DNA of 64,000 nucleotides from Prochlorothrix hollandica PCC 9006 = CALU 1027 (GTDB lineage Bacteria; Cyanobacteriota; Cyanobacteriia; Prochlorotrichales; Prochlorotrichaceae): NCBI RefSeq assembly GCF_000332315.1, contig NZ_KB235933.1, forward strand, positions 464,013 to 528,012. Direction: 5' to 3'. Below, in pieces: positions 1 to 64,000 of the stretch. The translations under genes and the position numbers were made by a program. Numbering within the stretch: position 1 is the stretch's first letter; every line of letters begins with the position of its first letter. Under the pieces are notes generated by a model that saw only the letters and a program-made list of their open reading frames with translations, was not told the origin of the DNA and made no database searches.

Positions 1-1
1 C

Positions 2-172
2 ACGACAATCAAAAATCATTTTGATGGAATCTGTAATTACTTTTATAACCGTACAACTAGCGGTAAAATGGAGGGAATTAATAACAAAATAAAGGTTATC
101 AAGCGTCAAGCTTATGGATTCACAAACTTTGATCATCTGAGAATGAGACTCCTCATAGCCTGTTCTCATTAG
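2..172 (+). CDS. C-terminal end of an ISL3-like transposase (partial)
   Basis: The frame is open from the window edge and ends with TAG at 170-172. The last residues read like the C-terminus of ISL3-family transposases: a Glu-Gly-Ile-Asn-Asn-Lys-Ile-Lys block followed by KRQAYGF and an Arg/Leu-rich end. These enzymes excise and insert DNA with a DDE catalytic core, which would lie upstream of the window. Shortly downstream, 191-206 (attcccagagagccgt) resembles the outer end of an ISL3 inverted repeat, so the element probably ends near 206. The stretch 207-402 holds nothing I can identify. Whether the transposase is intact cannot be judged here. Confidence 0.7.
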   Translation, partial: TTIKNHFDGICNYFYNRTTSGKMEGINNKIKVIKRQAYGFTNFDHLRMRLLIACSH

Positions 173-402
173 TTTTACTTATCAGCCTCATTCCCAGAGA
201 GCCGTCAAGTCTTTGATTAAATTGACTGAATTTCAACGTCTAGTCTTGAGGTTTTTGGGAAGCCACTGTCAAAAATACTATTGCTTGAGTTGAGCATCCT
301 GCTCTCTCAAGGGAGGAACAGCTCTATCCCCTTGATCTTGCTCTATCCCCCTCTGGCTCTGGGTTCCCTTAATTTTCTGTTTGTCTTAGAAACCTGCTGA
401 AT

Positions 403-942
403 GTGGGTTATATGATGCCTGGAGTTGCCATGGGTTTCGATCCCCCTTCTGCGGGCCGGGGGGCGATCGCCCCCGTTCGGCTTAAGTCTCGCCTGTATGG
501 TTTGCTGATCCTGGGGTTGGGCCTGGGGGCGTGGCGACTCTGGCACGGTCACTGGGATCCCCGCTGCGATCCAGCCTATGGTGTGGTCTGTATTCCCCGT
601 CCCCCGTCCCCGGTTCAGTGCAGTGACCTTACGGTGAATAACTTTCGGGTTTATCTGCCCGTACACCGCCACAAGCCCTGGGGATTGCGCCAGTTTGATC
701 CCCAGGGTTTGGATCCCGACGGGGATGGCTATGGCTGTGAAGCGGGAGGACCCTTAGCTGATCTGGTTCCCCTCCAGGTCGGGGCTAGGGGTAGGTTGGA
801 CTTTCTCGCGATCGCAGCCCAAGTGTGTCCTGTTAATTTTGTCCCGCTTTCAGCGGGGCACCTCGAAAAATCAAATTCTCGCCCCTGTACCAACGCAAGA
901 ATAGGGGTTGGGTTGGGTGGCGAAGCCGCTCAACCCAATTAA
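403..942 (+). CDS. Excalibur-type calcium-binding domain protein with a repeat-derived tail
   Basis: This is a 179-residue reading frame with a possible GTG start; ATG codons at 412 and 430 are alternatives. Residues ~28-46 are hydrophobic and could be a signal anchor. A Cys near residue 71 and the acidic loop DPDGDGYGCE near residues 108-117 match the Excalibur motif (an extracellular EF-hand-like Asp loop ending in Cys-Glu), which is known to bind calcium in envelope or secreted proteins. The last ~29 codons are not family sequence: they are read out of a dispersed palindromic repeat at 856-953, so the original stop was probably lost or displaced by insertion of that repeat. It stands alone upstream of mtnP. 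The domain call is fairly sure; the physiological role is unknown. Confidence 0.6.
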   Translation: MGYMMPGVAMGFDPPSAGRGAIAPVRLKSRLYGLLILGLGLGAWRLWHGHWDPRCDPAYGVVCIPRPPSPVQCSDLTVNNFRVYLPVHRHKPWGLRQFDPQGLDPDGDGYGCEAGGPLADLVPLQVGARGRLDFLAIAAQVCPVNFVPLSAGHLEKSNSRPCTNARIGVGLGGEAAQPN

Positions 943-953
943 TCGAGGTGCCC
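856..953 (+). repeat. Palindromic repeat family B, copy 1
   Basis: This ~98-bp element begins GGGCACCTCGAAAAATC and ends TTAATCGAGGTGCCC, so its ends are inverted repeats. The centre is a second inverted repeat around GGCGAAGCCG. Copies recur at 2006-2104, 12744-12843 and, diverged and reversed, at 45430-45524. This copy overlaps the 3' end of the Excalibur-protein reading frame. Confidence 0.85.
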
Positions 954-1023
954 AGCGGTCAGCCCTCTTAAGAATGCGCCCTTATTCCTATTTTCCATCT
1001 GATCTTAATCTTCTAGTATCACC

Positions 1024-1896
1024 ATGAACCCAGTTAAAATCGGCATCATCGGCGGCAGTGGTCTTTATAAAATGGAAGCCCTAGAAGGGGTCAAGGAAGT
1101 GGTGATTGACACCCCCTTTGGTGCCCCCTCTGATGCCTTTATTGTGGGAACCCTAGATGGGACTTCCGTTGCATTCCTGGCTCGCCATGGTCGCAATCAT
1201 CACCTGTTACCCGCAGAACTGCCCTTCCAAGCGAATATCTATGCTATGAAAAGTTTGGGGGTGGAATATTTGATTTCTGCATCTGCTGTGGGTTCCCTCA
1301 AAGCAGAGGTGAAACCCCTGGATATGGTTTTGCCGGATCAATTTATCGATCGCACCAAAGACCGTCCCTCTACCTTTTTTGGTGAAGGTATTGTGGCCCA
1401 CATCACCTTCGATCACCCCACGTGTCCAGCCCTGTCGGCGGTGGTGGCAGAGTCCATTCAAAGCCTCGATCTGCCCGATGTGACCCTCCATCAGGGGGGG
1501 ACCTATGTCTGCATGGAAGGTCCTGCCTTTTCCACCAAAGCCGAGTCGGAATTGTACCGGAGTTGGGGAGCATCCGTCATTGGCATGACCAACTTGCAGG
1601 AAGCAAAACTGGCACGGGAGGCGGAAATTGCCTACACTACCCTGGCCCTGGCCACCGATTATGATTGCTGGCACCCCGATCACGACAGCGTCACGGTGGA
1701 GATGATCATCGGCAATCTCCATCACAATGCCGAAAATGCCCAGAAGGTGATTCGATCGGCGGTGCAACGGCTGGCCAGCAATCCCCCGGAATCCATGGCC
1801 CATACTGCCCTCAAGTACGCCATTTTGACTGACCTCGATAAGGTACCGGCAGCCACCAAAACCAAGTTGGCTCTCATTCTCCAAAAATACCTGTAA
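1024..1896 (+). CDS. mtnP: S-methyl-5'-thioadenosine phosphorylase
   Basis: This 290-residue enzyme cleaves methylthioadenosine with phosphate to adenine and methylthioribose-1-phosphate, the entry step of methionine salvage, in the cytoplasm. The N-terminal phosphate-binding GGSGLYK (residues ~10-16), the RHGRNH block (~54-59), the [13 protein letters not shown] substrate loop and the MTN...LAREAEI...TDYDCW region are typical of the MTAP branch of the PNP/MTAP family, and the length is normal. The ATG at 1024 begins directly with the first beta strand, so the start is secure. It appears to be monocistronic: palindromic repeats lie on both sides (856-953 and 2006-2104). Confidence 0.95.
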
Positions 1897-2005
1897 GGTT
1901 TGGGTAGCTCGATCAATGGGGGCTGCGCCGCCGCCCCCGATAACCCTGATTCCCACCTGATTCCCACCTGATTCCCACTTTGGCAACTGGACAAACCCTG
2001 GGAAT

Positions 2006-2104
2006 GGGCACCTCGAAAAATCCAAATTCTCGCCCCTGTACCAACGCAAGAATAGGGGTTGGGTTGGGCGGCGAAGCCGCCCAACCCCATTAACCGAGGT
2101 GCCC
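2006..2104 (+). repeat. Palindromic repeat family B, copy 2
   Basis: This 99-bp copy is nearly identical to the one at 856-953, with the ends GGGCACCTCG/CGAGGTGCCC and a long central stem around GGCGGCGAAGCCGCC. It lies 109 bp downstream of mtnP and could act as a transcript-end hairpin there. Confidence 0.85.
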
Positions 2105-2369
2105 GAATGATTCAAGGTTTTCTACAGGGATACTGGGTACACTGGTATTTCAGGATACGCATCTTTTCAGGATACGCATCTATGGAGGGACTAGGCTTAG
2201 AGAACATTCTCTGGGGTTCAGTCCATCTATCAAGGGGGCTGTACTGGTTTATGGGATGGTGCTGTAGGGGTTATCCCCCTGCGATCGATCCCCTACAGGG
2301 GCGCAATCCCCACTCGACCCTGCCCGATTCGCAACGCCATCCAGGGCGCATAGGCCATGGGCATCTGTC
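2105..2369. other. Non-coding stretch between repeats
   Basis: No convincing gene is visible. A short direct repeat (TTTCAGGATACGCATCT, twice near 2150-2181) is the only structure seen between the family B repeat and the 103-bp element. Confidence 0.5.
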
Positions 2370-2472
2370 TACAGCAACCCTAAATCAGTTGTAGGCATCT
2401 CAATGGCTGAAACCCTTGGTGTGGTGTGCCCCCTCCGGGGGCACACCACACGACCCATTTAGGACTGCTGTA
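2370..2472 (+). repeat. 103-bp MITE-like palindromic element, copy 1
   Basis: The element runs from TACAGCAACCCTAAAT to ATTTAGGACTGCTGTA, giving imperfect 16-bp terminal inverted repeats that begin and end with TA. The middle folds into a long hairpin (GTGTGGTGTGCCCCC against its complement). Seven other copies of exactly the same length occur in the window. It has no coding capacity, and it sits 58 bp upstream of the cyclic-nucleotide-binding gene. Confidence 0.9.
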
Positions 2473-2530
2473 TCAGGACGAGGTGGTTCAAAGGGCGATA
2501 GTAGAATCAGTCCATAGTTAGGTAAAGGTT

Positions 2531-3142
2531 ATGCAGAAGCTATTGTTTATCCTGGGTGAACTCAGCGATGACGACGTTGACTGGATCGTTGCCACCGGGG
2601 AGCGGGAAGTGATTGAACCCCAAACGGTGCTGATTAAAGAGGGTGCATCTCTACAAAAGCTTTATATCCTGCTGGAAGGCCGACTTCAGGTCAGTGTGGA
2701 AGACAAGGTGGTGGCCGTGTTGGGGAGTGGGGAGGTGTTTGGGGAGGTTTCCTTTGTGGATGCCCGTCCCCCGTCTGCGACGGTGACCGCCGTTGATAGC
2801 TGCGTGGTTTTGTCCCTTTCCTGGGAAGCCCTGAATCGGAAGCTGAAACAGGATGTGGGCTTTTCGAGCACCTTCTACCGCACCATGTGTCTGTTTTTGG
2901 CCGATCGCCTGCGTCTTGCCGATACTCACCTCAACTACAGCATTCTGTTGACCCATGGGGATGATCTCTTTGAACAAGCCGATCCGACCATCTTGGATAA
3001 CTACAGCTTGGGCAAGGTGCGCTATGGCTGGCTTCTGAGCCGATTACGGGGGGCTAAGGATGATTTTACTGAAGATTTCGCTGAAGATTTTGCTGAAGAT
3101 TTCGCCGAAGATTTCGCACTAGAAATGCCGTCGGGACTGTGA
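2531..3142 (+). CDS. Cyclic-nucleotide-binding domain protein, no HTH
   Basis: This 203-residue protein carries one cNMP-binding beta-roll (residues ~8-120), with the glycine pattern of the barrel and a phosphate-cassette region near GEVFGEVSFVDARPPSATV (67-85). At the place where CRP has the cyclic-phosphate-binding Arg the sequence has Pro (RPPSA rather than R-S/T-A), so the ligand may not be classical cAMP. No DNA-binding helix-turn-helix follows, so it is not a CRP-type regulator; stand-alone domains of this kind occur in cyanobacteria, some beside peptide-export genes. The C-terminus contains an acidic tandem repeat (EDFA, about four units) encoded by a 12-bp repeat. It is unlinked to obvious partners; the cbi genes face it. 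Confidence 0.75.
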   Translation: MQKLLFILGELSDDDVDWIVATGEREVIEPQTVLIKEGASLQKLYILLEGRLQVSVEDKVVAVLGSGEVFGEVSFVDARPPSATVTAVDSCVVLSLSWEALNRKLKQDVGFSSTFYRTMCLFLADRLRLADTHLNYSILLTHGDDLFEQADPTILDNYSLGKVRYGWLLSRLRGAKDDFTEDFAEDFAEDFAEDFALEMPSGL

Positions 3143-3266
3143 TGCCCCTACGGATGGTTGCCCCCGATCGTAGATTGGGTTGCACCGGGTCGATCGTGGC
3201 TCTAAGGACTTGTAGTGCTGACTCCGCATGGGGATCGATCGTCGATACTGTCCTGACTCGGTTGCT

Positions 3267-4031
3267 CTAGTGGACTAGGGGCAAGGGAAATCGTAGGGAA
3301 TGGGGCACTTCTAGGCCGTGGCCTTCCATCAAGCTGCGATCGCCGAGAATATCAGCAGTAGCCCCATCGGCCACCAGATGCCCTTGGTCTAAGACAATGA
3401 CCCGATCGCACACCTCTCGAATCAGTTCCAAATCGTGGGAGGACAGCAATAGGGTCTCCCTGGAGGATTGCAACAGTTGAATTAAGCGCCGCCGTGCCCG
3501 TAAGTCCAGATTGGCGCTAGGTTCGTCGTAAATCATCACCTCCGGTTCCATGGCCAAAATGCTGGCAATGGCCACCATCCGTTTTTGGCCGCCGGAGAGG
3601 TGGTGGGGGGGGGAGGTGACTAAGTGTTCGGTGCCGGTAAAGATGAGGGCTTGGTGTACCCGTCGCTGAATGTCCTCGGCATCCAGCCCCAGGTTGCCGG
3701 GACCAAAGGCCACTTCTTCCCACACCGAGGCGGAAAAAAGCTGATCATCGGGGTTCTGGAAGACAAAGCCCACCGTCGGGGAGAAAGCCCCTGGAATGAC
3801 GGGCTGCTGAGAGATATAAATTGACCCCGTGCTGGGTTGCAACAGACCACAGAGCAGATGGAAGAGGGTGGTTTTCCCGGACCCATTGGAGCCGATGACC
3901 CCAACCCGTTGCCCGATCGCCACCTCCAGGTTAATGAAGTGGAGAGTCCTGGCCCGGTGGTCGTAGGTGAAGCTCAGGTTCTGAATGTCAATGACGCGAT
4001 CGGGGTTCGGGGTCATGGGGTAAGGGACCAT
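3267..4031 (-). CDS. cbiO: Cobalt ECF transporter ATPase CbiO
   Basis: This 254-residue ABC ATPase powers an energy-coupling-factor metal importer together with CbiQ and CbiM. All nucleotide-binding motifs are intact: Walker A GSNGSGKT (residues 47-54), Q-loop FQNPDDQ (91-97), signature LSGGQ (145-149), Walker B VMIYDE (165-170) and the switch His in SSHD (~199). The FQNPDDQLF segment is characteristic of the EcfA/CbiO group. An alternative ATG lies five codons downstream. It is the last gene of the minus-strand cbiL-cbiM-cbiQ-cbiO set, separated from cbiQ by 175 bp that contain three copies of an ATAGTTGAGGGATT-like repeat. Cobalt rather than nickel is inferred from the divergent chelatase gene. 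Confidence 0.92.
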   Translation of the reverse strand: MVPYPMTPNPDRVIDIQNLSFTYDHRARTLHFINLEVAIGQRVGVIGSNGSGKTTLFHLLCGLLQPSTGSIYISQQPVIPGAFSPTVGFVFQNPDDQLFSASVWEEVAFGPGNLGLDAEDIQRRVHQALIFTGTEHLVTSPPHHLSGGQKRMVAIASILAMEPEVMIYDEPSANLDLRARRRLIQLLQSSRETLLLSSHDLELIREVCDRVIVLDQGHLVADGATADILGDRSLMEGHGLEVPHSLRFPLPLVH

Positions 4032-4206
4032 AGTTGAGGGATTATAGTTTAGGGATTATAGTTGAGGGATCATAGTGATCAACGGCGGGATAGGGAGATC
4101 TATGGGAACAATGGGGACGTTTAGCTGGAATAAGGGGATTGATGGGGTTCTATACCGAAATTTAGCGCAAGATCTAAAAATCGATAGCAACGTTGAGGGG
4201 AGCATG

Positions 4207-5277
4207 TCAAAGCCCCTCTGCAATGACAAAGGCCACGGCCACGGCTAAGGTGGCGAGGAATCCCCACCGATTAGCCCAGGAACCGAGGGGGTGAGGGGCT
4301 GGAGCCAGAGACTGGGCACGGGCGAGGGCAATGGATAGGGAGAGACGGGAGAGATCGTAGGTTTGGGCCGGTGGATCTGGATTGCCTAATTCCCCCAATT
4401 TCTCCAACTTTTCTAATTTCCCTAATTCCCCCAAGTCCCCAGGCGGGACCGCCAAGGAACGGAGACCCTGGTGGGGCGATCGGGCTAAATCTGCTCCCCC
4501 ACTGCCATAGCCCCGCAGCACCATGGCCTGGTAAACCCGCTCCGATTGCTCATAGCTGCGGATCAACAGGGTTCCTGTCACAGCGGCCAATTGTTGAACC
4601 TCTTGGATCCAGGATCCGAGGCGCTGTCCGAGGGATTGGCGACGGGGAGGCCGCGATCGCCCCGTCACCGGGGGGCGGGGGGACGTAGGGGCGGTGTGAT
4701 CGTGACTGGGACCATAGAGGGGGTGAGGTTGATGGGGGCGGCGATCGCCAAATCCCCGCAGCACCATGGCGCGACCCATGGTTTGACCCATGATCTCCAG
4801 ATCCTCCAGGTAGCGATAGGACAGTAGCATCATGTCCGCCAAGATCCGGGGCAACCCCAAGGCCCGCAAAGCCCGCACCGTCGTCAAAAATGGACTGGTG
4901 TACAGCAGGGTCAGCCCCAGGGTGACGATGGACAGGAACCGCCCCACAATCAGCAAGGCCGCGATACTCCCCTCTCGGTACAGCACCCAGGAACCCCACT
5001 GGACCCACACCGTCTCCCCGGAGACCCACGGCAACAGCAGCACCACCCCCGCGATAAAGAGTCCAGGATATCGGAGCCGTTGCAACCAAAACCCCAGGGA
5101 TAGGCCCGATAGATAATAAAAAAGAGCGGTGACCGCCAACATGGGGGGAATCAGCCATAAGTCTGTCACCAGGGCAAAGGCAAAAATTAACGCCATTAGC
5201 CCCAGCACCTTATAGCGGGGATCCCAGTGGTGCAGGGGGGAGTTGAGGGACAGGTGGCGATCGAGGGTGAACGTCAT
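4207..5277 (-). CDS. cbiQ: Cobalt ECF transporter transmembrane protein CbiQ
   Basis: This 356-residue membrane protein is the T-component coupling the CbiO ATPase to the substrate-binding CbiM. The N-terminal half has four to five hydrophobic helices; the conserved coupling helices include the MGRAMVLRGFG and YQAMVLRGYG motifs (family pattern A-x-x-x-R-G). The protein is longer than the usual ~230-280 residues because of low-complexity inserts: a His/Pro/Arg-rich stretch after the first coupling motif (~190-215) and a repeat of Gly-Glu-Leu-Gly-Lys-Leu-Glu-Lys type near 290-303, encoded by a short DNA repeat. A hydrophobic C-terminal helix follows. The start at 5277 gives a sensible N-terminus. 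Confidence 0.9.
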   Translation of the reverse strand: MTFTLDRHLSLNSPLHHWDPRYKVLGLMALIFAFALVTDLWLIPPMLAVTALFYYLSGLSLGFWLQRLRYPGLFIAGVVLLLPWVSGETVWVQWGSWVLYREGSIAALLIVGRFLSIVTLGLTLLYTSPFLTTVRALRALGLPRILADMMLLSYRYLEDLEIMGQTMGRAMVLRGFGDRRPHQPHPLYGPSHDHTAPTSPRPPVTGRSRPPRRQSLGQRLGSWIQEVQQLAAVTGTLLIRSYEQSERVYQAMVLRGYGSGGADLARSPHQGLRSLAVPPGDLGELGKLEKLEKLGELGNPDPPAQTYDLSRLSLSIALARAQSLAPAPHPLGSWANRWGFLATLAVAVAFVIAEGL

Positions 5278-5677
5278 GGATCACAGGGCGAAAAGGGCAA
5301 ATAGTGTCACGGATCCAGTTAACCGATCCAGTTAACCGATCCAGTTAACCGGGTGCATGTCAGGGTTGGGGGGGTGCATCGTAGGGGCGAAGCATGGGCG
5401 GCAAAACTTGGGGCGATCACCCAGAGAATACCTGCGCCCATGCTTCGCCCGTACCCAAAATGGGGGCATTGACCTCCCCTGATTTCAATCCGATCCTGCC
5501 CCCCCAATGACGAGATGCGCCCCAGTTAACGAATCCAGGCAACCGATCCAGCGGCGGCAAAGGGCAATCCAGGGGTTACCGCCCCTCCCGGCACCACAGA
5601 GGGAAACGCCCTGGGGAGGGCTGGCCGTACCAAGGAGGGGGGATCAGCGGGAGAGAGGGAGGAGAGTCTGGGAGGAT
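5278..5677. other. Repeat-rich gap inside the cbi operon
   Basis: No CbiN-like gene is visible in these 400 bp. The gap contains about three tandem copies of GATCCAGTTAACC (5310-5350) and an inverted repeat with arms GTAGGGGCGAAGCATGGGCG and CGCCCATGCTTCGCCCGTAC (~5390-5455), a dispersed motif common in cyanobacterial genomes. Confidence 0.6.
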
Positions 5678-6658
5678 TCAACCCCGGTGGATGACAGCCG
5701 AGGGACGCTGAGGGGGGCGCTGAGGGGGACGGGACTGGGGCAGGAGACTGGGCTTGACGCGGTACAAAAACAGCACCACCAGGGTCGTAAAAATACCTTC
5801 AATGGCCATGACTGGCCCATGGGCCAGCAACAACCCCCCCAGGACTTTGCGCTCCGTGGAACCGGCCAAACCGAGGGGCAGGGTGCCCAGCACCAGACCA
5901 AAAAAACTGAGGGCCGACAGCCCCACCCCCAGTGCCCCAGAGGCAAAGGCAAATAGCCCCAAACGCCACACCTGCCAAGACGGCGATCGCCGCTGTTCCC
6001 ACGGTTGTCGGGCACCGGATCTCCCCGCTACGCCAGCCCCAACGCCAGCCCCAACGCCAGCCCTAGCCTGAGCCACGGATCCCGTCGTCACGACGACTCC
6101 AGCCCCTATTCCAGCCCCCGCTCCAGGGCCAACGTCTAATCCAGGGCCAACGTCCAAGCCAGCCCCACCCTCAGGGAACGGGTAAAACGCTTCCAGATCA
6201 GATCCCGTCCCCAGTTCCAATTCAGGGCCAACCCTAGCCCCAGTCCCCATCTCAGCATCAGCGCCACTATCAGGTAATGGGCAACACTGAAAGAGAAACG
6301 CCGCGATCAGGGCGGGAACCCCCATAATCAGGGCATTAATACCCAAGGTGGACAGTCCCCCATGGCCAAACATCAAGGCTTGGAACAGTAGACCAATCAA
6401 AATGGCAGGAAAGGCATATAACCCCAACACAGCCCCCAGCAAGCCATTGAGTACCAGGTGAACACTGGTGGGGGGGACGGGAATATAGAGGGACGAGGCC
6501 ACAAAAAAGGCAGCGGTTAAGAGGGATGCTTTGGGAATATCAGCGCTGGGATTGGGGCGACGATCGAGGCGGTGCAACGTGGCCCAGGTGATTAACCCCG
6601 TCAGGCCATACCCACCAATGCACAGGGGCGCAGGCAGCAACCCATCGGCAATATGCAT
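5678..6658 (-). CDS. cbiM: Cobalt ECF transporter substrate-binding protein CbiM
   Basis: This is the 326-residue S-component. The mature N-terminus MHIADGLLP is diagnostic: CbiM/NikM proteins start with Met-His-Ile, and His2 coordinates the metal. For that reason I start at 6658 rather than at an in-frame ATG 16 codons upstream. Five to seven membrane helices follow, with conserved VPPTSVHLVLNGLLGAVLG and GLLFQALMFGHGGLSTLG segments. A Gly/Ala/Val-rich low-complexity insert (roughly residues 140-215) interrupts a loop and is built from short in-frame DNA repeats. The C-terminal part returns to membrane helices. It starts 2 bp after the stop of the cbiL-like gene, indicating translational coupling. 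Confidence 0.9.
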   Translation of the reverse strand: MHIADGLLPAPLCIGGYGLTGLITWATLHRLDRRPNPSADIPKASLLTAAFFVASSLYIPVPPTSVHLVLNGLLGAVLGLYAFPAILIGLLFQALMFGHGGLSTLGINALIMGVPALIAAFLFQCCPLPDSGADAEMGTGARVGPELELGTGSDLEAFYPFPEGGAGLDVGPGLDVGPGAGAGIGAGVVVTTGSVAQARAGVGAGVGAGVAGRSGARQPWEQRRSPSWQVWRLGLFAFASGALGVGLSALSFFGLVLGTLPLGLAGSTERKVLGGLLLAHGPVMAIEGIFTTLVVLFLYRVKPSLLPQSRPPQRPPQRPSAVIHRG

Positions 6659-6660
6659 GG

Positions 6661-7428
6661 TTAGGACTTCCTCATAAAAAACAAGCCGGTGCCCACAAAG
6701 CCCCAAACCATGGATCCCAGGATAATAACCTTTTGGCTGGGGCTGAGGCTACCCGTCGCCGTGGTCTGGGCTAGGGCTACGGTGGGTTCCCCCTCCTTTC
6801 CCCCTCCATCCCCCACGGCAATGGTAATCAGGCTGCCATGGCCTGCTTGCCGCACTTTGACGGCCCACTCCCCTGGTTGGCTGGGGTCGGGGGTGAATTG
6901 GATCTGGCCCTGGTCGTCGGTGGTGAGGGTTTGCCAGGGTTCCGTGGGATTTTGGGGCGAGTAGATGACCACGGCAGCTTGGGCCATGGGTTCCCCGCTG
7001 TCGTAGCGGGCTTGGAGGTGGATCTGGGATTCTACGGTGTAGTCGATGCTGGCTCCATGGGCAGCGGCAGGGGCAGGGGTTAGGCCCAGGGTTAGGCCCA
7101 AGCTGCCAACGGTGGATCCCAGGGTCAGCAGGAGTCCCCAGAGGCTGGAGCGGTGAACCCATCGGGACGAGTACCCAGGACGGGTAGTCTGGGGTTGGGG
7201 CGATCGCGCCGAACTATGGCGATCGCCATTAGGAACAACACTGCGACCAGTATTGCGCTCGTCATGGCAATGGTCACTGCGATCGCCATTACGACCAACA
7301 CTGCGATCGCCATTACGACCAACACTGCGATCGAGACGAACACTGCTCTCGAACAGATAGCGACCAGAAGTCGGTACAACGGGGCGGAGGGTTCTAGTAG
7401 GCAAGGACATAACAGTGTGAAGGGGCAA
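6661..7428 (-). CDS. cbiL: CbiL/NikL-like periplasmic component of the metal ECF transporter
   Basis: The core (from about residue 125) is a secreted Ig-like/carboxypeptidase-regulatory-like domain beginning after AAAHG and ending with one C-terminal membrane helix. This is the architecture of CbiL/NikL, an auxiliary extracytoplasmic protein of CbiM/NikM systems that often replaces CbiN. A signal-peptide-like hydrophobic stretch (SLWGLLLTLG to APAAAHG) precedes the core. The ~90 residues before that are Arg/Asp/Asn-rich and come from HIP1-containing 24-bp DNA repeats, so the annotated start at 7428 (or 7410) may be too far upstream. It is the first gene of the minus-strand cbi set and lies divergent to the chelatase gene. 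Confidence 0.75.
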   Translation of the reverse strand: MPLHTVMSLPTRTLRPVVPTSGRYLFESSVRLDRSVGRNGDRSVGRNGDRSDHCHDERNTGRSVVPNGDRHSSARSPQPQTTRPGYSSRWVHRSSLWGLLLTLGSTVGSLGLTLGLTPAPAAAHGASIDYTVESQIHLQARYDSGEPMAQAAVVIYSPQNPTEPWQTLTTDDQGQIQFTPDPSQPGEWAVKVRQAGHGSLITIAVGDGGGKEGEPTVALAQTTATGSLSPSQKVIILGSMVWGFVGTGLFFMRKS

Positions 7429-7743
7429 GGCGGTGATGACACTGGGACATCCCTAGTCAACCTATCATCCCCATCCCTTAGGCAGAATGGGGGGGGGAGG
7501 GATACACAGGAGCAACCCAGACGCGATTAAAGGCCAGTCATGGGTAAACATGCTGCCGATCGGGTTCACGGTTTCAGCAACCCTAATGGCCTTGCTCTGC
7601 TGCGGAGACAGGATCCGAACGGGGGCGGCGATCGCCCCCAGGGGTTCACAACTCTACACTATGTCTTAAGAATTTACGGTTCTCTTAAGGCTATCCCCCT
7701 TAGGGGGATGTTAGGGTAGGGTACATAGCTGGGACATGGGTCC
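7429..7743. promoter_or_regulatory. Divergent intergenic region of the cobalt locus
   Basis: This ~315-bp region must hold the promoters for cbiL-cbiM-cbiQ-cbiO (minus) and the chelatase gene (plus). I looked for a cobalamin riboswitch on both strands and did not find a B12 box or the conserved core. A hairpin-prone stretch (GGCTATCCCCCTTAGGGGGATG near 7690-7710) lies upstream of the chelatase gene. No clear sigma-70 promoter was recognised. Confidence 0.35.
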
Positions 7744-8394
7744 TTGCTGATCCCCTTTTTCGAGGTTTACACCGTGGTTTCTACCCTAACAACCGCTGAT
7801 ACCCAGATCCCTGTTGCATCCCCCAAGGGCGATCGCATTGCAGTCTTGCTCATGGGCTATGGGGAAGTGGAAAACTATGAGGATTTTGCGAATTACAATG
7901 AGCAAGCCCTCAACCTCCTCACCGCTAAATTTGCCCCTGTTCCCACCTGGGTTTATCCCCCCTTGGCCAAGCTTCTAGCAGCCTTTGATCTCCATGAGTG
8001 GAGTCATCAACATGGTCAGTTTATTTCCCCCCACAATGCCATTTTTGAGCAACAGCGGGCCGGGGTTGAGACCAAGCTTCAGGAGACTTGGGGCGATCGG
8101 GTTCAAGTGTTCAAAGCCTTTAACTTTTGTCAGCCCTTCCTGCCGGATCAGGTTCTGGAGGAGATCAAAGCCCAAGGGTTCAGTAAAATTCTCATTTATC
8201 CCCTGTTAGTGGTGGATTCCATTTTCACCAGTGGTATTGCCCTAGAGCAGGTCAACCAAGCCTTAGCCCGCGCCACAGAAGAAGAACATTGGGTGCAAGG
8301 GGTACGCTATATTCCTTCCTTTTATAATGAGCCGGACTATATCAATTTGCTAGTCCAGTTGGTGGAAGAGGCAGTGGATCAAAAGTTGGCCTAA
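7744..8394 (+). CDS. Ferrochelatase-family (class II chelatase) protein, N-terminal half
   Basis: This 216-residue product resembles the N-terminal half of ferrochelatase-like proteins: a first Rossmann-type strand IAVLLMGYG (residues ~32-40), conserved NYEDFANYNEQAL, and a strand GFSKILIYPLLVVDS near 155-170 corresponding to the metal-chelatase repeat. Class II chelatases insert Fe or Co into tetrapyrroles. The reading frame ends at a TAA (8392-8394), and after ten further sense codons the same frame continues into the next ORF, which encodes the matching C-terminal half. Either the stop is a nonsense mutation or sequencing error, or two polypeptides assemble. Its place opposite the cobalt transporter suggests Co chelation for cobalamin, by inference only. 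Confidence 0.6.
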   Translation: MLIPFFEVYTVVSTLTTADTQIPVASPKGDRIAVLLMGYGEVENYEDFANYNEQALNLLTAKFAPVPTWVYPPLAKLLAAFDLHEWSHQHGQFISPHNAIFEQQRAGVETKLQETWGDRVQVFKAFNFCQPFLPDQVLEEIKAQGFSKILIYPLLVVDSIFTSGIALEQVNQALARATEEEHWVQGVRYIPSFYNEPDYINLLVQLVEEAVDQKLA

Positions 8395-8424
8395 GCCTAT
8401 TTACCCTCCCAAATTGGCATCATT

Positions 8425-9156
8425 TTGATGAACCATGGTTGTCCCTTTGAAGCCAAGGGATTTACCTCCGGTATTGATGAAAGTCAATCGCTTTATGACT
8501 TGGTGCGGGAACGGTTAATCCATCGTTTTCCATTGATTTCTGTGGGTTGGTTAAATCACCAAACGCCCCTAATTAAGTGGACCCAACCCAATGCTGATCT
8601 GGCGGTGCGGAACCTCATTGATTTGGGGGCTAAGGCGATCGTGATGATGCCCATTGGCTTTGCCACAGAAAACCATGAAACCCTGCTGGATGTGGAGCAT
8701 ATTATTGAACAGGTGAGCCGCCGTCACCCCCAGGTGACCTATGTGCAAATGCCCTGTGTCAACGATCATCCGGTATTTTTAGACATGGTGGCCCGGTGGG
8801 CAGAGACCCATATTGCTGACCTGATGGAGGCGGAACCCCGACGGGTGAAGCCCGGTCTCGCGGCCCAGGTGCAAGCAGCCCACAGTCCCGGCCACAGCCA
8901 CGGCCCTGGATCCAGCCACAGCCACGATCACCACAGCCACGATCACCACAGCCACGGTTCCAGTGCGGGCCACAGCCACGGTTCCAGTGCGGGCCACAGC
9001 CACGGTTCCAGTGCAGACCACAGCCACGGTTCCAGTGCGGGCCACAGCCACGGTTCCAGTGCAGGCCACAGCCACGATCATCCCAGTCACGACCCTGGCC
9101 ACTCCCACTCCAGCCATAGCCACAGCTCCGATACCGATCGCACCCACAGCCACTAA
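8425..9156 (+). CDS. Ferrochelatase-family protein, C-terminal half with His-rich tail
   Basis: This is a 243-residue ORF in the same frame as the preceding one (TTG at 8425; ATG at 8428). The domain part (1-140) matches the ferrochelatase C-half: a WLNHQTPLIKW segment, then DLGAKAIVMMPIGFATENHETLLDVE, where family members have a VPISFVS-x-H-IETL-type motif with a catalytic or metal-contacting His and Glu. After residue ~155 comes a Ser/Gly/His tail of HSHGSSAG units encoded by 24-bp near-identical DNA repeats. His-rich tails are known in cyanobacterial CbiX-type chelatases and are thought to store metal. In the ten codons before the start the reading is IGIILMNHG-like, which favours one ancestral fused gene. 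Confidence 0.6.
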   Translation: MMNHGCPFEAKGFTSGIDESQSLYDLVRERLIHRFPLISVGWLNHQTPLIKWTQPNADLAVRNLIDLGAKAIVMMPIGFATENHETLLDVEHIIEQVSRRHPQVTYVQMPCVNDHPVFLDMVARWAETHIADLMEAEPRRVKPGLAAQVQAAHSPGHSHGPGSSHSHDHHSHDHHSHGSSAGHSHGSSAGHSHGSSADHSHGSSAGHSHGSSAGHSHDHPSHDPGHSHSSHSHSSDTDRTHSH

Positions 9157-9280
9157 ACTGACCCTCTGGGCCGCAATACAATCTGTCTAAGGACAACAGA
9201 ACAAACTGTGGTGGCCATACCTTAAGGAGACAGGATTAGGATTTCAGCCCCCAGGGGCTGGAATCCTGGGCCTTCAATTG

Positions 9281-9420
9281 TCCCCCCTCGTTCGTAATAA
9301 CGACTTCAGTCGTTCCCCTCCAAAAAGCGATGAACCTGAGCGACTGAAGTCCCTACTACAAACCATTGCCTTAAGCTGTTTCCCCTCGTTTGTAATAACG
9401 ACTTCAGTCGTTCCCCTCCA
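9281..9420. repeat. Dispersed CGACTTCAGTCG inverted/direct repeats
   Basis: The block TCGTTCGTAATAACGACTTC plus AGTCGTTCCCCTCC occurs twice (about 9287-9321 and 9386-9420). Between them lies a reverse-oriented relative, GAGCGACTGAAGTCCCTACT (near 9338). Such ACTGAAGT palindromes are widely scattered in cyanobacterial genomes. No gene is seen in 9157-9658 apart from these. Confidence 0.7.
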
Positions 9421-9658
9421 GGAAGTAGGCTCAATCAAAAAATTTGCCGTTCAGTTAACAGTAACCTAGAAAAAATTGGCCTAGGAAAATAGCTGGATCT
9501 ACAGTAATTAGTCAAGCCGTCTGCATAAACCAGCCTTGAGATTTTGGAGGAAACCCTTGCCCTGTAGGCAGTCTCGATAGCTGGGCGGGGTTTCTCCGCG
9601 TCTACCAGGGTTTGGTCGAGTCTCGATCGTTGTTTGGATTGCTGTTTGGATACCTCCC

Positions 9659-12600
9659 ATGGTGAATGCCCTAAACCCGTCCTTGGCCCTAGTGATCCTG
9701 GTGGTACTGTCCCCCTTGCTGGGGGCATTGCCTTTAATTGACTGGATTACCCGTGGGCTGACGGGTAAGCGACTGGCCCAAGTGGGCACCGGCAATGTTA
9801 GCGTCTCAGCGGCCTTCTACCATGGGGGGCGCTGGGTGGGCATCTTGGCCGTACTGTCGGAGGCAGGCAAAGGGATGGCCGGGGTGCTATTGAGTCGGGG
9901 GTTAGGGCTGGGGGCGGGGTGGGAACTGGTGGCCCTGGTGGGCTTAGTGGCGGGGCGCTACTGGCTGGGCCAAGGGGCCGGCACCACCACCATGACCTGG
10001 GGTTACCTGCTCCATGACTGGGTTGCGGCCCTGGGGGTTGCGGCCATCAGTGGCTTGTATTTTGCATGGCAACGGCAGCGCCACCGCAGTCGCTGGGCCG
10101 TGTTGGTCTTGATTCCCCTGGCGGAATGGATCCGATCGCCCCAGGATCCCATTACCCTCACCGCTGCCTTAACCTTAAGTCTGTTAATGGGTTGGATTTA
10201 TTACCGCATGGCCGATGACTTGGATCTAAGCAACCACGGCGTTCAGGGCCGAACCCGATCGGTCTTTCGCTTTTTCCAGGGGAAAACACCCCCGACTTCC
10301 CCGTCTGCCGTTTCCCCCCCGCCCCGCCGCATCCTCAGCCTGGACGATCGCCTCGACCCCCAGCAGGTGGGAGCCAAAGCCGCCACCCTCTCCCAACTCA
10401 AACGCTGGGGCTATGGGGTGCCCCCCGGTTGGGTCTTGCCAGCGGGGCTACCGGGGCGATCGATCCTGGCGCGGGTGCAACCGTCCCCCCAGCAGCCCTG
10501 GGTGGTGCGATCGTCGGCGGTGGGGGAAGACGGAGAACAGGCTTCGGCGGCAGGCCAATATCAGTCGGTGTTGCAGGTGACCTCCCCTGAGGCACTCCTA
10601 GAGTCCATTGACCAAGTTCGCGACAGCTACCACCGGGCCACCGCTGCCCAATATCGCCGCGATCGCGGTGTGGCGGAAGCCCCCATGGCGGTCTTGGTGC
10701 AACGGCAGGTGAGGGGGCAACTGTCGGGGGTGGCCTTCAGTCGGGATCCCCTGGAACCAGGGGCGGCCTGGGTCAGCATCGAAGCCCTGCCAGGGACAGC
10801 GGAGGCGGTGGTGTCGGGCCAGCACACGCCCCAGGAATATCGCATCGTGCCCCCCGCTTCAGCGGCATTGAACGCACCGGAGCCTGCACTGGATCCTGCA
10901 CCGGATCCTGATGCTGAACCCAGCCCCCTGGATGCCGCGATCGCCGCCATTTTGAACCCCGTGGCCAGCCTCGCCCGTGACCTGGAACAGCGTTACCATG
11001 GCATCCCCCAGGATTTGGAATGGAGCCACGATGGTCAGGATCTCTGGCTCCTCCAGGCCCGCCCCATCACCACCCTGCAACCCCTGTGGACCCGCAAAAT
11101 TGCCGCAGAAGTGATCCCAGGGGCGATTCGTCCCCTCACCTGGAGCCTGAACCAGCCCCTGACCTGTGGGGTTTGGGGGGAACTGTTCCAACGGGTTTTG
11201 GGCAGTCGCGCCCAAGGTCTCGCCTTCCAGGCCACCGCCACCCTCCACAACTCCCACGCCTATTTCAATGCTTCCCTCCTGGGGGAGATTTTTCTGCGCA
11301 TGGGCCTGCCCCCGGAAAGTCTGGAATTTTTGACCCAAGGCGCAAAATTTAGCAAACCGCCCTTGGCCAGTACCCTCAGCAATGTGCCCGGTTTGCTGCG
11401 GCTGTTGCAGTGGGAATGGCAGTTGGAACGGGACTTTCGGCGGGACGATCGCCAGCACTTCCAACCGGCTCTCCAGAGGCTGCTGACCCAGGATTTTAGT
11501 TCCGGTAATCTGAGTTCCGGTAATCTTAGTCCCGGTAATCTTAGTTCCGGTAATCTGAGTTCCGGTAATCTGAGTTCCGGTAATCTTAGTCCCGGTAATC
11601 TTAGTCCCGGTAATCTTGATGCCTGGGACCCCGCTGCCCTGGGGCAACGCCTCGACGACATCCGCGCCCTGCTGCCCCGCATCACCTATTACCAAATCCT
11701 GGCTCCCCTCAGCTTTGCCCTGCGCCGTGCCCTGGGGGGGGTGGCCGATGAAGCCCTGGATCAAAGCTCCTTGCCGGAGGTGGCGGCGTTGCGATCGCTG
11801 CAACACCTCGCCCAGACCCTGGGCCAACACCTGCACCAGCATCAGCAACCCCTCCCCCAAACCCCCCAGGACTTACGTCACCGCCTCCACGCCTGTCCCG
11901 GTGGAGCCGATCTCTGGCACACCGTAGAAGATTGCATCCAAACCTATGGCTATTTGAGTGATGTGGGCACTGACATCGCCGTGACCAACTGGCGGGATGA
12001 TCCCACCCCGGCCCATCGCCTTTTGCTGCAATTTATCCAGTCTCCCCCGCCGCCCCCCCGATCGGTCACGCCCCAGGGCAAGGCCCGCTGGTTGCAGCCT
12101 CGCCTCCGCCTCAAGGGGCAGGTGGCCCAGGTTTATTTGCAACTGCTGGGGGAGGTGCGCCGCAGTCTGCTGGCCTTGGCCCAGATTTGGGTGGCCCAGG
12201 GCTGTTTGCCCCAGGGGGAGGATCTGTTTTTTCTGACCTTCGATGAAGTGCGCCAAGGCATTGATCAGGGGGGTCTGACCTCTGGGGCGATCGCCCAAAG
12301 CCACCAGCGCCGGGAACAGTGGCAGCGGGATCAGGAGCAGCCGGTGCCCTTTATGGTCTATGGATCCCAACCGGTGCGAGGCCGATCGCAGCCCTCTGCC
12401 GCCCCGGGTTCCGGTGTTTTACAGGGCATTGGAGCCAGTGCCGGACAGGTGCAAGGGGTGGTGCAGGTGGTGCGGAACCTGCAACAGTGGCCGGAGGTGG
12501 ATGATCAGACCATTCTGGTGGTGCCCTATACCGATGCGGGTTGGGCACCGCTGCTGGCCCAGGTGGCGGGGGTGATTGCGGAAACGGGGGGACGGTTGTC

Positions 12601-12742
12601 CCATGGGGCGATCGTGGCGCGGGAGTATGGCATCCCAGCGGTGATGGGGGTACCGGAGGCAACCCAAGTGTTCCACACGGGACAGCGGGTCTGGCTAGAT
12701 GGGGCAGCGGGCACCGTCAGGATTTTAGCCACTCCTAACTAA
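9659..12742 (+). CDS. PlsY-like acyltransferase domain fused to a PEP-synthase-like protein
   Basis: This is a 1027-residue fusion. Residues ~5-195 are a multi-pass membrane domain like PlsY (glycerol-3-phosphate acyltransferase, acyl-phosphate dependent), including [15 protein letters not shown] (43-57) at the place of the family GSGNxGATN motif. Residues ~220-475 are a PEP/pyruvate-binding ATP-grasp domain ([21 protein letters not shown]). Residues ~920-1025 are the swivelling phosphohistidine domain with [19 protein letters not shown] and the likely phospho-acceptor His982. No C-terminal PEP-binding TIM barrel follows, so it cannot be a complete PEP synthase. A 5-residue [10 protein letters not shown] repeat (~616-655), encoded by a 15-bp DNA repeat, lies in the linker. 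The combination suggests phosphotransfer linked to lipid or membrane metabolism; the substrate is unknown. Confidence 0.8.
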
Positions 12743-12743
12743 T

Positions 12744-12843
12744 GGGCACCTCGAAAAATCCAAATTATCGCCCCTGTACCAACGCAAGAATAGGGGTTGT
12801 GGCGGGCGGCGAAGCCGCCCGCCACAATTAATCGAGGTGACCC
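12744..12843 (+). repeat. Palindromic repeat family B, copy 3
   Basis: It begins one base after the TAA of the PlsY/PEP-synthase fusion. Its ends match the other copies, but the inner stem is TTGTGGCGGGCGGC/GCCGCCCGCCACAA instead of the GGGTTGGGC version: both arms changed together, which preserves pairing. Confidence 0.85.
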
Positions 12844-12861
12844 AACCCTAGGCGGCTAACT

Positions 12862-13638
12862 TTAGGCGGCTAACTTTTTCTGCACGGTTTCGATAAATTC
12901 AAATTCAGGGGCTAGCACCTCACGGGCTGCTGCTAAGTCCGCTGGACTGAGGTCTAGTGTCCCGGCAAAGGAGCGATCGCGGCGTTCCGTCAGGGATAGC
13001 TGGAGCCGTTGATTAATTCGCCCTAAATCTTCGCTGAAACTCTCCGTAAAACAGACAATGGAGCATTGCAGCACTCGATCGACAGCTTCATCAACCTGAC
13101 CGTTTTTTGAAAACATTTTTAGTTGATGAATAATGGTTTTTTGGGGAATGCGATCGAGAAAATCTTGGAAAGAATTGCCTAGGTTTAAGGCTTCCTTACT
13201 CACTTCCTGATAGAAGGGTTCTTGCTGTTTAGCTTGGGGACTATTCTTAATGTAAAGTAAATAGCGATAGTAGGATAACAAGCGGGATAAGGGATCCCTT
13301 AAAATTGTTATGGTAAAGGTTTCCTTGGGTAACTGAAGGCGGTGGGCAGGGTTATGGGAATTGCCGTAAAAGTAATTGCCTTGATTAATTAAACTCGGCT
13401 GGTGACGGACAAAAATCAGACCTTTTCGACATACTTGGCATCGTCGTCCCATACTCTGAAGATTGAGACCGGCCAAACTCCAAAATGCTGTGTTTAAACT
13501 AGTTCCTGCTGATTTTCGGATGTGGTAGTGGTAAATGCGACGGTAGTTGTCCGGAAGCTGATATTTTGAGGTATACCAGCGCAATTGTAATTGATTTAAG
13601 ACGTGTTTAACCCTTGCTTTTATTGTCATGATAATCAA
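12862..13638 (-). CDS. Sulfotransferase family 2-type protein
   Basis: This 258-residue protein would transfer sulfate from PAPS to a glycan or lipid. The 5'-phosphosulfate loop is IYHYHIRKSAGTSLNTAF (residues ~35-52), and the 3'-phosphate-binding motif is TITILRDPLSRLLSYYRYL (~108-126), the arrangement of carbohydrate (heparan/chondroitin-like) sulfotransferases. A CxxC pair (~68-71) may be structural. The Met at codon 4 is an alternative start. It belongs to a group of four minus- and plus-strand genes (two sulfotransferases, two glycosyltransferases) between 12.8 and 17.5 kb, which suggests sulfated surface polysaccharide or glycolipid synthesis. Confidence 0.75.
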   Translation of the reverse strand: MIIMTIKARVKHVLNQLQLRWYTSKYQLPDNYRRIYHYHIRKSAGTSLNTAFWSLAGLNLQSMGRRCQVCRKGLIFVRHQPSLINQGNYFYGNSHNPAHRLQLPKETFTITILRDPLSRLLSYYRYLLYIKNSPQAKQQEPFYQEVSKEALNLGNSFQDFLDRIPQKTIIHQLKMFSKNGQVDEAVDRVLQCSIVCFTESFSEDLGRINQRLQLSLTERRDRSFAGTLDLSPADLAAAREVLAPEFEFIETVQKKLAA

Positions 13639-13686
13639 CGTTAATGTGCATAATTCTACCCCTGATTCGTGCCACTATCAGCGTTA

Positions 13687-13789
13687 TACAGCAGTCCGAA
13701 ATCGGTCGTGTGGTGTCCGTCTTCCGGGCGCACACTACACCAAGGGTTTCAGTAATCGAGATTCTTACAACTGATTTAGGATTGCTGTA
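13687..13789 (-). repeat. 103-bp MITE-like element, copy 2 (reverse)
   Basis: This copy has the same length and ends (TACAGCA...TGCTGTA) as the others but is the most diverged, with an imperfect inner hairpin. It lies between the two sulfotransferase genes. Confidence 0.85.
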
Positions 13790-13807
13790 GCGCTCTAAAA
13801 CCAGCCT

Positions 13808-14764
13808 TTATAGGCTAGTATAACCTAACTGATGGGCCAGGGGATTGACAGCCCTCCGGAGCGTTTTGATCTGGTGTGGGGATAAGGGTGTTGTTTGCCG
13901 TTGGGAGCCAATCTTGCGATCCATGGCCTCGGCCTTGAGGTTTAAATCTAAATAATCTGACAATTGATCGACGGCGGGAGAACCTGCACAAAAGTCTTCA
14001 TATTTAATCAAGAGACCATCAACCTGTTGGTAACCCGCTTGGTAACCCTCCACCATTTCCCGCCACAGGGTTCCAAAGACTTGGGGAGTGGGCACAGGCA
14101 CATCGGGCCAACGCAGGTACAGATCCCGCCAAGTATGGCAGGATTGATAGGCTTTATAGGGGTTGCGATAGAGGAATAAAAATTTGGCACGGGGAAACAG
14201 CCATTTTAAGTAATAGGCATGATCCATGGAGAGGCGCACTTCCTTAATGCCCCACCGTTCAAACCCCCGATCGAGGGCGGGCTGACCATAAAGGCTGTGG
14301 TAAAACCCCCGGTGAGCTGTGATCAAGGTTTGCAATTCTGGATAGAGATTAGCGGTCCAGCGGCGATCGAACTGGTCTTCACTATCCCGAAAATTGGGGG
14401 AGTCGATAAAGTAGTCCTCTGGGGGAAATTGAGCCGTAAACGATCGCAGAGAATTGCCTAAAGATTGAACTAGATTACTTTTATGGAAGGGTTCGCCCCA
14501 AATCAAAACCCGGCGATCGGAATTAATTAGCCGTTGCAGCAGGGTGGAACCCGATTGCCATTGGGCCGAAAAAATAAAAATCGGGCGATGGGGACTATCA
14601 GGGGGTCTCAGTCCCCACCGTGTTTCTAATCCTTGGATAGCCGCTGCAATGGTCTGCACCCCATCCCGTTGTTCCTGGTACCAACGGCGACTAGCCCGTT
14701 CCTCTAGCCAGGATTGGGGTAATACGGTTTTAAGGAATGCCTTGATCGTTGTTAAAGAGGTCAA
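13808..14764 (-). CDS. Sulfotransferase (Sulfotransfer_1/3-like)
   Basis: This 318-residue PAPS-dependent sulfotransferase has the 5'-PSB loop in IFIFSAQWQSGSTLLQRLI (residues ~62-80; family consensus RSGSTLL), followed by WGEPF, and the 3'-PB region FLFLYRNPYKAYQSC (~195-209). These motifs place it in the bacterial glycan/lipid sulfotransferase group rather than in the cytosolic small-molecule group. It lies 34 bp downstream of a glycosyltransferase gene on the same strand, so the two are probably co-transcribed. No membrane helix is evident; it is probably cytoplasmic. Confidence 0.8.
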   Translation of the reverse strand: MTSLTTIKAFLKTVLPQSWLEERASRRWYQEQRDGVQTIAAAIQGLETRWGLRPPDSPHRPIFIFSAQWQSGSTLLQRLINSDRRVLIWGEPFHKSNLVQSLGNSLRSFTAQFPPEDYFIDSPNFRDSEDQFDRRWTANLYPELQTLITAHRGFYHSLYGQPALDRGFERWGIKEVRLSMDHAYYLKWLFPRAKFLFLYRNPYKAYQSCHTWRDLYLRWPDVPVPTPQVFGTLWREMVEGYQAGYQQVDGLLIKYEDFCAGSPAVDQLSDYLDLNLKAEAMDRKIGSQRQTTPLSPHQIKTLRRAVNPLAHQLGYTSL

Positions 14765-14797
14765 GATAATTAATCCGAAGTAGAGAGGACAACGCAG

Positions 14798-16033
14798 TTA
14801 GGGGTTTAACCGCTTCCGTGATCCTGCCGGTGGTGTGGGGTGTTGGCCAGCAATGCGATCGTCGGCAAAGGATCTAATTTTTTTAATTCGATTTTCCCAA
14901 GAGAATTGGTTGGAAAATTTGATATTGATCCCATAACCATCACTGCGGTAGGGATAGGTTTGGAGGGCGATCGCCAGAGCTTCCTGGAATGCTGCGGGAT
15001 TGCTGGGTTCCGCCCAAACTGCGGCTAAAGACTCCGTGGTAAAGGGTTTGAGGGGGGGGATTATCGTCGAGACGAGGGGGGTGCCCGATGCTAAATATTC
15101 AAAAAACTTGAGGGGGGAGGTGAAGGTGGCCGCTTCATTGAGCAAATGGGGATATAACACCAGATCAACCCCTTGTAATAAACTCACGAGGCGATCGTGG
15201 CCCAGATGCCCCAAAAAGTTAGCATTGGTCGCTCCTTTAGCGTGGGCTTGCTGTCGATAATGGTGGATCTGATCGGGTTTACCCCCGGCAAAAATAAAGG
15301 CCACCTTGGGAAATTGGGGTGCAATATCCAGCAGCAAATCAACACCCTTAAAGCGGTGTAACGCTCCACAGTATAAGACCAGGGACTGATAGCGGGAAGC
15401 CAGCAGGGTGTTGCGCCAAGTTGCGGCGGCGGTGGCGTGACGCTCCTGGAACCGTTGATTAAAGCCGAGATGGAGCTGTAATAGTTTATCCTCCGGCATT
15501 CCCCGCGCCAGCATATCAGTTCGCACAGGATCAGACAGGGTGACAGCGGCGGTAAAAAACGGACTGTGGACAATGGCTGGATCAAAGGCAGTTTGGCCAT
15601 AATGCTCCTGCTCAAAAATGACATAGGTACCATGGCGAACTGCTGCCTTAACAGCATTCCAATTATTAGTTTGGAGGATATAAGTCTGGCGTAGAAAATG
15701 CCAGGGAAGATAATACTTACACACTAAACTGCTGACATTGGTGAAGCGACCCTTCCCCACCCCAAAGGGCCAAGGAATAGCCAGGGGAATCACCTTAAGC
15801 TGAGGTTGCAAACCATAGACGTTAACGATCTCGGTGGTGGGTGACTGGGGATGAAAAGGGCTAAACCATCGCCAAGGCCGCAGGGCATCTTTGCCTTGTT
15901 GCAAATAAATTAAGAGGGCATCATGGCCTACATTAGCAGCAGCATTGGCATGTTGGGTTGCAGTCACCAAATAGGCCGCTGATTGGGGCAATGTTGCTTC
16001 GACATAGAAGACATAGCGCGATCGTAGGGGCAT
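14798..16033 (-). CDS. Glycosyltransferase, GT4-like (GT-B fold)
   Basis: This is a 411-residue GT-B protein. The C-terminal half has the nucleotide-sugar site typical of GT4: LVLYCGALHRFKGVDLLLD (~215-233), FAGGKPDQ, then GHLGHDRLVSLLQGVDLVLYP and a Lys-Phe-Phe-Glu-Tyr segment with SGTPLVST (~320-335), where the E-x7-E donor motif normally lies. The N-terminal half is the acceptor domain. It is the first gene of a minus-strand pair with the sulfotransferase at 13808-14764. It probably builds a surface glycan or glycolipid; the sugar is unknown. Confidence 0.8.
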   Translation of the reverse strand: MPLRSRYVFYVEATLPQSAAYLVTATQHANAAANVGHDALLIYLQQGKDALRPWRWFSPFHPQSPTTEIVNVYGLQPQLKVIPLAIPWPFGVGKGRFTNVSSLVCKYYLPWHFLRQTYILQTNNWNAVKAAVRHGTYVIFEQEHYGQTAFDPAIVHSPFFTAAVTLSDPVRTDMLARGMPEDKLLQLHLGFNQRFQERHATAAATWRNTLLASRYQSLVLYCGALHRFKGVDLLLDIAPQFPKVAFIFAGGKPDQIHHYRQQAHAKGATNANFLGHLGHDRLVSLLQGVDLVLYPHLLNEAATFTSPLKFFEYLASGTPLVSTIIPPLKPFTTESLAAVWAEPSNPAAFQEALAIALQTYPYRSDGYGINIKFSNQFSWENRIKKIRSFADDRIAGQHPTPPAGSRKRLNP

Positions 16034-16070
16034 CCGTTGTTCACCCAGGCCGAACCTTCAGCCGTGATTA

Positions 16071-16173
16071 TACAGCAACCCTAAATCAGTTGTAGGCATC
16101 TCGATGGCTGAAACCCTTGGTGTGGTGTGCCCCCGGAGGGGGCACACCACACGACCCATTTAGAACTGCTGTA
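16071..16173 (+). repeat. 103-bp MITE-like element, copy 3
   Basis: The ends TACAGCAACCCTAAAT/ATTTAGAACTGCTGTA and the length are conserved. The hairpin tip reads CCCCCGGAGGGGG, the reverse complement of the tip in copy 1. It lies between the two divergent glycosyltransferase genes. Confidence 0.9.
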
Positions 16174-16394
16174 GCAGCCCTGTTCTCAGGATCCGGGAAA
16201 AATGAAGCTGTGATCAACGAGGCTGTGATCCCAGAGCCATCATTGCTAGGATAGAGCGCTAGGATAGAGCGGCAGTCATGGCTGGGAACCGGCGATCGGC
16301 CCTAATTTCGACCCGTTGCCCTTTTCTCCAGCCATTGCCCTATGTTGAACCCCCCGTTTATGTTTCACCCCCGTTGCGGTTGCCATCGCTCTCC

Positions 16395-17546
16395 ATGCCT
16401 AACCCTGATCCCGTGAACCCCAGCCGCCCCAGCCTCGCCTTGTATTACCCCTACTTTCTGGGGGGTGGAGCCGAGGCGGTCTGTCTGTGGATGATTGAAG
16501 CCCTGAAACAGCGCTATGCCCTGACCCTGTTTACCCTCGTTTCACCCCGTTGGTCCCACCTCAACGCCATGTATGGGACCCACATTGAGGATCATGAGGT
16601 GGTTGTTCAGGCACTGGTGCCGCAAAAACTGGGTTCGATCGTTCATTTTTGGGTGGCCAATAATCCAGACTGTCGGAAGATTGCGATCCATTGGGTACTG
16701 CGGTATTTCAAGGCCAAAACCGCCCGCTATGCAGGGGTGATTTCCGGTTACAATGGCGCTGATTTAGGTCGTCCCGGTATTCAGTATGTCCATTGGGTGA
16801 AGGTCTTAGAAGGAGACCGAAAACGATATAACCGCATTTCTAATTTCTCCCTGGATCGATTGCGACAAAACCTGTCCCTTGTTAATTCAGATGTTGTTGC
16901 CCAGGCCGTGGCAAAAAATTATGGCACAGCCTCCCAGATCCTCTATCCGCCGGTGGTGATTCCGGTGGTTAATGTGCCGTGGACTGAGAAAACCGACAGT
17001 TTTATTTGCAGTGGGCGACTAGTGGCGGCCAAGGCTCCCCATCGTGTCATTGAGATGGTCAGCCAGGTACGGCAGCAGGGCCAGAACGTCCATCTTCACC
17101 TGACAGGGGGCGGCGGTGGCATGTATGCCCAGAAATACCAACGCTTTTTAGGGCAACTAATTCGCGATAACCCAGCCTGGATTACCCTCCACGAAAACCT
17201 GAGCTATGGTGCCTATGTGGATCTGCTGTCCACTTGTCGCTATGGCATTCATATTAAACAGGAACCCTTTGGCATTGTGGTGGCGGAAATGCTCAAGGCG
17301 GGCATTATTCCCTTTGTGCGATCCAAGGGGGGCCAGGTTGAAATTGTGGGTTCCCAGCCGGAATTATTGTTTGACGATGAAACCGATGGCGTGGCCAAGA
17401 TTCTAGCGGTCCTGCAAAGTCCCGATCTCCAACACCAGCTACTGACTCGTTTACACGATCGCAAAGTCTTATTTTCCAGCGATCGCTTCTGCCAAGAAAT
17501 GACAACGGTGGTCGATCGCTACCTCCAGACCCCACACCCTGGTTAA
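16395..17546 (+). CDS. Glycosyltransferase, GT4 family
   Basis: This 383-residue protein is read from the ATG at 16395; an in-frame start at 16278 would add 39 Pro-rich residues that do not look like family sequence. The N-terminus SLALYYPYFLGGGAEAVCLWMIEAL is the canonical acceptor-domain start of GT4 enzymes (GGAE loop). The donor site follows: FICSGRLVAAKAPHRVIEMV, HLTGGGGGM, then YVDLLSTCRYGIHIKQEPFGIVVAEML with the E-x7-E motif (EPFGIVVAE), and SKGGQVEIV. It is divergent from the other glycosyltransferase gene and probably acts in the same sulfated-glycan cluster. Confidence 0.85.
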   Translation: MPNPDPVNPSRPSLALYYPYFLGGGAEAVCLWMIEALKQRYALTLFTLVSPRWSHLNAMYGTHIEDHEVVVQALVPQKLGSIVHFWVANNPDCRKIAIHWVLRYFKAKTARYAGVISGYNGADLGRPGIQYVHWVKVLEGDRKRYNRISNFSLDRLRQNLSLVNSDVVAQAVAKNYGTASQILYPPVVIPVVNVPWTEKTDSFICSGRLVAAKAPHRVIEMVSQVRQQGQNVHLHLTGGGGGMYAQKYQRFLGQLIRDNPAWITLHENLSYGAYVDLLSTCRYGIHIKQEPFGIVVAEMLKAGIIPFVRSKGGQVEIVGSQPELLFDDETDGVAKILAVLQSPDLQHQLLTRLHDRKVLFSSDRFCQEMTTVVDRYLQTPHPG

Positions 17547-17958
17547 CTGACCAACGATGCTGCCTGGGGCGGGGTTTCCCTGGCCCTACCGGGTTTCGGT
17601 GGGTTTCGGTGGGTTTCGGTGTCAGGTTTCCTGATCCTGCCGGTGGTGTGGGGCTGGCACGTTGTGTCCTGGTTGTGTCCTGGTTGTGTCCTGGTTGACT
17701 GATACAAGATGGTCGCTGTAGGTTGGGTAGAGCCTTGCGAAACCCAACACAACCATTATCGCTACAGGGACAGCGACCCGCTTTTGTCAGTCAGCCAAGG
17801 GTTGGGGTGGGGTTGACCTGTGACTCACCGCAGAAGCTGGAAAGACTTCGAGGGGTGGGTACACAGTAGCTCCCCAGGGCAAAACCTTGGGCAGACCTGA
17901 AAGCCTAGAGTATGCTGCTAAACAGGACCACTGCACCGAACCAACCCCTAACCCAACC
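17547..17958. other. Repeat-rich leader of parAB
   Basis: The stretch holds tandem GGTTTCGGTG units (~17590-17620), three GTTGTGTCCTG units (~17659-17695) and a dispersed cyanobacterial motif TAGGTTGGGTAGAGCC/GCGAAACCCAACA (17719-17750). The 35 bp at 17845-17879 resemble 20739-20773, upstream of another gene. No protein-coding gene is seen. Confidence 0.5.
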
Positions 17959-18714
17959 ATGACTAAGGTTATCGCCCTCTTTAACCAATCCGGGGGAGTG
18001 GGTAAAAGTACCCTTACCCTGAACCTGGGTCACCATCTCAGCCGGAGAAAACAACGGGTTTTACTGATCGACATGGATCCCCAAGCGTCCCTGACCACCT
18101 TCATGGGACTGGATCCGGTGGAGCTGGATCGCACCGTCTACAATGCCATTGTGGGCGAAGAGCCGCTGCCCATTTACCCCGATATCCATGGTGTTGACCT
18201 GGCCCCCACCAACATCAACCTCTGTGCGGCTGAATTGGAATTGGTCTCAACCCTGATGCGGGAAATGCGGCTGCGGGATACGATCGAGCCGCTCTTACCC
18301 AACTATGACTTTATTTTGATCGACTGTCCCCCCAGCCTGGGAATCCTCAGTGTCATTAGTTTGGTGGCGGCAACCCATGTCTTGGTGCCCATCCAAACCC
18401 AGTTTAAGGCGTTCCAGGGCACCGATCTCCTGCTCAATACCGTGGCCGGTCTGCGGGCTAAGGCCAACAAAACCCTGCGCATTGCCGGGTTTATCCCCAC
18501 CCTCTACGATGGCCGCACGGCCCAGGAATCTCGCACCCTCAAAGCCATCCAAGAGCAACTGTCCCCCTTGGCCCCCGTCTTTGAACCCATCCCCAAAAGC
18601 ATTGCTTTTGCTGATGCCTCCGAAGCCCGCAAGCCCCTGGTGTTGCTGAAGGCCAAGCATCCAGGGGTCTTGGTGTTGATGCAAATTGCTAAAGCCCTGG
18701 AGAAAATGCCATGA
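17959..18714 (+). CDS. parA: ParA-family partition ATPase
   Basis: This is a 251-residue deviant-Walker ATPase. MTKVIALFNQSGGVGKSTLT places the KGGVGKT-type loop (here QSGGVGKST) at residues ~9-17, which fixes the start at 17959 rather than 24 codons upstream. Walker A' and B elements are intact (VLLIDMDPQASLT; FILIDCPPSLG). It has no N-terminal HTH, so it is of the type Ib/chromosomal-like class. ParA forms ATP-dependent DNA-bound gradients that position DNA cargo together with ParB. The stop overlaps the start of parB by 4 bp (ATGA), so the pair is translationally coupled. The partner resembles plasmid ParB proteins, hinting at plasmid ancestry. Confidence 0.92.
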   Translation: MTKVIALFNQSGGVGKSTLTLNLGHHLSRRKQRVLLIDMDPQASLTTFMGLDPVELDRTVYNAIVGEEPLPIYPDIHGVDLAPTNINLCAAELELVSTLMREMRLRDTIEPLLPNYDFILIDCPPSLGILSVISLVAATHVLVPIQTQFKAFQGTDLLLNTVAGLRAKANKTLRIAGFIPTLYDGRTAQESRTLKAIQEQLSPLAPVFEPIPKSIAFADASEARKPLVLLKAKHPGVLVLMQIAKALEKMP

Positions 18715-19709
18715 CTGGAAGCAACAAGAAAGATCAGCCCTATGGCGGCAAACTGCGGGGAGTAGCGGCGCTGCTGGGGATGGATGCCCTCGAAGAAGCA
18801 CCCGCCGCCACCCCTGAGGAGACGACAGATCCAGGGACTACCCAGGAGCTAGGGACATCAAACCAGGGTCTGACCGTGGCGATCGCGGCGATCCATCTGC
18901 CCGCCGAGCAACCCCGCCGCTACTTTGACCCGGAAAAACTGCAACAACTGGCGGACTCCATCCAGCACCATGGCATTCTAGAACCGCTGCTGGTGCGTCC
19001 CCTGGGACCAGGGCGCTATGAACTGGTGGCGGGGGAACGACGGCTGCGGGCGGCCCAGTCCCTCCAGATGGATCAGGTGCCGGTGGTGGTGCGGGAGATG
19101 AGTGGCGAAGAGGCCATCGCGATCGCCCTGATCGAGAACCTGCAACGGGAGGATCTGAACCCAGTGGAGGAAACCGAGGGGGTGCTCAATTTGCTGGCCC
19201 TACACCTGGGAATGAAGGTGGATGGGATCCCGGCCCTGCTCTATCGGATGCGCAATGCAGCCATTGGCAACAGTAATCAAAACGTTTTGATTAGCCCGGA
19301 AGCTGAGACGATCCAAGGGGTCTTTAGCGCCCTGGGGCTGCTATCGTGGGAGTCCTTCACCACCAGCCGCCTACCGCTGCTGAAGTTGCCGCCGGAGATT
19401 CTGGAGGCGCTGCGATCGGGCCAAATTGCCTACACCAAGGCCCAGACCATCGCCCGCATCAAAGACCCGGAACAGCGGGGACACCTGCTGCACCAAGCGG
19501 TTGCTCTCCACTGGACCCTAGCCCAAATCAAGGCGGCGATCGCCGCCCTCCCCAGCGCCACCCCGGCTCCCCAAGAACCCAACCTGCAACAACGGGCCGA
19601 CCAAGCCTATCGCCAGATTCGGCGATCGCCCATTTGGTCCGATCCCAACAAGAAAAAGCAGGTGGAAAAACTGGTGAACCTGTTGGAAACCCTAATGGCG
19701 GAGACCTAA
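18711..19709 (+). CDS. parB: ParB-family partition protein, plasmid type
   Basis: This 332-residue protein has a disordered N-terminus (~1-55), then the ParB/Srx CTPase-type domain: IHLPAEQPRRYFD, LADSIQHHGILEPLLVRP, ELVAGERRLRAA (the GERRxRA box) and IALIENLQREDLNPVEE (~60-160). A helix-turn-helix region and a C-terminal helical segment follow. The middle segment, with SALGLLSWESFTTSRLPLL, is typical of cyanobacterial plasmid ParB proteins rather than Spo0J. It would load on a parS-like site and stimulate ParA. I did not find a palindromic parS consensus nearby. Whether it partitions the chromosome or is a relic of an integrated plasmid is open. Confidence 0.88.
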   Translation: MTGSNKKDQPYGGKLRGVAALLGMDALEEAPAATPEETTDPGTTQELGTSNQGLTVAIAAIHLPAEQPRRYFDPEKLQQLADSIQHHGILEPLLVRPLGPGRYELVAGERRLRAAQSLQMDQVPVVVREMSGEEAIAIALIENLQREDLNPVEETEGVLNLLALHLGMKVDGIPALLYRMRNAAIGNSNQNVLISPEAETIQGVFSALGLLSWESFTTSRLPLLKLPPEILEALRSGQIAYTKAQTIARIKDPEQRGHLLHQAVALHWTLAQIKAAIAALPSATPAPQEPNLQQRADQAYRQIRRSPIWSDPNKKKQVEKLVNLLETLMAET

Positions 19710-19784
19710 TCCCCCCAGACGGAACCCCAGACTGGATTTGGGGTTAACCGCAGCCAAAGCGGCCAAGACCGCAGGGATAGTACA

Positions 19785-19961
19785 ATGAAAAAGCCCCCAC
19801 CCCCACCCGATGCTCCGGCTGACTACTACAGTCTGCATCGAGTGGGGAACCGTTGTTCGACGTTCATCCCACCCCCTGATTGCTGGTTTAGACCATTGCC
19901 AGGTGGGGTTCCCTGGTTCCACATCGATCGGCCTCAAATTTGGCTCGATCGGGGGGCTTAG
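19785..19961 (+). CDS. Possible small protein upstream of the RelE-like gene
   Basis: This is an open frame of 58 codons from ATG to TAG. The product begins MKKPPPPPDAPADYYSLH and is rich in Pro, Trp and Arg with two Cys. It lies between parB and the zinc-ribbon/RelE-like gene, with 95 bp to the latter. It could encode a small partner such as an antitoxin, or be chance: an uninterrupted frame of this length is not rare at this G+C content. I recognise no family. Confidence 0.3.
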   Translation: MKKPPPPPDAPADYYSLHRVGNRCSTFIPPPDCWFRPLPGGVPWFHIDRPQIWLDRGA

Positions 19962-20056
19962 CCAGCATGACTCCCACCCCTATCGGTTAGGTTATGTCCA
20001 TAACCGGAACCTTCAACCCTTCGGCAGGGTGGGGCTATTGATGTGTTTTCCCACCC

Positions 20057-20458
20057 ATGCCTAAACGACGTAAAACGTTCCCCTGTGGCCATAAAGGATT
20101 TGGCCAGTTCTGTCACACCTGTGCCCAGAAAACCGCCAAGCTGGAAGCCCAAGACCAAGCCAGAGCTAAACAGAAAAAGCAACGAGACGATTGGAATGCC
20201 ACCTTTGAGGCGGATATTGTGGACCTGAGAGGATTGCCTCGGCCCATTGTGACGAAGGCAAGGCGAATCCTGGATACCCTGCAATCCGGGGCAGACTATC
20301 ACCAATTTAGAGGGAAACGCCTGAACCACGATCGCCGCTGGATCAGTATTCCCCTGGGCCATGACTACCGCCTCCTCTGTTGGGATGGGGAGACGGGCAT
20401 TCAACCCCATAAGGTCATGTCCCATGAAGATTACAACGTTAAAAAACCAGGAACCTAG
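20057..20458 (+). CDS. Zinc-ribbon protein with RelE/ParE-like C-terminal domain
   Basis: This is a 133-residue protein. The N-terminus has a Cys/His cluster (CGHKGFGQFCHTC, residues ~10-22) that should bind one zinc, then a charged linker (Lys/Gln/Arg, ~28-48). Residues ~52-125 fit the small beta-rich RelE/ParE toxin fold: LRGLPRPIVTKARRILDTL, then HQFRGKRLNHDRRWISIPLGHDYRLLCW, ending HKVMSHEDYN, the counterpart of the family GHR-x-x-VY end. RelE toxins cleave ribosome-bound mRNA and ParE toxins poison gyrase. No standard antitoxin is adjacent, so it may instead be a housekeeping RNA-binding derivative. The start ATG at 20057 is preceded by a purine-poor leader. Confidence 0.5.
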   Translation: MPKRRKTFPCGHKGFGQFCHTCAQKTAKLEAQDQARAKQKKQRDDWNATFEADIVDLRGLPRPIVTKARRILDTLQSGADYHQFRGKRLNHDRRWISIPLGHDYRLLCWDGETGIQPHKVMSHEDYNVKKPGT

Positions 20459-20475
20459 CACGATGCTGGGATCGA

Positions 20476-20578
20476 TACAGCAGTCCTAAATGGGTCGTGT
20501 GGTGTGCCCCCTCCGGGGGCACACCACACCAAGGGTTTCAGCCTTCGAGATCCTTACAACTGATTTAGGGTTGCTGTA
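20476..20578 (-). repeat. 103-bp MITE-like element, copy 4 (reverse)
   Basis: This copy has conserved ends and length and starts 18 bp after the stop of the RelE-like gene, where its hairpin could end the transcript. Confidence 0.9.
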
Positions 20579-20905
20579 GATATGGAAATATGCAATGGAA
20601 ATATGCAACACCGCTAGGGAACTTCTGGCCCGAATGGTTTTCAAAGGTACCTCTCACGTCTCGGGACAATGCACTCTTCCCGCCTGGGATGGATTAGGGG
20701 TAGTTTAGACCGGGCGATCGCAGCCGTGGGTTAGAACTACTTCGAGTGATGAATACACGGTAGCCTCTGGGGTTGGGGAGATTGGAAGCTTGGGGGACGA
20801 TCGGGACCGCGATCGCTGGGTTACCATGCTGTGTAGGGGGAACCCCAGGGTCCCCGGATCCCTCTGGGTTCCAATGCACTGCCCTAAGCCTCAGGATCTA
20901 TCGCC
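20579..20905. other. Intergenic region upstream of a small membrane protein
   Basis: A short direct repeat (ATGGAAATATGCAA, twice at ~20581-20608) and a 35-bp stretch (20739-20773) similar to 17845-17879 upstream of parA are the only structures seen. No gene is convincing. Confidence 0.4.
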
Positions 20906-21118
20906 ATGAATCTGATCATTTTGATCTCCGCCCTGGCTGTCGCAGGGTTAATCTTTGTCTGGGTCTTAAATATTCTCAAGGCCACCCTCAGCACGGCCCT
21001 AGTGGTGGCTTTCATTGTGGCGGCCCTCTATATCATTGTGGGGGTGGGTCCCCAGGAACTGCTGGGCGTGTTGCTAAGTCTGCCCCAAACCCTGATGGAT
21101 CTGGTGCTGGGGCGCTAA
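20906..21118 (+). CDS. Small two-helix membrane protein, unknown function
   Basis: This 70-residue, highly hydrophobic product has helix 1 at about residues 3-25, helix 2 at about 30-52, and an amphipathic Leu-rich end (LLSLPQTLMDLVLGR). The clean ATG start and the absence of charged residues inside the helices argue that it is real. I do not recognise a characterised family. It stands alone on the plus strand with no obvious partner. Confidence 0.6.
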   Translation: MNLIILISALAVAGLIFVWVLNILKATLSTALVVAFIVAALYIIVGVGPQELLGVLLSLPQTLMDLVLGR

Positions 21119-21444
21119 CGGTGTCGGCGGCGGGGACGGGGCACCAGAAGGACGGGATCCCGCAGGGTGGGATCAGGGCACCGGTGTCCCCCGCGATCGC
21201 AGCAAATCCTGACTTCATCTCCACCCATTGCGCTGGGATGGCGCTTGTTATGAAACAAAATAAACCGCCCGATCCACTGTACATAGATTTCTGCGGTGCG
21301 GTAAGAGCAATGCTAATGCTTCACCCTTAATGCGATCGCTTACTCTGTCTAGCAGTTTCCAAGGTGGTGGCTCAGCCTGCACAATTGACGATATAAAGCA
21401 ACTTATCTAAACAATACATCATATTTCTGGCCAGCACGCCATTT

Positions 21445-21540
21445 GGGATCTTAGCCAGAATTCTTCTATATAAGATCCCGTATAGGGTGATTAACCAGAA
21501 TTTTTCTGCCTAAGAGACCATATAAGGGACTTAGGCAGAA
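21445..21540 (+). promoter_or_regulatory. Two inverted repeats and three 40-bp-phased repeats upstream of the recQ-dprA promoter
   Basis: Perfect inverted repeat 1 has arms GGGATCTTA (21445-21453) and TAAGATCCC (21471-21479). Perfect inverted repeat 2 has arms TTCTGCCTAA (21504-21513) and TTAGGCAGAA (21531-21540). Both have 17-nt spacers. In addition the direct motif TTAGCCAGAATT recurs, degenerate, at 21451, 21491 and 21531, exactly 40 bp apart. The last arm ends two bases before the -35 box at 21543. This looks like an operator array for a dimeric regulator; the regulator is not identified. Confidence 0.55.
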
Positions 21541-21542
21541 AT

Positions 21543-21570
21543 TTGACATTCAGCCTATATCGCTTATAAT
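21543..21570 (+). promoter_or_regulatory. Sigma-70-type promoter for the recQ-dprA cassette
   Basis: The sequence has a consensus -35 TTGACA (21543-21548), a 16-bp spacer and a consensus -10 TATAAT (21565-21570), predicting transcription from about 21577. The leader to the recQ-like ATG is ~290 nt because a 103-bp MITE-like element is inserted at 21598. Confidence 0.7.
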
Positions 21571-21597
21571 GAGACTAGACAGATATTTTCCGTCTAA

Positions 21598-21700
21598 TAC
21601 AGCACTCCTAAATCAGTTGTAAGGATCTCGATGGCTGAAACCCTTGGTGTGGTGTGCCCCCTCCGGGGGCACACCATACGACCCATTTAGGACTGCTGTA
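21598..21700 (+). repeat. 103-bp MITE-like element, copy 5
   Basis: This is a full-length copy with the ends TACAGCACTCCTAAAT/ATTTAGGACTGCTGTA. It lies about 20 nt downstream of the predicted start site of the recQ-dprA transcript, so its hairpin would sit in the 5' leader. Confidence 0.9.
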
Positions 21701-21869
21701 CATAGCTAGGCATCCTGTTACCCCCCTACATGTTTGAGGCTTAGTAGATTCCCTGCGAACAATGCTCCACCAGCGCCTTTGCAATCAACTTCAAGAAAGT
21801 ATCGAGTTGTCCTGCGCACTTGTAGCGTGAAGTAGCTGAGAAGAATATGATCTAGAAAGCAGCGAAACA

Positions 21870-23966
21870 ATGTCTGATTTACAAGCTACTGCCCTACAGC
21901 TACTCCATACTGCCCTGAATAATCCAAGCGCTACCTTCCGCGATGGACAATGGGAAGCGATCGAACAATTATTGGATCCAGGCAAACGCCTGCTAGTCGT
22001 GCAAAGAACCGGATGGGGGAAAAGTCTGGTATATTTTTTAACTACGCGCCTTCTACGCAATCGAGGTATGGGGGCAACCCTAATAATTTCTCCTCTCCTA
22101 GCTTTAATGCGAAATCAAATAGCTGCTGCTGATCGAATTGGACTCCGAGCTGCAACTATTAATTCAAGTAATCAAGAAGAGTGGGAGACCGTCCAAGGAC
22201 AATTGCTGTCTAATCAGATTGATATACTTCTTGTCTCACCAGAGCGTTTAGCCAATGAGAATTTCAGGGAGCAGGTTTTGTTGCCGCTATCTGCTCGAAT
22301 TGGATTTTTTGTAGTTGATGAGGCACATTGTATCTCTGATTGGGGGCATGACTTTCGTCCCGACTACCGACGAATAGTACGCATCCTGCAAGCACTTCCT
22401 ACAAACATTTCTGTACTTGCGACAACAGCAACAGCAAATGATCGTGTCATAGATGATATTTTTGCTCAGCTTGGTTCAAATCTAAATATAGTTAGAGGAA
22501 CGCTGACTAGGCAAAGCCTTTGCCTACAAAATATATCTTTGCCAAGTCAAGAAGCTAGGTTAGCATGGTTAGCTAAACACCTTCCAAATTTACCAGGGAG
22601 TGGAATCATTTATACTCTGACGATTCGAGATTCAGAACAGGTTGCAGAGTGGTTGAGGACACAAAGAATTGATGCCGAAACCTACTCCGGACAACTACCC
22701 AATGGGCAACGTGAACTTTTGGAGCAACGGCTACTAAACAATGAAATCAAAGCTTTAGTGGCAACCTCTGCTCTGGGTATGGGTTTTGATAAACCTGACC
22801 TCGGCTTTGTAATTCACTATCAGCGTCCAGGCTCAGTGGTTCACTACTACCAACAAGTAGGGCGTGCAGGAAGAGCCGTATCTCAAGCGTATGGCATATT
22901 GCTCAGTGGCGATGAAGATCAAGAAATCACAAATTATTTTATTGAATCAGCTTTCCCTCCAGAAAGTGATATTAAAGAGATTTTAACTACTCTTGATCAA
23001 GAAGAAGATGGCTTATCCGTTCCACAGCTAGAAGGAAAATTAAACCTTTCAAGGGGGCAAATTGAAAAAGTCTTGAAGTTGCTCTCTGTTGAAGCACCTT
23101 CCCCCGTCGCAAAAATCAACAGTCGCTGGTATTCCACCCCCATTAACTATGAGGTGAACCGGGATAAGGTTGCTCAGCTTACTGAAATTAGAAAACGTGA
23201 ACAGGCTCGTATGTTGGATTATCTCAATGCACGTAGATGTCTGATGATGTTTTTGGCTGAGGAACTAGATGATAAGACCACAACAAAATGTGGACGCTGT
23301 TCTGTTTGCTTAGGCCAAGCCCTTATTCCAGAAACATATTCTTTAGAAAAAGCTCAAGAGGTAATACTTTTCCTACGCAAAACAAACCAGATTATTGAGC
23401 CACGTAAGCGTTGGCCTGCCAGTGGACTTTTAGCTTATTCATGGAAAGGTAATATCCATCAAAATTTACAAGCTGAGGCTGGTCGGGCATTGTCGCTTTG
23501 GGGAGACGCAGGTTGGGGTAGCCTAGTCAAGCAAGGCAAGTATCAAAATAATTATTTTAGTGATGCGCTGGTAGATGCAGTATATGAATTAATTCAGCAT
23601 TGGCAGCCCGATCCCTTTCCAACGTGGGTAACTTGTATACCTTCGCTCACTCGTCCTGAACTAGTTCCAAGGTTTTCAGAACGTTTAGCTCGCAAGTTAA
23701 ATGTTCCTTTTGTTGCTTGTGTTAGGAAAACAAGCCAAAACCGCCCACAAAAAGAAATGAGGAATAGCTCTCAACAGGCTCAGAACTTAGATGGCGTTTT
23801 TGAGGTTAGTAGTTGGGCAGGAATGGCAAGCTCTGTCTTCTTGATTGACGATATGGTGGATTCTCGCTGGACATTCACAGTGGTCGCCGCTTTGTTGCGT
23901 CAGTCAGGCAGTGGTAAAGTATTTCCATTAGCTCTAGCCCTCAATTCGCTTAGTCAGGGAGAATAG
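21870..23966 (+). CDS. recQ: RecQ-family DNA helicase with C-terminal phosphoribosyltransferase domain
   Basis: This 698-residue protein is an ATP-dependent 3'-5' DNA helicase. The N-terminal RecQ core has all motifs: Walker A TGWGKS (47-52), DEAH (150-153) with CISDWGHDFRPDYRRI, and motif VI QVGRAGR. A four-Cys zinc site follows (RRC...CGRCSVC). After a linker domain, residues ~575-690 form a ComF/PRTase-like fold with the PRPP-loop signature VFLIDDMVDSRWT (Asp660-Asp661). The gene is clearly A/T-richer than its surroundings, and its stop abuts the start of a dprA-like gene, so the two are one operon. RecQ-PRTase fusions occur in other bacteria; the pairing with DprA suggests DNA-end or single-strand processing, possibly defence. 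Confidence 0.88.
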   Translation: MSDLQATALQLLHTALNNPSATFRDGQWEAIEQLLDPGKRLLVVQRTGWGKSLVYFLTTRLLRNRGMGATLIISPLLALMRNQIAAADRIGLRAATINSSNQEEWETVQGQLLSNQIDILLVSPERLANENFREQVLLPLSARIGFFVVDEAHCISDWGHDFRPDYRRIVRILQALPTNISVLATTATANDRVIDDIFAQLGSNLNIVRGTLTRQSLCLQNISLPSQEARLAWLAKHLPNLPGSGIIYTLTIRDSEQVAEWLRTQRIDAETYSGQLPNGQRELLEQRLLNNEIKALVATSALGMGFDKPDLGFVIHYQRPGSVVHYYQQVGRAGRAVSQAYGILLSGDEDQEITNYFIESAFPPESDIKEILTTLDQEEDGLSVPQLEGKLNLSRGQIEKVLKLLSVEAPSPVAKINSRWYSTPINYEVNRDKVAQLTEIRKREQARMLDYLNARRCLMMFLAEELDDKTTTKCGRCSVCLGQALIPETYSLEKAQEVILFLRKTNQIIEPRKRWPASGLLAYSWKGNIHQNLQAEAGRALSLWGDAGWGSLVKQGKYQNNYFSDALVDAVYELIQHWQPDPFPTWVTCIPSLTRPELVPRFSERLARKLNVPFVACVRKTSQNRPQKEMRNSSQQAQNLDGVFEVSSWAGMASSVFLIDDMVDSRWTFTVVAALLRQSGSGKVFPLALALNSLSQGE

Positions 23967-25256
23967 ATGGCAGTACTTACGCACGTATTACAACCTGACA
24001 CACAGGCTATTCTGCTTCTATGTGCAGGATTTGGTCAGTCGCGCCAAGCTGAGCCGATGCCTCTAAGCCTGGGTGAGTACAATGCTCTGGCACAAAAGCT
24101 ACAACAACAAAATCTACGACCTGCCGATTTACTCGCTACAGATGGGAAGAACTGGGTTTTCGATGAGATCAACGGAAGCCTTAGTCCCCAAAGAATAGTA
24201 CATCTCCTAGAGCGAGGGGCTATGCTGGCAGTTGCTGTTGAAGATTGGACAAATAAGGGGTTGTGGATCCTCAGTCGTAGCGATGAGACTTATCCACAAA
24301 GATTGAAGCAGAAATTGAAACACTTATCACCTCCAATTCTGTATGGAGTTGGCAATCCAGATTTACTATCAGAAGGAGGTTTAGCTGTAGTTGGTTCTCG
24401 TGACATTGATGGTGAGGGTCTTGGATATACCCAACGCATAGCTGAAAAGTGTGCTGAACAAGGTATCCAGATTGTATCAGGCGGAGCACGCGGCGTTGAC
24501 CAGACTGCTATGCTAGCGGCTATTTCTGTTGGAGGTAAATCGGTTGGGATTTTAGCAGATAGCCTGATTAAGGCAGCGGTATCAATGAAGTATCGTTCAG
24601 GGCTTCGTGAAGGGCGAGTTGCTTTAATCTCACCCTATGATCCCTCTGCTGGATTTAATGCTGGAAATGCAATGAATCGAAACAAGCATGTTTATGCATT
24701 AGCTGATCATGCTCTGGTTATAAATTCTTCTTATGAAAAGGGTGGGACTTGGGCTGGAGCTAAAGAAGAATTAAAGAGAGCAAATAAAATCCCTGTTTGG
24801 ATTCGACTAGAAGGAGATATACCACAGGGAAATCATCAGTTAGTTAAGCTAGGGGCTATACCTTTCCCGCTCCAACCTTGGAATCGCAACCTATTAGATT
24901 TGCTAGAAGAAGCTGAACAAATCCATAAGACAGAAAATCAGAGAAATGCTTCAAAGCAATTAGATTTACGCGAAGCACACCAACCAGAGATTCAGTCAAA
25001 TGTCATTAGCTATCAAGAGAAAGAATGCACATTAAAGTTGCCTAAAGATGCCTATGAAGCTGTTCTACCCTTACTTCTGCATCATTTAAGTGAACCGAAA
25101 GGAGATAAAGAAGTTGCTGACCTGCTAGATGTTGGTGTAGGTCAGGTCAGACTTTGGTTAAAAAAAGCCATACAGGAGAGGTTTGTGGAGAAGAAAAAAA
25201 CAAACTATGTATTAAATCGGGATAATAAACAGTTGCACTTGCTGAGTGTTAATTAA
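23967..25256 (+). CDS. dprA: DprA/Smf-like Rossmann-fold DNA-processing protein
   Basis: This is a 429-residue protein. The DprA core (~85-300) has the Rossmann signature GLAVVGSRDIDGEG, then EQGIQIVSGGARGVDQTAM and a conserved Gly-Gly-Thr-Trp motif (YEKGGTWAGAKEEL). The N-terminal ~80 residues resemble the SAM-like domain, and the C-terminal ~65 residues look like a winged helix (LLDVGVGQVRLWLKKAI). Classical DprA loads RecA on incoming single strands during transformation. Here it is the second gene of an A/T-rich operon with a RecQ-PRTase helicase (ATG one base after the TAG, with a GGGAG ribosome site inside the upstream gene), unlike a housekeeping dprA. A defence-associated paralogue is likely by inference. 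Confidence 0.85.
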   Translation: MAVLTHVLQPDTQAILLLCAGFGQSRQAEPMPLSLGEYNALAQKLQQQNLRPADLLATDGKNWVFDEINGSLSPQRIVHLLERGAMLAVAVEDWTNKGLWILSRSDETYPQRLKQKLKHLSPPILYGVGNPDLLSEGGLAVVGSRDIDGEGLGYTQRIAEKCAEQGIQIVSGGARGVDQTAMLAAISVGGKSVGILADSLIKAAVSMKYRSGLREGRVALISPYDPSAGFNAGNAMNRNKHVYALADHALVINSSYEKGGTWAGAKEELKRANKIPVWIRLEGDIPQGNHQLVKLGAIPFPLQPWNRNLLDLLEEAEQIHKTENQRNASKQLDLREAHQPEIQSNVISYQEKECTLKLPKDAYEAVLPLLLHHLSEPKGDKEVADLLDVGVGQVRLWLKKAIQERFVEKKKTNYVLNRDNKQLHLLSVN

Positions 25257-25494
25257 GACTCTGGTACCGTCTAAATTTATGGGCTTTCTGGGGATCACGC
25301 CAAGGTAACCGTTCAGGGGGGGGACGAAGTTAGTGCGTTTCAGCCCTTCGATCGAGGGTTAAAATGACCCGAAGTGCAACGATCCTAGATTTTCAGAGCC
25401 TGAAACCCGCATTCCCCCGTGGCCCTCTGAATAGTTACGGTTTAGGGTTGGGGGTTATGCTTGAGTTTGCCCCGTTTATCCTTGCCGTTGTGTT

Positions 25495-25953
25495 ATGTCC
25501 CTTGAACAGAAGCTAGGTTATTTCTTTTTTGATAAAAACCACCTCAAACGCGCCCTTTATCACCCGTCCTTCGATGGGGAAACAGAGCTACCGGAACCTC
25601 CCTTTGATCAGGTGGCCTATGGGGTGTTGGGTCGATCGCTGCTGGCCGCAGTAGTGACAGAATTTGCCCTGCGATCGGGCTGTGACACGATCGAAACCAT
25701 CGCCCACCAAGGGGCACAGATCCTTGAACCTCAACGACTCCAAGCCTTACAGGAAGATCTGTGCTTAGAGTTTTATGTCAAGCTGAGTCCTGCTGCCAAA
25801 GCTGACGGCCAATCCCAGGATCCGACTGTGCTTCAGGAAACCTTTGAGGCACTGGTGGCGGCGGTCTATTTGGATGGGGGCTACAGCAGTATGCGCCGGA
25901 TTGTGAAGCATCTCCTCGTCGATCCCGTGCTGGGACCCACGGAAGCGGGCTAG
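25495..25953 (+). CDS. RNase III-fold protein lacking catalytic residues and dsRBD
   Basis: This 152-residue protein aligns with the RNase III domain: LEQKLGYFFFDKNHLKRALYHPSF at the N-terminus and LQETFEALVAAVYLDGGY near residues 115-130. In active enzymes the signature ERLEFLGDAVL carries the metal-binding Glu and Asp; here the equivalent is DQVAYGVLGRSLL, with both acidic residues replaced. The first acid of the second site (family DxxE) also looks changed, and no double-stranded-RNA-binding domain follows. It is probably an inactive, possibly RNA-structural protein. The composition is typical of the chromosome. Confidence 0.65.
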   Translation: MSLEQKLGYFFFDKNHLKRALYHPSFDGETELPEPPFDQVAYGVLGRSLLAAVVTEFALRSGCDTIETIAHQGAQILEPQRLQALQEDLCLEFYVKLSPAAKADGQSQDPTVLQETFEALVAAVYLDGGYSSMRRIVKHLLVDPVLGPTEAG

Positions 25954-26100
25954 GGAGTCGGGACAGGGATTCCCGTGGCGATCCAGAGGACTAGACTAGG
26001 CGACTAGACTAGAGGACTAGACTGGGGAACGGGGCGCGATCGCAGCCCGTGGCCAATGGCAGATCGTTTCTTGTTGGTTCTGAAAACCCGTTTCACTCAA

Positions 26101-26133
26101 AAAGGTGCCCCTGCCCGCAGCAGAAGCACCTTT
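26101..26133 (-). terminator. Likely bidirectional rho-independent terminator
   Basis: The arms AAAGGTGC (26101-26108) and GCACCTTT (26126-26133) pair perfectly around a 17-nt loop. T-rich sequence follows on the plus strand, and A-rich sequence precedes it, so it could serve both the RNase III-like gene (plus) and psb34 (minus). Confidence 0.55.
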
Positions 26134-26310
26134 CTTTCAATTTTTCAAACTTTTTTATCAAAATACGACCCCATGTCCCCGCCAGGGATAGCAGATGTTT
26201 AGGCACAGGGCAATCAAAAGTCGGGTAACCAGAAGTCGGGTAACCAGGTCTAGGGCCAATAGCAGCAGAGGCAACTAGAACCAGAGCAACGGACGCTGGC
26301 AACCAGTCCC

Positions 26311-26490
26311 CTAGGCCAGATTAGAGAGGAAACCCACGAGGGCAATGAGTCCCACTACCCCAACCCCAGTCACTACCGCGATGATGACGTAATTGCGGCG
26401 CTGGTCGGTGCTGATGGGTTCGGCGACTCGCATCCGGGGTTCGCTGGCAAAGTTATTGAGGCGACCGCCATCTTCCACGGTATAGGGCAT
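26311..26490 (-). CDS. psb34: Psb34-like photosystem II assembly protein
   Basis: This 59-residue protein is read from the ATG at 26490; a longer frame upstream adds residues that do not match the family. The N-terminus MPYTVEDGGRLNNFA and the following VAEP...QRRNY are the hallmark of the cyanobacterial Psb34/Ssl1498 family, and one C-terminal transmembrane helix follows (~36-56). Psb34 binds the CP47-side assembly intermediates of photosystem II and is thought to exchange with Hlip proteins during assembly or repair. The gene is monocistronic and strongly supports a cyanobacterial host. Confidence 0.88.
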   Translation of the reverse strand: MPYTVEDGGRLNNFASEPRMRVAEPISTDQRRNYVIIAVVTGVGVVGLIALVGFLSNLA

Positions 26491-26877
26491 GGGTATAGAT
26501 CCTAACGAAGGGAACAGAGTAATAGACGTTATGCCAGATGAGTCGTAACCGTCCCTGGGCGGGGGGTTACCCTGGTTTTCAGGGGCAATCTCCTGGCGAT
26601 CGGAGCAGGGCTGGGGTTCGGCGATCGGGCTTGCATAGGGCCACGATCGGGATCCCAAAATATTGACTTATAGCTTTAGATCGTAAAGTTATTTAACCAA
26701 AACGAGAGAGTATTTCATAAAACTTCAAGATTGCCCCGTGGAACTGGGGGGTTAAGAATGTCCTAAAACAGCCCAGGATCCTAGACAGATCCCAGATTAA
26801 TGGCCCTTTAACCCCTAGGCTCACGGCATTGCGGGGAAGACAGCACCGGCTACAACCGGTTTCCCCAGGTCACGGGT

Positions 26878-27138
26878 TTAAGGGCTTGCTGTCCCCACCG
26901 CTTCCACCCGCCCCGCCCCATCAGTTCCCAGGGTCTTGATCTGGGGCTTGAGCAATCCCCCAAACAGGAGACGAATCAGGAACGGCTCCCCCCGCATCAG
27001 ATGCCAGTCCCCGGCATGGACGGAGGTAGCCTGAACCCGCACGAGTACGTCATGGTCGGCAACGATCGCAAGCTTCGGCACCTACTCCAGCCGCAGGACA
27101 GCCGTTGGACCATACTCAGATTGGACGATCGCGGCCAT
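26878..27138 (-). pseudogene. Remnant of a zinc-type (MDR) alcohol dehydrogenase/quinone oxidoreductase
   Basis: Reading from the ATG at 27138, the product begins MAAIVQSEYG...LRLE, then hits TAG at 27082-27084, and continues in frame with VLVRVQATSVHAGDWHLMRG and LGTDGAGRVEAVG, the conserved N-terminal GroES-like part of NAD(P)H:quinone reductase/zinc-alcohol dehydrogenases. The stop most simply derives from GAG. The remaining ~250 residues, including the Rossmann cofactor domain, are missing after position 26878. It is therefore a dead fragment with both a nonsense mutation and a 3' truncation. Confidence 0.75.
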
Positions 27139-27549
27139 GGTCTCCAGATTCTGGGGGTTCCCCTGAACGGGGGGGCGGGAGTTGGGGGTGGGCATCATCG
27201 ATAGCTCGCTAAAGGGTGGGTCGATCGGACGGGGTGTTGTTGCGCCATCCCCTTACGGCAAGGGGTCCGGGGCGATCGCGGTTAGTCTGGCTGGTGAGAA
27301 TGTTGGGTGAGATCTTGCGTGATTTCAGGGCGATCGATATCGCTCTAGACTGGCACTGTTCTCGTTCTGGCTTTTGAAATCATCCATCATTGTAATCACT
27401 CCAAAAACGTTCAAGCCCTGGGGTAAGCTAAGGAGGCAGAATCCCTTGGTTGGGATCCAAGACTGCGATCGCAAGAGTGGGACAACGGCTTAGGTTGCGA
27501 CCCAGGCAAGGCAGTCCTGGGGTGGAACCAATTATCGAGACAAAATGAG
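27139..27549. other. Intergenic region upstream of the NACHT/FGE gene
   Basis: About 410 bp without a convincing gene. Several HIP1-like sites and the palindrome CGATCGATATCG are present. No strong promoter consensus was recognised, although the region must contain the start signals of the 3.2-kb gene downstream. Confidence 0.35.
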
Positions 27550-30500
27550 ATGCAAAAATATTGGCAAGTTTGCGTGGGGCTGGGGTTGCTGCTGGGAGGA
27601 GTGCCGCCGGTCTATGGGCAGGACTGTGGGACGGAAGCCTTGGAGATGGCGATCGCGGACTTGGAACAACCGACGCTGCCCCCGGCAGCGGAGGCGGTAT
27701 TGGTGGCCTGTGGAGAGGAGGCGGTGGAGCCGTTGGTGCGGGTGTTGAACGGGGGGCATGGGGGAGCGCAGGGGAATGCGGCGCGGGTGTTGGGGTTATT
27801 GGGAGCGGAGGGGGCGGCGGCAGTGGAGCCGTTGGTGGCGACGGTGTTGACGGCGGAGGAGGAGGTGTTGGTGCGCAGACGGGCGATCGAGGCGTTGGCG
27901 AGCATTGCCCAGGGGGTGGCGGATGGGACCGGGGAGATCCGAGGGTGGCAGACGGGGGCGGTGGCGGAGGTGGTGGAACTGAAGGATGAGTTGCAGCGCT
28001 TGGTTCAGCCGCAGCCCGGGGATCTCAAGATTCCGCAACGGGAGCAATTTGGGCCGGCGTTGAAGCAGTTGGGGTCCGCGCAGCGGGCGGTGGCAACGGC
28101 GGCGGGGAACTTGGAAGAGGATCCGGTTTATCAAATTGTGAGTTGGATCCAGGGGAATGCTTGGGTCTGGGGGCTGGTGATCTATGGGGGTGGGTATGGG
28201 TTGATTTTTTGGTGGAGGCCGTTGGGGTTGTTGGGGTTGGCGGAGTTTCAGGAGTCGGTGCTGGCGGCTATTCCGGAGTCGGTGCCGCTGTTGCGACCGG
28301 GGTTAACGGCGGTGTTGGGGGTGGTGTTGCCGGGGAAGTATGCGCCTCGGGTCTTGGATGCATGGGTGGAGGAACAGTTACAAGCTAAAGCAGGACAGCA
28401 ATCACCCGTAGAGCGGCGGTTTCAAAACATTGAAACGGTTAAAGATCGGAAAAATCGGGTGTGGTTACCGGTGAAGCTCAATGGTGAGAAGAAAACGGAT
28501 GCCCGTGACTTTACTCCAGAGGCCTTAAGCCCATTGTTTGCGGATACAACTGTGGGGGTGTGGATCGAAGGGGAAGGGGGATCCGGAAAAACGAGCCTTG
28601 CCTTTGAGATTGCCCAGTGGGGCTTGGCGGGGAAGCTGACAAAACATCGGATGTTACCGGTGCTGATTGAGGATGAGCCAGGAGAGGAAAATCTGCTGAC
28701 GTTGATACGAAAGCAATTAGGGATGTTGATCGGAGAGAAGGAAACCCTAGACGATGGCCTGGTGCGGAGTTTGCTCCGGGAGAAGCGGGTGCTGGTGATT
28801 CTGGATCATGTTTCGGAGATGAAGGAGGAGTCCCAAAGAAAGCTGGAGGCCCGGACGGAGGATGTGCAGATTAATGCCTTGATGGTAACGGCGCGGTATG
28901 TGCCTAATACGTTGAATAGTTTGTGGAAGTTTTGCAAGGTTAAGCTGAACCCAACTCTGCTGCGGGGGGCTGTGCTGCTGCAGTTTGTGGAAGACTATTT
29001 GCGCAAACAGGGGGCGGAGAATTTGTTGGTGAAGGGGGAAGATTATGAGGTGTGTTCGGGGTTGACTCGGATGGCGGAAGAGCGCAACATTACGGCGCTG
29101 CTGGCCACCTTGTATGTGGATCAGTTACTACAGTGGGAGAACGGGCAGGGGGGGGATTTACCGGAGAGTACCCCGGTGCTGATGCTGAGCTATATCAATA
29201 AACTTAATGAGGTGATTGATGAAAAGGATCGGCAGAAAAATTGGACCGTACAACGGGATCTAAAGGCCATAGCTTGGTGTTGTGTCCAGACATCATTTTA
29301 TCCCGCAAAGACATCCAGGGATAGGGTTGTAGAGGTGCTAGAAAATATGGAGGCAGAAAAAACGGCGGAAGACCGGCTGAATTATCTGGTGCAACGGCTC
29401 AATTTAGTGCATGAATCTGGGGGAGGGCAGTCGCTGCGAATTGCTTTGGATCCGGTGGCAGAATATTTAGTGGGTTTGTATTTGATTGATGTCCATGGGG
29501 ACCAGCAGGAGCAATGGGACAACCTATTTGCGGAGATTGAGGAAACAGTGCAGCCAGGAGACGGGAACGCAGATCAGGCGATAGACGACAATCGAGGGAC
29601 GCAGTTCCAGGCGGTGCAGGGATTGTTATTGGCGATTAGGGACTGTTGCAAGGATAAGGAGAGGAGCAAGCCAATTCCGGATGGTTTGGTGAAGCAACTG
29701 GAGGATCGGGCGGGTTTGGATCAGGAAAAATTGCGGGCGGAGCAGCAACGGTATCGGCTGAAGCGGTTGATGGAGGATCTGTCCGTACCGGAAGCAGCAG
29801 ATCGACTCAGAGCGGCCCAGGAACTGGGGAAAATGGGGCCACAGGCTAAAAGGGCGACCCCTAGACTGGGGAAAGTTTTACAGGATGCTAGTGATGTCTG
29901 GCCGGTGCGTGTAGAAGCTGCTAAAGCACTGAGGCAAATTGGTTCGGAATTCCCGCTGGTGGTGGTGGAATGGCATGGGGGTGCGCCACAATTTCAGCTA
30001 CTCGATCAGCCTACCCCGCACAGGGTAACGCTCCCGGAGGGGGTGGTGTTGGATCTGGTGAAGATTCCTGGGGGGGAGTTTTGGATGGGTTCTGATGAAT
30101 CAGATCGGGCATCACCGCGACATTTAGTAAAGGTTCCAGAGTTTTACATGGGGAAATACCCCGTTACCCAGGCCCAATGGCGGGCGGTGGCTGCGTTGCC
30201 CCCAGAAGAACTGACGTTAGACCCGAATCCATCCCACTCCCAGGGGGATGATCGGCCCGTGGAGACGGTGTCTTGGCGAGAAGCCCGAGAATTTTGCCTG
30301 CGGTTGTCGGCCTATGTCGGTGCAACCTATGATCTGCCCACGGAAGCAGAGTGGGAGTATGCCTGTCGAGGGGGAACCGAAACGGCCTACCACTTTGGGG
30401 ATGAGATCACAACAGATCTGGCTAACTGTGGTGGTCCCAATGCCCCCCAGGAAACCACACCCGTGGGGCACTATGGCATAGGGAACCGGTGGGAACTGTA

Positions 30501-30777
30501 TGACCTCCATGGCAACGTTTGGGAGTGGTGTTTGGATCCATGGCATGGGAGTCATGGGGACAAACCCGCCGCCTTGCAGGAAGATGGATCGCGGCCCTGG
30601 CTAGACGAAGAAATCGATATATCGCTACATAGCGATAAAAGTCGGCTGTTGCGGGGTGGTTCCTGGAACCTCAGTCCGAGGACTTGCCGTTCTGCCTATC
30701 GCAACTACGATGTTCCGGGCGTTCGCGACTACAGCTACGGTTTTCGCGTTGTCTGTCGTGGTCCCAGGACTCCCTAG
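27550..30777 (+). CDS. Signal peptide-HEAT-TM-NACHT-HEAT-FGE-fold protein (STAND-like, candidate DGR target)
   Basis: This is a 1075-residue protein. Residues 1-23 are a Sec signal-like segment. HEAT-like helices follow (~50-125) and would lie outside the cytoplasm. One membrane helix (~202-222) leads into a cytoplasmic NACHT/P-loop NTPase with GEGGSGKTS (~340-349) and a Walker-B-like VLVILDHVSEM (~415). A second HEAT segment (~750-800) precedes a C-terminal formylglycine-generating-enzyme/C-type-lectin fold (~830-1075: IPGGEFWMGS, YPVTQAQW, LPTEAEWEYACRGG, DLHGNVWEWCLDPW). At the FGE active-site Cys pair only the second Cys is present, so it is probably a binding module, not an enzyme. Its last ~35 codons have the look of a DGR variable region. 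A receptor-like conflict or defence ATPase is inferred. Confidence 0.8.
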   Translation: MQKYWQVCVGLGLLLGGVPPVYGQDCGTEALEMAIADLEQPTLPPAAEAVLVACGEEAVEPLVRVLNGGHGGAQGNAARVLGLLGAEGAAAVEPLVATVLTAEEEVLVRRRAIEALASIAQGVADGTGEIRGWQTGAVAEVVELKDELQRLVQPQPGDLKIPQREQFGPALKQLGSAQRAVATAAGNLEEDPVYQIVSWIQGNAWVWGLVIYGGGYGLIFWWRPLGLLGLAEFQESVLAAIPESVPLLRPGLTAVLGVVLPGKYAPRVLDAWVEEQLQAKAGQQSPVERRFQNIETVKDRKNRVWLPVKLNGEKKTDARDFTPEALSPLFADTTVGVWIEGEGGSGKTSLAFEIAQWGLAGKLTKHRMLPVLIEDEPGEENLLTLIRKQLGMLIGEKETLDDGLVRSLLREKRVLVILDHVSEMKEESQRKLEARTEDVQINALMVTARYVPNTLNSLWKFCKVKLNPTLLRGAVLLQFVEDYLRKQGAENLLVKGEDYEVCSGLTRMAEERNITALLATLYVDQLLQWENGQGGDLPESTPVLMLSYINKLNEVIDEKDRQKNWTVQRDLKAIAWCCVQTSFYPAKTSRDRVVEVLENMEAEKTAEDRLNYLVQRLNLVHESGGGQSLRIALDPVAEYLVGLYLIDVHGDQQEQWDNLFAEIEETVQPGDGNADQAIDDNRGTQFQAVQGLLLAIRDCCKDKERSKPIPDGLVKQLEDRAGLDQEKLRAEQQRYRLKRLMEDLSVPEAADRLRAAQELGKMGPQAKRATPRLGKVLQDASDVWPVRVEAAKALRQIGSEFPLVVVEWHGGAPQFQLLDQPTPHRVTLPEGVVLDLVKIPGGEFWMGSDESDRASPRHLVKVPEFYMGKYPVTQAQWRAVAALPPEELTLDPNPSHSQGDDRPVETVSWREAREFCLRLSAYVGATYDLPTEAEWEYACRGGTETAYHFGDEITTDLANCGGPNAPQETTPVGHYGIGNRWELYDLHGNVWEWCLDPWHGSHGDKPAALQEDGSRPWLDEEIDISLHSDKSRLLRGGSWNLSPRTCRSAYRNYDVPGVRDYSYGFRVVCRGPRTP
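30652..30770 (+). other. Candidate DGR variable region (VR) at the 3' end of the FGE-fold domain
   Basis: The coding text reads LRGGSW followed by residues interrupted by fixed CRSA, R, R and GFRVVC. The positions that are Asn in typical cyanobacterial DGR templates are here occupied by Leu, Ser, Thr, Tyr, Asn, Tyr, Asp, Val, Asp, Tyr, Ser and Tyr, and every one of those codons ends in C or T (NNY), as expected if AAC/AAT codons were randomised at adenines. No reverse transcriptase or template repeat is in the window, so the VR status is an inference. Confidence 0.5.
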
Positions 30778-30830
30778 CCCTTTACCCTATAGTACTTTTG
30801 CACTATGCACTCTTCTCTTTACCCTTGGTT

Positions 30831-30857
30831 TCGCGCGTCAGCGCGATCGATTTTTTT
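30831..30857 (+). terminator. Rho-independent terminator or DGR-type hairpin after the FGE-fold gene
   Basis: The stem TCGCGC (30831-30836), loop GTCA and stem GCGCGA (30841-30846) are followed after four bases by seven T residues (30851-30857). It lies ~54 nt after the stop codon. It fits a terminator; DGR variable regions are also typically followed by a short G/C hairpin. Confidence 0.65.
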
Positions 30858-30900
30858 GGGGGTCATAGTAGTGACCCTCACCCCTGGACCCCACCGTAGG

Positions 30901-32427
30901 TCACTGTTGTGGTGGAGTGTCTTCGGTGGCTAGGGGTTTTTCCGATCGCAGCAACGGAAAAGCAATCACATCCCGAATACTGGGGGAATCCGTCAGTAAC
31001 ATCACCAGGCGATCGATGCCAATGCCCAAGCCCCCCGTGGGGGGCATTCCATATTCCAGGGCCAACAGGAAATCCTCATCCACCCCATGGGCCTCCAGAT
31101 CCCCCGCCGCCTTTTTCGCCGACTGCAACTCCAGCCGCTGCCGCTGATCCACCGGATCCGTCAACTCCGAAAAACTATTGGCCGTCTCCCGTCCCACCAC
31201 AAACAACTCAAACCGTTCCACCAAACCGGGCTGACTGCGGTGGGGCTTGGCCAGAGGCGAAATCTCCACCGGGTAGTCAATGATAAAGGTGGGCTGGATC
31301 AGGGTGGTTTCCACCTTTTGTTCAAAGGCTTCATTCAGCAGATGGCCCAAGCTGGGGCAGTCGGCAATGCCCTCCAAACCCGCCGCCGTGGCCGCAGTCT
31401 TCGCCGTGTCCAGATCCGAGAACTGACTGAAATTGAGACCGGTGACCTCTTGAACAGCCTGGGCCATGGTCACCCGTCGCCAGGGGGGGGTCAGATCGAT
31501 GGGAGTGCCTTGATAGGTGATTTCTAGGGTACCGAGGGTGGTTTGGGCCGATCGCACCACTAGCTCTTCCGTTAAGACCATCATATCTTGGTAATCTGCG
31601 TAAGCTTGGTAAATCTCGATGGAAGTGAATTCCGGGTTATGGCGGGTAGAAACCCCCTCATTGCGAAAAACCCGCCCCAGCTCAAAGACCTTCTCGAACC
31701 CTCCCACAATTAGCCGCTTGAGGTGTAATTCCGTGGCAATGCGCAGGAATAAGTCCATTTCGAGGGTGTTGTGGTAGGTCACAAAGGGCCGCGCTTCTGC
31801 GCCCCCCGCCTCTCCTTGTAACACTGGGGTCTCAATTTCAATAAAGCCGCGATCGTCCAAATAGCGGCGAATACTAGCGGTAATTTGGGCACGGCGGCGA
31901 AATGTGTCCCGCACGTCCGGGTTAACAATCAGATCCACATAGCGCTGGCGATAGCGCTTCTCCACGTCCGTGAGACCATGCCACTTGTCCGGTAAGGGCT
32001 GCAAGGCTTTGGTCAGCACTTGGTAGTCATGTACCGAAACCGACAGTTCTCCCTTGTCGGTGCGGCGAATGCTGCCCTTAACCCCCAGAAAATCCCCCAC
32101 ATCCGTCAGGGTTTTGAGGATATTGAAGGCACTGCTGCCTGTCCCGGCCATGGAGCCATCGATTTTCTTTTTGTCGAGGTAAAGCTGGATGGTGTGGGTC
32201 TCATCCTGAAGGGTGAAAAAGGCCAGTTTGCCAAAGACGCGCCGTGCCATGATCCGTCCGGCGATCGCCACCTCCACCTCCACCTCGGTTCCCGCTTCCA
32301 GATCTCGGTACTGTTCCTGGAGTTGGGCGGCGGTGTGGGTGCTATCCCAGCGGTAGGCGTAGGGGTTTAATCCCAGTTGACGTAGTTCTTGGACTTTTTC
32401 GAGGCGGGTGGCGCGAAGTTCGGACAT
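30901..32427 (-). CDS. lysS: Lysyl-tRNA synthetase, class II
   Basis: This protein of about 508 residues, read from ATG 32427 ([11 protein letters not shown]; a GTG at 32454 would add nine Pro-rich residues), charges tRNA-Lys with lysine in the cytoplasm. An N-terminal OB-fold anticodon-binding domain ([19 protein letters not shown]) precedes the class II core: motif 2 [18 protein letters not shown] and motif 3 [27 protein letters not shown] are intact, as is the ESQ-type lysine pocket region. The length is normal. It is convergent with the NACHT/FGE gene, separated by the hairpin at 30831-30857. Confidence 0.96.
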
Positions 32428-32740
32428 GGCTTGGGGGAGTGGCGGAGGGGACACGGGTTAGGCACCTAACCCAAAGGGTCATTCTAGCGGCAAGGTAGGG
32501 GCTATGGGAAATGACACGATCGCCATCAGGGGCTGATCCATCCCGGTTTGTTGGGTCGATCGGGGTTGCGAGTCGATCGAGGTGGCATTCTGGGAACGTT
32601 ACAATGGACTATACCGCTCTGCTTCGTCTCTTCTGCTTGCCTGGTTTTAGGCAGTCTGTTTTGGGGGAGTCTCTTCGTAGCCCCTAGTTCCCCATGACCC
32701 CTCGCATTCTTGATTCCTAGCTTCTATACCCCTAGCCTCT

Positions 32741-33691
32741 ATGAGCACTAACATCACCCTTGATGATTTCTATAAATTGTTCCAAGAAAGCGAACGCCAG
32801 CGCCAGGAGACCGAACGCATCCTCCAGCAATCCTGGGAACAGTCCCGGTTGGCCTTGGAGCAGTCCCAGCTAGCCTGGGAACAGCGTCTCGCCCAGGAAG
32901 CCGCCGCCCGCCTCCAGACCCAGCAAGACTGGGAGCAGAAACTGGCCCAGGAAAAAGCGGCGCGGGAGCAGCAACTAGCGCAGGAAAAAGCGGCACGGGA
33001 GCAGCAACTCGCCGAAGAGAAAACGGCACGGGAGCAGCAACTCGCCCAGGAAAAAGCGGCACGGGAGCAGCAACTCGCCGAAGAGAAAACGGCACGGGAG
33101 CAGCAACTCGCCCAGGAAAAAGCGGCACGGGAGCAGCGACTAGTCGAAGAGAAAGCGGCATGGGAGCAGAAACTGGCCCGACGGGAGGCGGAGTGGGATC
33201 GCTCCCAGCGGGAATGGGAAAAACAGTATCAAGCGCTCACGGCGGTGGTCGATCGCACCAGTCGAGGCATTGACGGCTTAAATGGCCGCTGGGGTAAATT
33301 CGTGGAAAACTTTGTGGAACCGGCTGTGGTGCGGCTGTTCCAGGCGCGGGGTATTCCCGTGACGGAGACGGCTCAACGGGTGAAGCAAACGCGAGGCGAG
33401 TTTGCCATGGAAATTGATATTCTGGCGGAAAATGGGGATGTGGCGGTGGCGGTGGAAGTTAAATCCCACTTAACCCAGGATGCTGTGGATGAATTCTTGG
33501 GGAATTTAGTCAATTTTAAGCGGGCCTTCCCCAAATACCAAGCCTATCAAATCTATGGGGCCGTGGCGGGCATTGACATTGACAAGGGGGTGGATCGCTA
33601 TGCTTACCGCCAAGGTTTGTTTGTCATTCGCCAATCGGGGGATACCGTAGAATTGGCCAATAACCCTCAATTTCGTCCCACTCCCTGGTAA
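32741..33691 (+). CDS. Hendecad coiled-coil protein with PD-(D/E)XK-like nuclease domain, copy 1
   Basis: This is a 316-residue protein. Residues ~10-165 form a long Gln/Glu/Ala/Arg coiled coil made largely of an 11-residue unit (EKAAREQQLAQ/E) repeated about seven times, i.e. a hendecad. Residues ~180-316 form a globular domain with FVEPAVVRLF, then EIDILAENGDVAVAVEVKSHL, the D-x(n)-E-x-K core of PD-(D/E)XK nucleases, and LVNFKRAFPKYQAYQIYGAVAG. Related coiled-coil/nuclease-fold proteins are abundant in cyanobacteria; their role is not established. It is followed by an almost identical second copy, and the pair stems from a recent tandem duplication. Confidence 0.75.
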   Translation: MSTNITLDDFYKLFQESERQRQETERILQQSWEQSRLALEQSQLAWEQRLAQEAAARLQTQQDWEQKLAQEKAAREQQLAQEKAAREQQLAEEKTAREQQLAQEKAAREQQLAEEKTAREQQLAQEKAAREQRLVEEKAAWEQKLARREAEWDRSQREWEKQYQALTAVVDRTSRGIDGLNGRWGKFVENFVEPAVVRLFQARGIPVTETAQRVKQTRGEFAMEIDILAENGDVAVAVEVKSHLTQDAVDEFLGNLVNFKRAFPKYQAYQIYGAVAGIDIDKGVDRYAYRQGLFVIRQSGDTVELANNPQFRPTPW

Positions 33692-33700
33692 ACCCTTGTG

Positions 33701-33748
33701 ATGACAACTGCTATGAACCCCTTTTACAACCGCCGTTATAACCCCTAG
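33701..33748 (+). pseudogene. Stranded 5' end of the peroxiredoxin-like gene
   Basis: Between the two coiled-coil nuclease genes are 16 codons, ATG to TAG, reading MTTAMNPFYNRRYNP. The first eight or so match the true start of the downstream gene at 34648 (MTTAMNPYYLL) with the same upstream context (AAACCCTTGTG). This is the scar of the tandem duplication, which copied the nuclease gene together with the first codons of its downstream neighbour. Confidence 0.7.
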
Positions 33749-33753
33749 CCTCT

Positions 33754-34638
33754 ATGAGCACTAACATCACCCTTGATGATTTCTATAAATTGTTCCAAGA
33801 AAGCGAACGCCAGCGCCAGGAGACCGAACGCATCCTCCAGCAATCCTGGGAACAGTCCCGGTTGGCCTTGGAGCAGTCCCAGCTAGCCTGGGAACAGCGT
33901 CTCGCCCAGGAAGCCGCCGCCCGCCTCCAGACCCAGCAAGACTGGGAGCAGAAACTGGCCCAGGAAAAAGCGGCACGGGAGCAGCAACTAGCCCAAGAGA
34001 AAGCGGTGCGGGAGCAGCAACTGGCCCAGGAAAAAGTGGCACGGGAGCAGCAACTAGCCGAAGAGAAAACGGCACGGGAGCAGCAACTAGCCGAAGAGAA
34101 AACGGCACGGGAGCAGCAACTGGCCCGACGGGAGGCGGAGTGGGATCGCTCCCAGCGGGAATGGGAAAAACAGTATCAAGCGCTCACGGCGGTGGTCGAT
34201 CGCACCAGTCGAGGCATTGACGGCTTAAATGGCCGCTGGGGTAAATTTGTGGAAAACTTTGTGGAACCGGCTGTGGTGCGGCTGTTCCAGGCGCGGGGTA
34301 TTCCCGTGACGGAGACGGCCCAACGGGTGAAGCAAACGCGAGGCGAGTTTGCCATGGAAATTGATATTCTGGCGGAAAATGGGGATGTGGCGGTGGCGGT
34401 GGAAGTTAAATCCCACTTAACCCAGGATGCTGTGGATGAATTTCTGGGGAATTTAGTCAATTTTAAGCGGGCCTTCCCCAAATACCAAGCCTATCAAATC
34501 TATGGGGCGGTGGCGGGCATTGACATTGACAAGGGGGTGGATCGCTATGCTTACCGCCAAGGTTTGTTTGTCATTCGCCAGTCGGGAGATACCGTAGAAC
34601 TAGCGAATAACCCTCAGTTTCGTCCCACTCCCTGGTAA
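33754..34638 (+). CDS. Hendecad coiled-coil protein with PD-(D/E)XK-like nuclease domain, copy 2
   Basis: This 294-residue protein is nearly identical to copy 1 over the first ~75 residues and the whole C-terminal nuclease-like domain, which keeps EIDILAENGDVAVAVEVKS. It is shorter by exactly 22 residues, two 11-residue coiled-coil units (66 bp), and the units have slightly different sequence, so repeat number is evolving by slippage or unequal exchange. The ends of the nuclease domains are identical (PQFRPTPW). It is followed closely by a peroxiredoxin-like gene (ATG 34648), probably in one transcript. Confidence 0.75.
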   Translation: MSTNITLDDFYKLFQESERQRQETERILQQSWEQSRLALEQSQLAWEQRLAQEAAARLQTQQDWEQKLAQEKAAREQQLAQEKAVREQQLAQEKVAREQQLAEEKTAREQQLAEEKTAREQQLARREAEWDRSQREWEKQYQALTAVVDRTSRGIDGLNGRWGKFVENFVEPAVVRLFQARGIPVTETAQRVKQTRGEFAMEIDILAENGDVAVAVEVKSHLTQDAVDEFLGNLVNFKRAFPKYQAYQIYGAVAGIDIDKGVDRYAYRQGLFVIRQSGDTVELANNPQFRPTPW

Positions 34639-34647
34639 ACCCTTGTG

Positions 34648-35460
34648 ATGACAACTGCCATGAACCCCTACTACCTCCTTCAGTCCAGCCAACGCCAGCG
34701 TGTCAGTGATGGGTCTGTGGTGCCCTTGGATCAGGGCTGGGCGGGGGATTATCGCTTGCTGTTGGTGTGGCCCCAGTTGGGGGACTTTGACAGTTTGGAA
34801 TATGCCTGGTGGATCCAGCGCCAACGATCGCAGTTGCAAGCCCTAGGGGTCACAGTGCGGGCGGTGGGCATTGGCGATCGCGGTGCAGGGCAGCGGTTTT
34901 GTGACTATAGCGGCTTCCCAGGGGCAGATCTATTTGTGGACCCCCAGGGGGAACTGCATCAGCAGTTGGGGTTATATCCAGGGCTACAGGTGCCCCTGCC
35001 CGGTGTCTCCCCCCGCCAGCGGGCCATGGTCAATTTGTTATTGATGTGTGCGGGGGTGGGCAGTCCCGGCACCCTGGGGGAAGTCTTCCGGGGCTATTGG
35101 GGCGATCGTCGCGCTCCCCAACTGATTGCTGATGATGAGGTGGTGGAAGCCAAGCCCTTGCCTCCCCTGCGGGGTTCGGTATTTCGCTGGGCCGGGGGTC
35201 AGGGGTTCCAGCGTCCCTTTGAACTGGCCACCCTCCGTTTGCGCAATATGGCGGAGGTGTTGAGCCACTGGTCTACCTATGTACCCGATGGGGCGCAGGT
35301 GACCCAGCGGGGGGGCACGTTTTTGTGGGGGGCGACGGGGGAACTGTTGTATGAGCACCGCGATCGCGGGCTATTGGGGTTTTCGGCATCCATGGGCAAT
35401 CCCTTGCAGTTTTTGGATCAGTTTTTAGATCAGTGTTTAGATCCTGCCGTTTCCCCTTGA
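34648..35460 (+). CDS. Peroxiredoxin-like (AhpC/TSA, PRXL2-like) protein
   Basis: This ~270-residue protein has a thioredoxin-like fold: DYRLLLVWPQLGDFDSLEYAWW, then QLQALGVTVRAVGIGDRGAGQRFCDYSGFPGADLFVDPQGELHQQLGL, which follows the beta-alpha order of the PRXL2/AhpC-TSA-like family. The usual peroxidatic Thr-x-x-Cys is not present after the first strand; a Cys occurs later (RFCDYSG), so peroxidase activity is uncertain. A C-terminal part (FATLRLRNM..., GGTFLWGATGELLYEHRDRG) is typical of cyanobacterial members. ATG 34648 or 34660 may be the start; the gene begins 9 bp after the nuclease gene. Confidence 0.65.
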   Translation: MTTAMNPYYLLQSSQRQRVSDGSVVPLDQGWAGDYRLLLVWPQLGDFDSLEYAWWIQRQRSQLQALGVTVRAVGIGDRGAGQRFCDYSGFPGADLFVDPQGELHQQLGLYPGLQVPLPGVSPRQRAMVNLLLMCAGVGSPGTLGEVFRGYWGDRRAPQLIADDEVVEAKPLPPLRGSVFRWAGGQGFQRPFELATLRLRNMAEVLSHWSTYVPDGAQVTQRGGTFLWGATGELLYEHRDRGLLGFSASMGNPLQFLDQFLDQCLDPAVSP

Positions 35461-35776
35461 ACCCGTAGAACCCCCTGGAGTCCCTGATTTGTTTTGATGG
35501 GAGGTGGAACTTTCCTGAAGACCCTCACCCTAAATCCCTCTCCCAGGGCGGGAGAGGGACTTTGAAGAATTCTTGATCCCCTTCTCCTCAGGGCTATGAT
35601 GTACCCACAAATTGATCACTACCCAAAATCCTGATCTGAGTCCCCCGGTAACCGTCCCAGCCATTTAACTAAGATTAGTCGTTCGCTGCCCACCTCGATC
35701 GCAGTCTCTGGGACGATTATGGCCCCCGATCCCTCTAAGGTTGGTTTAGGTTAATGGTCGAAATTAATGGTCGAAA
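35461..35776. other. Intergenic region with REP-like palindrome
   Basis: At 35521-35563 the sequence reads CCCTCACCCTAAATCCCTC followed by TCCCAGGGCGGGAGAGGGAC, the dispersed CCCTCTCCC/GGGAGAGGG palindrome common in cyanobacteria. GGTCGAAATTAATGGTCGAA repeats lie near 35755-35784. No gene is seen. Confidence 0.6.
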
Positions 35777-36421
35777 TTAATGGTCAAAAATATTGCCATA
35801 GTGCAATAAATCGAGGGCGACCAGGGTGGGGAGACACTGAAAACAGGACTGGGCCAAGTCCCAGCGTTCTTCCCGGCGCAACATCTCCCCTAAACGCTGG
35901 TAGACCGGAATCAGATAGCGCACATCATTGGCGGCATAGCTCAACTGCTCCAGGGAGAGATGACCGACATTGCCCCAGTCGGAGCTTTGGGCCGATTTAT
36001 CCAGTTCCACCTGAACCAGTTCATTGACCACCTCCTTCAGGCCATGGCGGGGGGCATAGGTGCGGGCTAGCTTACTGGCGATTTTGGTGCAAAAGACGGG
36101 ATTGACCTGGATGCCCAGATGGTGGCTGAGGGTGGCCAGATCAAACCGGGCAAAGTGAAACAGTTTTAGGACAGATTGAGCTTCCAGCAACTGCTGTAAG
36201 TGGGGGGCGCTGGTCTGGTCCCGTTCAATGCGTAGGGCTATGACAAAGCCCTGGGGATCGCACAGTTGCACCAGACAGAGACGATCGCGGTGGGGAATCA
36301 GCCCCATGGTTTCGGTGTCTACGGCTAAGGTGTCGGCTTGGAGATAGCGGTCTAGATCCTGGGGGCTTAAGTCGCGATCGCGCACCTGAAAGGAATCGGT
36401 TTCCATGGTTTGGGACTCCAT
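35777..36421 (-). CDS. rnd: Ribonuclease D-type 3'-5' exonuclease
   Basis: This ~214-residue DEDDy exonuclease trims RNA 3' ends (tRNA and small RNA maturation). Motif I is LAVDTETMGL, motif II FHFARFDLATL and motif III LSYAANDVRYLIPVY, with the catalytic Asp-Glu, Asp and Tyr-x3-Asp in place. It lacks the HRDC domain of E. coli RNase D; this short form is usual in cyanobacteria. I prefer ATG 36421 (MESQTMETDSF) or 36406 over a longer in-frame start at 36454. It is monocistronic on the minus strand. Confidence 0.9.
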   Translation of the reverse strand: MESQTMETDSFQVRDRDLSPQDLDRYLQADTLAVDTETMGLIPHRDRLCLVQLCDPQGFVIALRIERDQTSAPHLQQLLEAQSVLKLFHFARFDLATLSHHLGIQVNPVFCTKIASKLARTYAPRHGLKEVVNELVQVELDKSAQSSDWGNVGHLSLEQLSYAANDVRYLIPVYQRLGEMLRREERWDLAQSCFQCLPTLVALDLLHYGNIFDH

Positions 36422-36583
36422 AATGGCCAAATGGGTTCTCCCAAAGTACCCCAAAGAACTATCCGGGGATCATGAGGATCGGGGGAAGAATGCTCCAGGG
36501 CTGATGGTTATGGTGCAACTTATCTAGTTTTATACTTTTATAAACCTTTCTTAAGGATGGGAGGAATTTTCAGCCATTCTAGA

Positions 36584-36686
36584 TACAGCAATCCTAAATC
36601 AGTTGTAAGGATCTCGATGGCTGAAACCCTTGGTGTGGTGTGCGCCCTCCGAGCGCACACCACACGACCCATTTCGGACTGCTGTA
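36584..36686 (+). repeat. 103-bp MITE-like element, copy 6
   Basis: This full-length copy has the tip GTGCGCCCTCCGAGCGCAC: both arms changed from the GTGCC/GGCAC version at the paired position. It ends 39 bp before the cph2 start and may carry or separate its promoter. Confidence 0.9.
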
Positions 36687-36725
36687 GATGGAGGAAGTTT
36701 TCTAGATGGCACGGGAGCACGGTAC

Positions 36726-39700
36726 ATGGCGAGTTTGACCCCCACACCAGGGCAGATGCTGGAGCATATTAATCAGTCCTTAGAACAGATTGAAGACTTT
36801 CCCCAGATTTTGCAGGATGTTGCCCAAGCCATACAAACCTATTTAGACATCGATCGCGTTAAAGTCTACCGTTTTGCCCCGGATCACAGCGGTGAAGTCA
36901 TTGCCGAAGCGCTCCATCCCCAGGGGCGACTCCCCTCCCTGTTGGGGCTACATTTTCCCGCCGACGACATCCCCCCCCAGTCCCGCGAGATCCTGCGTCA
37001 GGGCCGACAACGGATCATTGTTGATGTGGCCGCTAGACATAAAATTCTCCAGACCATCCCTGGATCCCCGATCGCCGATCTCAGTGCCACCGATCTCAGT
37101 GCCAACAATCATCGCTATAGCCCCATCGATCCCTGCCATATTCAATACCTCATGGCCATGGGAGTCCTCTCGGCCTTAACGGTGCCCATCCTCCAGAACC
37201 AACAGCTTTGGGGACTCCTCAGCCTGCACCACAGCCAGCCCTTCCGCTTTGGGGAGCAAGACCTACAACAAATTCAACTGTGGTCCCAGCAGATCTCCAT
37301 CGCCTTGGCCAAGGTGGCCCTGTTGGAACAGGTGGCTTGGCAAACCCAACAGAACCAGCTTCTGGCCGCCATCCAAACCTTGCTGAACAGCGACAGTAGC
37401 CAAGACCAACTCTGCCACGCCATTCTCCAGGACAGTGCCTTGGCACTCCAGGCGGATGGGGCACGGCTCTATGTCACCAATAGCCTGGGGGGAAGTAGTC
37501 AGGTGTATACCTGGGGGTGTCAGCCAGAAGTCCCCCTGCTGGAGGAACATCCCCAATGGGAGGCGTTGCTGACCCTGCTCCAGGGGCAATCCCTCGATGC
37601 TCCGGTCCTTTTGCGTGCTGTGGCTCCCCTGATGGCTCCGGTGGTTGCCGACGGCTCCGCTGATCTCCCCTGGCAAATTATTCAACCCCTCACCAGCGAT
37701 CTGGAAACCCTAACCTTGCCGGGGGATCTGCTGCCAGGTTTTGCTACAGCCCATCTGCGGACGGTGTTGGTGGTGCCCCTCTGTTATCAGTCCCAAACCC
37801 TGGGCTACCTCAGCTTTTTCCGATCTGTCCAATCCCTAGAGATGCGTTGGGCCGGTCACCACAGCGCCGATCCCCGCCACGATCGGCCCCGTGCATCCTT
37901 TAAGGTCTGGCTGGAACATCAGAACCGAGTGCTACCCTGGCAGGAGTCGGAGGTGGCCCTGGCCCAAACCCTGGGGCTGCACCTCTATATTTCCTTCATT
38001 CAACGCTGGCTCCAAACCCTCAGCCTCCACCAGTCCACCCACGATCCCCTGACCCGTTTACCCAACTCCAAACTGCTGCGCCAATGCCTTTCTCTGTCGA
38101 TGTTGCAGTTACTACAACAGGGGGAAGTGCTGGCGGTGGCGATCTTGGATCTCGATCGCTTTAAAACCATCAATGAATCCTTTGGCCATGGGGTGGGGGA
38201 TCAGGTGCTGCGATCGGTGGCCGATCGCCTGGAACACTACCTGCGACAGAGTTTGCCTGAGACCGATCAGCAGCGGCTCACCTTCTATTTAGGACGATGG
38301 CATGGGGATAGTTTTGTCCTGGTGCTCACCCAAATCCAGGGCCAGGAGGATGCGATCCGGCGGGGGCAACAAATCCTCCAATTATTTGAACAACCGTTCA
38401 CGGTGCAACGGCAAGCCATTTACCTGACCGCCAGCCTGGGCCTTGCCCTAGCCCCCTACCATGGGGACTCCGTCGAAACCCTGTTGAAGCACGGGGAAAG
38501 CGCCATGTATAAGGCCAAGACCCAGGGCAAAAATACCTGTGCCATCTATACCCCCTTCCTGCGCCTCAATCGGGATTCCCGCCCAGTGCTGGAATCGGAG
38601 TTACGCGCCGCCCTCGATCGCCAGGAATTTGTCCTCCATTATCAACCCCAACTCGATCTGACCACGAACCAGATCATTGGGGTGGAAGCGCTGGTGCGGT
38701 GGCAGCATCCCCGTATGGGCCTGATTTCCCCCGGCCAGTTCATCACCATGGCGGAAGAGATGGGCATTCTCAATAGTCTCAGCCACTGGATATTGGTCAC
38801 CGCCTGCCAGCAACAGCACCACTGGCAACAACAGGGGTTACCCCCCTTAAGGATGGCGGTGAACATTCCCCCCCATCAGTTTGAGTCTGCCACCTTTGTG
38901 GCGGAGGTGGACGCGATCGTGGCGGCGACGGGTATTGATCCCCGTTATTTGGAGTTAGAAATTACCGAGGAAGCCACGGCCCAAGATATGCCGGGAACGG
39001 TGAAACGGTTGCAGGCGTTGCAAGATCAAGGGGTTCACATTGCCCTGGATGACTTTGGTCAGGGCTATTCTTGCCTCAGTGCCCTCAAGCATTTCCCCAT
39101 CCACACCCTCAAAATCGATCGGGCTTTCATTAAGGACTTGCCCCAGGATGCCAGTGATGCGGCCATTGCTAAGACCATCGTCGCCCTGGGCCAGGGCTTG
39201 CAGTTGCAGGTGGTGGCGGAAGGGGTGGAAACCCTGGCCCAACTGGAGTTTCTGCGGCAGATTGCCTGTCCTTTAGTCCAGGGCTATTTGATCAGTCCGC
39301 CCCTGGCCCCGGACGCTTTGGAACAGTGGTTCCGCGATCGCCATCAGAAAACCTCGCCGTCCCCTGGATCCACCTTGGCACCGACCCTGCCTGCATTAGA
39401 CGGTTTTCCCCCGGTTGCCCCGATCGGTGACCTTGCCCAGTTTCCAGGCATTGCCGCCACCCCAGTATCTTGCCCTACCTCTCCCCCAGCGGAGGAGTAC
39501 CATGCCCTCCAACAGAGCCTATTGATCCAGGTGCGTCAGGAGCAGTTGGTCAATGAGATTGCCCAGAAAATTCGCCAGTCCTTGGATCTGGATGACATCC
39601 TCAATGTGACGGTGACGGAGGTGCGGACCCTGTTACAAACCGATCGTGTCCTGTTGTTTCAGTTTGATGAAACCTGGCAGGGCAAGGTGGTTAAAGAGTC

Positions 39701-40562
39701 CGTGGCGGTGGATTGTCTGGCCATTATGGGGGAACAGATCAACGATCCCTGTTTCCACACGAACTATCTTCAAGCCTATCGCCAGGGACGGTTTCGGGCG
39801 ATTCCAGATATCCACCAGGCAGGGCTAGCGGACTGCCATCGCCAGATGCTAGCCAGCTACGGCATCAAGGCCAATTTAGTGATGCCCGTAATCTATCGGG
39901 AGCACCTGTGGGGGTTACTCATTGCCCACCACTGCCGCAGCACTCGCCCCTGGCAAGACCACGAAATTACCCTCCTCAACCGTTTAGCCACCCAAGCCGC
40001 CATTGCCATTAGCCAAGGGGAACTATACCAAAAGCTGGAACAGGCCAACCGCAAGCTGACCCGTTTATCTACCCAGGACGGCCTGACCCAGGTGGCCAAT
40101 CGCTACTGTTTTGATCAGGCGTTGGCGCAAGAATGGCTGCGTGCCCAACGCAACCAGCAACCCTTGGGCTTGATTTTGGCGGATTTAGATTTCTTTAAGC
40201 AGTTCAATGACACCTATGGTCACCCAGCGGGCGATCGCTGCTTGCAGCAGGTGGCCCAAGTGCTGCGGGACAGTGTTCAGCGTCCGGGGGATCTGGTGGC
40301 CCGCTATGGGGGGGAAGAGTTTGTGATTTTGTTGCCCGATACCCAGCGGGTTGGGGTGCGGGCGGTGGCCGATCGACTGCGGCAAAAGGTGCAACAGTTA
40401 CATATTCCCCATGAGCGATCGCCCCTGGGGGAAGTGACCATTAGCCTAGGCATGACCAGCCGCCTCATTGCCCTGACCGAGGAACCCACCGCCCTCCTGG
40501 AGGAAACCGACCAAGCCCTCTACCGGGCCAAAGCCCAGGGCCGCAATTGTATTCATGGCTAG
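36726..40562 (+). CDS. cph2: Cph2-type bacteriophytochrome/cyanobacteriochrome with two GGDEF and one EAL domain
   Basis: This 1278-residue photoreceptor has the order GAF1-GAF2-GGDEF-EAL-GAF3-GGDEF, the architecture and size of Synechocystis Cph2. The ATG 36726 start is chosen because upstream codons lie in a MITE-like repeat. GAF1 (~20-190) keeps Cys137-His for a bilin link. The first GGDEF is degenerate (WHGDSF). EAL (~620-870) keeps EALVRW, consistent with c-di-GMP hydrolysis. GAF3 (~945-1110) has the DXCF motif DPCF with Cys1009 and the CH Cys1037, 28 residues apart as in blue/green-sensing cyanobacteriochromes. The second GGDEF (~1195) is GGEEF, hence probably an active diguanylate cyclase. 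It couples red/far-red and blue light to c-di-GMP and motility. Confidence 0.92.
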   Translation: MASLTPTPGQMLEHINQSLEQIEDFPQILQDVAQAIQTYLDIDRVKVYRFAPDHSGEVIAEALHPQGRLPSLLGLHFPADDIPPQSREILRQGRQRIIVDVAARHKILQTIPGSPIADLSATDLSANNHRYSPIDPCHIQYLMAMGVLSALTVPILQNQQLWGLLSLHHSQPFRFGEQDLQQIQLWSQQISIALAKVALLEQVAWQTQQNQLLAAIQTLLNSDSSQDQLCHAILQDSALALQADGARLYVTNSLGGSSQVYTWGCQPEVPLLEEHPQWEALLTLLQGQSLDAPVLLRAVAPLMAPVVADGSADLPWQIIQPLTSDLETLTLPGDLLPGFATAHLRTVLVVPLCYQSQTLGYLSFFRSVQSLEMRWAGHHSADPRHDRPRASFKVWLEHQNRVLPWQESEVALAQTLGLHLYISFIQRWLQTLSLHQSTHDPLTRLPNSKLLRQCLSLSMLQLLQQGEVLAVAILDLDRFKTINESFGHGVGDQVLRSVADRLEHYLRQSLPETDQQRLTFYLGRWHGDSFVLVLTQIQGQEDAIRRGQQILQLFEQPFTVQRQAIYLTASLGLALAPYHGDSVETLLKHGESAMYKAKTQGKNTCAIYTPFLRLNRDSRPVLESELRAALDRQEFVLHYQPQLDLTTNQIIGVEALVRWQHPRMGLISPGQFITMAEEMGILNSLSHWILVTACQQQHHWQQQGLPPLRMAVNIPPHQFESATFVAEVDAIVAATGIDPRYLELEITEEATAQDMPGTVKRLQALQDQGVHIALDDFGQGYSCLSALKHFPIHTLKIDRAFIKDLPQDASDAAIAKTIVALGQGLQLQVVAEGVETLAQLEFLRQIACPLVQGYLISPPLAPDALEQWFRDRHQKTSPSPGSTLAPTLPALDGFPPVAPIGDLAQFPGIAATPVSCPTSPPAEEYHALQQSLLIQVRQEQLVNEIAQKIRQSLDLDDILNVTVTEVRTLLQTDRVLLFQFDETWQGKVVKESVAVDCLAIMGEQINDPCFHTNYLQAYRQGRFRAIPDIHQAGLADCHRQMLASYGIKANLVMPVIYREHLWGLLIAHHCRSTRPWQDHEITLLNRLATQAAIAISQGELYQKLEQANRKLTRLSTQDGLTQVANRYCFDQALAQEWLRAQRNQQPLGLILADLDFFKQFNDTYGHPAGDRCLQQVAQVLRDSVQRPGDLVARYGGEEFVILLPDTQRVGVRAVADRLRQKVQQLHIPHERSPLGEVTISLGMTSRLIALTEEPTALLEETDQALYRAKAQGRNCIHG

Positions 40563-40625
40563 ATTTAGGGCTAGATTTAGGGCTAGATTTAGGGCTAGTC
40601 TGGCCCTTGCTGTCCCCCCCCGCCC

Positions 40626-42068
40626 ATGTTCCAAGCCACCCGCCGCCGCCTTGCCCTGTGGTACACCGCCCTCACAGCAGTGCTGCTGTTGCTGTTTGCC
40701 AGTAGTTTTTATTTTTATGTGCGCCACACCCTCATTGAGCGCATTGATGACACCTTAAGCCATGTGGCGGAAGTGGTGGAGCGTTCCCTGGTCATTGAAG
40801 CAGCCCCCGATGGCTTGGTCTGGATGATCGATGGCCATGTGTCCCAACAGGTGAACGTGGAAGCCAGTTTCCGCAATAACATTCTCTTCAGTAACGACGA
40901 TGACCATATTGATCTGGAATGGTTCAGTGCCCAAGGAACCCTGCTGTGGTCCACCTTTTCCGACCCCTTGGATTTGGAATTCCACGGCGATCGCAAGGGG
41001 GAAACCGTCGCCATCCAACCGGGACTCTATGGGGAAGAAATCCTGCTGCGACAAATGACCTTGCCGGTGCAATTGGGGCGGCAGATCCTGGGCTACTTAC
41101 GGGTCAGTCATCCCTGGTTTGAGGTGACCAAGCCCATTCGCCAGCTTTTTTGGGACTTATGCAGCGGTTTAGCCTTGGTACTGGGGGCGGTCACCGCCAT
41201 GGGCTGGTTTCTGTCGGGACTGGCCATACGTCCAGTGCAGGAGTCCTACCAACACCTGAAGCAGTTCACCGCCGATGCTTCCCATGAACTGCGCAACCCC
41301 ATTGCCATTATCCAAGCCAATGTCCAAGCCACCTTGGCGGAACCCCTACCCGATGCCCATGTGCAGCAGCAATTGCAGGTGGTGGAGCGCTTAACCCGAC
41401 GCTTGGGGCGGTTGGTGGATGACTTACTGTTTTTGGCACGACAGGACAGCGGCATGGTGCAGCCCCAATGGAGCCGGGTTGATTTGGATGAGGTGCTGCT
41501 GGAGGTGGTGGAAGAACAGGAAGCCAACGCCCTCGATCGCCAGATCACCATTAGTCTGGACTTTCCCGATATCCCCCCCGGCCCTGGTGACGACAACAGC
41601 GATCCTCTATCCCCGGCCCGCCCCCCGAACTCCGCTCCCGGATCCCCAGAACCCCAGGGTCTGGTGACGGAAACCGGGTTTCAGTTGCGGGGCGATCGCG
41701 AACAACTAGCCCGACTGTTCACCAATCTAATCAGCAATGCCATCCAATACACCCCCCAGGGGGGAGAAGTACAGGTGATTTTGCACCAGGACCCTCCCGT
41801 AGTGGTGCGGGGCAAGGGGCTGGCCACCTGGGGGGTGGCGGTGGTGGATACGGGGGCGGGCATTGCGGCGGAGGATCTGCCCCATGTCTTCGATCGCTTT
41901 TACCGGGTCGATCCGGCCCGTTGCCGCCAAGGTAGCCAAGGTTCCGGTCTCGGCTTGGCCATTGTTCAGGCGATCGCCCAAGCCCACCAGGGTCACGTCC
42001 AAGTCCAAAGCCAACTGCACCAGGGCAGTCGCTTTACGGTCACCTTACCGGCCCTCCCTGGGGAGTAA
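40626..42068 (+). CDS. Membrane sensor histidine kinase (RppB/NrsS-like)
   Basis: This is a 480-residue kinase. TM1 spans ~13-33, an extracytoplasmic sensor ~35-175, TM2 ~180-202, and a short HAMP-like linker follows. HisKA is FTADASHELRNPIA with phospho-acceptor His220. The HATPase_c domain has N-box NLISNAIQYTP, G1 VVDTGAGIAAEDLPHVFDRFYRVD and G2 GSGLGLAIV. A Pro/Ser-rich insert interrupts the catalytic domain around residues 320-345. It lies 63 bp after cph2, with three TTTAGGGCTAGA repeats in the gap, so the two may be co-transcribed. No response regulator is adjacent. The metal/redox RppB-NrsS relationship is suggested by overall layout only. Confidence 0.85.
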   Translation: MFQATRRRLALWYTALTAVLLLLFASSFYFYVRHTLIERIDDTLSHVAEVVERSLVIEAAPDGLVWMIDGHVSQQVNVEASFRNNILFSNDDDHIDLEWFSAQGTLLWSTFSDPLDLEFHGDRKGETVAIQPGLYGEEILLRQMTLPVQLGRQILGYLRVSHPWFEVTKPIRQLFWDLCSGLALVLGAVTAMGWFLSGLAIRPVQESYQHLKQFTADASHELRNPIAIIQANVQATLAEPLPDAHVQQQLQVVERLTRRLGRLVDDLLFLARQDSGMVQPQWSRVDLDEVLLEVVEEQEANALDRQITISLDFPDIPPGPGDDNSDPLSPARPPNSAPGSPEPQGLVTETGFQLRGDREQLARLFTNLISNAIQYTPQGGEVQVILHQDPPVVVRGKGLATWGVAVVDTGAGIAAEDLPHVFDRFYRVDPARCRQGSQGSGLGLAIVQAIAQAHQGHVQVQSQLHQGSRFTVTLPALPGE

Positions 42069-42190
42069 TCCCCAATCTTAAAATTTAACTACTTTCATAA
42101 GGCTAAAGTACCTTATAGATCAATCAATTTATTAGCCTAGAATAGGGTACTGATTATCGATAAGTAGAACAGGAAAAATAAACGCAGCTT

Positions 42191-42268
42191 GTAGGGTGTG
42201 TTAGGCGTAGCCGTAACGCACCGCAGAGTCAGGTTTTGATGCGTTACGCTATCGCTAACGCATCCTAC
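42191..42268. repeat. Dispersed GTAGGGTG...TAACGCA inverted repeat
   Basis: The arms GTAGGGTGTGTTAGGCGTAG and GCTATCGCTAACGCATCCTAC face each other around GTAACGCACC and GATGCGTTAC. This is the common cyanobacterial TAACGCACC repeat. It precedes MITE-like copy 7 in the gap between the kinase and methyltransferase genes. Confidence 0.7.
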
Positions 42269-42289
42269 GGGAATTTCCTTCGATCTACT

Positions 42290-42392
42290 TACAGCAACCC
42301 TAAATCAGTTGTAAGGATCTCGAAGGCTGAAACCCTTGGTGTGGTGTGCCCCCGGAGGGGGCACACCACACGACCCATTTAGGACTGCTGTA
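42290..42392 (+). repeat. 103-bp MITE-like element, copy 7
   Basis: This full-length copy has conserved ends and the hairpin tip CCCCCGGAGGGGG. It lies at the left edge of the A/T-rich methyltransferase/HEPN/DUF262 module. Confidence 0.9.
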
Positions 42393-42456
42393 TTAGTTAC
42401 GATTAATGGTAGCATATTATACATTAATAGAGGGCAAATAAATAGAGGGCAAATAA

Positions 42457-43524
42457 ATGATCGACAATATTTCTGTGATTGATCTATTCTGTGGCGCTGG
42501 TGGGTTGACTTATGGGTTTGAACAAGCAGGTCTTCCAGTTAAGGTTGGGTATGACATTGATCCAAATTGCAAGTTTCCCTATGAATATAACAATAATTCT
42601 AAATTTATATTACAGGATATAAATTGCGTTACTAAGCATGACTTAGAGAAACACTTTTCTGGCAGTTCAGTTAAAGTGTTAGCAGGTTGTGCTCCTTGCC
42701 AGCCCTTCTCCAGTTATGCAAGGCGTTACTCTGATAAAGAGTCTAAATGGAAGCTGCTGCTGGATTTTGCCCGCTTAGTTCAAGAGTGTAAGCCAGAAAT
42801 TGTTTCGATGGAGAATGTAATTCAGTTAAAATATCACTCTGTTTTCATGGAATTTATTCAAGTCCTAGAGACTTTGAAGTATTCAATTAAATTTTATGAA
42901 GTTAACTGCTTAAATTATGGCGTTCCTCAGACTCGCAAAAGGTTAGTCTTGTTAGCATCAAAATTGGGAGAAATAGAGTTAAGTTCTCCAACCCATGATC
43001 CTGAAGGATATGAAACAGTCCGTCAAGCTATTGAACACTTAGATCCCTTAGGGGCAGGAGAAATATCTGTAATAGATCGATTACATCAGTGCAGCAAATT
43101 GTCTGACTTAAATCTTCGACGTATTCGTGCTTCCAGACCGGGCGGAACTTGGCGAGACTGGCCTGAGGATCTAGTCGCTCAGTGCCATACCAAAAAAAGT
43201 GGTAAAACCTATCCAGGAGTATATGGCCGTATGGAGTGGGATAAACCTAGCCCAACTATCACAACTCAATGCTTTGGCTTTGGCAATGGGCGTTTTGGGC
43301 ATCCTGAACAAGATAGAGCAATATCCCTTAGGGAGGCAGCATTATTACAAACTTTTCCATTAAGCTATCAATTTGTAGAATCTGAAAAGCCTGTGATTTT
43401 TAATCAAATAGGTCGGCTAGTGGGTAATGCTGTTCCTGTGAAACTAGCTAGAGTTATCGCCAAAAGTATTCTAGAACACATTAGGAACTTTGATTTAGAG
43501 AGTATTGACCGAAGCAGGATCTAA
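42457..43524 (+). CDS. DNA (cytosine-5) methyltransferase
   Basis: This 355-residue C5-methyltransferase uses S-adenosylmethionine. Motif I is DLFCGAGGLTYGF (9-21), motif IV is CAPCQPFSSYARR with catalytic Cys81, motif VI ENV (119-121), motif VIII VPQTRKRLV, and motifs IX-X RPSPTITTQCFGFG-like and QIGRLVGNAVPVKLA are present. The target-recognition region between VIII and IX is short (~60-80 residues), so specificity cannot be guessed. It is A/T-rich compared with flanking genes. Its 3' end overlaps the convergent HEPN gene by 30 bp, which ties the three-gene module together. It may protect host DNA in a restriction-like system. Confidence 0.92.
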   Translation: MIDNISVIDLFCGAGGLTYGFEQAGLPVKVGYDIDPNCKFPYEYNNNSKFILQDINCVTKHDLEKHFSGSSVKVLAGCAPCQPFSSYARRYSDKESKWKLLLDFARLVQECKPEIVSMENVIQLKYHSVFMEFIQVLETLKYSIKFYEVNCLNYGVPQTRKRLVLLASKLGEIELSSPTHDPEGYETVRQAIEHLDPLGAGEISVIDRLHQCSKLSDLNLRRIRASRPGGTWRDWPEDLVAQCHTKKSGKTYPGVYGRMEWDKPSPTITTQCFGFGNGRFGHPEQDRAISLREAALLQTFPLSYQFVESEKPVIFNQIGRLVGNAVPVKLARVIAKSILEHIRNFDLESIDRSRI

Positions 43525-44190
43525 ATATTCAGAATTTTCGAGATAGGTTTCAATATTCTGAATTATTTGCTTCAAATATTTAATTACGTTGGTCTTGATG
43601 CTTAAAAGCTCATCTGTGGTTTGATCTCGCCCTACTTCTGTAAAAGACTTGATTCCATGAGCCAAATCGTTTCTATTTGCTTTAATAGCTAGTAAATCAT
43701 TGCCGATGCCAATTATATAGTCAGTTTCATAAGAAAACCCATATTCACTTGCAGTTTCTCTTATTTTTCTCTGGTCAATATTCCCTGAAAACAACTTTTC
43801 CTTGTTAAAGCCAGCAGTAATAATATCAACGGAAATTGCTGCGGTATGTTTAGAGATTATATCAGGATTTGCGTTTTTTAGATTTTTGAGAATAATTTTC
43901 TTAAGTTCAGGTCTAATTTGATCATAGGAAACTCCGTCTCTTTTTAGTCTGTCAAAAACTGATTCGATGACGTTCCGCATAGTGGATTCTACCAAATTAT
44001 AGAGCAAGAGAAAACCACTGGCTTTTAAAGTTTTCAGAAGATCGGGATCAATACCCTTTATTTTTGAACTATTGCCGTTGCTACCCATACTTAATTGAGT
44101 TGTACCTTGCTCTAGACTTTTCAACAAGATGAAATATTTACTCACCTCTTTGGAGCGTTCATTGAAATCTTGAATTAAGGTACTAGTCAT
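43495..44190 (-). CDS. HEPN protein of the MAE_28990/MAE_18760 type
   Basis: This is an all-helical 231-residue protein. It has the HEPN signature R-x4-H in ANRNDLAHGIKSF (Arg173-His178) near the C-terminus and a helix with LLYNLVESTMRNVIESVFDRL (61-81) in the N-terminal part, the pattern of the cyanobacterial MAE_28990-type HEPN family. HEPN proteins of this kind are metal-independent RNases found in toxin and abortive-infection systems. Its start overlaps the stop of the DUF262 gene by 4 bp (ATGA), so the two are co-translated. It faces the methyltransferase, with a 30-bp tail-to-tail overlap. RNase activity is inferred, not shown. Confidence 0.8.
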   Translation of the reverse strand: MTSTLIQDFNERSKEVSKYFILLKSLEQGTTQLSMGSNGNSSKIKGIDPDLLKTLKASGFLLLYNLVESTMRNVIESVFDRLKRDGVSYDQIRPELKKIILKNLKNANPDIISKHTAAISVDIITAGFNKEKLFSGNIDQRKIRETASEYGFSYETDYIIGIGNDLLAIKANRNDLAHGIKSFTEVGRDQTTDELLSIKTNVIKYLKQIIQNIETYLENSEYLDPASVNTL

Positions 44191-45326
44191 GGTTTGCCGA
44201 GAAGTTGATCGCGTACATATTCAATGCGTTTTTTAACTTTAGGCTTGGAATTACTTGCGTCAGATGTGGTGTATTCCTTGAATTCTGGAGAGTTTAGCCA
44301 TGTCATTGAATTTGGCTTAAGATCATTTTCTTCCCTTAAAGCCAGTGCAGTGCCTACAGCAATAGCTTCAAATCTAATCCGAGGAGTTGTAGTATGCTTT
44401 TCACCTTTGCGAAACCCATGGGGGAAATAAGTTCTTACGAAGCTAAGCATTGATTCAAACTCCGCCTTCATTTTCTGCTCATCAAAATTATCGTTATTAT
44501 TAGTTTCTAAATACTCATTGAGAAATTTATTGACCTGACGTTTGAAATTCTGGTAGTTATTTAGATAAGCAAAGAATCTCAGTACGAACTCTTGCGGCTC
44601 ACGTCTATCAATATCATTGGATGTGAATGGGCACAACTCCAGAAAGTCATCATTTTGGGATAGCTGATGAATAAAATTAAGAAATGGTCCACGCTGTATC
44701 CCTCTGCGCTTTTCCATATCATTCAACACCACACTACCTGTATTAATACGCTCAAACATATCTCTGCGGATATCTTCAGTCGCTTTTTCAGTTAATTGAA
44801 TCATCCGTAAGGTAGTTCTCTTAAAACGCCGTTGACGAGGAAGCGATAAATCAGAAAACCTGAAGTCATTTAACTTTTCTAACTTTTCAAGCTTCGATAG
44901 CTTTAACTCATTACTGAGAAATTTAGCTAGGGTGCGGATACGTTGACTCCCGTCTATGATTTCCAATCGCCCCTCATTCTCTTTGTCAGGAATATCGGCT
45001 ACAAAAATATACGGAATAGGTAGCCCTAGCAGCACAGATTCAATAAACTTCGACTGTCTTGCATCATCCCAAGCCATCTCTCGCTGATAGTCTGGGATGA
45101 ATAATTCGTTTTCATCTTCAGATCGTCCTTCGTCATACTTCTGCACTAGTATTTCTACTGGGTATTCTTTTGTATCATAATCTATCGGTTTCTGCTTATC
45201 TCGTATTTCTGCCTCAGCTTCATCTCTTCTTGTAGTCGTGATTTCCGTGTCTATTGGTACGTTTTGTTTTTTTGGCATCTTGTTCTCCAGCTTCGACAGG
45301 GTATCAAGACAGTAAGCGAGGCTCAT
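44187..45326 (-). CDS. DUF262 (GmrSD N-terminal-like/ParB-like) protein
   Basis: This is a 379-residue protein (the ATG at 45278 is an equally good start). DUF262 signatures are clear: IPDYQREMAWDDARQSKFIES (78-98) and IIDGSQRIRTL (123-133, family DGQQR-x-T-L), followed by RFSDL, LTEKATEDIRRDMFERINTG and ELNDMEKRRG-like helices. DUF262 domains hydrolyse nucleotides in GmrSD type IV restriction and in BrxU; here the usual C-terminal HNH (DUF1524) nuclease is absent. The overlapping HEPN gene may supply the effector nuclease. A low-complexity KLSKLEKLEKLND stretch (~142-156) comes from a short repeat. The gene is A/T-rich. Confidence 0.85.
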   Translation of the reverse strand: MSLAYCLDTLSKLENKMPKKQNVPIDTEITTTRRDEAEAEIRDKQKPIDYDTKEYPVEILVQKYDEGRSEDENELFIPDYQREMAWDDARQSKFIESVLLGLPIPYIFVADIPDKENEGRLEIIDGSQRIRTLAKFLSNELKLSKLEKLEKLNDFRFSDLSLPRQRRFKRTTLRMIQLTEKATEDIRRDMFERINTGSVVLNDMEKRRGIQRGPFLNFIHQLSQNDDFLELCPFTSNDIDRREPQEFVLRFFAYLNNYQNFKRQVNKFLNEYLETNNNDNFDEQKMKAEFESMLSFVRTYFPHGFRKGEKHTTTPRIRFEAIAVGTALALREENDLKPNSMTWLNSPEFKEYTTSDASNSKPKVKKRIEYVRDQLLGKP

Positions 45327-45429
45327 CTCTCAGGGCGGGGGGATGTAACTTATGGAGTTCATCAGTAAATTGAGACAGAATGCAGAATTCTGGAGTTTGG
45401 TCATGGGGATTATGGTTAATCTATAGGTT

Positions 45430-45524
45430 CCCTCAATGAATGGGGGGATGCCGCCCCGCCGCCCCCTAAAACCCTGATTACTGCCCTGGTGCAGGGGAAG
45501 AAATTTGAATTCTTCGAGGTGCCC
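45430..45524 (-). repeat. Palindromic repeat family B, diverged copy 4 (reverse)
   Basis: Read on the minus strand, it starts GGGCACCTCGAAGAATTC and contains the CCCCTGCACCAGGGCA and GGCGGC blocks corresponding to the other copies, but with many substitutions. It lies between the DUF262 gene and malQ. Confidence 0.5.
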
Positions 45525-45633
45525 TATAGATTGTGCAATTTACTTAAGTTTTCGTGTTGATGGCAGCCCTAGGGGTGTCACACTCCCCAGGGCTGGCAAC
45601 GATCGCCCCCGGTCCCCAAGCATTAGGCAGGGA

Positions 45634-47133
45634 CTAGGCGCGGCCAAAGGCGATGGTTAACTGGCCAAGGCGATCGCTTAACTTAGGGGTTAGATGTTCC
45701 GCCCGGTAGCGCCAGTTCCAATTGCCCGCCGCCTGACTGGGGAAATTCATGCGGGCCTCCGTCCCCAGCCCCAACACATCCTGGAGGGGGGTAATGGCCT
45801 GATTGGCCACACTGCCCAGGGCCAGGGTAATCAAATCCCAGTGGATGCCATGGAAACTGCGGTGCCCCAGGTATTGGGCCACCTGCCATTGTTCCGGGAG
45901 GGAGCGATCGCTAAACCAGCCCACCGTCGTGTTGTTGTCATGGGTGCCGGTGTAGACCACACAATTGGCATGGGCAAAATTGAAGGGCAAATAGGGATTT
46001 TCCACCCCTGAATCAAAGGAAAATTGCAGGATTTTCATGCCGGGGAAATCGAAGGTATCCCGCAGGGCATCCACTTCGGGGGTAATGATGCCTAAATCCT
46101 CGGCAATAATGGGCAACTTGCCAAAATGATCCCGAATGCGGTTAAAAAAGGCATAACCGGGCGCTTCCACCCACCAGCCCTTCATCGCCGTGGTTTCTCC
46201 CTCCGGCACGACCCAATAAGCCTGTAGCCCCCGGAAGTGGTCAATGCGAATAATATCCACATAGTCCAGCAGGGACTCGAACCGCTGAATCCACCAGGCA
46301 AACTGACTCTGTTGGAGATAATCCCAGTTATAGACCGGATTCCCCCACAGTTGGCCCGTCTCGCTGAAATAATCTGGGGGAACCCCCGCCATAAGGGCTG
46401 CATAGCCCGTTTTCGGGTTGAGACAGAAATTTTCCGGGTGTGCCCACACATCCACACTGTCATGGGCCACATAGATGGGAATGTCCCCAATGATCTGTAC
46501 CCCCCGATCGTTGGCGTAGGTGCGCAGGGCCGACCATTGGTTAAAAAACTCAAACTGCAAGAATTTCTGAAAGGCGATGTCCTCCGCCAACCGTTCCCGC
46601 CACTGCGCCAACACCCCCGGATCCCGCTTGGCCAGTCCCGGCTCCCAGGCCGTCCAGCCCGATCCCTGGTGGGCCTCCTTCACGGCCATAAACAGGCTGT
46701 AGTCTTCCAGCCAACTGGCCTTAGCGTTACAGAAGGTGGCGAGGGCTTCCTGCTGGGCTGGGCTGGCTTGGGTTTGAAAGGTGTGAAAGGCTTTGCGAAA
46801 CAGGGGCAACTTTAGGGCTATTGCTTGATCAAAAGCCGCCACATCCTGGGGTAAATCGGGCAGATTTTCCAGATCCGCTGCCTCCAGCAGTCCCTGGTCC
46901 AGCAGGTGATGGGGGCTGATGAGCATGGGGTTGCCTGCCATGGCGGAATAGGCCAAGTAGGGGGAGTTGCCAAACCCCGGTGCCCCCAGGGGCAAAATCT
47001 GCCACAGCTTTTGGTGACTGGCTGCTAGAAAATCGATGAAGCGGTATGCTTCCGGTCCCAGGTCGCCGATGCCAAAGGGACCGGGGAGGGAGGTGGGGTG
47101 TAGGAGGATGCCACTAGTTCTGGGGAAGGACAT
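45634..47133 (-). CDS. malQ: 4-alpha-glucanotransferase (amylomaltase/disproportionating enzyme)
   Basis: This 499-residue GH77 enzyme moves maltosyl units between alpha-1,4-glucans in glycogen turnover. The start RTSGILLHPTSLPGPFGIGDLG is canonical. The catalytic regions IIRIDHFRGLQAYW (nucleophile Asp), PIIAEDLGIITPEVDALRD (acid/base Glu) and YTGTHDNNT (transition-state Asp) are intact. The length is normal. It is monocistronic on the minus strand. The start codon lies ~110 bp from a 14-copy 19-bp tandem repeat that would be in or upstream of its leader. Confidence 0.95.
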   Translation of the reverse strand: MSFPRTSGILLHPTSLPGPFGIGDLGPEAYRFIDFLAASHQKLWQILPLGAPGFGNSPYLAYSAMAGNPMLISPHHLLDQGLLEAADLENLPDLPQDVAAFDQAIALKLPLFRKAFHTFQTQASPAQQEALATFCNAKASWLEDYSLFMAVKEAHQGSGWTAWEPGLAKRDPGVLAQWRERLAEDIAFQKFLQFEFFNQWSALRTYANDRGVQIIGDIPIYVAHDSVDVWAHPENFCLNPKTGYAALMAGVPPDYFSETGQLWGNPVYNWDYLQQSQFAWWIQRFESLLDYVDIIRIDHFRGLQAYWVVPEGETTAMKGWWVEAPGYAFFNRIRDHFGKLPIIAEDLGIITPEVDALRDTFDFPGMKILQFSFDSGVENPYLPFNFAHANCVVYTGTHDNNTTVGWFSDRSLPEQWQVAQYLGHRSFHGIHWDLITLALGSVANQAITPLQDVLGLGTEARMNFPSQAAGNWNWRYRAEHLTPKLSDRLGQLTIAFGRA

Positions 47134-47241
47134 AGTCTAAAATTTGGGTTTGCCGCTTGCACTTCGATGCCTAAAGCCTAGGAATGGCCTATAGCCTCAG
47201 AATATAGATCTAAAGCCTAGGAAGATCTAAAGCCTAGGAAT

Positions 47242-47507
47242 GGGCCTGTAGCCTAGAAATGGGCCTGTAGCCTAGAAATGGGCCTGTAGCCTAAAAATGG
47301 GCCTGTAGCCTAAAAATGGGCCTGTAGCCTAAAAATGGGCCTATAGCCTAAAAATGGGCCTGTAGCCTAGAAATGGGCCTGTAGCCTAAAAATGGGCCTG
47401 TAGCCTAGGAATGGGCCTGTAGCCTAAAAATGGGCCTGTAGCCTAAAAATGGGCCTGTAGCCTAAAAATGGGCCTGTAGCCTAAAAATGGGCCTGTAGCC
47501 TCAGAAA
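47242..47507. repeat. Tandem array of a 19-bp unit, 14 copies
   Basis: The unit GGGCCTGTAGCCTAAAAAT is repeated with a strict 19-bp period from 47242 to 47507, with variants only at a few positions (AAA to AGA or AGG; CTGTAG to CTATAG once). Degenerate AAAGCCTAGGAA-type units flank it on both sides (47167-47241 and 47508-47530). It lies between the divergent malQ and Nudix genes. The unit is too short and the spacing too uniform for CRISPR. Confidence 0.95.
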
Positions 47508-47704
47508 TAGATCTAAAGCCTAGGGGTGATAGCCTGAAGGACAGTCTAGGCCATAACGATACTGCAAAAACCATTGCCCCTGGCCGTTGGTCCTGGTCAA
47601 GTTGGGGGCAGCAAGGCCAACCCAGTGTTGAGCAATGTTCTCTGCGATGCCGTTGCGTCTGCTCTCTGGCCTGAGCCATTGTGCCACAACTCCCTTAAAA
47701 TCTG

Positions 47705-48151
47705 GTGTTCCCTGTGACTTATCGTAATCCCACCCCTACGGTTGATTTGGTGATTGAGTTGGTGGATCGGATCCACCGTCCCATTCTGTTGATTGAGCGC
47801 CTCAATCCCCCCCATGGCTGGGCCTTGCCCGGTGGGTTTGTGGACTATGGGGAGTCGGTGGAAACGGCGGCAGTACGGGAGGCCGAGGAGGAAACGGGCT
47901 TAGCTGTGGTCTTGGTGGAGCAGTTTCAGGTCTATTCCCAGCCCCAGCGAGATCCCCGTCAACATACCCTCAGTGTGGTCTTCATTGCCACGGCCACGGG
48001 CACCCCCCAGGCGGGGGATGATGCCCAAAAGGTGCAGATTTTTGACCTGTGGGCACTGCCGACAATGTTATGTTTTGACCACGATCGCATTCTGGCGGAC
48101 TACTGTGCCTACCGGTTCCATGGCCACCGTCCCCGTTTGCAGGAGCCTTAA
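47705..48151 (+). CDS. Nudix hydrolase
   Basis: This is a protein of up to 148 residues (GTG at 47705 or 47714). The full Nudix box is present: [23 protein letters not shown] (residues 44-66) satisfies G-x5-E-x7-R-E-x-x-E-E-x-G. The [12 protein letters not shown] context and the short length resemble ADP-ribose/NADH-type or dihydroneopterin-type pyrophosphatases, but the substrate cannot be set from sequence alone. Divergent from malQ across the 19-bp array; its stop lies 45 bp from the stop of the convergent PEP-synthase-like gene. Confidence 0.9.
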
Positions 48152-48196
48152 GGGTGACGAACTGGCGTTGATGGGACTGCGGTCGCCTGAGGGAGG

Positions 48197-50926
48197 TTAG
48201 TGCCGCTGCCCCTGGGCCACCTCCAACAGGAACCGCCGCTCTACTTGGTTGAGCCAGTGGTGGACGGAATCCACAGCCCTGGCTTCGATCGCCACCCCCT
48301 TGACCCCCGCCCGAACCCAGTCTGCCAACAGGTCAGGACCCAGGGCCGATCCTGCTGCCGCCACCACACAGGGCAGACCCAACTGGTGGGCTTGGCGGAT
48401 CAGGTGGACAATGGCCTGCTGTACCGCCGGTTGGTGGAAGGGATCATGGCTACTGAGGGGGGTATCGCGATCGACGGCCAAGAGCAACCGCCCCAAATCA
48501 TTGCAACCCACCACAATGCCCTGAACCCCCGCCTGCTGGTAGGCCGGCAACAGCATCAACACCGACGGCACCTCCGCCATGATCCAGAGGGGCAGAGGCG
48601 GGGCACCGGCTAGCTGGGCCTGCTGGACTTGGTGCTGGCGATACTGAAACTCTTCAACGGTGCGCACAAAGGGCAACAACAGCCCCAGGGCTGCTCGGTG
48701 GCTGGGGTTCTGGCGTAGCTCAGCCATGACCGCCAACTCCAGATCAAACACTGCCGGATCGAGGTAGGGATCCTGCAAAAAGGGCCGATGGGCGGCGGCG
48801 GGATCCCCCTGGCTGTTGTGGTGCCACTGGGCAAACTCAGGGGCGCGGAAGTCAAAGCTACGGTACAGCAGAGGACGGGGAGCAATCCAGTCGAGGACAG
48901 TGCGCAGCCGTGCCACGAGACGGTCCCGCAGTTCGTCCCGACGGCCCTGGGCGAGCCACTGGTGGGGATGCTGTTGGTCTAAGAGATCTAAGAAAAACCA
49001 TTCTGCCCGCAGCACGCCAATGCCATCCACCGTCAGGGGGGCAGCGGATTGGGGCAGCGCTAGGGGGGCATCCGGGGCATCTGGGGCGGGGTCGATCGCG
49101 GCTTCCCCCAGGGATCCTAACCCCAATGTGTGGGGATGGCTGACACTGAGCCAGATCCGGGTACCGGTGACGGCTGATTCCCAGGATTCTGGGGGGATCG
49201 TCGGGGGGATCGTCGGGGGAACCGTCGGGGTGGGGTTTGGATCGCGGGGAACGGGACCCTCGATCTCCCCCTGAGAACCAGGATCCGCAGCCTTAGGGTC
49301 CGCGATCGGCTGGAGTTCGCCCCGATCGCCGTCCACCTTGAGCCACTGCCCCGATCGCAGGCGTTGACAAATCCCCGACACCCCCACCACCGCCGGAATC
49401 CCCAACTCCCGCGCCAAAATCGCCCCATGGGAGGTTTGGCCCCCTTGCTCCGTCACCAAGCCCCCACAGCGGACCAGGAGGGGCACCAGGGCCACGGTCA
49501 CCCGTGGCACCACCAAAATTCTGTCCTTGCCATGGGTGCCAACCAGGGAACGACCACCGGGTTCGGCACGGGTTGCGGCGATCGCGTCATCCCCCGGCTC
49601 CCGCTGTTCCTGATCGTCCAGACCAAACCACACCCGACCGATGTGGGTACCGGCGGAAACCCCCTGCCCACAGTAGGAGTCAGGGTTGGGCTGGGGTCGC
49701 GTTGCTGGCTCCAGTCCTGGGGTATGGGCTTTGATTTGGCACTGGAGCCACCACAACTGGGGAATCGGGCTGGGCTGGTCACAGAGGGGGCTGTCTAGAC
49801 CCAACCCCCATTCCAGATGTAACCCCATGCTGGGGGCGACCCGCAGCCGACGGGCCAGGTCTAACGCCCCTTGACCGAGGGCAGCAATTTGGGCGGGTTC
49901 CAGCACGGCCTGGTGAGCCTGGTGCCAGTCCAAGGGCTGGGGCATCAGGTGCGGCAGGGAGTCTCGATCGCGGCAGTCCGAGGGGAGAGTCAGGGTCTCT
50001 GCTAGATCTCTATCTAGATTTCTGTCTAGATTTCTATCTAGATTTCTGTCTAGATCCCTGTCTAGATCCCTGTAGTGATAGGCAATGCCCTTCTGGCCCA
50101 GGGTTTGGGACACCTTCTCCCCTTGGAGTTGCCAATGGTAGCGATCGGGGGTCACTTCCCCCCGCACCAAGGACAGTCCTAAGCCCCAGGTGGCTTCAAT
50201 CCAAGCTTGATCCCCCAGCACCTCCACCGTGCCCGTGGCCAGGGCCGGGATCAGGGGCTGCACCAACACCCCCAGGGCCAGGGACTCTAGGCGCAACTCT
50301 TGGCGCTGCCAATAGAGCAGGTTGGTGGCCCGAAATAAATCGGCCCACATCCGCTTGAGGTGGGCCACACAGGGGTTGACGTGGCCGGGGCAAATCTGGG
50401 CGGACAGTAGTCCTGTGGTTTCCAGGGGGACGGGAGAGGATTGCCGCCGCTGTCTGGGGCGCGGCGATCGCCCGCCGGAGCCACTATTGACAGCCATGCT
50501 GGGCGATCGCCCCCTCTCCATCTGCCCCGTGGCCAAGGGGTGGGGGGACAGGCCACAGGGTCGCAGGATCACATAGGGGCTGGCCAACTGCTGCAACCCG
50601 TCGGCTAACGCTTGAATCCAGGGTTCCGGCCAGGGCTGATTCAGGAGATCCCGCTGCAGTTGTTGGGAGACCTGGTGCAGTTGCAGGGCGTTATCCACGC
50701 CTACATGGAGACTGGAATGGGGAAAATCTTTCAGGAGGGGGATGGACCAGGCCACTTGGTCTAAAAATTGCTGGCAGAGGGTGGCGGGGATGACAAAGCC
50801 CTGGGGCACCCCATAGCCCTGCTGTTGCAGTTGTCCCAGTAACAGGGCTTTTGTCCCAACGACATCGCGATCTGGCTCCTGCAAACGGTCGAGCCACCGT
50901 AGGGATAAGCCTTGTGTTGTATCCAC
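48197..50926 (-). CDS. PEP-synthase-like protein with altered active sites
   Basis: This 909-residue protein has the three-part layout of PEP synthase/pyruvate phosphate dikinase. The N-terminal ATP-binding domain begins VGTKALLLGQLQQQGYGVPQGF, but its VRSS motif is replaced by LRPCGLSP. The phosphohistidine domain is intact (GGQTSHGAILARELGIPAVVG, His500). The C-terminal PEP-binding barrel has VLRAEWFF, YRSFDFRAPEF and GCNDLGRLLLAVDRD, but where PEP synthase has the catalytic Cys (ICGQ) there is VAAAGS. Asp-Leu-Asp-Arg-Asn repeats near ~295-315 come from a 12-bp DNA repeat. It is probably not a normal PEP synthase; it may be regulatory or use another acceptor. Confidence 0.75.
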   Translation of the reverse strand: MDTTQGLSLRWLDRLQEPDRDVVGTKALLLGQLQQQGYGVPQGFVIPATLCQQFLDQVAWSIPLLKDFPHSSLHVGVDNALQLHQVSQQLQRDLLNQPWPEPWIQALADGLQQLASPYVILRPCGLSPHPLATGQMERGRSPSMAVNSGSGGRSPRPRQRRQSSPVPLETTGLLSAQICPGHVNPCVAHLKRMWADLFRATNLLYWQRQELRLESLALGVLVQPLIPALATGTVEVLGDQAWIEATWGLGLSLVRGEVTPDRYHWQLQGEKVSQTLGQKGIAYHYRDLDRDLDRNLDRNLDRNLDRDLAETLTLPSDCRDRDSLPHLMPQPLDWHQAHQAVLEPAQIAALGQGALDLARRLRVAPSMGLHLEWGLGLDSPLCDQPSPIPQLWWLQCQIKAHTPGLEPATRPQPNPDSYCGQGVSAGTHIGRVWFGLDDQEQREPGDDAIAATRAEPGGRSLVGTHGKDRILVVPRVTVALVPLLVRCGGLVTEQGGQTSHGAILARELGIPAVVGVSGICQRLRSGQWLKVDGDRGELQPIADPKAADPGSQGEIEGPVPRDPNPTPTVPPTIPPTIPPESWESAVTGTRIWLSVSHPHTLGLGSLGEAAIDPAPDAPDAPLALPQSAAPLTVDGIGVLRAEWFFLDLLDQQHPHQWLAQGRRDELRDRLVARLRTVLDWIAPRPLLYRSFDFRAPEFAQWHHNSQGDPAAAHRPFLQDPYLDPAVFDLELAVMAELRQNPSHRAALGLLLPFVRTVEEFQYRQHQVQQAQLAGAPPLPLWIMAEVPSVLMLLPAYQQAGVQGIVVGCNDLGRLLLAVDRDTPLSSHDPFHQPAVQQAIVHLIRQAHQLGLPCVVAAAGSALGPDLLADWVRAGVKGVAIEARAVDSVHHWLNQVERRFLLEVAQGQRH

Positions 50927-51577
50927 GTCACTCTCTGACCATCAAATCAACTGGGCAATAAACCGGGATTAATAACGGGAGTCATAAACTGGGTCAACGT
51001 CAACAACCATGTTAGGGGGCAAACCGCCGTCGGTGACCCGATCGCCTGCCTGTCTGACCATCATTAAAAATTTGGCATTAAAATTTGGCATTAAAATCTG
51101 ACATTAAAATCTGACTATCATTTTAGGGTTGCCCCTTAAAGCGGGACAACATTAACGGGACAGTGGGGCGCAGAGTGCCCCACCTTACCGGCTGAAGTGG
51201 ATGCCCTCATTTTAATCCCCCCGTAACCCTAGCCCTGCATCCCCTGGGCTTCAGCGTTGGTTGACGTGTTGGTTGACGTTTTATTGACAACGGGGTGCCC
51301 TCGCCCCAGTTCAGCGTTAAGCTATAAAACACTTGCGTCATTGTGTCATCAAACACTTGTGTCGCCAGATTACGTCGCCAGATTATCTCGCCAGATTATC
51401 TCGCCAGATTATCTCGCCAGATCTTGAAAGGGGCAGAAAGTTCGCTAGGATGCCAGAGGTTTCTTCTGGGTTTCATGCCCTCCAGTCCTCCAGAACCCCA
51501 ACGTTTCTGGGATCGTTCTGGATTCTGATGCCATCTAATTTTGCCGTCAATGTTAAAGACTTGTCCTGGAGCATCGT
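50927..51577. other. Repeat-rich intergenic region
   Basis: About 650 bp without a convincing gene. It holds tandem TTAAAATCTGACA-type units (51064-51120), a hairpin with arms GTGGGGC/GCCCCAC (51163-51183, a common cyanobacterial dispersed motif), two GTTGGTTGACGT units near 51255, and four CGCCAGATTATCT units (51363-51421). It must contain start signals for the HD-domain gene downstream. Confidence 0.5.
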
Positions 51578-52417
51578 ATGTTTAACGCGACCGAGCTGCT
51601 GATTACTGCGTTTGTGCAACAGCTTAAAGAGGGGTATCACAGAACCTATGGTGGCTGGAAACGGGATTATGAGGACATCATCGGCTGGGTCGGCTCCATG
51701 GCCTTGGAAAACATTGCCAACAGCGATGCCCTGTATCACAACGTCGAACACACGATTTTAGTGACCCTGGTGGGCCAGGAGCTGCTGCGGGGTAAACATA
51801 TCCGGGAAGGGAAAGTGACCTGCGAAGACTGGTTACACTTTATTATTTCCCTGGTCTGCCACGACATTGGCTATGTCAAAAAGGTCTGCCGCCTCGATCG
51901 CGACAACCTCTATGCCACCGGTAAAGGGGATCAACTGGTGCCCTTGCCCCCCGGTTCCACCGATGCGGGTTTAACCCCTTACCATGTCGATCGGGCCAAA
52001 CTGTTTGTGGATGAGCGCTTTGGGGGCCACAAGCTCATTGATGCGGAATTGGTGAAGCGCAACATTGAACTGACCCGCTTCCCCGTCCCTTCCGCTGAGG
52101 ATCACCAGGACACCATAAATTTCCCTGGGTTACTGCGGGCTTCGGACCTGATTGGCCAACTCAGCGATCCCCGTTACCTCAAGAAAATCGCCGCCCTCTA
52201 CTATGAGTTTGAGGAAACCGGGGTAAATAAGCACCTGGGCTATAAAAATCCCGATGATCTCCGCAATAACTACCCTAAATTCTACTGGAATGGGGTCTAT
52301 CCCTATGTGCGGGATGCGGTGGGCTATTTGTCCCTCACCCAACAGGGCAAGCAAATCATCGCCAACCTCCACTCCAATGTCTTTATGGTGGAGCATTTGG
52401 ATTCCAGCAATAGCTAA
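51578..52417 (+). CDS. HD-domain metal-dependent phosphohydrolase-like protein
   Basis: This 279-residue protein has the HD/PDEase metal site: DALYHNVEHTILVTLVGQEL (His54, His58) and LVCHDIGYV (His95-Asp96), followed later by LRASDLIGQLSD, which supplies the last Asp. The family is conserved in cyanobacteria as 'metal-dependent phosphohydrolase'; the nucleotide or cyclic-nucleotide substrate is not established. The N-terminal ATG at 51578 gives a good start. It stands alone, with repeat-rich DNA on both sides. Confidence 0.8.
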   Translation: MFNATELLITAFVQQLKEGYHRTYGGWKRDYEDIIGWVGSMALENIANSDALYHNVEHTILVTLVGQELLRGKHIREGKVTCEDWLHFIISLVCHDIGYVKKVCRLDRDNLYATGKGDQLVPLPPGSTDAGLTPYHVDRAKLFVDERFGGHKLIDAELVKRNIELTRFPVPSAEDHQDTINFPGLLRASDLIGQLSDPRYLKKIAALYYEFEETGVNKHLGYKNPDDLRNNYPKFYWNGVYPYVRDAVGYLSLTQQGKQIIANLHSNVFMVEHLDSSNS

Positions 52418-52727
52418 CCCCTGGGTTTTCCGGGTCTAGGGGAGGCGATCCTGGGTCTTGTGGGGGTTGGGTCGCCTGGGTCAGGTCACCTAGGTTGGAC
52501 ATGGCCCACCATTGACCCACCATTGGCCCACTGAATTAAGGCCCGTTTTAAGGCCCGTGTTAAGGCCAATTATCGGCGGTGGGAGCAAAATCCGGTAGAT
52601 GATGGGGGACCCACGGAGTCCCCTTTTTGGTGGTGGGGGATCCATGGAGTTCCCTGGGTAGTGCAGCGGTTTTAGTGAAGCGGTTTTAGTGCAGCGGTTT
52701 TAGTGCAGCGGTTTGGGGCAGCAGTTT
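52418..52727. other. Intergenic region with short tandem repeats
   Basis: The stretch contains three TTAAGGCCCGTT-like units (52537-52570), two GGGGGATCCATGG-like units (52602-52647) and four TTTTAGTGCAGCGG units (52660-52713) just upstream of the permease start. No gene is seen. Confidence 0.5.
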
Positions 52728-53906
52728 ATGAAAGCTTGGCAACGACTGAAGCGGAATCCCCTCGCCCGGTTGGGTGCTGTGATTTTACTGATTTTTTATG
52801 GGGCGATCGTCGGGGCGGAATTTCTGGCCCCCTATGATCCCTATCTCTCGGAACCGGAAAGCGCCCTGTTGCCCCCCACAGCCATCTATTGGCACGATCG
52901 CCAAGGCCAGTGGACGGGACCCCAGATCTACCCCACCCGCCAGGGACCGTTGGAACTGGACACGGGCGATCGCCAGCTCATCGTCAACTGGGATCAACCG
53001 GCTCCCTTACGGCTGTTGGTGCCCGGGGAACCCTACAAATTTTGGGGACTGATTCCCCTGCGGTGGCACCTGTTGGGCACGGCACCTCCCGAAACTAGTA
53101 CACCGGAAATTAGTACACCGGAAACCACTACACCGGAAACCACTACACCGGAAGCCACTGCACCCGCAGCTAGTACACCCGCAACTGCGAAATGGCACCT
53201 GCTGGGCACCGATGATCAGGGCCGGGATCAACTCAGTCGCTTGCTCTATGGCGGTCGCATTAGCCTGACCATTGGTTTAGTGGGCATCGCCGTGTCCTTT
53301 CCCCTGGGGATGCTGGTGGGGGGAGTCGCCGGTTACTTTGGGGGCTGGATCGACACCCTGCTGATGCGCCTGGTGGAAGTGCTGATGACCATCCCCAGCC
53401 TCTATTTACTGGTGGCCCTCGCCGCAGTCTTGCCCCCTGGTCTCACCAGTGCCCAACGCTTTTTGTTGATTGTCTTGATTACCTCCTTTGTGGGCTGGGC
53501 CAGTTTAGCGCGGGTGATTCGGGGTCAGGTTTTAGCCTACAAAGAGCAAACCTATGTCCAAGCGGCCCGCGCCATGGGAGCCACCCCGTTCCACATCATC
53601 ACCCGCCACCTGTTGCCCCAAACCGCCACCTATATCATCACCTCCGCCACCCTCAGCGTCCCCAGTTTCATTGTGGCGGAGTCGGTCTTAAGCCTGATTG
53701 GCTTGGGCATCCAGCAACCGGATCCCTCCTGGGGCAATATGCTATCGGTGGCTACTAATGCCTCGATCGTGGTCCTGCAACCCTGGTTAATTTGGCCCCC
53801 TGCCCTGCTGATTATTATCACGGTTTTAGCCTATAACCTCCTGGGGGATGGGCTGCGAGATGCCCTCGATCCCCGTAGCTTGGAGCGGGGCGATCGCCCC
53901 CAATAG
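52728..53906 (+). CDS. Peptide/nickel-type ABC transporter permease (OppC/DppC family)
   Basis: This protein of about 392 residues is read from ATG 52728 (MKAWQRLKRNPLARLGAVIL; a TTG five codons upstream is possible). It has an N-terminal OppC_N helix, five more transmembrane helices, and the EAA loop ARAMGATPFHIITRHLLP that docks the ATPase. Members import oligopeptides, nickel or other solutes. Residues ~120-154 hold a PET-type repeat (15-bp DNA unit ACACCGGAAACCACT) flanked on both sides by the duplicated peptide WHLLGT, so the repeat seems to have expanded from or within a small duplication. The usual partner permease, binding protein and ATPases are not adjacent. Confidence 0.88.
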   Translation: MKAWQRLKRNPLARLGAVILLIFYGAIVGAEFLAPYDPYLSEPESALLPPTAIYWHDRQGQWTGPQIYPTRQGPLELDTGDRQLIVNWDQPAPLRLLVPGEPYKFWGLIPLRWHLLGTAPPETSTPEISTPETTTPETTTPEATAPAASTPATAKWHLLGTDDQGRDQLSRLLYGGRISLTIGLVGIAVSFPLGMLVGGVAGYFGGWIDTLLMRLVEVLMTIPSLYLLVALAAVLPPGLTSAQRFLLIVLITSFVGWASLARVIRGQVLAYKEQTYVQAARAMGATPFHIITRHLLPQTATYIITSATLSVPSFIVAESVLSLIGLGIQQPDPSWGNMLSVATNASIVVLQPWLIWPPALLIIITVLAYNLLGDGLRDALDPRSLERGDRPQ

Positions 53907-53929
53907 CCCCCCTGTATCCCTGGTTTACC

Positions 53930-54598
53930 ATGCCATCTGCCCCTGGTTTTTCTGCTTCCGGTTCTTCTGCTTCCGGTTCTTCTGCTTCCGGTTCTTCTGC
54001 TTCCGGTTCTTCTGCTTCCGGTTCCAGCCCTCCGCCCCACCCCCAGGGCTGGCGCTATGTCACCCTGGTGTGGTTGACCAGTCGTTTATTTCTGGCCTTG
54101 GTGATGGTGTGGCTCGTGCCCCAGGTCACTGCCCCCAGCGACCACTTCCAGCCCGATCAACCCTGGGCCGTCCTCACCCACTGGGATGGGGAGTGGTACG
54201 AAAGCATCGCCACCCAAGGTTATGAATTTGCCCCCGATGGTCAACAATATAACGTGGCCTTTTTTCCCCTGTTTCCCCTTGTGGTGCGCTTGGTCATGGG
54301 GATGGGTCTGCCCTTTGGGGCGGCAGCGGCCCTGGTCAGCCAGAGTTGTTTTTGGCTAGCCCTGGGGCAGTTGTACCGCTGGATGGTGCCCACCCAGGGC
54401 GCTGGGGTGGCTCGGTGGTCTGTGCTGCTCTTGGCCTGGTTCCCCTACTCCTACTATTGCAGCGTTGCCTACACCGAAAGTCTCTTTCTGTGGGTGACGG
54501 TGTCGGCCCTCGCTGCCTTTGACCAAGGGCGTTATGGCTGGGCTGGGCTGTGGGGAGCCTTGGCCAGCGCCACCCGGTTACCGAAAATCTGGGTCTAA
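53930..54598 (+). pseudogene. PIG-V-like mannosyltransferase, 5' part of a gene interrupted by a tnpB element
   Basis: The N-terminus contains a SASGS tandem repeat (15-bp DNA unit TTCTGCTTCCGGTTC, five copies), then a membrane protein with LTHWDGEWYESIATQGYEF, the WDG-x-x-Y-x-x-IA-x-x-GY signature of PIG-V-type glycosyltransferases using polyprenyl-phosphate mannose. The host sequence is intact to the TTAC at 54578-54581; the last codons and the stop (54596-54598) come from the inserted element. The 3' part continues in the correct frame at 56047. The joined gene would encode ~448 residues. Confidence 0.85.
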
Positions 54599-54610
54599 AG
54601 CCCCGTCCTT

Positions 54611-54751
54611 CTAGGACGGCTTTTCTTCCTGCAACCGATCTATCCAGTCTTCCACAAGCTGGGTCATCGTCTTCTCTCTCTGTTCCGCAATCCGCCTAAG
54701 CTTTGCCAACCTAGCGCCCGACACCCTTGAACCGAGCCTTTCTTTCGCCAT
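54611..54751 (-). CDS. Small ribbon-helix-helix-like protein inside the tnpB element
   Basis: This 46-residue ORF runs from ATG (54751) to TAG (54611). The sequence pattern, a short basic strand (GSRVSG) then two amphipathic helices (ARLAKLRRIAEQ and TMTQLVEDWIDRL), fits the CopG/Arc ribbon-helix-helix fold. It is divergent from tnpB across 34 bp containing a palindrome (54778-54796) and would be well placed to repress tnpB. Its stop codon lies within the left-end hairpin. Confidence 0.6.
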   Translation of the reverse strand: MAKERLGSRVSGARLAKLRRIAEQREKTMTQLVEDWIDRLQEEKPS

Positions 54752-54777
54752 TGCGCCTACCCATCGTATATCCATCT

Positions 54778-54796
54778 ATGCTATCATGGTTAGCAT
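54778..54796. promoter_or_regulatory. Palindrome overlapping the tnpB start
   Basis: The arms ATGCTA (54778-54783) and TAGCAT (54791-54796) are separated by 7 nt and cover the possible tnpB start codons. This is a candidate operator for the divergent ribbon-helix-helix protein. Confidence 0.4.
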
Positions 54797-56006
54797 GAAA
54801 GTACGATACCAGTATCGAATTTATCCGACACCGCAACAGGTCAAAGGGCTGAATCAGCTTTTTGGGTGTTGCCGAGTTGTGTACAACGATGCCCTGGCGA
54901 TTGTGCGGTCAGTGCCGCAGGGCGAGAAATGGCCCAGCAATGCTGAACTGCAAAAGCTGGTGATCACTCAGGGCAAAAGGACGGCTGAACGGGAATGGTT
55001 GGCCGATGTGTCAGTCGTGCCCTTGCAGCAGTCGGTTCAGGATTTAGGTGTTGCCTTCAAGAACTTTTTCGAGAGCCGTAGCGGTAAACGAAAAGGGTCA
55101 AAGGTGGGCTTCCCTCGGTTCAAAAAGAAGCTGAACCAACAGTCGGCACGGTTTGTTCGGACGGGATTCTCCCTCAAGGGCAATAAGCTTGAACTGGCCA
55201 AATTAGGCCGCTTCAAGGTGAAGTGGTCAAGGTCACTGCCCTCTGAACCTAGCTCTGTGACCATTATCCGTAACACGACTGGACAATACCATGCCAGCTT
55301 TGTAGTGGAGATTGGACCCATCAACATTGAGCCACTACAGCCCTCAATTGGGGTGGATCTAGGCATCAAAACCTTTGCCTTTCTCAGCACAGGTGATCGG
55401 GTAGAATCCCCTGGATATAATCGGTTAGACCGCAAGACGCGACGGTTTCAGCGTAAGCTGGCCCGCCAAGTTAAAGGGTCTAAGCGTCGCGAAAAGACTA
55501 GGCTGCGCCTTGCAAAGCTGAAGCTAAAAACGGCCAATATCCGAAAAGACTTTCTGCACAAGACCACGACCCAGCTCATCCACGAAAATCAAGTGGTGGT
55601 GTTGGAGGATCTGGCGGTGAAGAATATGCTTGGTAATCGGAAGTTGGCACGGGCCATCAGTCAGCAGGGTTGGGGCACCGCACGAACCATGTGTGAGGCC
55701 AAGGCCAACAGGGTTAATGATCGAGAGGTCAGGATCATCAGTCGGTGGGAGCCAACCAGTCAGATCTGTTCTGATTGTGGCTTTCGGTGGGGCAAGGTTG
55801 CTCTATCGGTTCGTTCCATCCTCTGTGTGAGTTGCGGAACCGAACATGATAGAGATGGTAATGCCGCCAAAAATATCGAAAAGTCTGGGTTGGGGCTAAC
55901 CCAAGACTCTAAATGGACAAAGAACGGGCGTAAGACCAGGATGTCTGGCAATCCGACTGCTTTGTCTAGCCAGCCGTACAGCGAACAGCTTGGACTATTC
56001 GCCTAG
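54795..56006 (+). CDS. tnpB: TnpB RNA-guided nuclease
   Basis: This protein of about 403 residues is read from MKVRYQYRIYPT at 54795; the ATG at 54786 adds three residues. TnpB proteins are OMEGA-RNA-guided, TAM-dependent nucleases ancestral to Cas12. The N-terminal helical/WED part (NQLFGCCRVVYNDAL) and the RuvC domain are intact: GVDLGIKTFAF (Asp191 in the longer numbering), VVLEDLAVKNM (Glu274), zinc ribbon CSDCG...CVSCG (Cys328, 331, 347, 350) and HDRDGNAAKNI (third Asp, 355/357). The length is normal (~400), so it is likely active. No TnpA lies beside it. Confidence 0.93.
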   Translation: MKVRYQYRIYPTPQQVKGLNQLFGCCRVVYNDALAIVRSVPQGEKWPSNAELQKLVITQGKRTAEREWLADVSVVPLQQSVQDLGVAFKNFFESRSGKRKGSKVGFPRFKKKLNQQSARFVRTGFSLKGNKLELAKLGRFKVKWSRSLPSEPSSVTIIRNTTGQYHASFVVEIGPINIEPLQPSIGVDLGIKTFAFLSTGDRVESPGYNRLDRKTRRFQRKLARQVKGSKRREKTRLRLAKLKLKTANIRKDFLHKTTTQLIHENQVVVLEDLAVKNMLGNRKLARAISQQGWGTARTMCEAKANRVNDREVRIISRWEPTSQICSDCGFRWGKVALSVRSILCVSCGTEHDRDGNAAKNIEKSGLGLTQDSKWTKNGRKTRMSGNPTALSSQPYSEQLGLFA

Positions 56007-56046
56007 CCGGAGAATCCCCGCACCTTTAGGTCGGGGAGCATGTCAA
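55950..56046 (+). ncRNA. Predicted OMEGA RNA (reRNA) from the element's right end
   Basis: By family knowledge, the guide scaffold overlaps the 3' end of tnpB and stops at the right-end boundary; the guide is then the adjoining host DNA. Here the scaffold would end with the hairpin CCCCGCACCT/AGGTCGGGG (56016-56036) and TCAA, with the guide starting CCGGTATTGTGCTGATCC at 56047. The 5' end at ~55950 is a guess. Confidence 0.5.
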
Positions 56047-56741
56047 CCGGTATTGTGCTGATCCCCACCTTTGCCCTGCTGACGGCGGTGCAGCGGCGAT
56101 CGCCCTGGGGCTATGGCGCAGCCTTAGCCAGTGGTGGAGGGGTTGCCGCCTATAGTCTCTATTGTGGGTGGGCCTTGGGGGCACCCCTAGCCTTCCTCCA
56201 GGTGCAACAAGCCTGGGGCGAACCCCCCCGGTTTTGGGGGGAACACTGGTGGAACCTAGGGCTAAAAATTATCCTGGGGCGACCCAACTGGAAAGCGGGC
56301 ACCCTGGTGGATCCCAGTTACCCCTTGATCTTTCTGGCCTTGATGGGGCTAGCCTATGGTCTCTGGCGCTGGCGATCGGCCCTGGGGCAACCCCTCTGGG
56401 ATGGGGGGCTATTCCTGTGGGTGGTGGCCCTGTGGCTCCTGGGGGGGGATGACCTGCTGACCCTAACCCTAGTGGCCGGGGGCGGTCTTCTCTTTTGGCA
56501 CACCCGCCACAGCCTCAACCCCACCGCCTGGGTCTATGGTTGCGGCGGTCTCCTGTTGATCCTGGCCACAGGCCGCACCTACTCCGTCAACCGCCTCGTG
56601 TTTGGCATTGTCTCCCTCACCCCGGCCCTGGCCGTCCTGCTCCAGCGCCATCCCCCCTATCGTTATGGCACCCTCGCCTTTTTTGTGCTGCTCCTGATTA
56701 CCCACAGCATCCGCTTCGCCCAAAACCTCTGGGTAACCTAG
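56047..56741 (+). pseudogene. PIG-V-like mannosyltransferase, 3' part
   Basis: Starting directly after the TCAA of the element, the frame continues GIVLIPTFALLTAVQRR and runs through seven or so hydrophobic helices to a TAA-type end at 56741. An ATG at 56040, inside the element, could start a truncated protein but lacks the catalytic WDG region. Together with 53930-54581 it restores one uninterrupted multi-pass glycosyltransferase reading frame. Confidence 0.85.
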
Positions 56742-56892
56742 GGTGTCGCCTAAGGTGTCGCCTAGGGTGTTGCCTAGGGTGTCGCCTAGGATCAGGAAGG
56801 GCGAGGGTTGACCGGAGGCGGAGACCCGCCCTACCCTGCCCTGGTTAAGCTGATATCAGACCCCCCATCCCGTCATCCCCCTTGTTGCACCC
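56742..56892. repeat. Short tandem repeat CCTAGGGTGTCG
   Basis: About four copies of a 15-bp unit (CCTAGGGTGTCG with flanking bases) lie at 56740-56790 between the PIG-V-like remnant and the AbrB-family gene. Nothing else is seen in this gap. Confidence 0.6.
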
Positions 56893-58038
56893 ATGATCCC
56901 CTCCCCACCTCTGTCCCTTGCTGCTGAGTCTGCTGCTGAGTCTGCTGTGGATCCCGGTTTTTCCTGGGGGGATCTGCTGCTGCAACTGCTGTTGGCCACC
57001 CTGGGGGGATGGCTGTTTGCCCGGTGGCAGGTGCCGGTGGCGTGGCTCCTGGGACCCATGGCCCTGGGTATTTTGTATAGTCTGGTTCGGGGTAGTTTGC
57101 TGGGTGTGGCCAGCCCCCCCTTACCTCCGGTGCTGATCATGGGGGGCCGATCGCTGTTGGGATTGGTGGCTGCGTCCCGTTTTTCCCCCGAAACCCTGGG
57201 GTTTGCCGCCACCTATGCCCTGCCTTTGCTGCTGTGCATTGGTCTCGCCAGCGGCCTGAGTTTGATTAATGGCTATTTGCTCTGGCGCTGGGCCAGCCTC
57301 GATCGCCCCACGGCATTTCTGAGCGCCATCCCTGGAGCCTCCTTTGGCATGGTGGCCATGAGTGAGGAAATGGGGGCCGATGCGATCGCCGTCACCCTGC
57401 TCCAATACCTGCGGGTTTTGATGGTGGCTTCCCTAGTTCCCAATTTGGCCCACTGGCTATTCCAAGCCGATACTCCCCCTGCGGCCCTGTCCCTAGGGGC
57501 TACCCTGCCCCTGGATCTGCCCACCGCCCTCCTGTTGCCCCTGTGCATGGCCCTCGGTATCGGTCTCGGTCGGGTATTGCGCCTCCCCGCCAGCGGTTTC
57601 CTGGGGACTTTAGTGGTGGCCCTGGTGGTCTTTAGTCTCTGGTCGCAACCGGTGGCTATCCCCCCCCCTTTGTTTGGGGCGGGCTTGCTGACGGTGGGGC
57701 TGTCCATTGGGCTGCGCTTCCAGTGGGCTGCTCTGCGAACCCTGATCAAGGCGGTGCTGGTGGATGTGGGTTTAATTTTGGTGCTGATTCTCTGTTGTTT
57801 GGCGATCGCCTATGGCTTCCACCAGGTCACCCAGGTCAGTACCATGACAGCGGTGCTGGGGTTCACCCCCGGTGGTCTGGAGGCCATGGTGGCGACGGTG
57901 ATTGAACTGGGGGGCAACACGGGGCTGGTGCTGGCCATGCAAATGACCCGAATGTTTACGATTCTGCTCATTGGCCCTGGACTGGTGGCATGGCTGGTGA
58001 GGCGCACAGCCCCCCCTGGCTCCAAGGGGGGTTCCTAG
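56893..58038 (+). CDS. AbrB-family (PF05145-type) membrane protein
   Basis: This 381-residue membrane protein has about ten to eleven helices arranged as two similar halves: ARWQVPVAWLLGPMALGIL in the first and the corresponding GASFGMVAMSEEMGADAIAV and GFTPGGLEAMVATVIELG segments, typical of the membrane 'AbrB' duplication family (once mis-named ammonia monooxygenase). The transport substrate is unknown. The Ala/Glu/Ser-rich N-terminus (AAESAAESA) comes from a small DNA repeat. It is not in an obvious operon. The name AbrB here is not the transcription factor. Confidence 0.85.
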   Translation: MIPSPPLSLAAESAAESAVDPGFSWGDLLLQLLLATLGGWLFARWQVPVAWLLGPMALGILYSLVRGSLLGVASPPLPPVLIMGGRSLLGLVAASRFSPETLGFAATYALPLLLCIGLASGLSLINGYLLWRWASLDRPTAFLSAIPGASFGMVAMSEEMGADAIAVTLLQYLRVLMVASLVPNLAHWLFQADTPPAALSLGATLPLDLPTALLLPLCMALGIGLGRVLRLPASGFLGTLVVALVVFSLWSQPVAIPPPLFGAGLLTVGLSIGLRFQWAALRTLIKAVLVDVGLILVLILCCLAIAYGFHQVTQVSTMTAVLGFTPGGLEAMVATVIELGGNTGLVLAMQMTRMFTILLIGPGLVAWLVRRTAPPGSKGGS

Positions 58039-58126
58039 TGCCCTGGGATTTAGGAGTTTGCGTCGCTTCAGGGACTGGTGCCAGTCAGTCAGGTACACCG
58101 AAGCCCATGCATCGCGGGCATGTAAC

Positions 58127-58229
58127 TACAGCAACCCTAAATCAGTTGTAAGGATCTCGACGGCTGAAACCCTTTGTGTGGTGTGCGCCCTCCGGGCGCA
58201 CACCACACGACCCATTTAGGACTGCTGTA
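58127..58229 (+). repeat. 103-bp MITE-like element, copy 8
   Basis: This full-length copy has the tip GTGCGCCCTCCGGGCGCAC, again with paired changes relative to copy 1. It is followed by 257 bp without a gene that share short motifs (e.g. GAGCCTGAAACCC) with 25400-25420. Confidence 0.9.
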
Positions 58230-58486
58230 TTCAGGGGGAAGGTGAGTAGGGTTTCAGCCCCACGATCGCCGGTCAGAGCCGGATCAACGGGGTGCATTTC
58301 ACCTTGGAACCATCGATCTCGAGTAGGGTTCTCGCCCCCGGGCCGACCCTCTTGGCGACCCCCAACCGGGGCAACCACGGGGGGATTGCCCCTACCAAAA
58401 TCGGTGAACCCCACCCCAGTGAAATGAACCCTCTCAAATCGCCTAAGGTCTGTTGTCTAGAGCCTGAAACCCTCATTCTCCTGTAG

Positions 58487-61414
58487 TTAGGTTAGATCTT
58501 GGAGATAGTCCGCCATGCCCCGCACCGTGGGCCGTTTGAACAGATCCGGCACCGCCAGATCCCCAGGGAACTGGGTTTTGAGTTGGACATAGACCTGAAT
58601 CATGGCCAAGGATCGACCCCCCAGATCAAAGAAATTGTCATCCAGGCCCACCCGATCGATCTTCAAGACCCCCTGCCAGAGACGGGCGATCGATCGCTGG
58701 ACATCGGTTTCTGGTTCCACATAGGGCACCGTGGACTGGGGGCTTTGGTCGGGGTTCTCCGGGAAGGGGGCAAAGGGCGGCAAGGATTGGAGGGGGCGAT
58801 CGGGATCCGCCAGGAGGGTTTCCAGGAACTGTTGAAAATTGTGGCCTAGGCTGGCGATCGTCGCCGCCTCAAATAAATCAGTCTGGTAGCGAAAAACCCC
58901 AACCAACCCATCCCCGTTCTCCTTCACCGACAGGGATAGGTCAAAATTGGACAGCCCCTCCTCCATGGCCTGGAGTTGCAAACTGACCCCAGGGGCCAAT
59001 TCCTTGGGTTGGGGGGGCACATTTTGGAGGGTAAACATGGCACGGGACAGAAACACCCCCGGAAGCCGCAGATCCTCGACCAACTGCTGAAAGGGGAGGT
59101 CGTTATGGTCAAAGGCACCGAGAACGGCGTGGCTGACGCGATCGATCACCGTCCGAAAGCTGGGATTTCCGTCCAAATGACTGCGTACCAAAACAATATT
59201 GCTGAAATAGCCCAATAACTGCTTAGTCGCCGGTTGCTTGCGGCTGGCCACGGGGGAACAGAGGATCAGATCGGTCTGGCCAGAATAGCGGTTGAGCAGC
59301 ATTTTATAGGCCGCCAACAGCACCGTAAACAGGGTCACCCCCTGGGTTTGGGCCAGGGCTTTGAGTCCAGCGGTCACCGCCTCCGGGATGGTCACCAGTT
59401 CCGCCGCCCCCCGGTAGGTGGGAGCCAGGGTGGGGGCATGGTCCACCGGTAACCGCAACAGGGCCAGGGGGCGGGCCAGTTGGGTTTCCCAGTAGTTCAC
59501 CTGCTGTTGCAACACCTCTCCCTGGAGCCAGTGGCGCTGGGCCTGGGCAAAGTCGGCATACTGCACCTTGAGATCGGGCAAGGGGGAGGGCTGGCCCTGG
59601 CTAAAGGCGGTGTAGAGACTGGCCAACTCCCGCAGGCGCACCGTATCAGACCAGACATCATTGATGATGTGGTGAACCGTGCGCAGTAGGGCATGATCTG
59701 TGGGACTGAGGCGCAGTAATTTAACCCGCATCAGGGGCGGCTGGGCTAAATCAAAGGGTTCCTGGGCAGCGGCGGCAGCAATGCGGACAATGGCGGCCTC
59801 CTGTTCCGTTGCAGACAGATGCTCCAGATTTTCCACGGGCAGTGCTAGGGGAACCTCTGGCCAAATCTTCAGCACTGGCTGACCCTCCAGGGCCGGAAAC
59901 CCGGTGCGCAGCACTTCCTGGCGACGGACAATCTCCTGCAAGCTGCGCTCTAGGGCTGGGATATCTAGGGGACCCCGTAAGCGAAACACGGCCCGCAGGT
60001 TGTGGACGGGATTCCCCGGTTGCAGTTGTTCAATGGCCCAGAGGCGTTCTTGGCCAAAGGACAGGGCCAGGGACTGATCCCGCGAGACGGGCCGGATGCG
60101 AAAGGCCACCTGCTGCGATCGCATATTACTGCGGATCCCTTTCCAGAAGGCGGTGGGGGCTTTGGGGCTGGGTTCAGGGCTGGGTTCGGGGGAAGCAAAC
60201 TGGCGATCGGGCCGGGGCAAATAGCCGGTCTCTTGGAAGTGGGCCAAGTAGCGCCCCATCAAGGTCACGTCCACCGGTGGACAGGTGATGCCGGATCCCG
60301 CTAAACCGGCGCTGGTCTGGGCCAAACTAATGGGGGGTTTGGGGGAAAAAAGATTGAGGGGGGAAGTGAGCAGTAACAGCAGGGAACCGTAGAGTTCCAG
60401 GTGAGGGCGATCGCCGGGGGCGGGTTCACTGATGCGCTGTTGCAACGCCGCCATCCATTCCTCCAGGGACACCTCCTCCAGAACATACCCCAGGGATCGC
60501 ACCTGCTGGCCCACCTCCCGCCAGGGAATAAACTGGGGGTTCATCAAATTAAAGGTTTTGCCCCAGGGGGGGGTGGTGGCCAGGTTCGTGTGGGCCAAAT
60601 GCACCATGGCCTGGGCCACATAGTCCACGGGCATCAGGTTAATGACCGCCTCAGGGTTGGGGATTTTGCCAAAGAGAATGCAGCCCTTGATCAAGCTACA
60701 GAGGAAGTCGGCCATGTTGCCATTAATGCCGGTGCGGCTGTCCCCCATAATCCGGGCAGGGCGGTGAATACAGGCGGGCAATCCCCGATCCTGGGCCGAT
60801 CGCACCAACCCTTCCGCCACCCATTTGCTCTGTTTATAGCCCCCCTTTAACCCGGCCAACTGGGGCACATCGGTTTCCAGAACGGGGTGATCTAAGGGCT
60901 GCTGGGGGTTGATGAACACCGCCATGGTGGAGACAAAATGGACAGGCTTGGTGTGGTGGACACTGGCCAGCCGCAGCACTTCCTGGGTTCCCAAGACGTT
61001 GATGGGTCGCAGCACCTCATAGGACACGGCGGAGTTGACCTGGGCGGCCCCATGGTAAATGGTGTCGATGACCTGGGCCAGATGATCCCAGGCGGCTGCC
61101 TCTAGCCCCAAGCAGGGTTGGCGCAGATCCCCCATAACTAGAATCAGGCGATCGTTCCAGACCGGTTGCCAGATTCGATAAAAACTCAGGTGTTTCACCA
61201 GTCGTTCCCGCCCTACCTGGGGGTCATCGCCCCGCACGAGGCAATGGATCAGGGTGTCGGTTTGGGTCAGCAGTGCCTCCAACAGAAAAGCGCCTAAAAA
61301 CCCCGTGGACCCCGTGAGGAAAATCTGGCGGGGTTGGGTGGCGTGGGCCGCAAGGGGCTGATGGAATTGGATCGTCGGGTCAAGTAGGGCTTCAGCGGGC
61401 AGATTAAGGGTCAT
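58487..61414 (-). CDS. NRPS-like protein: thioester reductase-condensation-carrier (R-C-T), no adenylation domain
   Basis: This is a 975-residue protein. Residues ~28-400 form an NAD(P)H thioester reductase domain: GSTGFLG (35-41), the Tyr193-x3-Lys197 catalytic pair in GGYKQSK. Residues ~455-880 form a condensation domain with HHIINDVWS (His581-His582...Asp586; the usual Gly after Asp is Val). The C-terminal ~75 residues form a carrier domain with DNFFDLGGRSLAM; Ser935 would carry phosphopantetheine. R domains normally end an assembly line; here it is first, and no adenylation domain is present, so substrates must come from another protein. A second reductase gene lies just upstream on the same strand (52 bp), implying an operon. 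Confidence 0.85.
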   Translation of the reverse strand: MTLNLPAEALLDPTIQFHQPLAAHATQPRQIFLTGSTGFLGAFLLEALLTQTDTLIHCLVRGDDPQVGRERLVKHLSFYRIWQPVWNDRLILVMGDLRQPCLGLEAAAWDHLAQVIDTIYHGAAQVNSAVSYEVLRPINVLGTQEVLRLASVHHTKPVHFVSTMAVFINPQQPLDHPVLETDVPQLAGLKGGYKQSKWVAEGLVRSAQDRGLPACIHRPARIMGDSRTGINGNMADFLCSLIKGCILFGKIPNPEAVINLMPVDYVAQAMVHLAHTNLATTPPWGKTFNLMNPQFIPWREVGQQVRSLGYVLEEVSLEEWMAALQQRISEPAPGDRPHLELYGSLLLLLTSPLNLFSPKPPISLAQTSAGLAGSGITCPPVDVTLMGRYLAHFQETGYLPRPDRQFASPEPSPEPSPKAPTAFWKGIRSNMRSQQVAFRIRPVSRDQSLALSFGQERLWAIEQLQPGNPVHNLRAVFRLRGPLDIPALERSLQEIVRRQEVLRTGFPALEGQPVLKIWPEVPLALPVENLEHLSATEQEAAIVRIAAAAAQEPFDLAQPPLMRVKLLRLSPTDHALLRTVHHIINDVWSDTVRLRELASLYTAFSQGQPSPLPDLKVQYADFAQAQRHWLQGEVLQQQVNYWETQLARPLALLRLPVDHAPTLAPTYRGAAELVTIPEAVTAGLKALAQTQGVTLFTVLLAAYKMLLNRYSGQTDLILCSPVASRKQPATKQLLGYFSNIVLVRSHLDGNPSFRTVIDRVSHAVLGAFDHNDLPFQQLVEDLRLPGVFLSRAMFTLQNVPPQPKELAPGVSLQLQAMEEGLSNFDLSLSVKENGDGLVGVFRYQTDLFEAATIASLGHNFQQFLETLLADPDRPLQSLPPFAPFPENPDQSPQSTVPYVEPETDVQRSIARLWQGVLKIDRVGLDDNFFDLGGRSLAMIQVYVQLKTQFPGDLAVPDLFKRPTVRGMADYLQDLT

Positions 61415-61466
61415 GGAATAGCGACAGTAGATGGGGTGTTATGGAATCAACCGGCGATCGATAGTC

Positions 61467-62678
61467 CTAGGCCAGAGGAGGTTGGGAGACTGCGCCTTGG
61501 TGGTGAAAATAGCGAAAATAGACCTGTAACAGAGTTTTATCCAAGGAAGGCGGCGGATAGGCTCCGGCGATCGTCCCCAAGGCTTGAGCCGTCTGGCCAT
61601 CGTCAATCCCCGGCTTGGGGGGAAACAGGGCCGTGCCACGGGCTTCGATCACCTGGCTCAGCAGCCCCTGGAGGGGGGGAGTCAACACCGCTGCTCCCCG
61701 CTGTCGCCACTGCTCCACCCACGCCTCCACCGTCACCCCCTCCAGGCCATAGCCCAACCCCTGGGTGGTGGCCACCAGATCCAGCCAGGTGCTAGGGCGC
61801 GAGTTCAGCAAATGGAAGACTTGGCAGAAACTGGCGGGTTGGTGGGCGAGATGGACAATGGCACGGCTGAAATAGTCCACGGGGGCGGCTTCGATCGCCT
61901 CCTCCACCTGGGGATAGCATCCCAGTTGAACACAGGCAATCAATAGAATAAACAGAAAATCCTTAGGGTTCTGGATCAAGTCAATAATGCCTGTGGCACT
62001 GTGACCCAGAATCCGTCCCGGTCGGTAAATACAGGCCGGTAACCCCCGCTCCTGGGCTGCTTGGATCAGGAGTTCCGAGACCACTTTGGTTTGCTTATAG
62101 CCCCCCTTGACGCTGGCCGGTTCCGGGAAATCAGACTCCTGGAACCGGCCCTGGGCAGGAGTCCCCTGGCCAAAGAACAGACCCAGGCTGGAAAGATAAT
62201 GAAAGGGCGTAGTTTGGCCGATGTGGGCCAGGTGCAGCAGGGTTTGGGTTCCCCCCACGTTGATGGCTTTGAGGCGATCGTAGGGCTGGGTAACGGCGAC
62301 CCCCGCTCCGCTGTGGTAAATCCCATCCAGGCGACTGCCCAACTCTGTAAAGGCGGTGGCACTGAGACCCAGGTGGGGTTGGCTCAAATCCCCCACTAAG
62401 GGTTGGACGCGATCGCCCAGGGATGGATCCAACTGATACTCCTGCCATAACCCCTGCAACCGCTGTCGTGCCGCTGCTGCATCGTTGGCCCGCACCAGGC
62501 AGTAAATCTGGGCCTGGGTCTGGGTCAGCAGTTCCCCCAAGAGATATAGCCCTAAAAAACCCGTAGCTCCCGTCAGCAGCAGGGTGCGGGGCTGTTGCCA
62601 GTGGGCACTGAGGGGGTTGCGGTAGTGGAGGCTGGGGTCAAGGTGGGCTTCAGCCCGGAGATCAAGGGGGATGGCCAT
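61467..62678 (-). CDS. Stand-alone thioester reductase (NRPS R-domain-like SDR)
   Basis: This ~403-residue protein is read from ATG 62678 (MAIPLDLRAEAHLDPSL); longer in-frame starts add a Pro-rich stretch that does not match its paralogue. The extended SDR motifs are GATGFLGLYLL, YHSGAGVAVTQPY, INVGGTQTLL and GGYKQTKVVSELL (catalytic Tyr/Lys). The sequence is paralogous to the reductase domain of the downstream R-C-T protein over its full length, including the N-terminal D-P-S/T-x-H/F start. It would reduce an acyl-thioester to an aldehyde or alcohol. No carrier domain is attached. Confidence 0.85.
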   Translation of the reverse strand: MAIPLDLRAEAHLDPSLHYRNPLSAHWQQPRTLLLTGATGFLGLYLLGELLTQTQAQIYCLVRANDAAAARQRLQGLWQEYQLDPSLGDRVQPLVGDLSQPHLGLSATAFTELGSRLDGIYHSGAGVAVTQPYDRLKAINVGGTQTLLHLAHIGQTTPFHYLSSLGLFFGQGTPAQGRFQESDFPEPASVKGGYKQTKVVSELLIQAAQERGLPACIYRPGRILGHSATGIIDLIQNPKDFLFILLIACVQLGCYPQVEEAIEAAPVDYFSRAIVHLAHQPASFCQVFHLLNSRPSTWLDLVATTQGLGYGLEGVTVEAWVEQWRQRGAAVLTPPLQGLLSQVIEARGTALFPPKPGIDDGQTAQALGTIAGAYPPPSLDKTLLQVYFRYFHHQGAVSQPPLA

Positions 62679-63093
62679 GGGATAGGGGGGACAGGGGGGA
62701 ATCGGTGGTTCCGCCCTAGGGTAAAACATGACCTGGGGTTTACACCAGACATTGCTAGGGGTGCCGGTTCTGGGCTGTGGGTCCATGGCCCTGGTGCAGG
62801 GCTTTATGGCATGGCCCTGTTATGGGCGATCGCTCACATCAAGGTGCGGGGAGCAGGAGCATTGTCCTGGGGTGGGCGATCGCTAACATCAATTTCGCTA
62901 ACATCAATTTTTATAGTGGATTTGGGGGCAAGGGCGATCGCAACGGAAATCCCTTCCTTATACTTCTTTTTGATACGGTGGACCCTATACTGTGTCCCAA
63001 CTGGGGTCGATCGCCGCTGCTCCTGTTCCCGACTCCCGTTCCCGACTCCCGTTCCCATCGCCTCTATCCAGCCATCACTAGCGAGTTATAACC
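62679..63093. other. Divergent intergenic region
   Basis: About 415 bp between the reductase gene and the lysozyme gene. It contains direct repeats TCGCTAACATCAATTT (62880-62910) and GACTCCCGTTCCC (three units, 63028-63058) and several HIP1 octamers. No gene or clear promoter consensus was recognised. Confidence 0.45.
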
Positions 63094-64000
63094 ATGGGAT
63101 ATGAAATTAAGGCCAAGGTCGATACCTGGCTTAAAGCGAGAAATGTCCAAGGCTCCAGCCTCGGCGACAACGAAAAATCTTTATATAGTGCCCGTACTTG
63201 CTTGCCGATCGTGGCCTACCGTGCCGAAGGCGATCACCTCCTGGTGACCCTGGGCACCGATCCCAACGGTCAGCAACTGTTCATCAACGGGCGCACCAAC
63301 TGGTATGTATACCGGCCAGCGGTGGAGATGCTGCGGGATAACCAACCCATTTCCCTGTCCACCGGCGGAGCGTCCAGTGCCCAGGGCGGCACCACCAACA
63401 CCACCAAATTCGAGGTTTCTCTTAAGGTGGATACCTTTTTGAAGGCTCGCCCAGACCAGGGATCCAGCCTCAGCGACAATGATAAAGTCTTCGCCAAAGC
63501 CCGCACCGCCTATCCGATCGTTGCCTACAAAGCCGAGGGGGATCACCTCCTGGTCACCTTAGGCACCGATAGCCAAGGGCAACAGATGTACGTCAATGCC
63601 CGCACTAACTGGTATGTGTACCGTCCAGCGGTGGAAGTGCTGCGGGATGGTCAACCCCTATCCTTGTCCAACCGGGCCATTGCGGGCCTGCCCACCGGAG
63701 CCGCTGCCACCGCTGGGGGGGGCGTGCCCAAAGCTGGCGTAGAGTTGATCAAAGAGTTTGAGGGCTATGAGAGTCAGGCTTACGCCGATCCCATCCATGG
63801 CTGGGCAGTGCCCACCATTGGCTATGGCACCACGGTCTATCCCAATGGCCAAAAGGTGCGCCAGGGGGACACCGTCAACCCCACCCAGGCTGAGGAATAT
63901 TTGATCCACCACATCGAAGCCACGGCTCGCCCCGATCTGGAGCGCATTCCCACCTGGGGCCAGATGAATGATAACCAACGGGGGGCCATCTACAGCTTTG
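63094..64000 (+). CDS. GH24 (phage-type) lysozyme with two N-terminal repeats (partial)
   Basis: The frame is open from ATG 63094 to the window end (302 codons seen). Two ~80-residue repeats (about 1-85 and 106-190; each with KVDTWLKAR or KVDTFLKAR, GSSL-DN, AEGDHLLVTLGTD and NWYVYRPAVE) precede a glycoside hydrolase 24 domain. That domain begins VELIKEFEGYESQAYADP...PTIGYGTT, with the catalytic Glu223, Asp232 and Thr241. GH24 enzymes cleave peptidoglycan between MurNAc and GlcNAc. The repeats probably bind a ligand or cell wall. It could be a phage-derived endolysin or a cellular autolysin; no other phage genes are visible. No signal peptide is seen. Confidence 0.85.
   Translation, partial: MGYEIKAKVDTWLKARNVQGSSLGDNEKSLYSARTCLPIVAYRAEGDHLLVTLGTDPNGQQLFINGRTNWYVYRPAVEMLRDNQPISLSTGGASSAQGGTTNTTKFEVSLKVDTFLKARPDQGSSLSDNDKVFAKARTAYPIVAYKAEGDHLLVTLGTDSQGQQMYVNARTNWYVYRPAVEVLRDGQPLSLSNRAIAGLPTGAAATAGGGVPKAGVELIKEFEGYESQAYADPIHGWAVPTIGYGTTVYPNGQKVRQGDTVNPTQAEEYLIHHIEATARPDLERIPTWGQMNDNQRGAIYSF

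Follow-up and report, generated by a model that had tools for sequence, protein, structure and literature searches.

The idea of a diversified sensor coupled to a STAND or NACHT NTPase and carried on an FGE-type fold is already published (PMC8195603, PMC10907252). In its main text, PMC8195603 puts forward the idea that STAND-FGS proteins associated with DGRs are analogous to adaptive receptors. Like the gene described here, these conflict proteins combine a STAND NTPase with an FGS domain (PF03781) and have a DGR nearby or elsewhere in the genome, but EADs or effector domains are frequent at their N-termini, whereas our gene has a TM-anchored HEAT region there and no recognised effector. The main text of PMC10907252 describes, in Thiohalocapsa, CLec domains that are diversified by a DGR and fused to NACHT. 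These targets (DGR 3 of Thiohalocapsa PB-PSB1, and clade 5D DGRs) share with our gene a central NACHT and a diversified C-terminal C-type-lectin fold; a further likeness is that membrane or periplasmic placement was considered for them and that they were proposed to be antigen sensors. However, they belong to gammaproteobacterial clade 5D, while our gene is cyanobacterial and has a signal peptide, an NCH4 domain and a NACHT flanked on either side by HEAT repeats. According to the same main text, most targets of the cyanobacterial clade 5E are connected with VMAP ternary systems.

For cyanobacteria, the main texts of earlier studies describe remote variable proteins (PMC7517822), ternary systems with diversified FGS (PMC7159879) and adenine-specific hypermutation in Nostoc punctiforme, observed by deep amplicon sequencing (PMC12691664). 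The remote variable proteins resemble our gene in having a C-terminal CLec module with a variable region (VR) and in being dispersed away from the reverse transcriptase (RT), and remnant homology between template repeat (TR) and VR without a proximal RT was also noted among them. Their N-terminal partners named in the main text of PMC7517822 include kinase, TIR, CHAT, GUN4, VWA and ARM/TPR domains, with NACHT and HEAT not named there. TvpA of Treponema denticola (2y3c) is a DGR variable protein and the best PDB sequence match to the FGE domain of our gene, but has no NTPase part. The Bordetella phage BPP-1 DGR (PMC3240598) likewise has a TR/VR pair, Avd and RT, and its IMH and hairpin downstream of the VR have candidate counterparts here. 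Not found in the main texts cited here, although they may already be listed there or in the supplements, are membrane-anchored HEAT-NACHT-HEAT-FGE proteins in cyanobacteria, their cis cassettes and the detached templates of the present genome.

Architecture of the HEAT-NACHT-HEAT-FGE gene

The window is a 64,000-nucleotide stretch of the Prochlorothrix hollandica PCC 9006 genome (NZ_KB235933.1, positions 464,013 to 528,012). Contigs of this genome and genomes of other cyanobacteria are given below by our own C and G numbers. The gene at 27550-30777 encodes, in order, a signal peptide, HEAT repeats, a TM helix, NACHT with NCH4, a second HEAT region and an FGE fold. This order had been proposed from the letters of the window alone and was borne out by Pfam, AlphaFold, Foldseek and hydropathy. 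Its parts are as follows.

27550..30777, + strand: whole gene, an intact ORF of 1075 aa (Pfam; AlphaFold, Foldseek)
27550..27621, + strand: signal-peptide-like N-terminus MQKYWQVCVGLGLLLGGVPPVYGQ, read from the sequence
27628..28155, + strand: N-terminal helical HEAT-like region, predicted to be periplasmic or lumenal (all-helical repeats, residues 28-202, AlphaFold)
28156..28215, + strand: predicted transmembrane helix, residues ~203-222 (hydrophobic stretch)
28558..28896, + strand: NACHT/NB-ARC-type NTPase core, residues 337-449, with Walker A GEGGSGKTS (Pfam; NLR matches by Foldseek)
29611..29721, + strand: NCH4 (NACHT C-terminal helical domain 4), residues 688-724 (Pfam, 38.3 bits, cut-off 27)
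29770..29949, + strand: C-terminal HEAT repeats, HEAT_2 at residues 741-800 (Pfam, 42 bits)
30052..30753, + strand: FGE-sulfatase/C-type-lectin-fold domain, residues 835-1068 (Pfam PF03781, E 9.5e-45)

The Pfam NACHT match (residues 337-436) scored 25.7 bits, just below its cut-off of 26.7, and NB-ARC scored 21.9 bits. Walker A begins at residue 341, and a Walker B-like VLVILDH lies at 414. In the AlphaFold model, helical repeats at the N-terminus (28-202) are followed by a NACHT-like core and, at the C-terminus, by an FGE fold; confidence was low for the variable tail in the full model, and likewise for the VR in a model of the FGE domain by itself. The best PDB matches of the full model by Foldseek were NLRs (NOD2, NLRP3, NLRC4) and FGE-fold proteins. 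Walker motifs, an NCH4 domain above its cut-off and NLR structures among the Foldseek matches identify the protein as a NACHT/NLR-like STAND NTPase. The FGE domain was closest in sequence among PDB entries to 2y3c, TvpA of T. denticola, which it also matched by fold.

Homologues sharpen the N-terminal half of this picture. The hydrophobic stretch at 203-222, weak by Kyte-Doolittle in the window protein, is clear to strong in homologues, and hydrophobic N-termini are clear in those of G006, G313, G304, G124, G219 and G274. At the position equivalent to the N-terminal helical region, Pfam recognised HEAT_2 in G006 and G313. No effector domain was recognisable in the window gene, and we noticed no effector gene beside it among the surrounding ORFs. 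PADLOC gave no match for the window protein or for its G219 and G006 homologues, and Rfam returned nothing for the window or the DGR loci.

The variable region and its sister copy

The end of the gene and the DNA just beyond it contain four features that bear on a DGR origin.

30639..30790, + strand: block common to the window gene and a gene at C9:1009 kb, 86% identical (blastn)
30667..30738, + strand: the 24 variable codons of the VR, most of them NNY (comparison with VRs and TRs of the same genome and with TRs of relatives)
30739..30773, + strand: invariant 3' end of the VR, an IMH-like element ending CCCAGGACTCC (VR/TR comparison over loci)
30831..30857, + strand: GC hairpin (stem 6 bp, loop 4 nt) followed by a T run; a candidate for a DGR target hairpin, a terminator or both

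GGSW, CRSA and GFRVVC form a fixed framework around the variable codons. The original prediction held that the intervening codons are all NNY. The excess is real, with 23 of the 26 codons examined after GGSW being NNY vs 44% elsewhere in the FGE domain (P 2.8e-6, binomial), but "all" slightly overstated it, as CCG, AGG and CCG are exceptions. The second residue after the Trp of GGSW falls on a variable codon (Leu), and a Cys five residues further on is conserved; these may correspond to the two active-site Cys positions of FGE, as in SUMF1.

A near-copy of 30652-30770 had been anticipated as a template. It does exist, at C9:1009 kb, but it is a second VR and not a template. The gene that contains it encodes 717 aa and is otherwise unrelated to the window gene in DNA; homology is confined to the block of ~150 bp, presumably the retrohomed segment and its edges, and ends upstream of AAGtCGGCTG. 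The core of the two VRs, which we call family A, differs at 15 sites, seven at codon position 1, eight at position 2 and none at position 3, with one additional codon indel. Because 15/15 core differences fall at codon positions 1-2, we read the pair as the probable products of two retrohoming events from one adenine-rich template. On the sequence evidence, the recent history of the window VR was one of adenine-templated retrohoming.

Signals flanking the VR may be of the kind found in DGRs. The IMH-like end of the window VR has the recipient form GGACT; recipients, the window included, mostly end in GGACT and templates in GCACT or GTACT, although some G006 copies depart from this. The short G/C hairpin noted earlier at 30831-30846 was confirmed as TCGCGC-GTCA-GCGCGA. 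Similar GC hairpins (6-bp stem, 3-4-nt loop) start 49-59 nt past the stop codon in 7/11 related genes, compared with a rate of 0.0011 in shuffled sequence. In BPP-1 a hairpin downstream of the VR is required for homing, and hairpins of phage DGRs lie 4-34 bp from the VR, with stems of 7-10 bp and loops of GRNA type (PMC3240598, main text), whereas those here have shorter stems and loops of mixed sequence. A T run usually lies 3' of the GC hairpin, so a role as terminator is equally possible.

DGR machinery in this genome and in other cyanobacteria

Searching the P. hollandica genome with PF00078 gave two RT matches, one on contig C9 and one on C6. The C9 match (C9:101797-102882) is a DGR-type RT of 362 aa with motifs LPIGNLTSQ and YVDD, the sole match of its kind, and is 60-68% identical to RTs of other cyanobacterial DGR loci. 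It adjoins an Avd gene that exceeds its cut-offs (NF033474, 135 bits against 80; PF22296, 69 bits), with a TR just downstream of RT and Avd and three FGE target genes nearby. Mismatches between the VRs of these genes and the C9 TR fall on TR adenines in 13/13, 10/10 and 11/14 cases. The genome thus has one complete DGR (RT, Avd, TR and three FGE targets), located on a different contig from the window gene, in agreement with the expectation that a DGR RT would be found. A second template lies on C4, far from any RT. The C6 match was rejected as a DGR RT, being a truncated RT of DRT4/DRT6-like type. DGR targets elsewhere in the genome adjoin MoxR-like AAA, EAD9-trypsin and Trypco2 genes of conflict systems.

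We also searched 390 genomes across the class with residues 1-826 of the window protein. The HEAT/TM/NACHT/HEAT module occurs in 39 of these genomes, the P. hollandica genome counted, with C-termini that are HEAT repeats in some homologues and FGE in others. On the tree, modules bearing FGE group together (2 changes, against 7.5 when shuffled); the nearest neighbours of the window protein all bear FGE, and its own branch is long. A NACHT-FGE gene stands in cis with RT and TR in G219, G274 and G375, the order in G219, read directly, being gene-Avd-RT-TR. Template adenines account for 12/12, 18/19 and 10/10 TR/VR mismatches in these three genomes, respectively. For the NACHT-FGE genes of G006 and G313, the TR matching the VR lies on a separate contig, and 13/13 and 11/11 mismatches are at A. 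Pooled over the five genomes, 64/65 mismatches are on template adenines (P from 4.5e-7 to 7e-12 for the single genomes), whereas the control with non-cognate TRs of G006 gave 14-28 non-adenine mismatches. From signal peptide to FGE, the order of domains is complete in the G006 and G313 proteins, while the three cis homologues are without most of the N-terminal HEAT region (984-989 aa in G219 and G274; the G375 gene is cut by a contig end). In G124 and G144 an RT is present, but the tested template does not fit the NACHT-FGE homologue, and G304 had no RT match.

From these TR/VR comparisons, five further cyanobacterial genomes demonstrably have a protein of the same kind as a DGR target, in three cases in cis. 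This finding supports the proposal of a diversified receptor coupled to a STAND-type NTPase. Together, the sister VR, the RT and Avd of the same genome and the homologues with TRs also uphold the interpretation of the tail as a DGR-type VR.

Template, alternatives and proposed function

Missing from this account is a template for the window VR with mismatches only at adenines, which the original prediction had called for. No such template was found in the genome by pattern, inferred-TR or covariance-model searches: the IUPAC pattern of the whole VR had no match, inferred templates of families A and D matched only VRs and known TRs, and a covariance model of the TR 3' spacer RNA recovered two spacers and no new donor. 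The C9 and C4 TRs were rejected as templates, with 21 and 18 non-adenine mismatches. Some of the loci fetched from this genome contain 100-base N runs, so the donor may be hidden in an assembly gap. Since the assembly has no cognate TR, our claim is for a DGR-derived remote variable protein and not for the target of an identified template of this genome; the target may now be frozen for the same reason. The window gene is thus either an orphaned target here or one whose template lies in an assembly gap, and it groups with those members of a genuine family of DGR targets that are orphaned. We place at roughly 0.85 the probability that a cyanobacterial DGR has the gene as a remote target, its product being a variable protein, even if the target is now orphaned or frozen.

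Within that reading lies a sub-case, with overlapping probability, in which a DGR-diversified VR lost its template and the variant became a fixed receptor that no longer hypermutates. The lack of a cognate TR in the genome and the misfits in G124, G144 and G304 described above agree with it, as does the suggestion in the main text of PMC7517822 that diversification components are removed once an optimal variant has been selected. However, the family-A VRs are identical at every third codon position in the core, so their last retrohoming was recent. The genome also has an intact RT and Avd at another site, the position of the C4 template makes it clear that TRs in P. hollandica need not be near an RT, and the N runs may conceal the template. 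On balance we put fixation slightly short of an even chance. Duplication and divergence of an ordinary FGE-domain family under positive selection, with no retroelement acting on the window VR, was already disfavoured and strikes us as very improbable. FGE domains are abundant in cyanobacteria and positive selection likewise favours non-synonymous sites, but such a history fits poorly with homology confined to ~150 bp, unchanged third positions in the core and homologues whose TRs differ from their VRs almost exclusively at A.

Two further alternatives concern function. The tail might be natural variation around the active site of a formylglycine-generating enzyme or related oxidoreductase fused to NACHT, for which the Pfam and NCBIfam matches to relatives of FGE, PvdO and EgtB could be cited. 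With NCBIfam enzyme models far under their cut-offs, a DGR protein as the nearest PDB sequence and the tail rewritten in relatives, we find this scarcely credible. A more serious possibility, though in our judgement an unlikely one, is a signalling or regulatory receptor for small ligands or stress signals instead of a phage or antigen sensor, as proposed in 2020 for cyanobacterial DGR targets. The main text of PMC7517822 argues for regulation from N-terminal partners that are signal domains, and the window gene has no recognisable effector domain, but both the NACHT/STAND architecture and the conflict genes beside other DGR targets of this genome fit the conflict model better.

Returning to the DGR-target reading, a plausible mechanism can be outlined. 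The RT-Avd complex would copy RNA from a template repeat into cDNA, placing random bases at adenines, and this cDNA would replace about 30667-30738. This would alter ~15-20 residues on the ligand face of the FGE/C-type-lectin fold while GGSW, CRSA and GFRVVC stay fixed. Given a signal peptide and a single TM helix, with topology judged by hydropathy, the NACHT, second HEAT and FGE domains would face the cytosol. Binding of ligand to the rewritten face may then relieve or open the NACHT switch, which might oligomerise in NLR style at the membrane; output through the TM and periplasmic HEAT part, or through a partner, is our best guess. The protein is likely a hypervariable sensor that faces the cytosol and is coupled to an NLR-like switch. 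More tentatively, and with the odds somewhat against it, one family of membrane-anchored NACHT receptors may occur across several cyanobacterial families, with a DGR acting in trans to rewrite the cytosolic sensor; in P. hollandica, a single RT would then serve ~12 dispersed targets and a number of detached templates, those on C9 and C4 plus at least two unlocated, to give an adaptive NLR-like repertoire.

These results place NACHT proteins among the DGR targets of cyanobacteria; the survey of cyanobacteria (PMC7517822) does not name them in its main text. The family offers testable systems in the three genomes with NACHT-FGE in cis with RT and TR, and the P. hollandica genome allows a test of whether one RT serves templates and targets scattered over a chromosome. 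If these proteins are sensors, cyanobacteria would couple targeted hypermutation to an NLR-type switch, amounting to an adaptive receptor without lymphocytes.

A detached template and variable-region families

The genome of P. hollandica carries a diversity-generating retroelement (DGR) template repeat (TR) on contig C4, with no reverse transcriptase (RT) found near it.

L014:9500-9760 (C4:225.5 kb): detached DGR template, an adenine-rich TR plus spacer RNA inside an FGE gene fragment

When this TR was compared with FGE targets on C4, C1, C12 and C1, respectively, 10 of 11, 13 of 14, 13 of 14 and 14 of 17 mismatches fell at adenines. A further family comprises four variable regions (VRs), two of them within a single 926-aa protein, whose differences lie mainly at codon positions 1-2; for this family too, the search turned up no template.

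L083:2449 and 3382, L084:3298, L085:962: VRs of the further family

Neighbouring genes and related loci

Conflict-system genes adjoin the DGR cassette on contig C9, which holds the RT. At a separate Caspase-FGE locus, the 3' flank and window 30778-30827, beside the NACHT-FGE gene under study, are almost the same in sequence, even though the VRs of the two genes differ. The tandem coiled-coil genes of the window differ in heptad-like repeat number, and the first had no match in Pfam.

L011:3552-10351: neighbours at the C9 cassette (MoxR-like AAA protein, 922-aa FGE target, EAD9-trypsin, Trypco2)
L013:1833-4891: Caspase-FGE protein, then Pepco-domain gene
Window 32741-34638: two near-identical coiled-coil genes in tandem (316 and 294 aa)

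Structured RNA downstream of templates

A conserved structured RNA of ~98 nt lies 3' of cyanobacterial TRs. Of the cells, 98% were paired, double-sided changes occurred in 11 of 22 pairs, and covariation exceeded that of all 500 shuffles. Rfam returned no match, and the model found only two matches in P. hollandica's own genome.

L011:11503-11600 (-), L099:3764-3858 (-), L143: examples

In G304, another cyanobacterial genome, which had no match to a DGR RT, the VR of a NACHT-FGE gene is followed without interruption by a TR spacer RNA that is intact (92.8 bits).

L157:825-924: NACHT-FGE VR and TR spacer RNA

This locus appears to be a VR/TR fusion or remnant.
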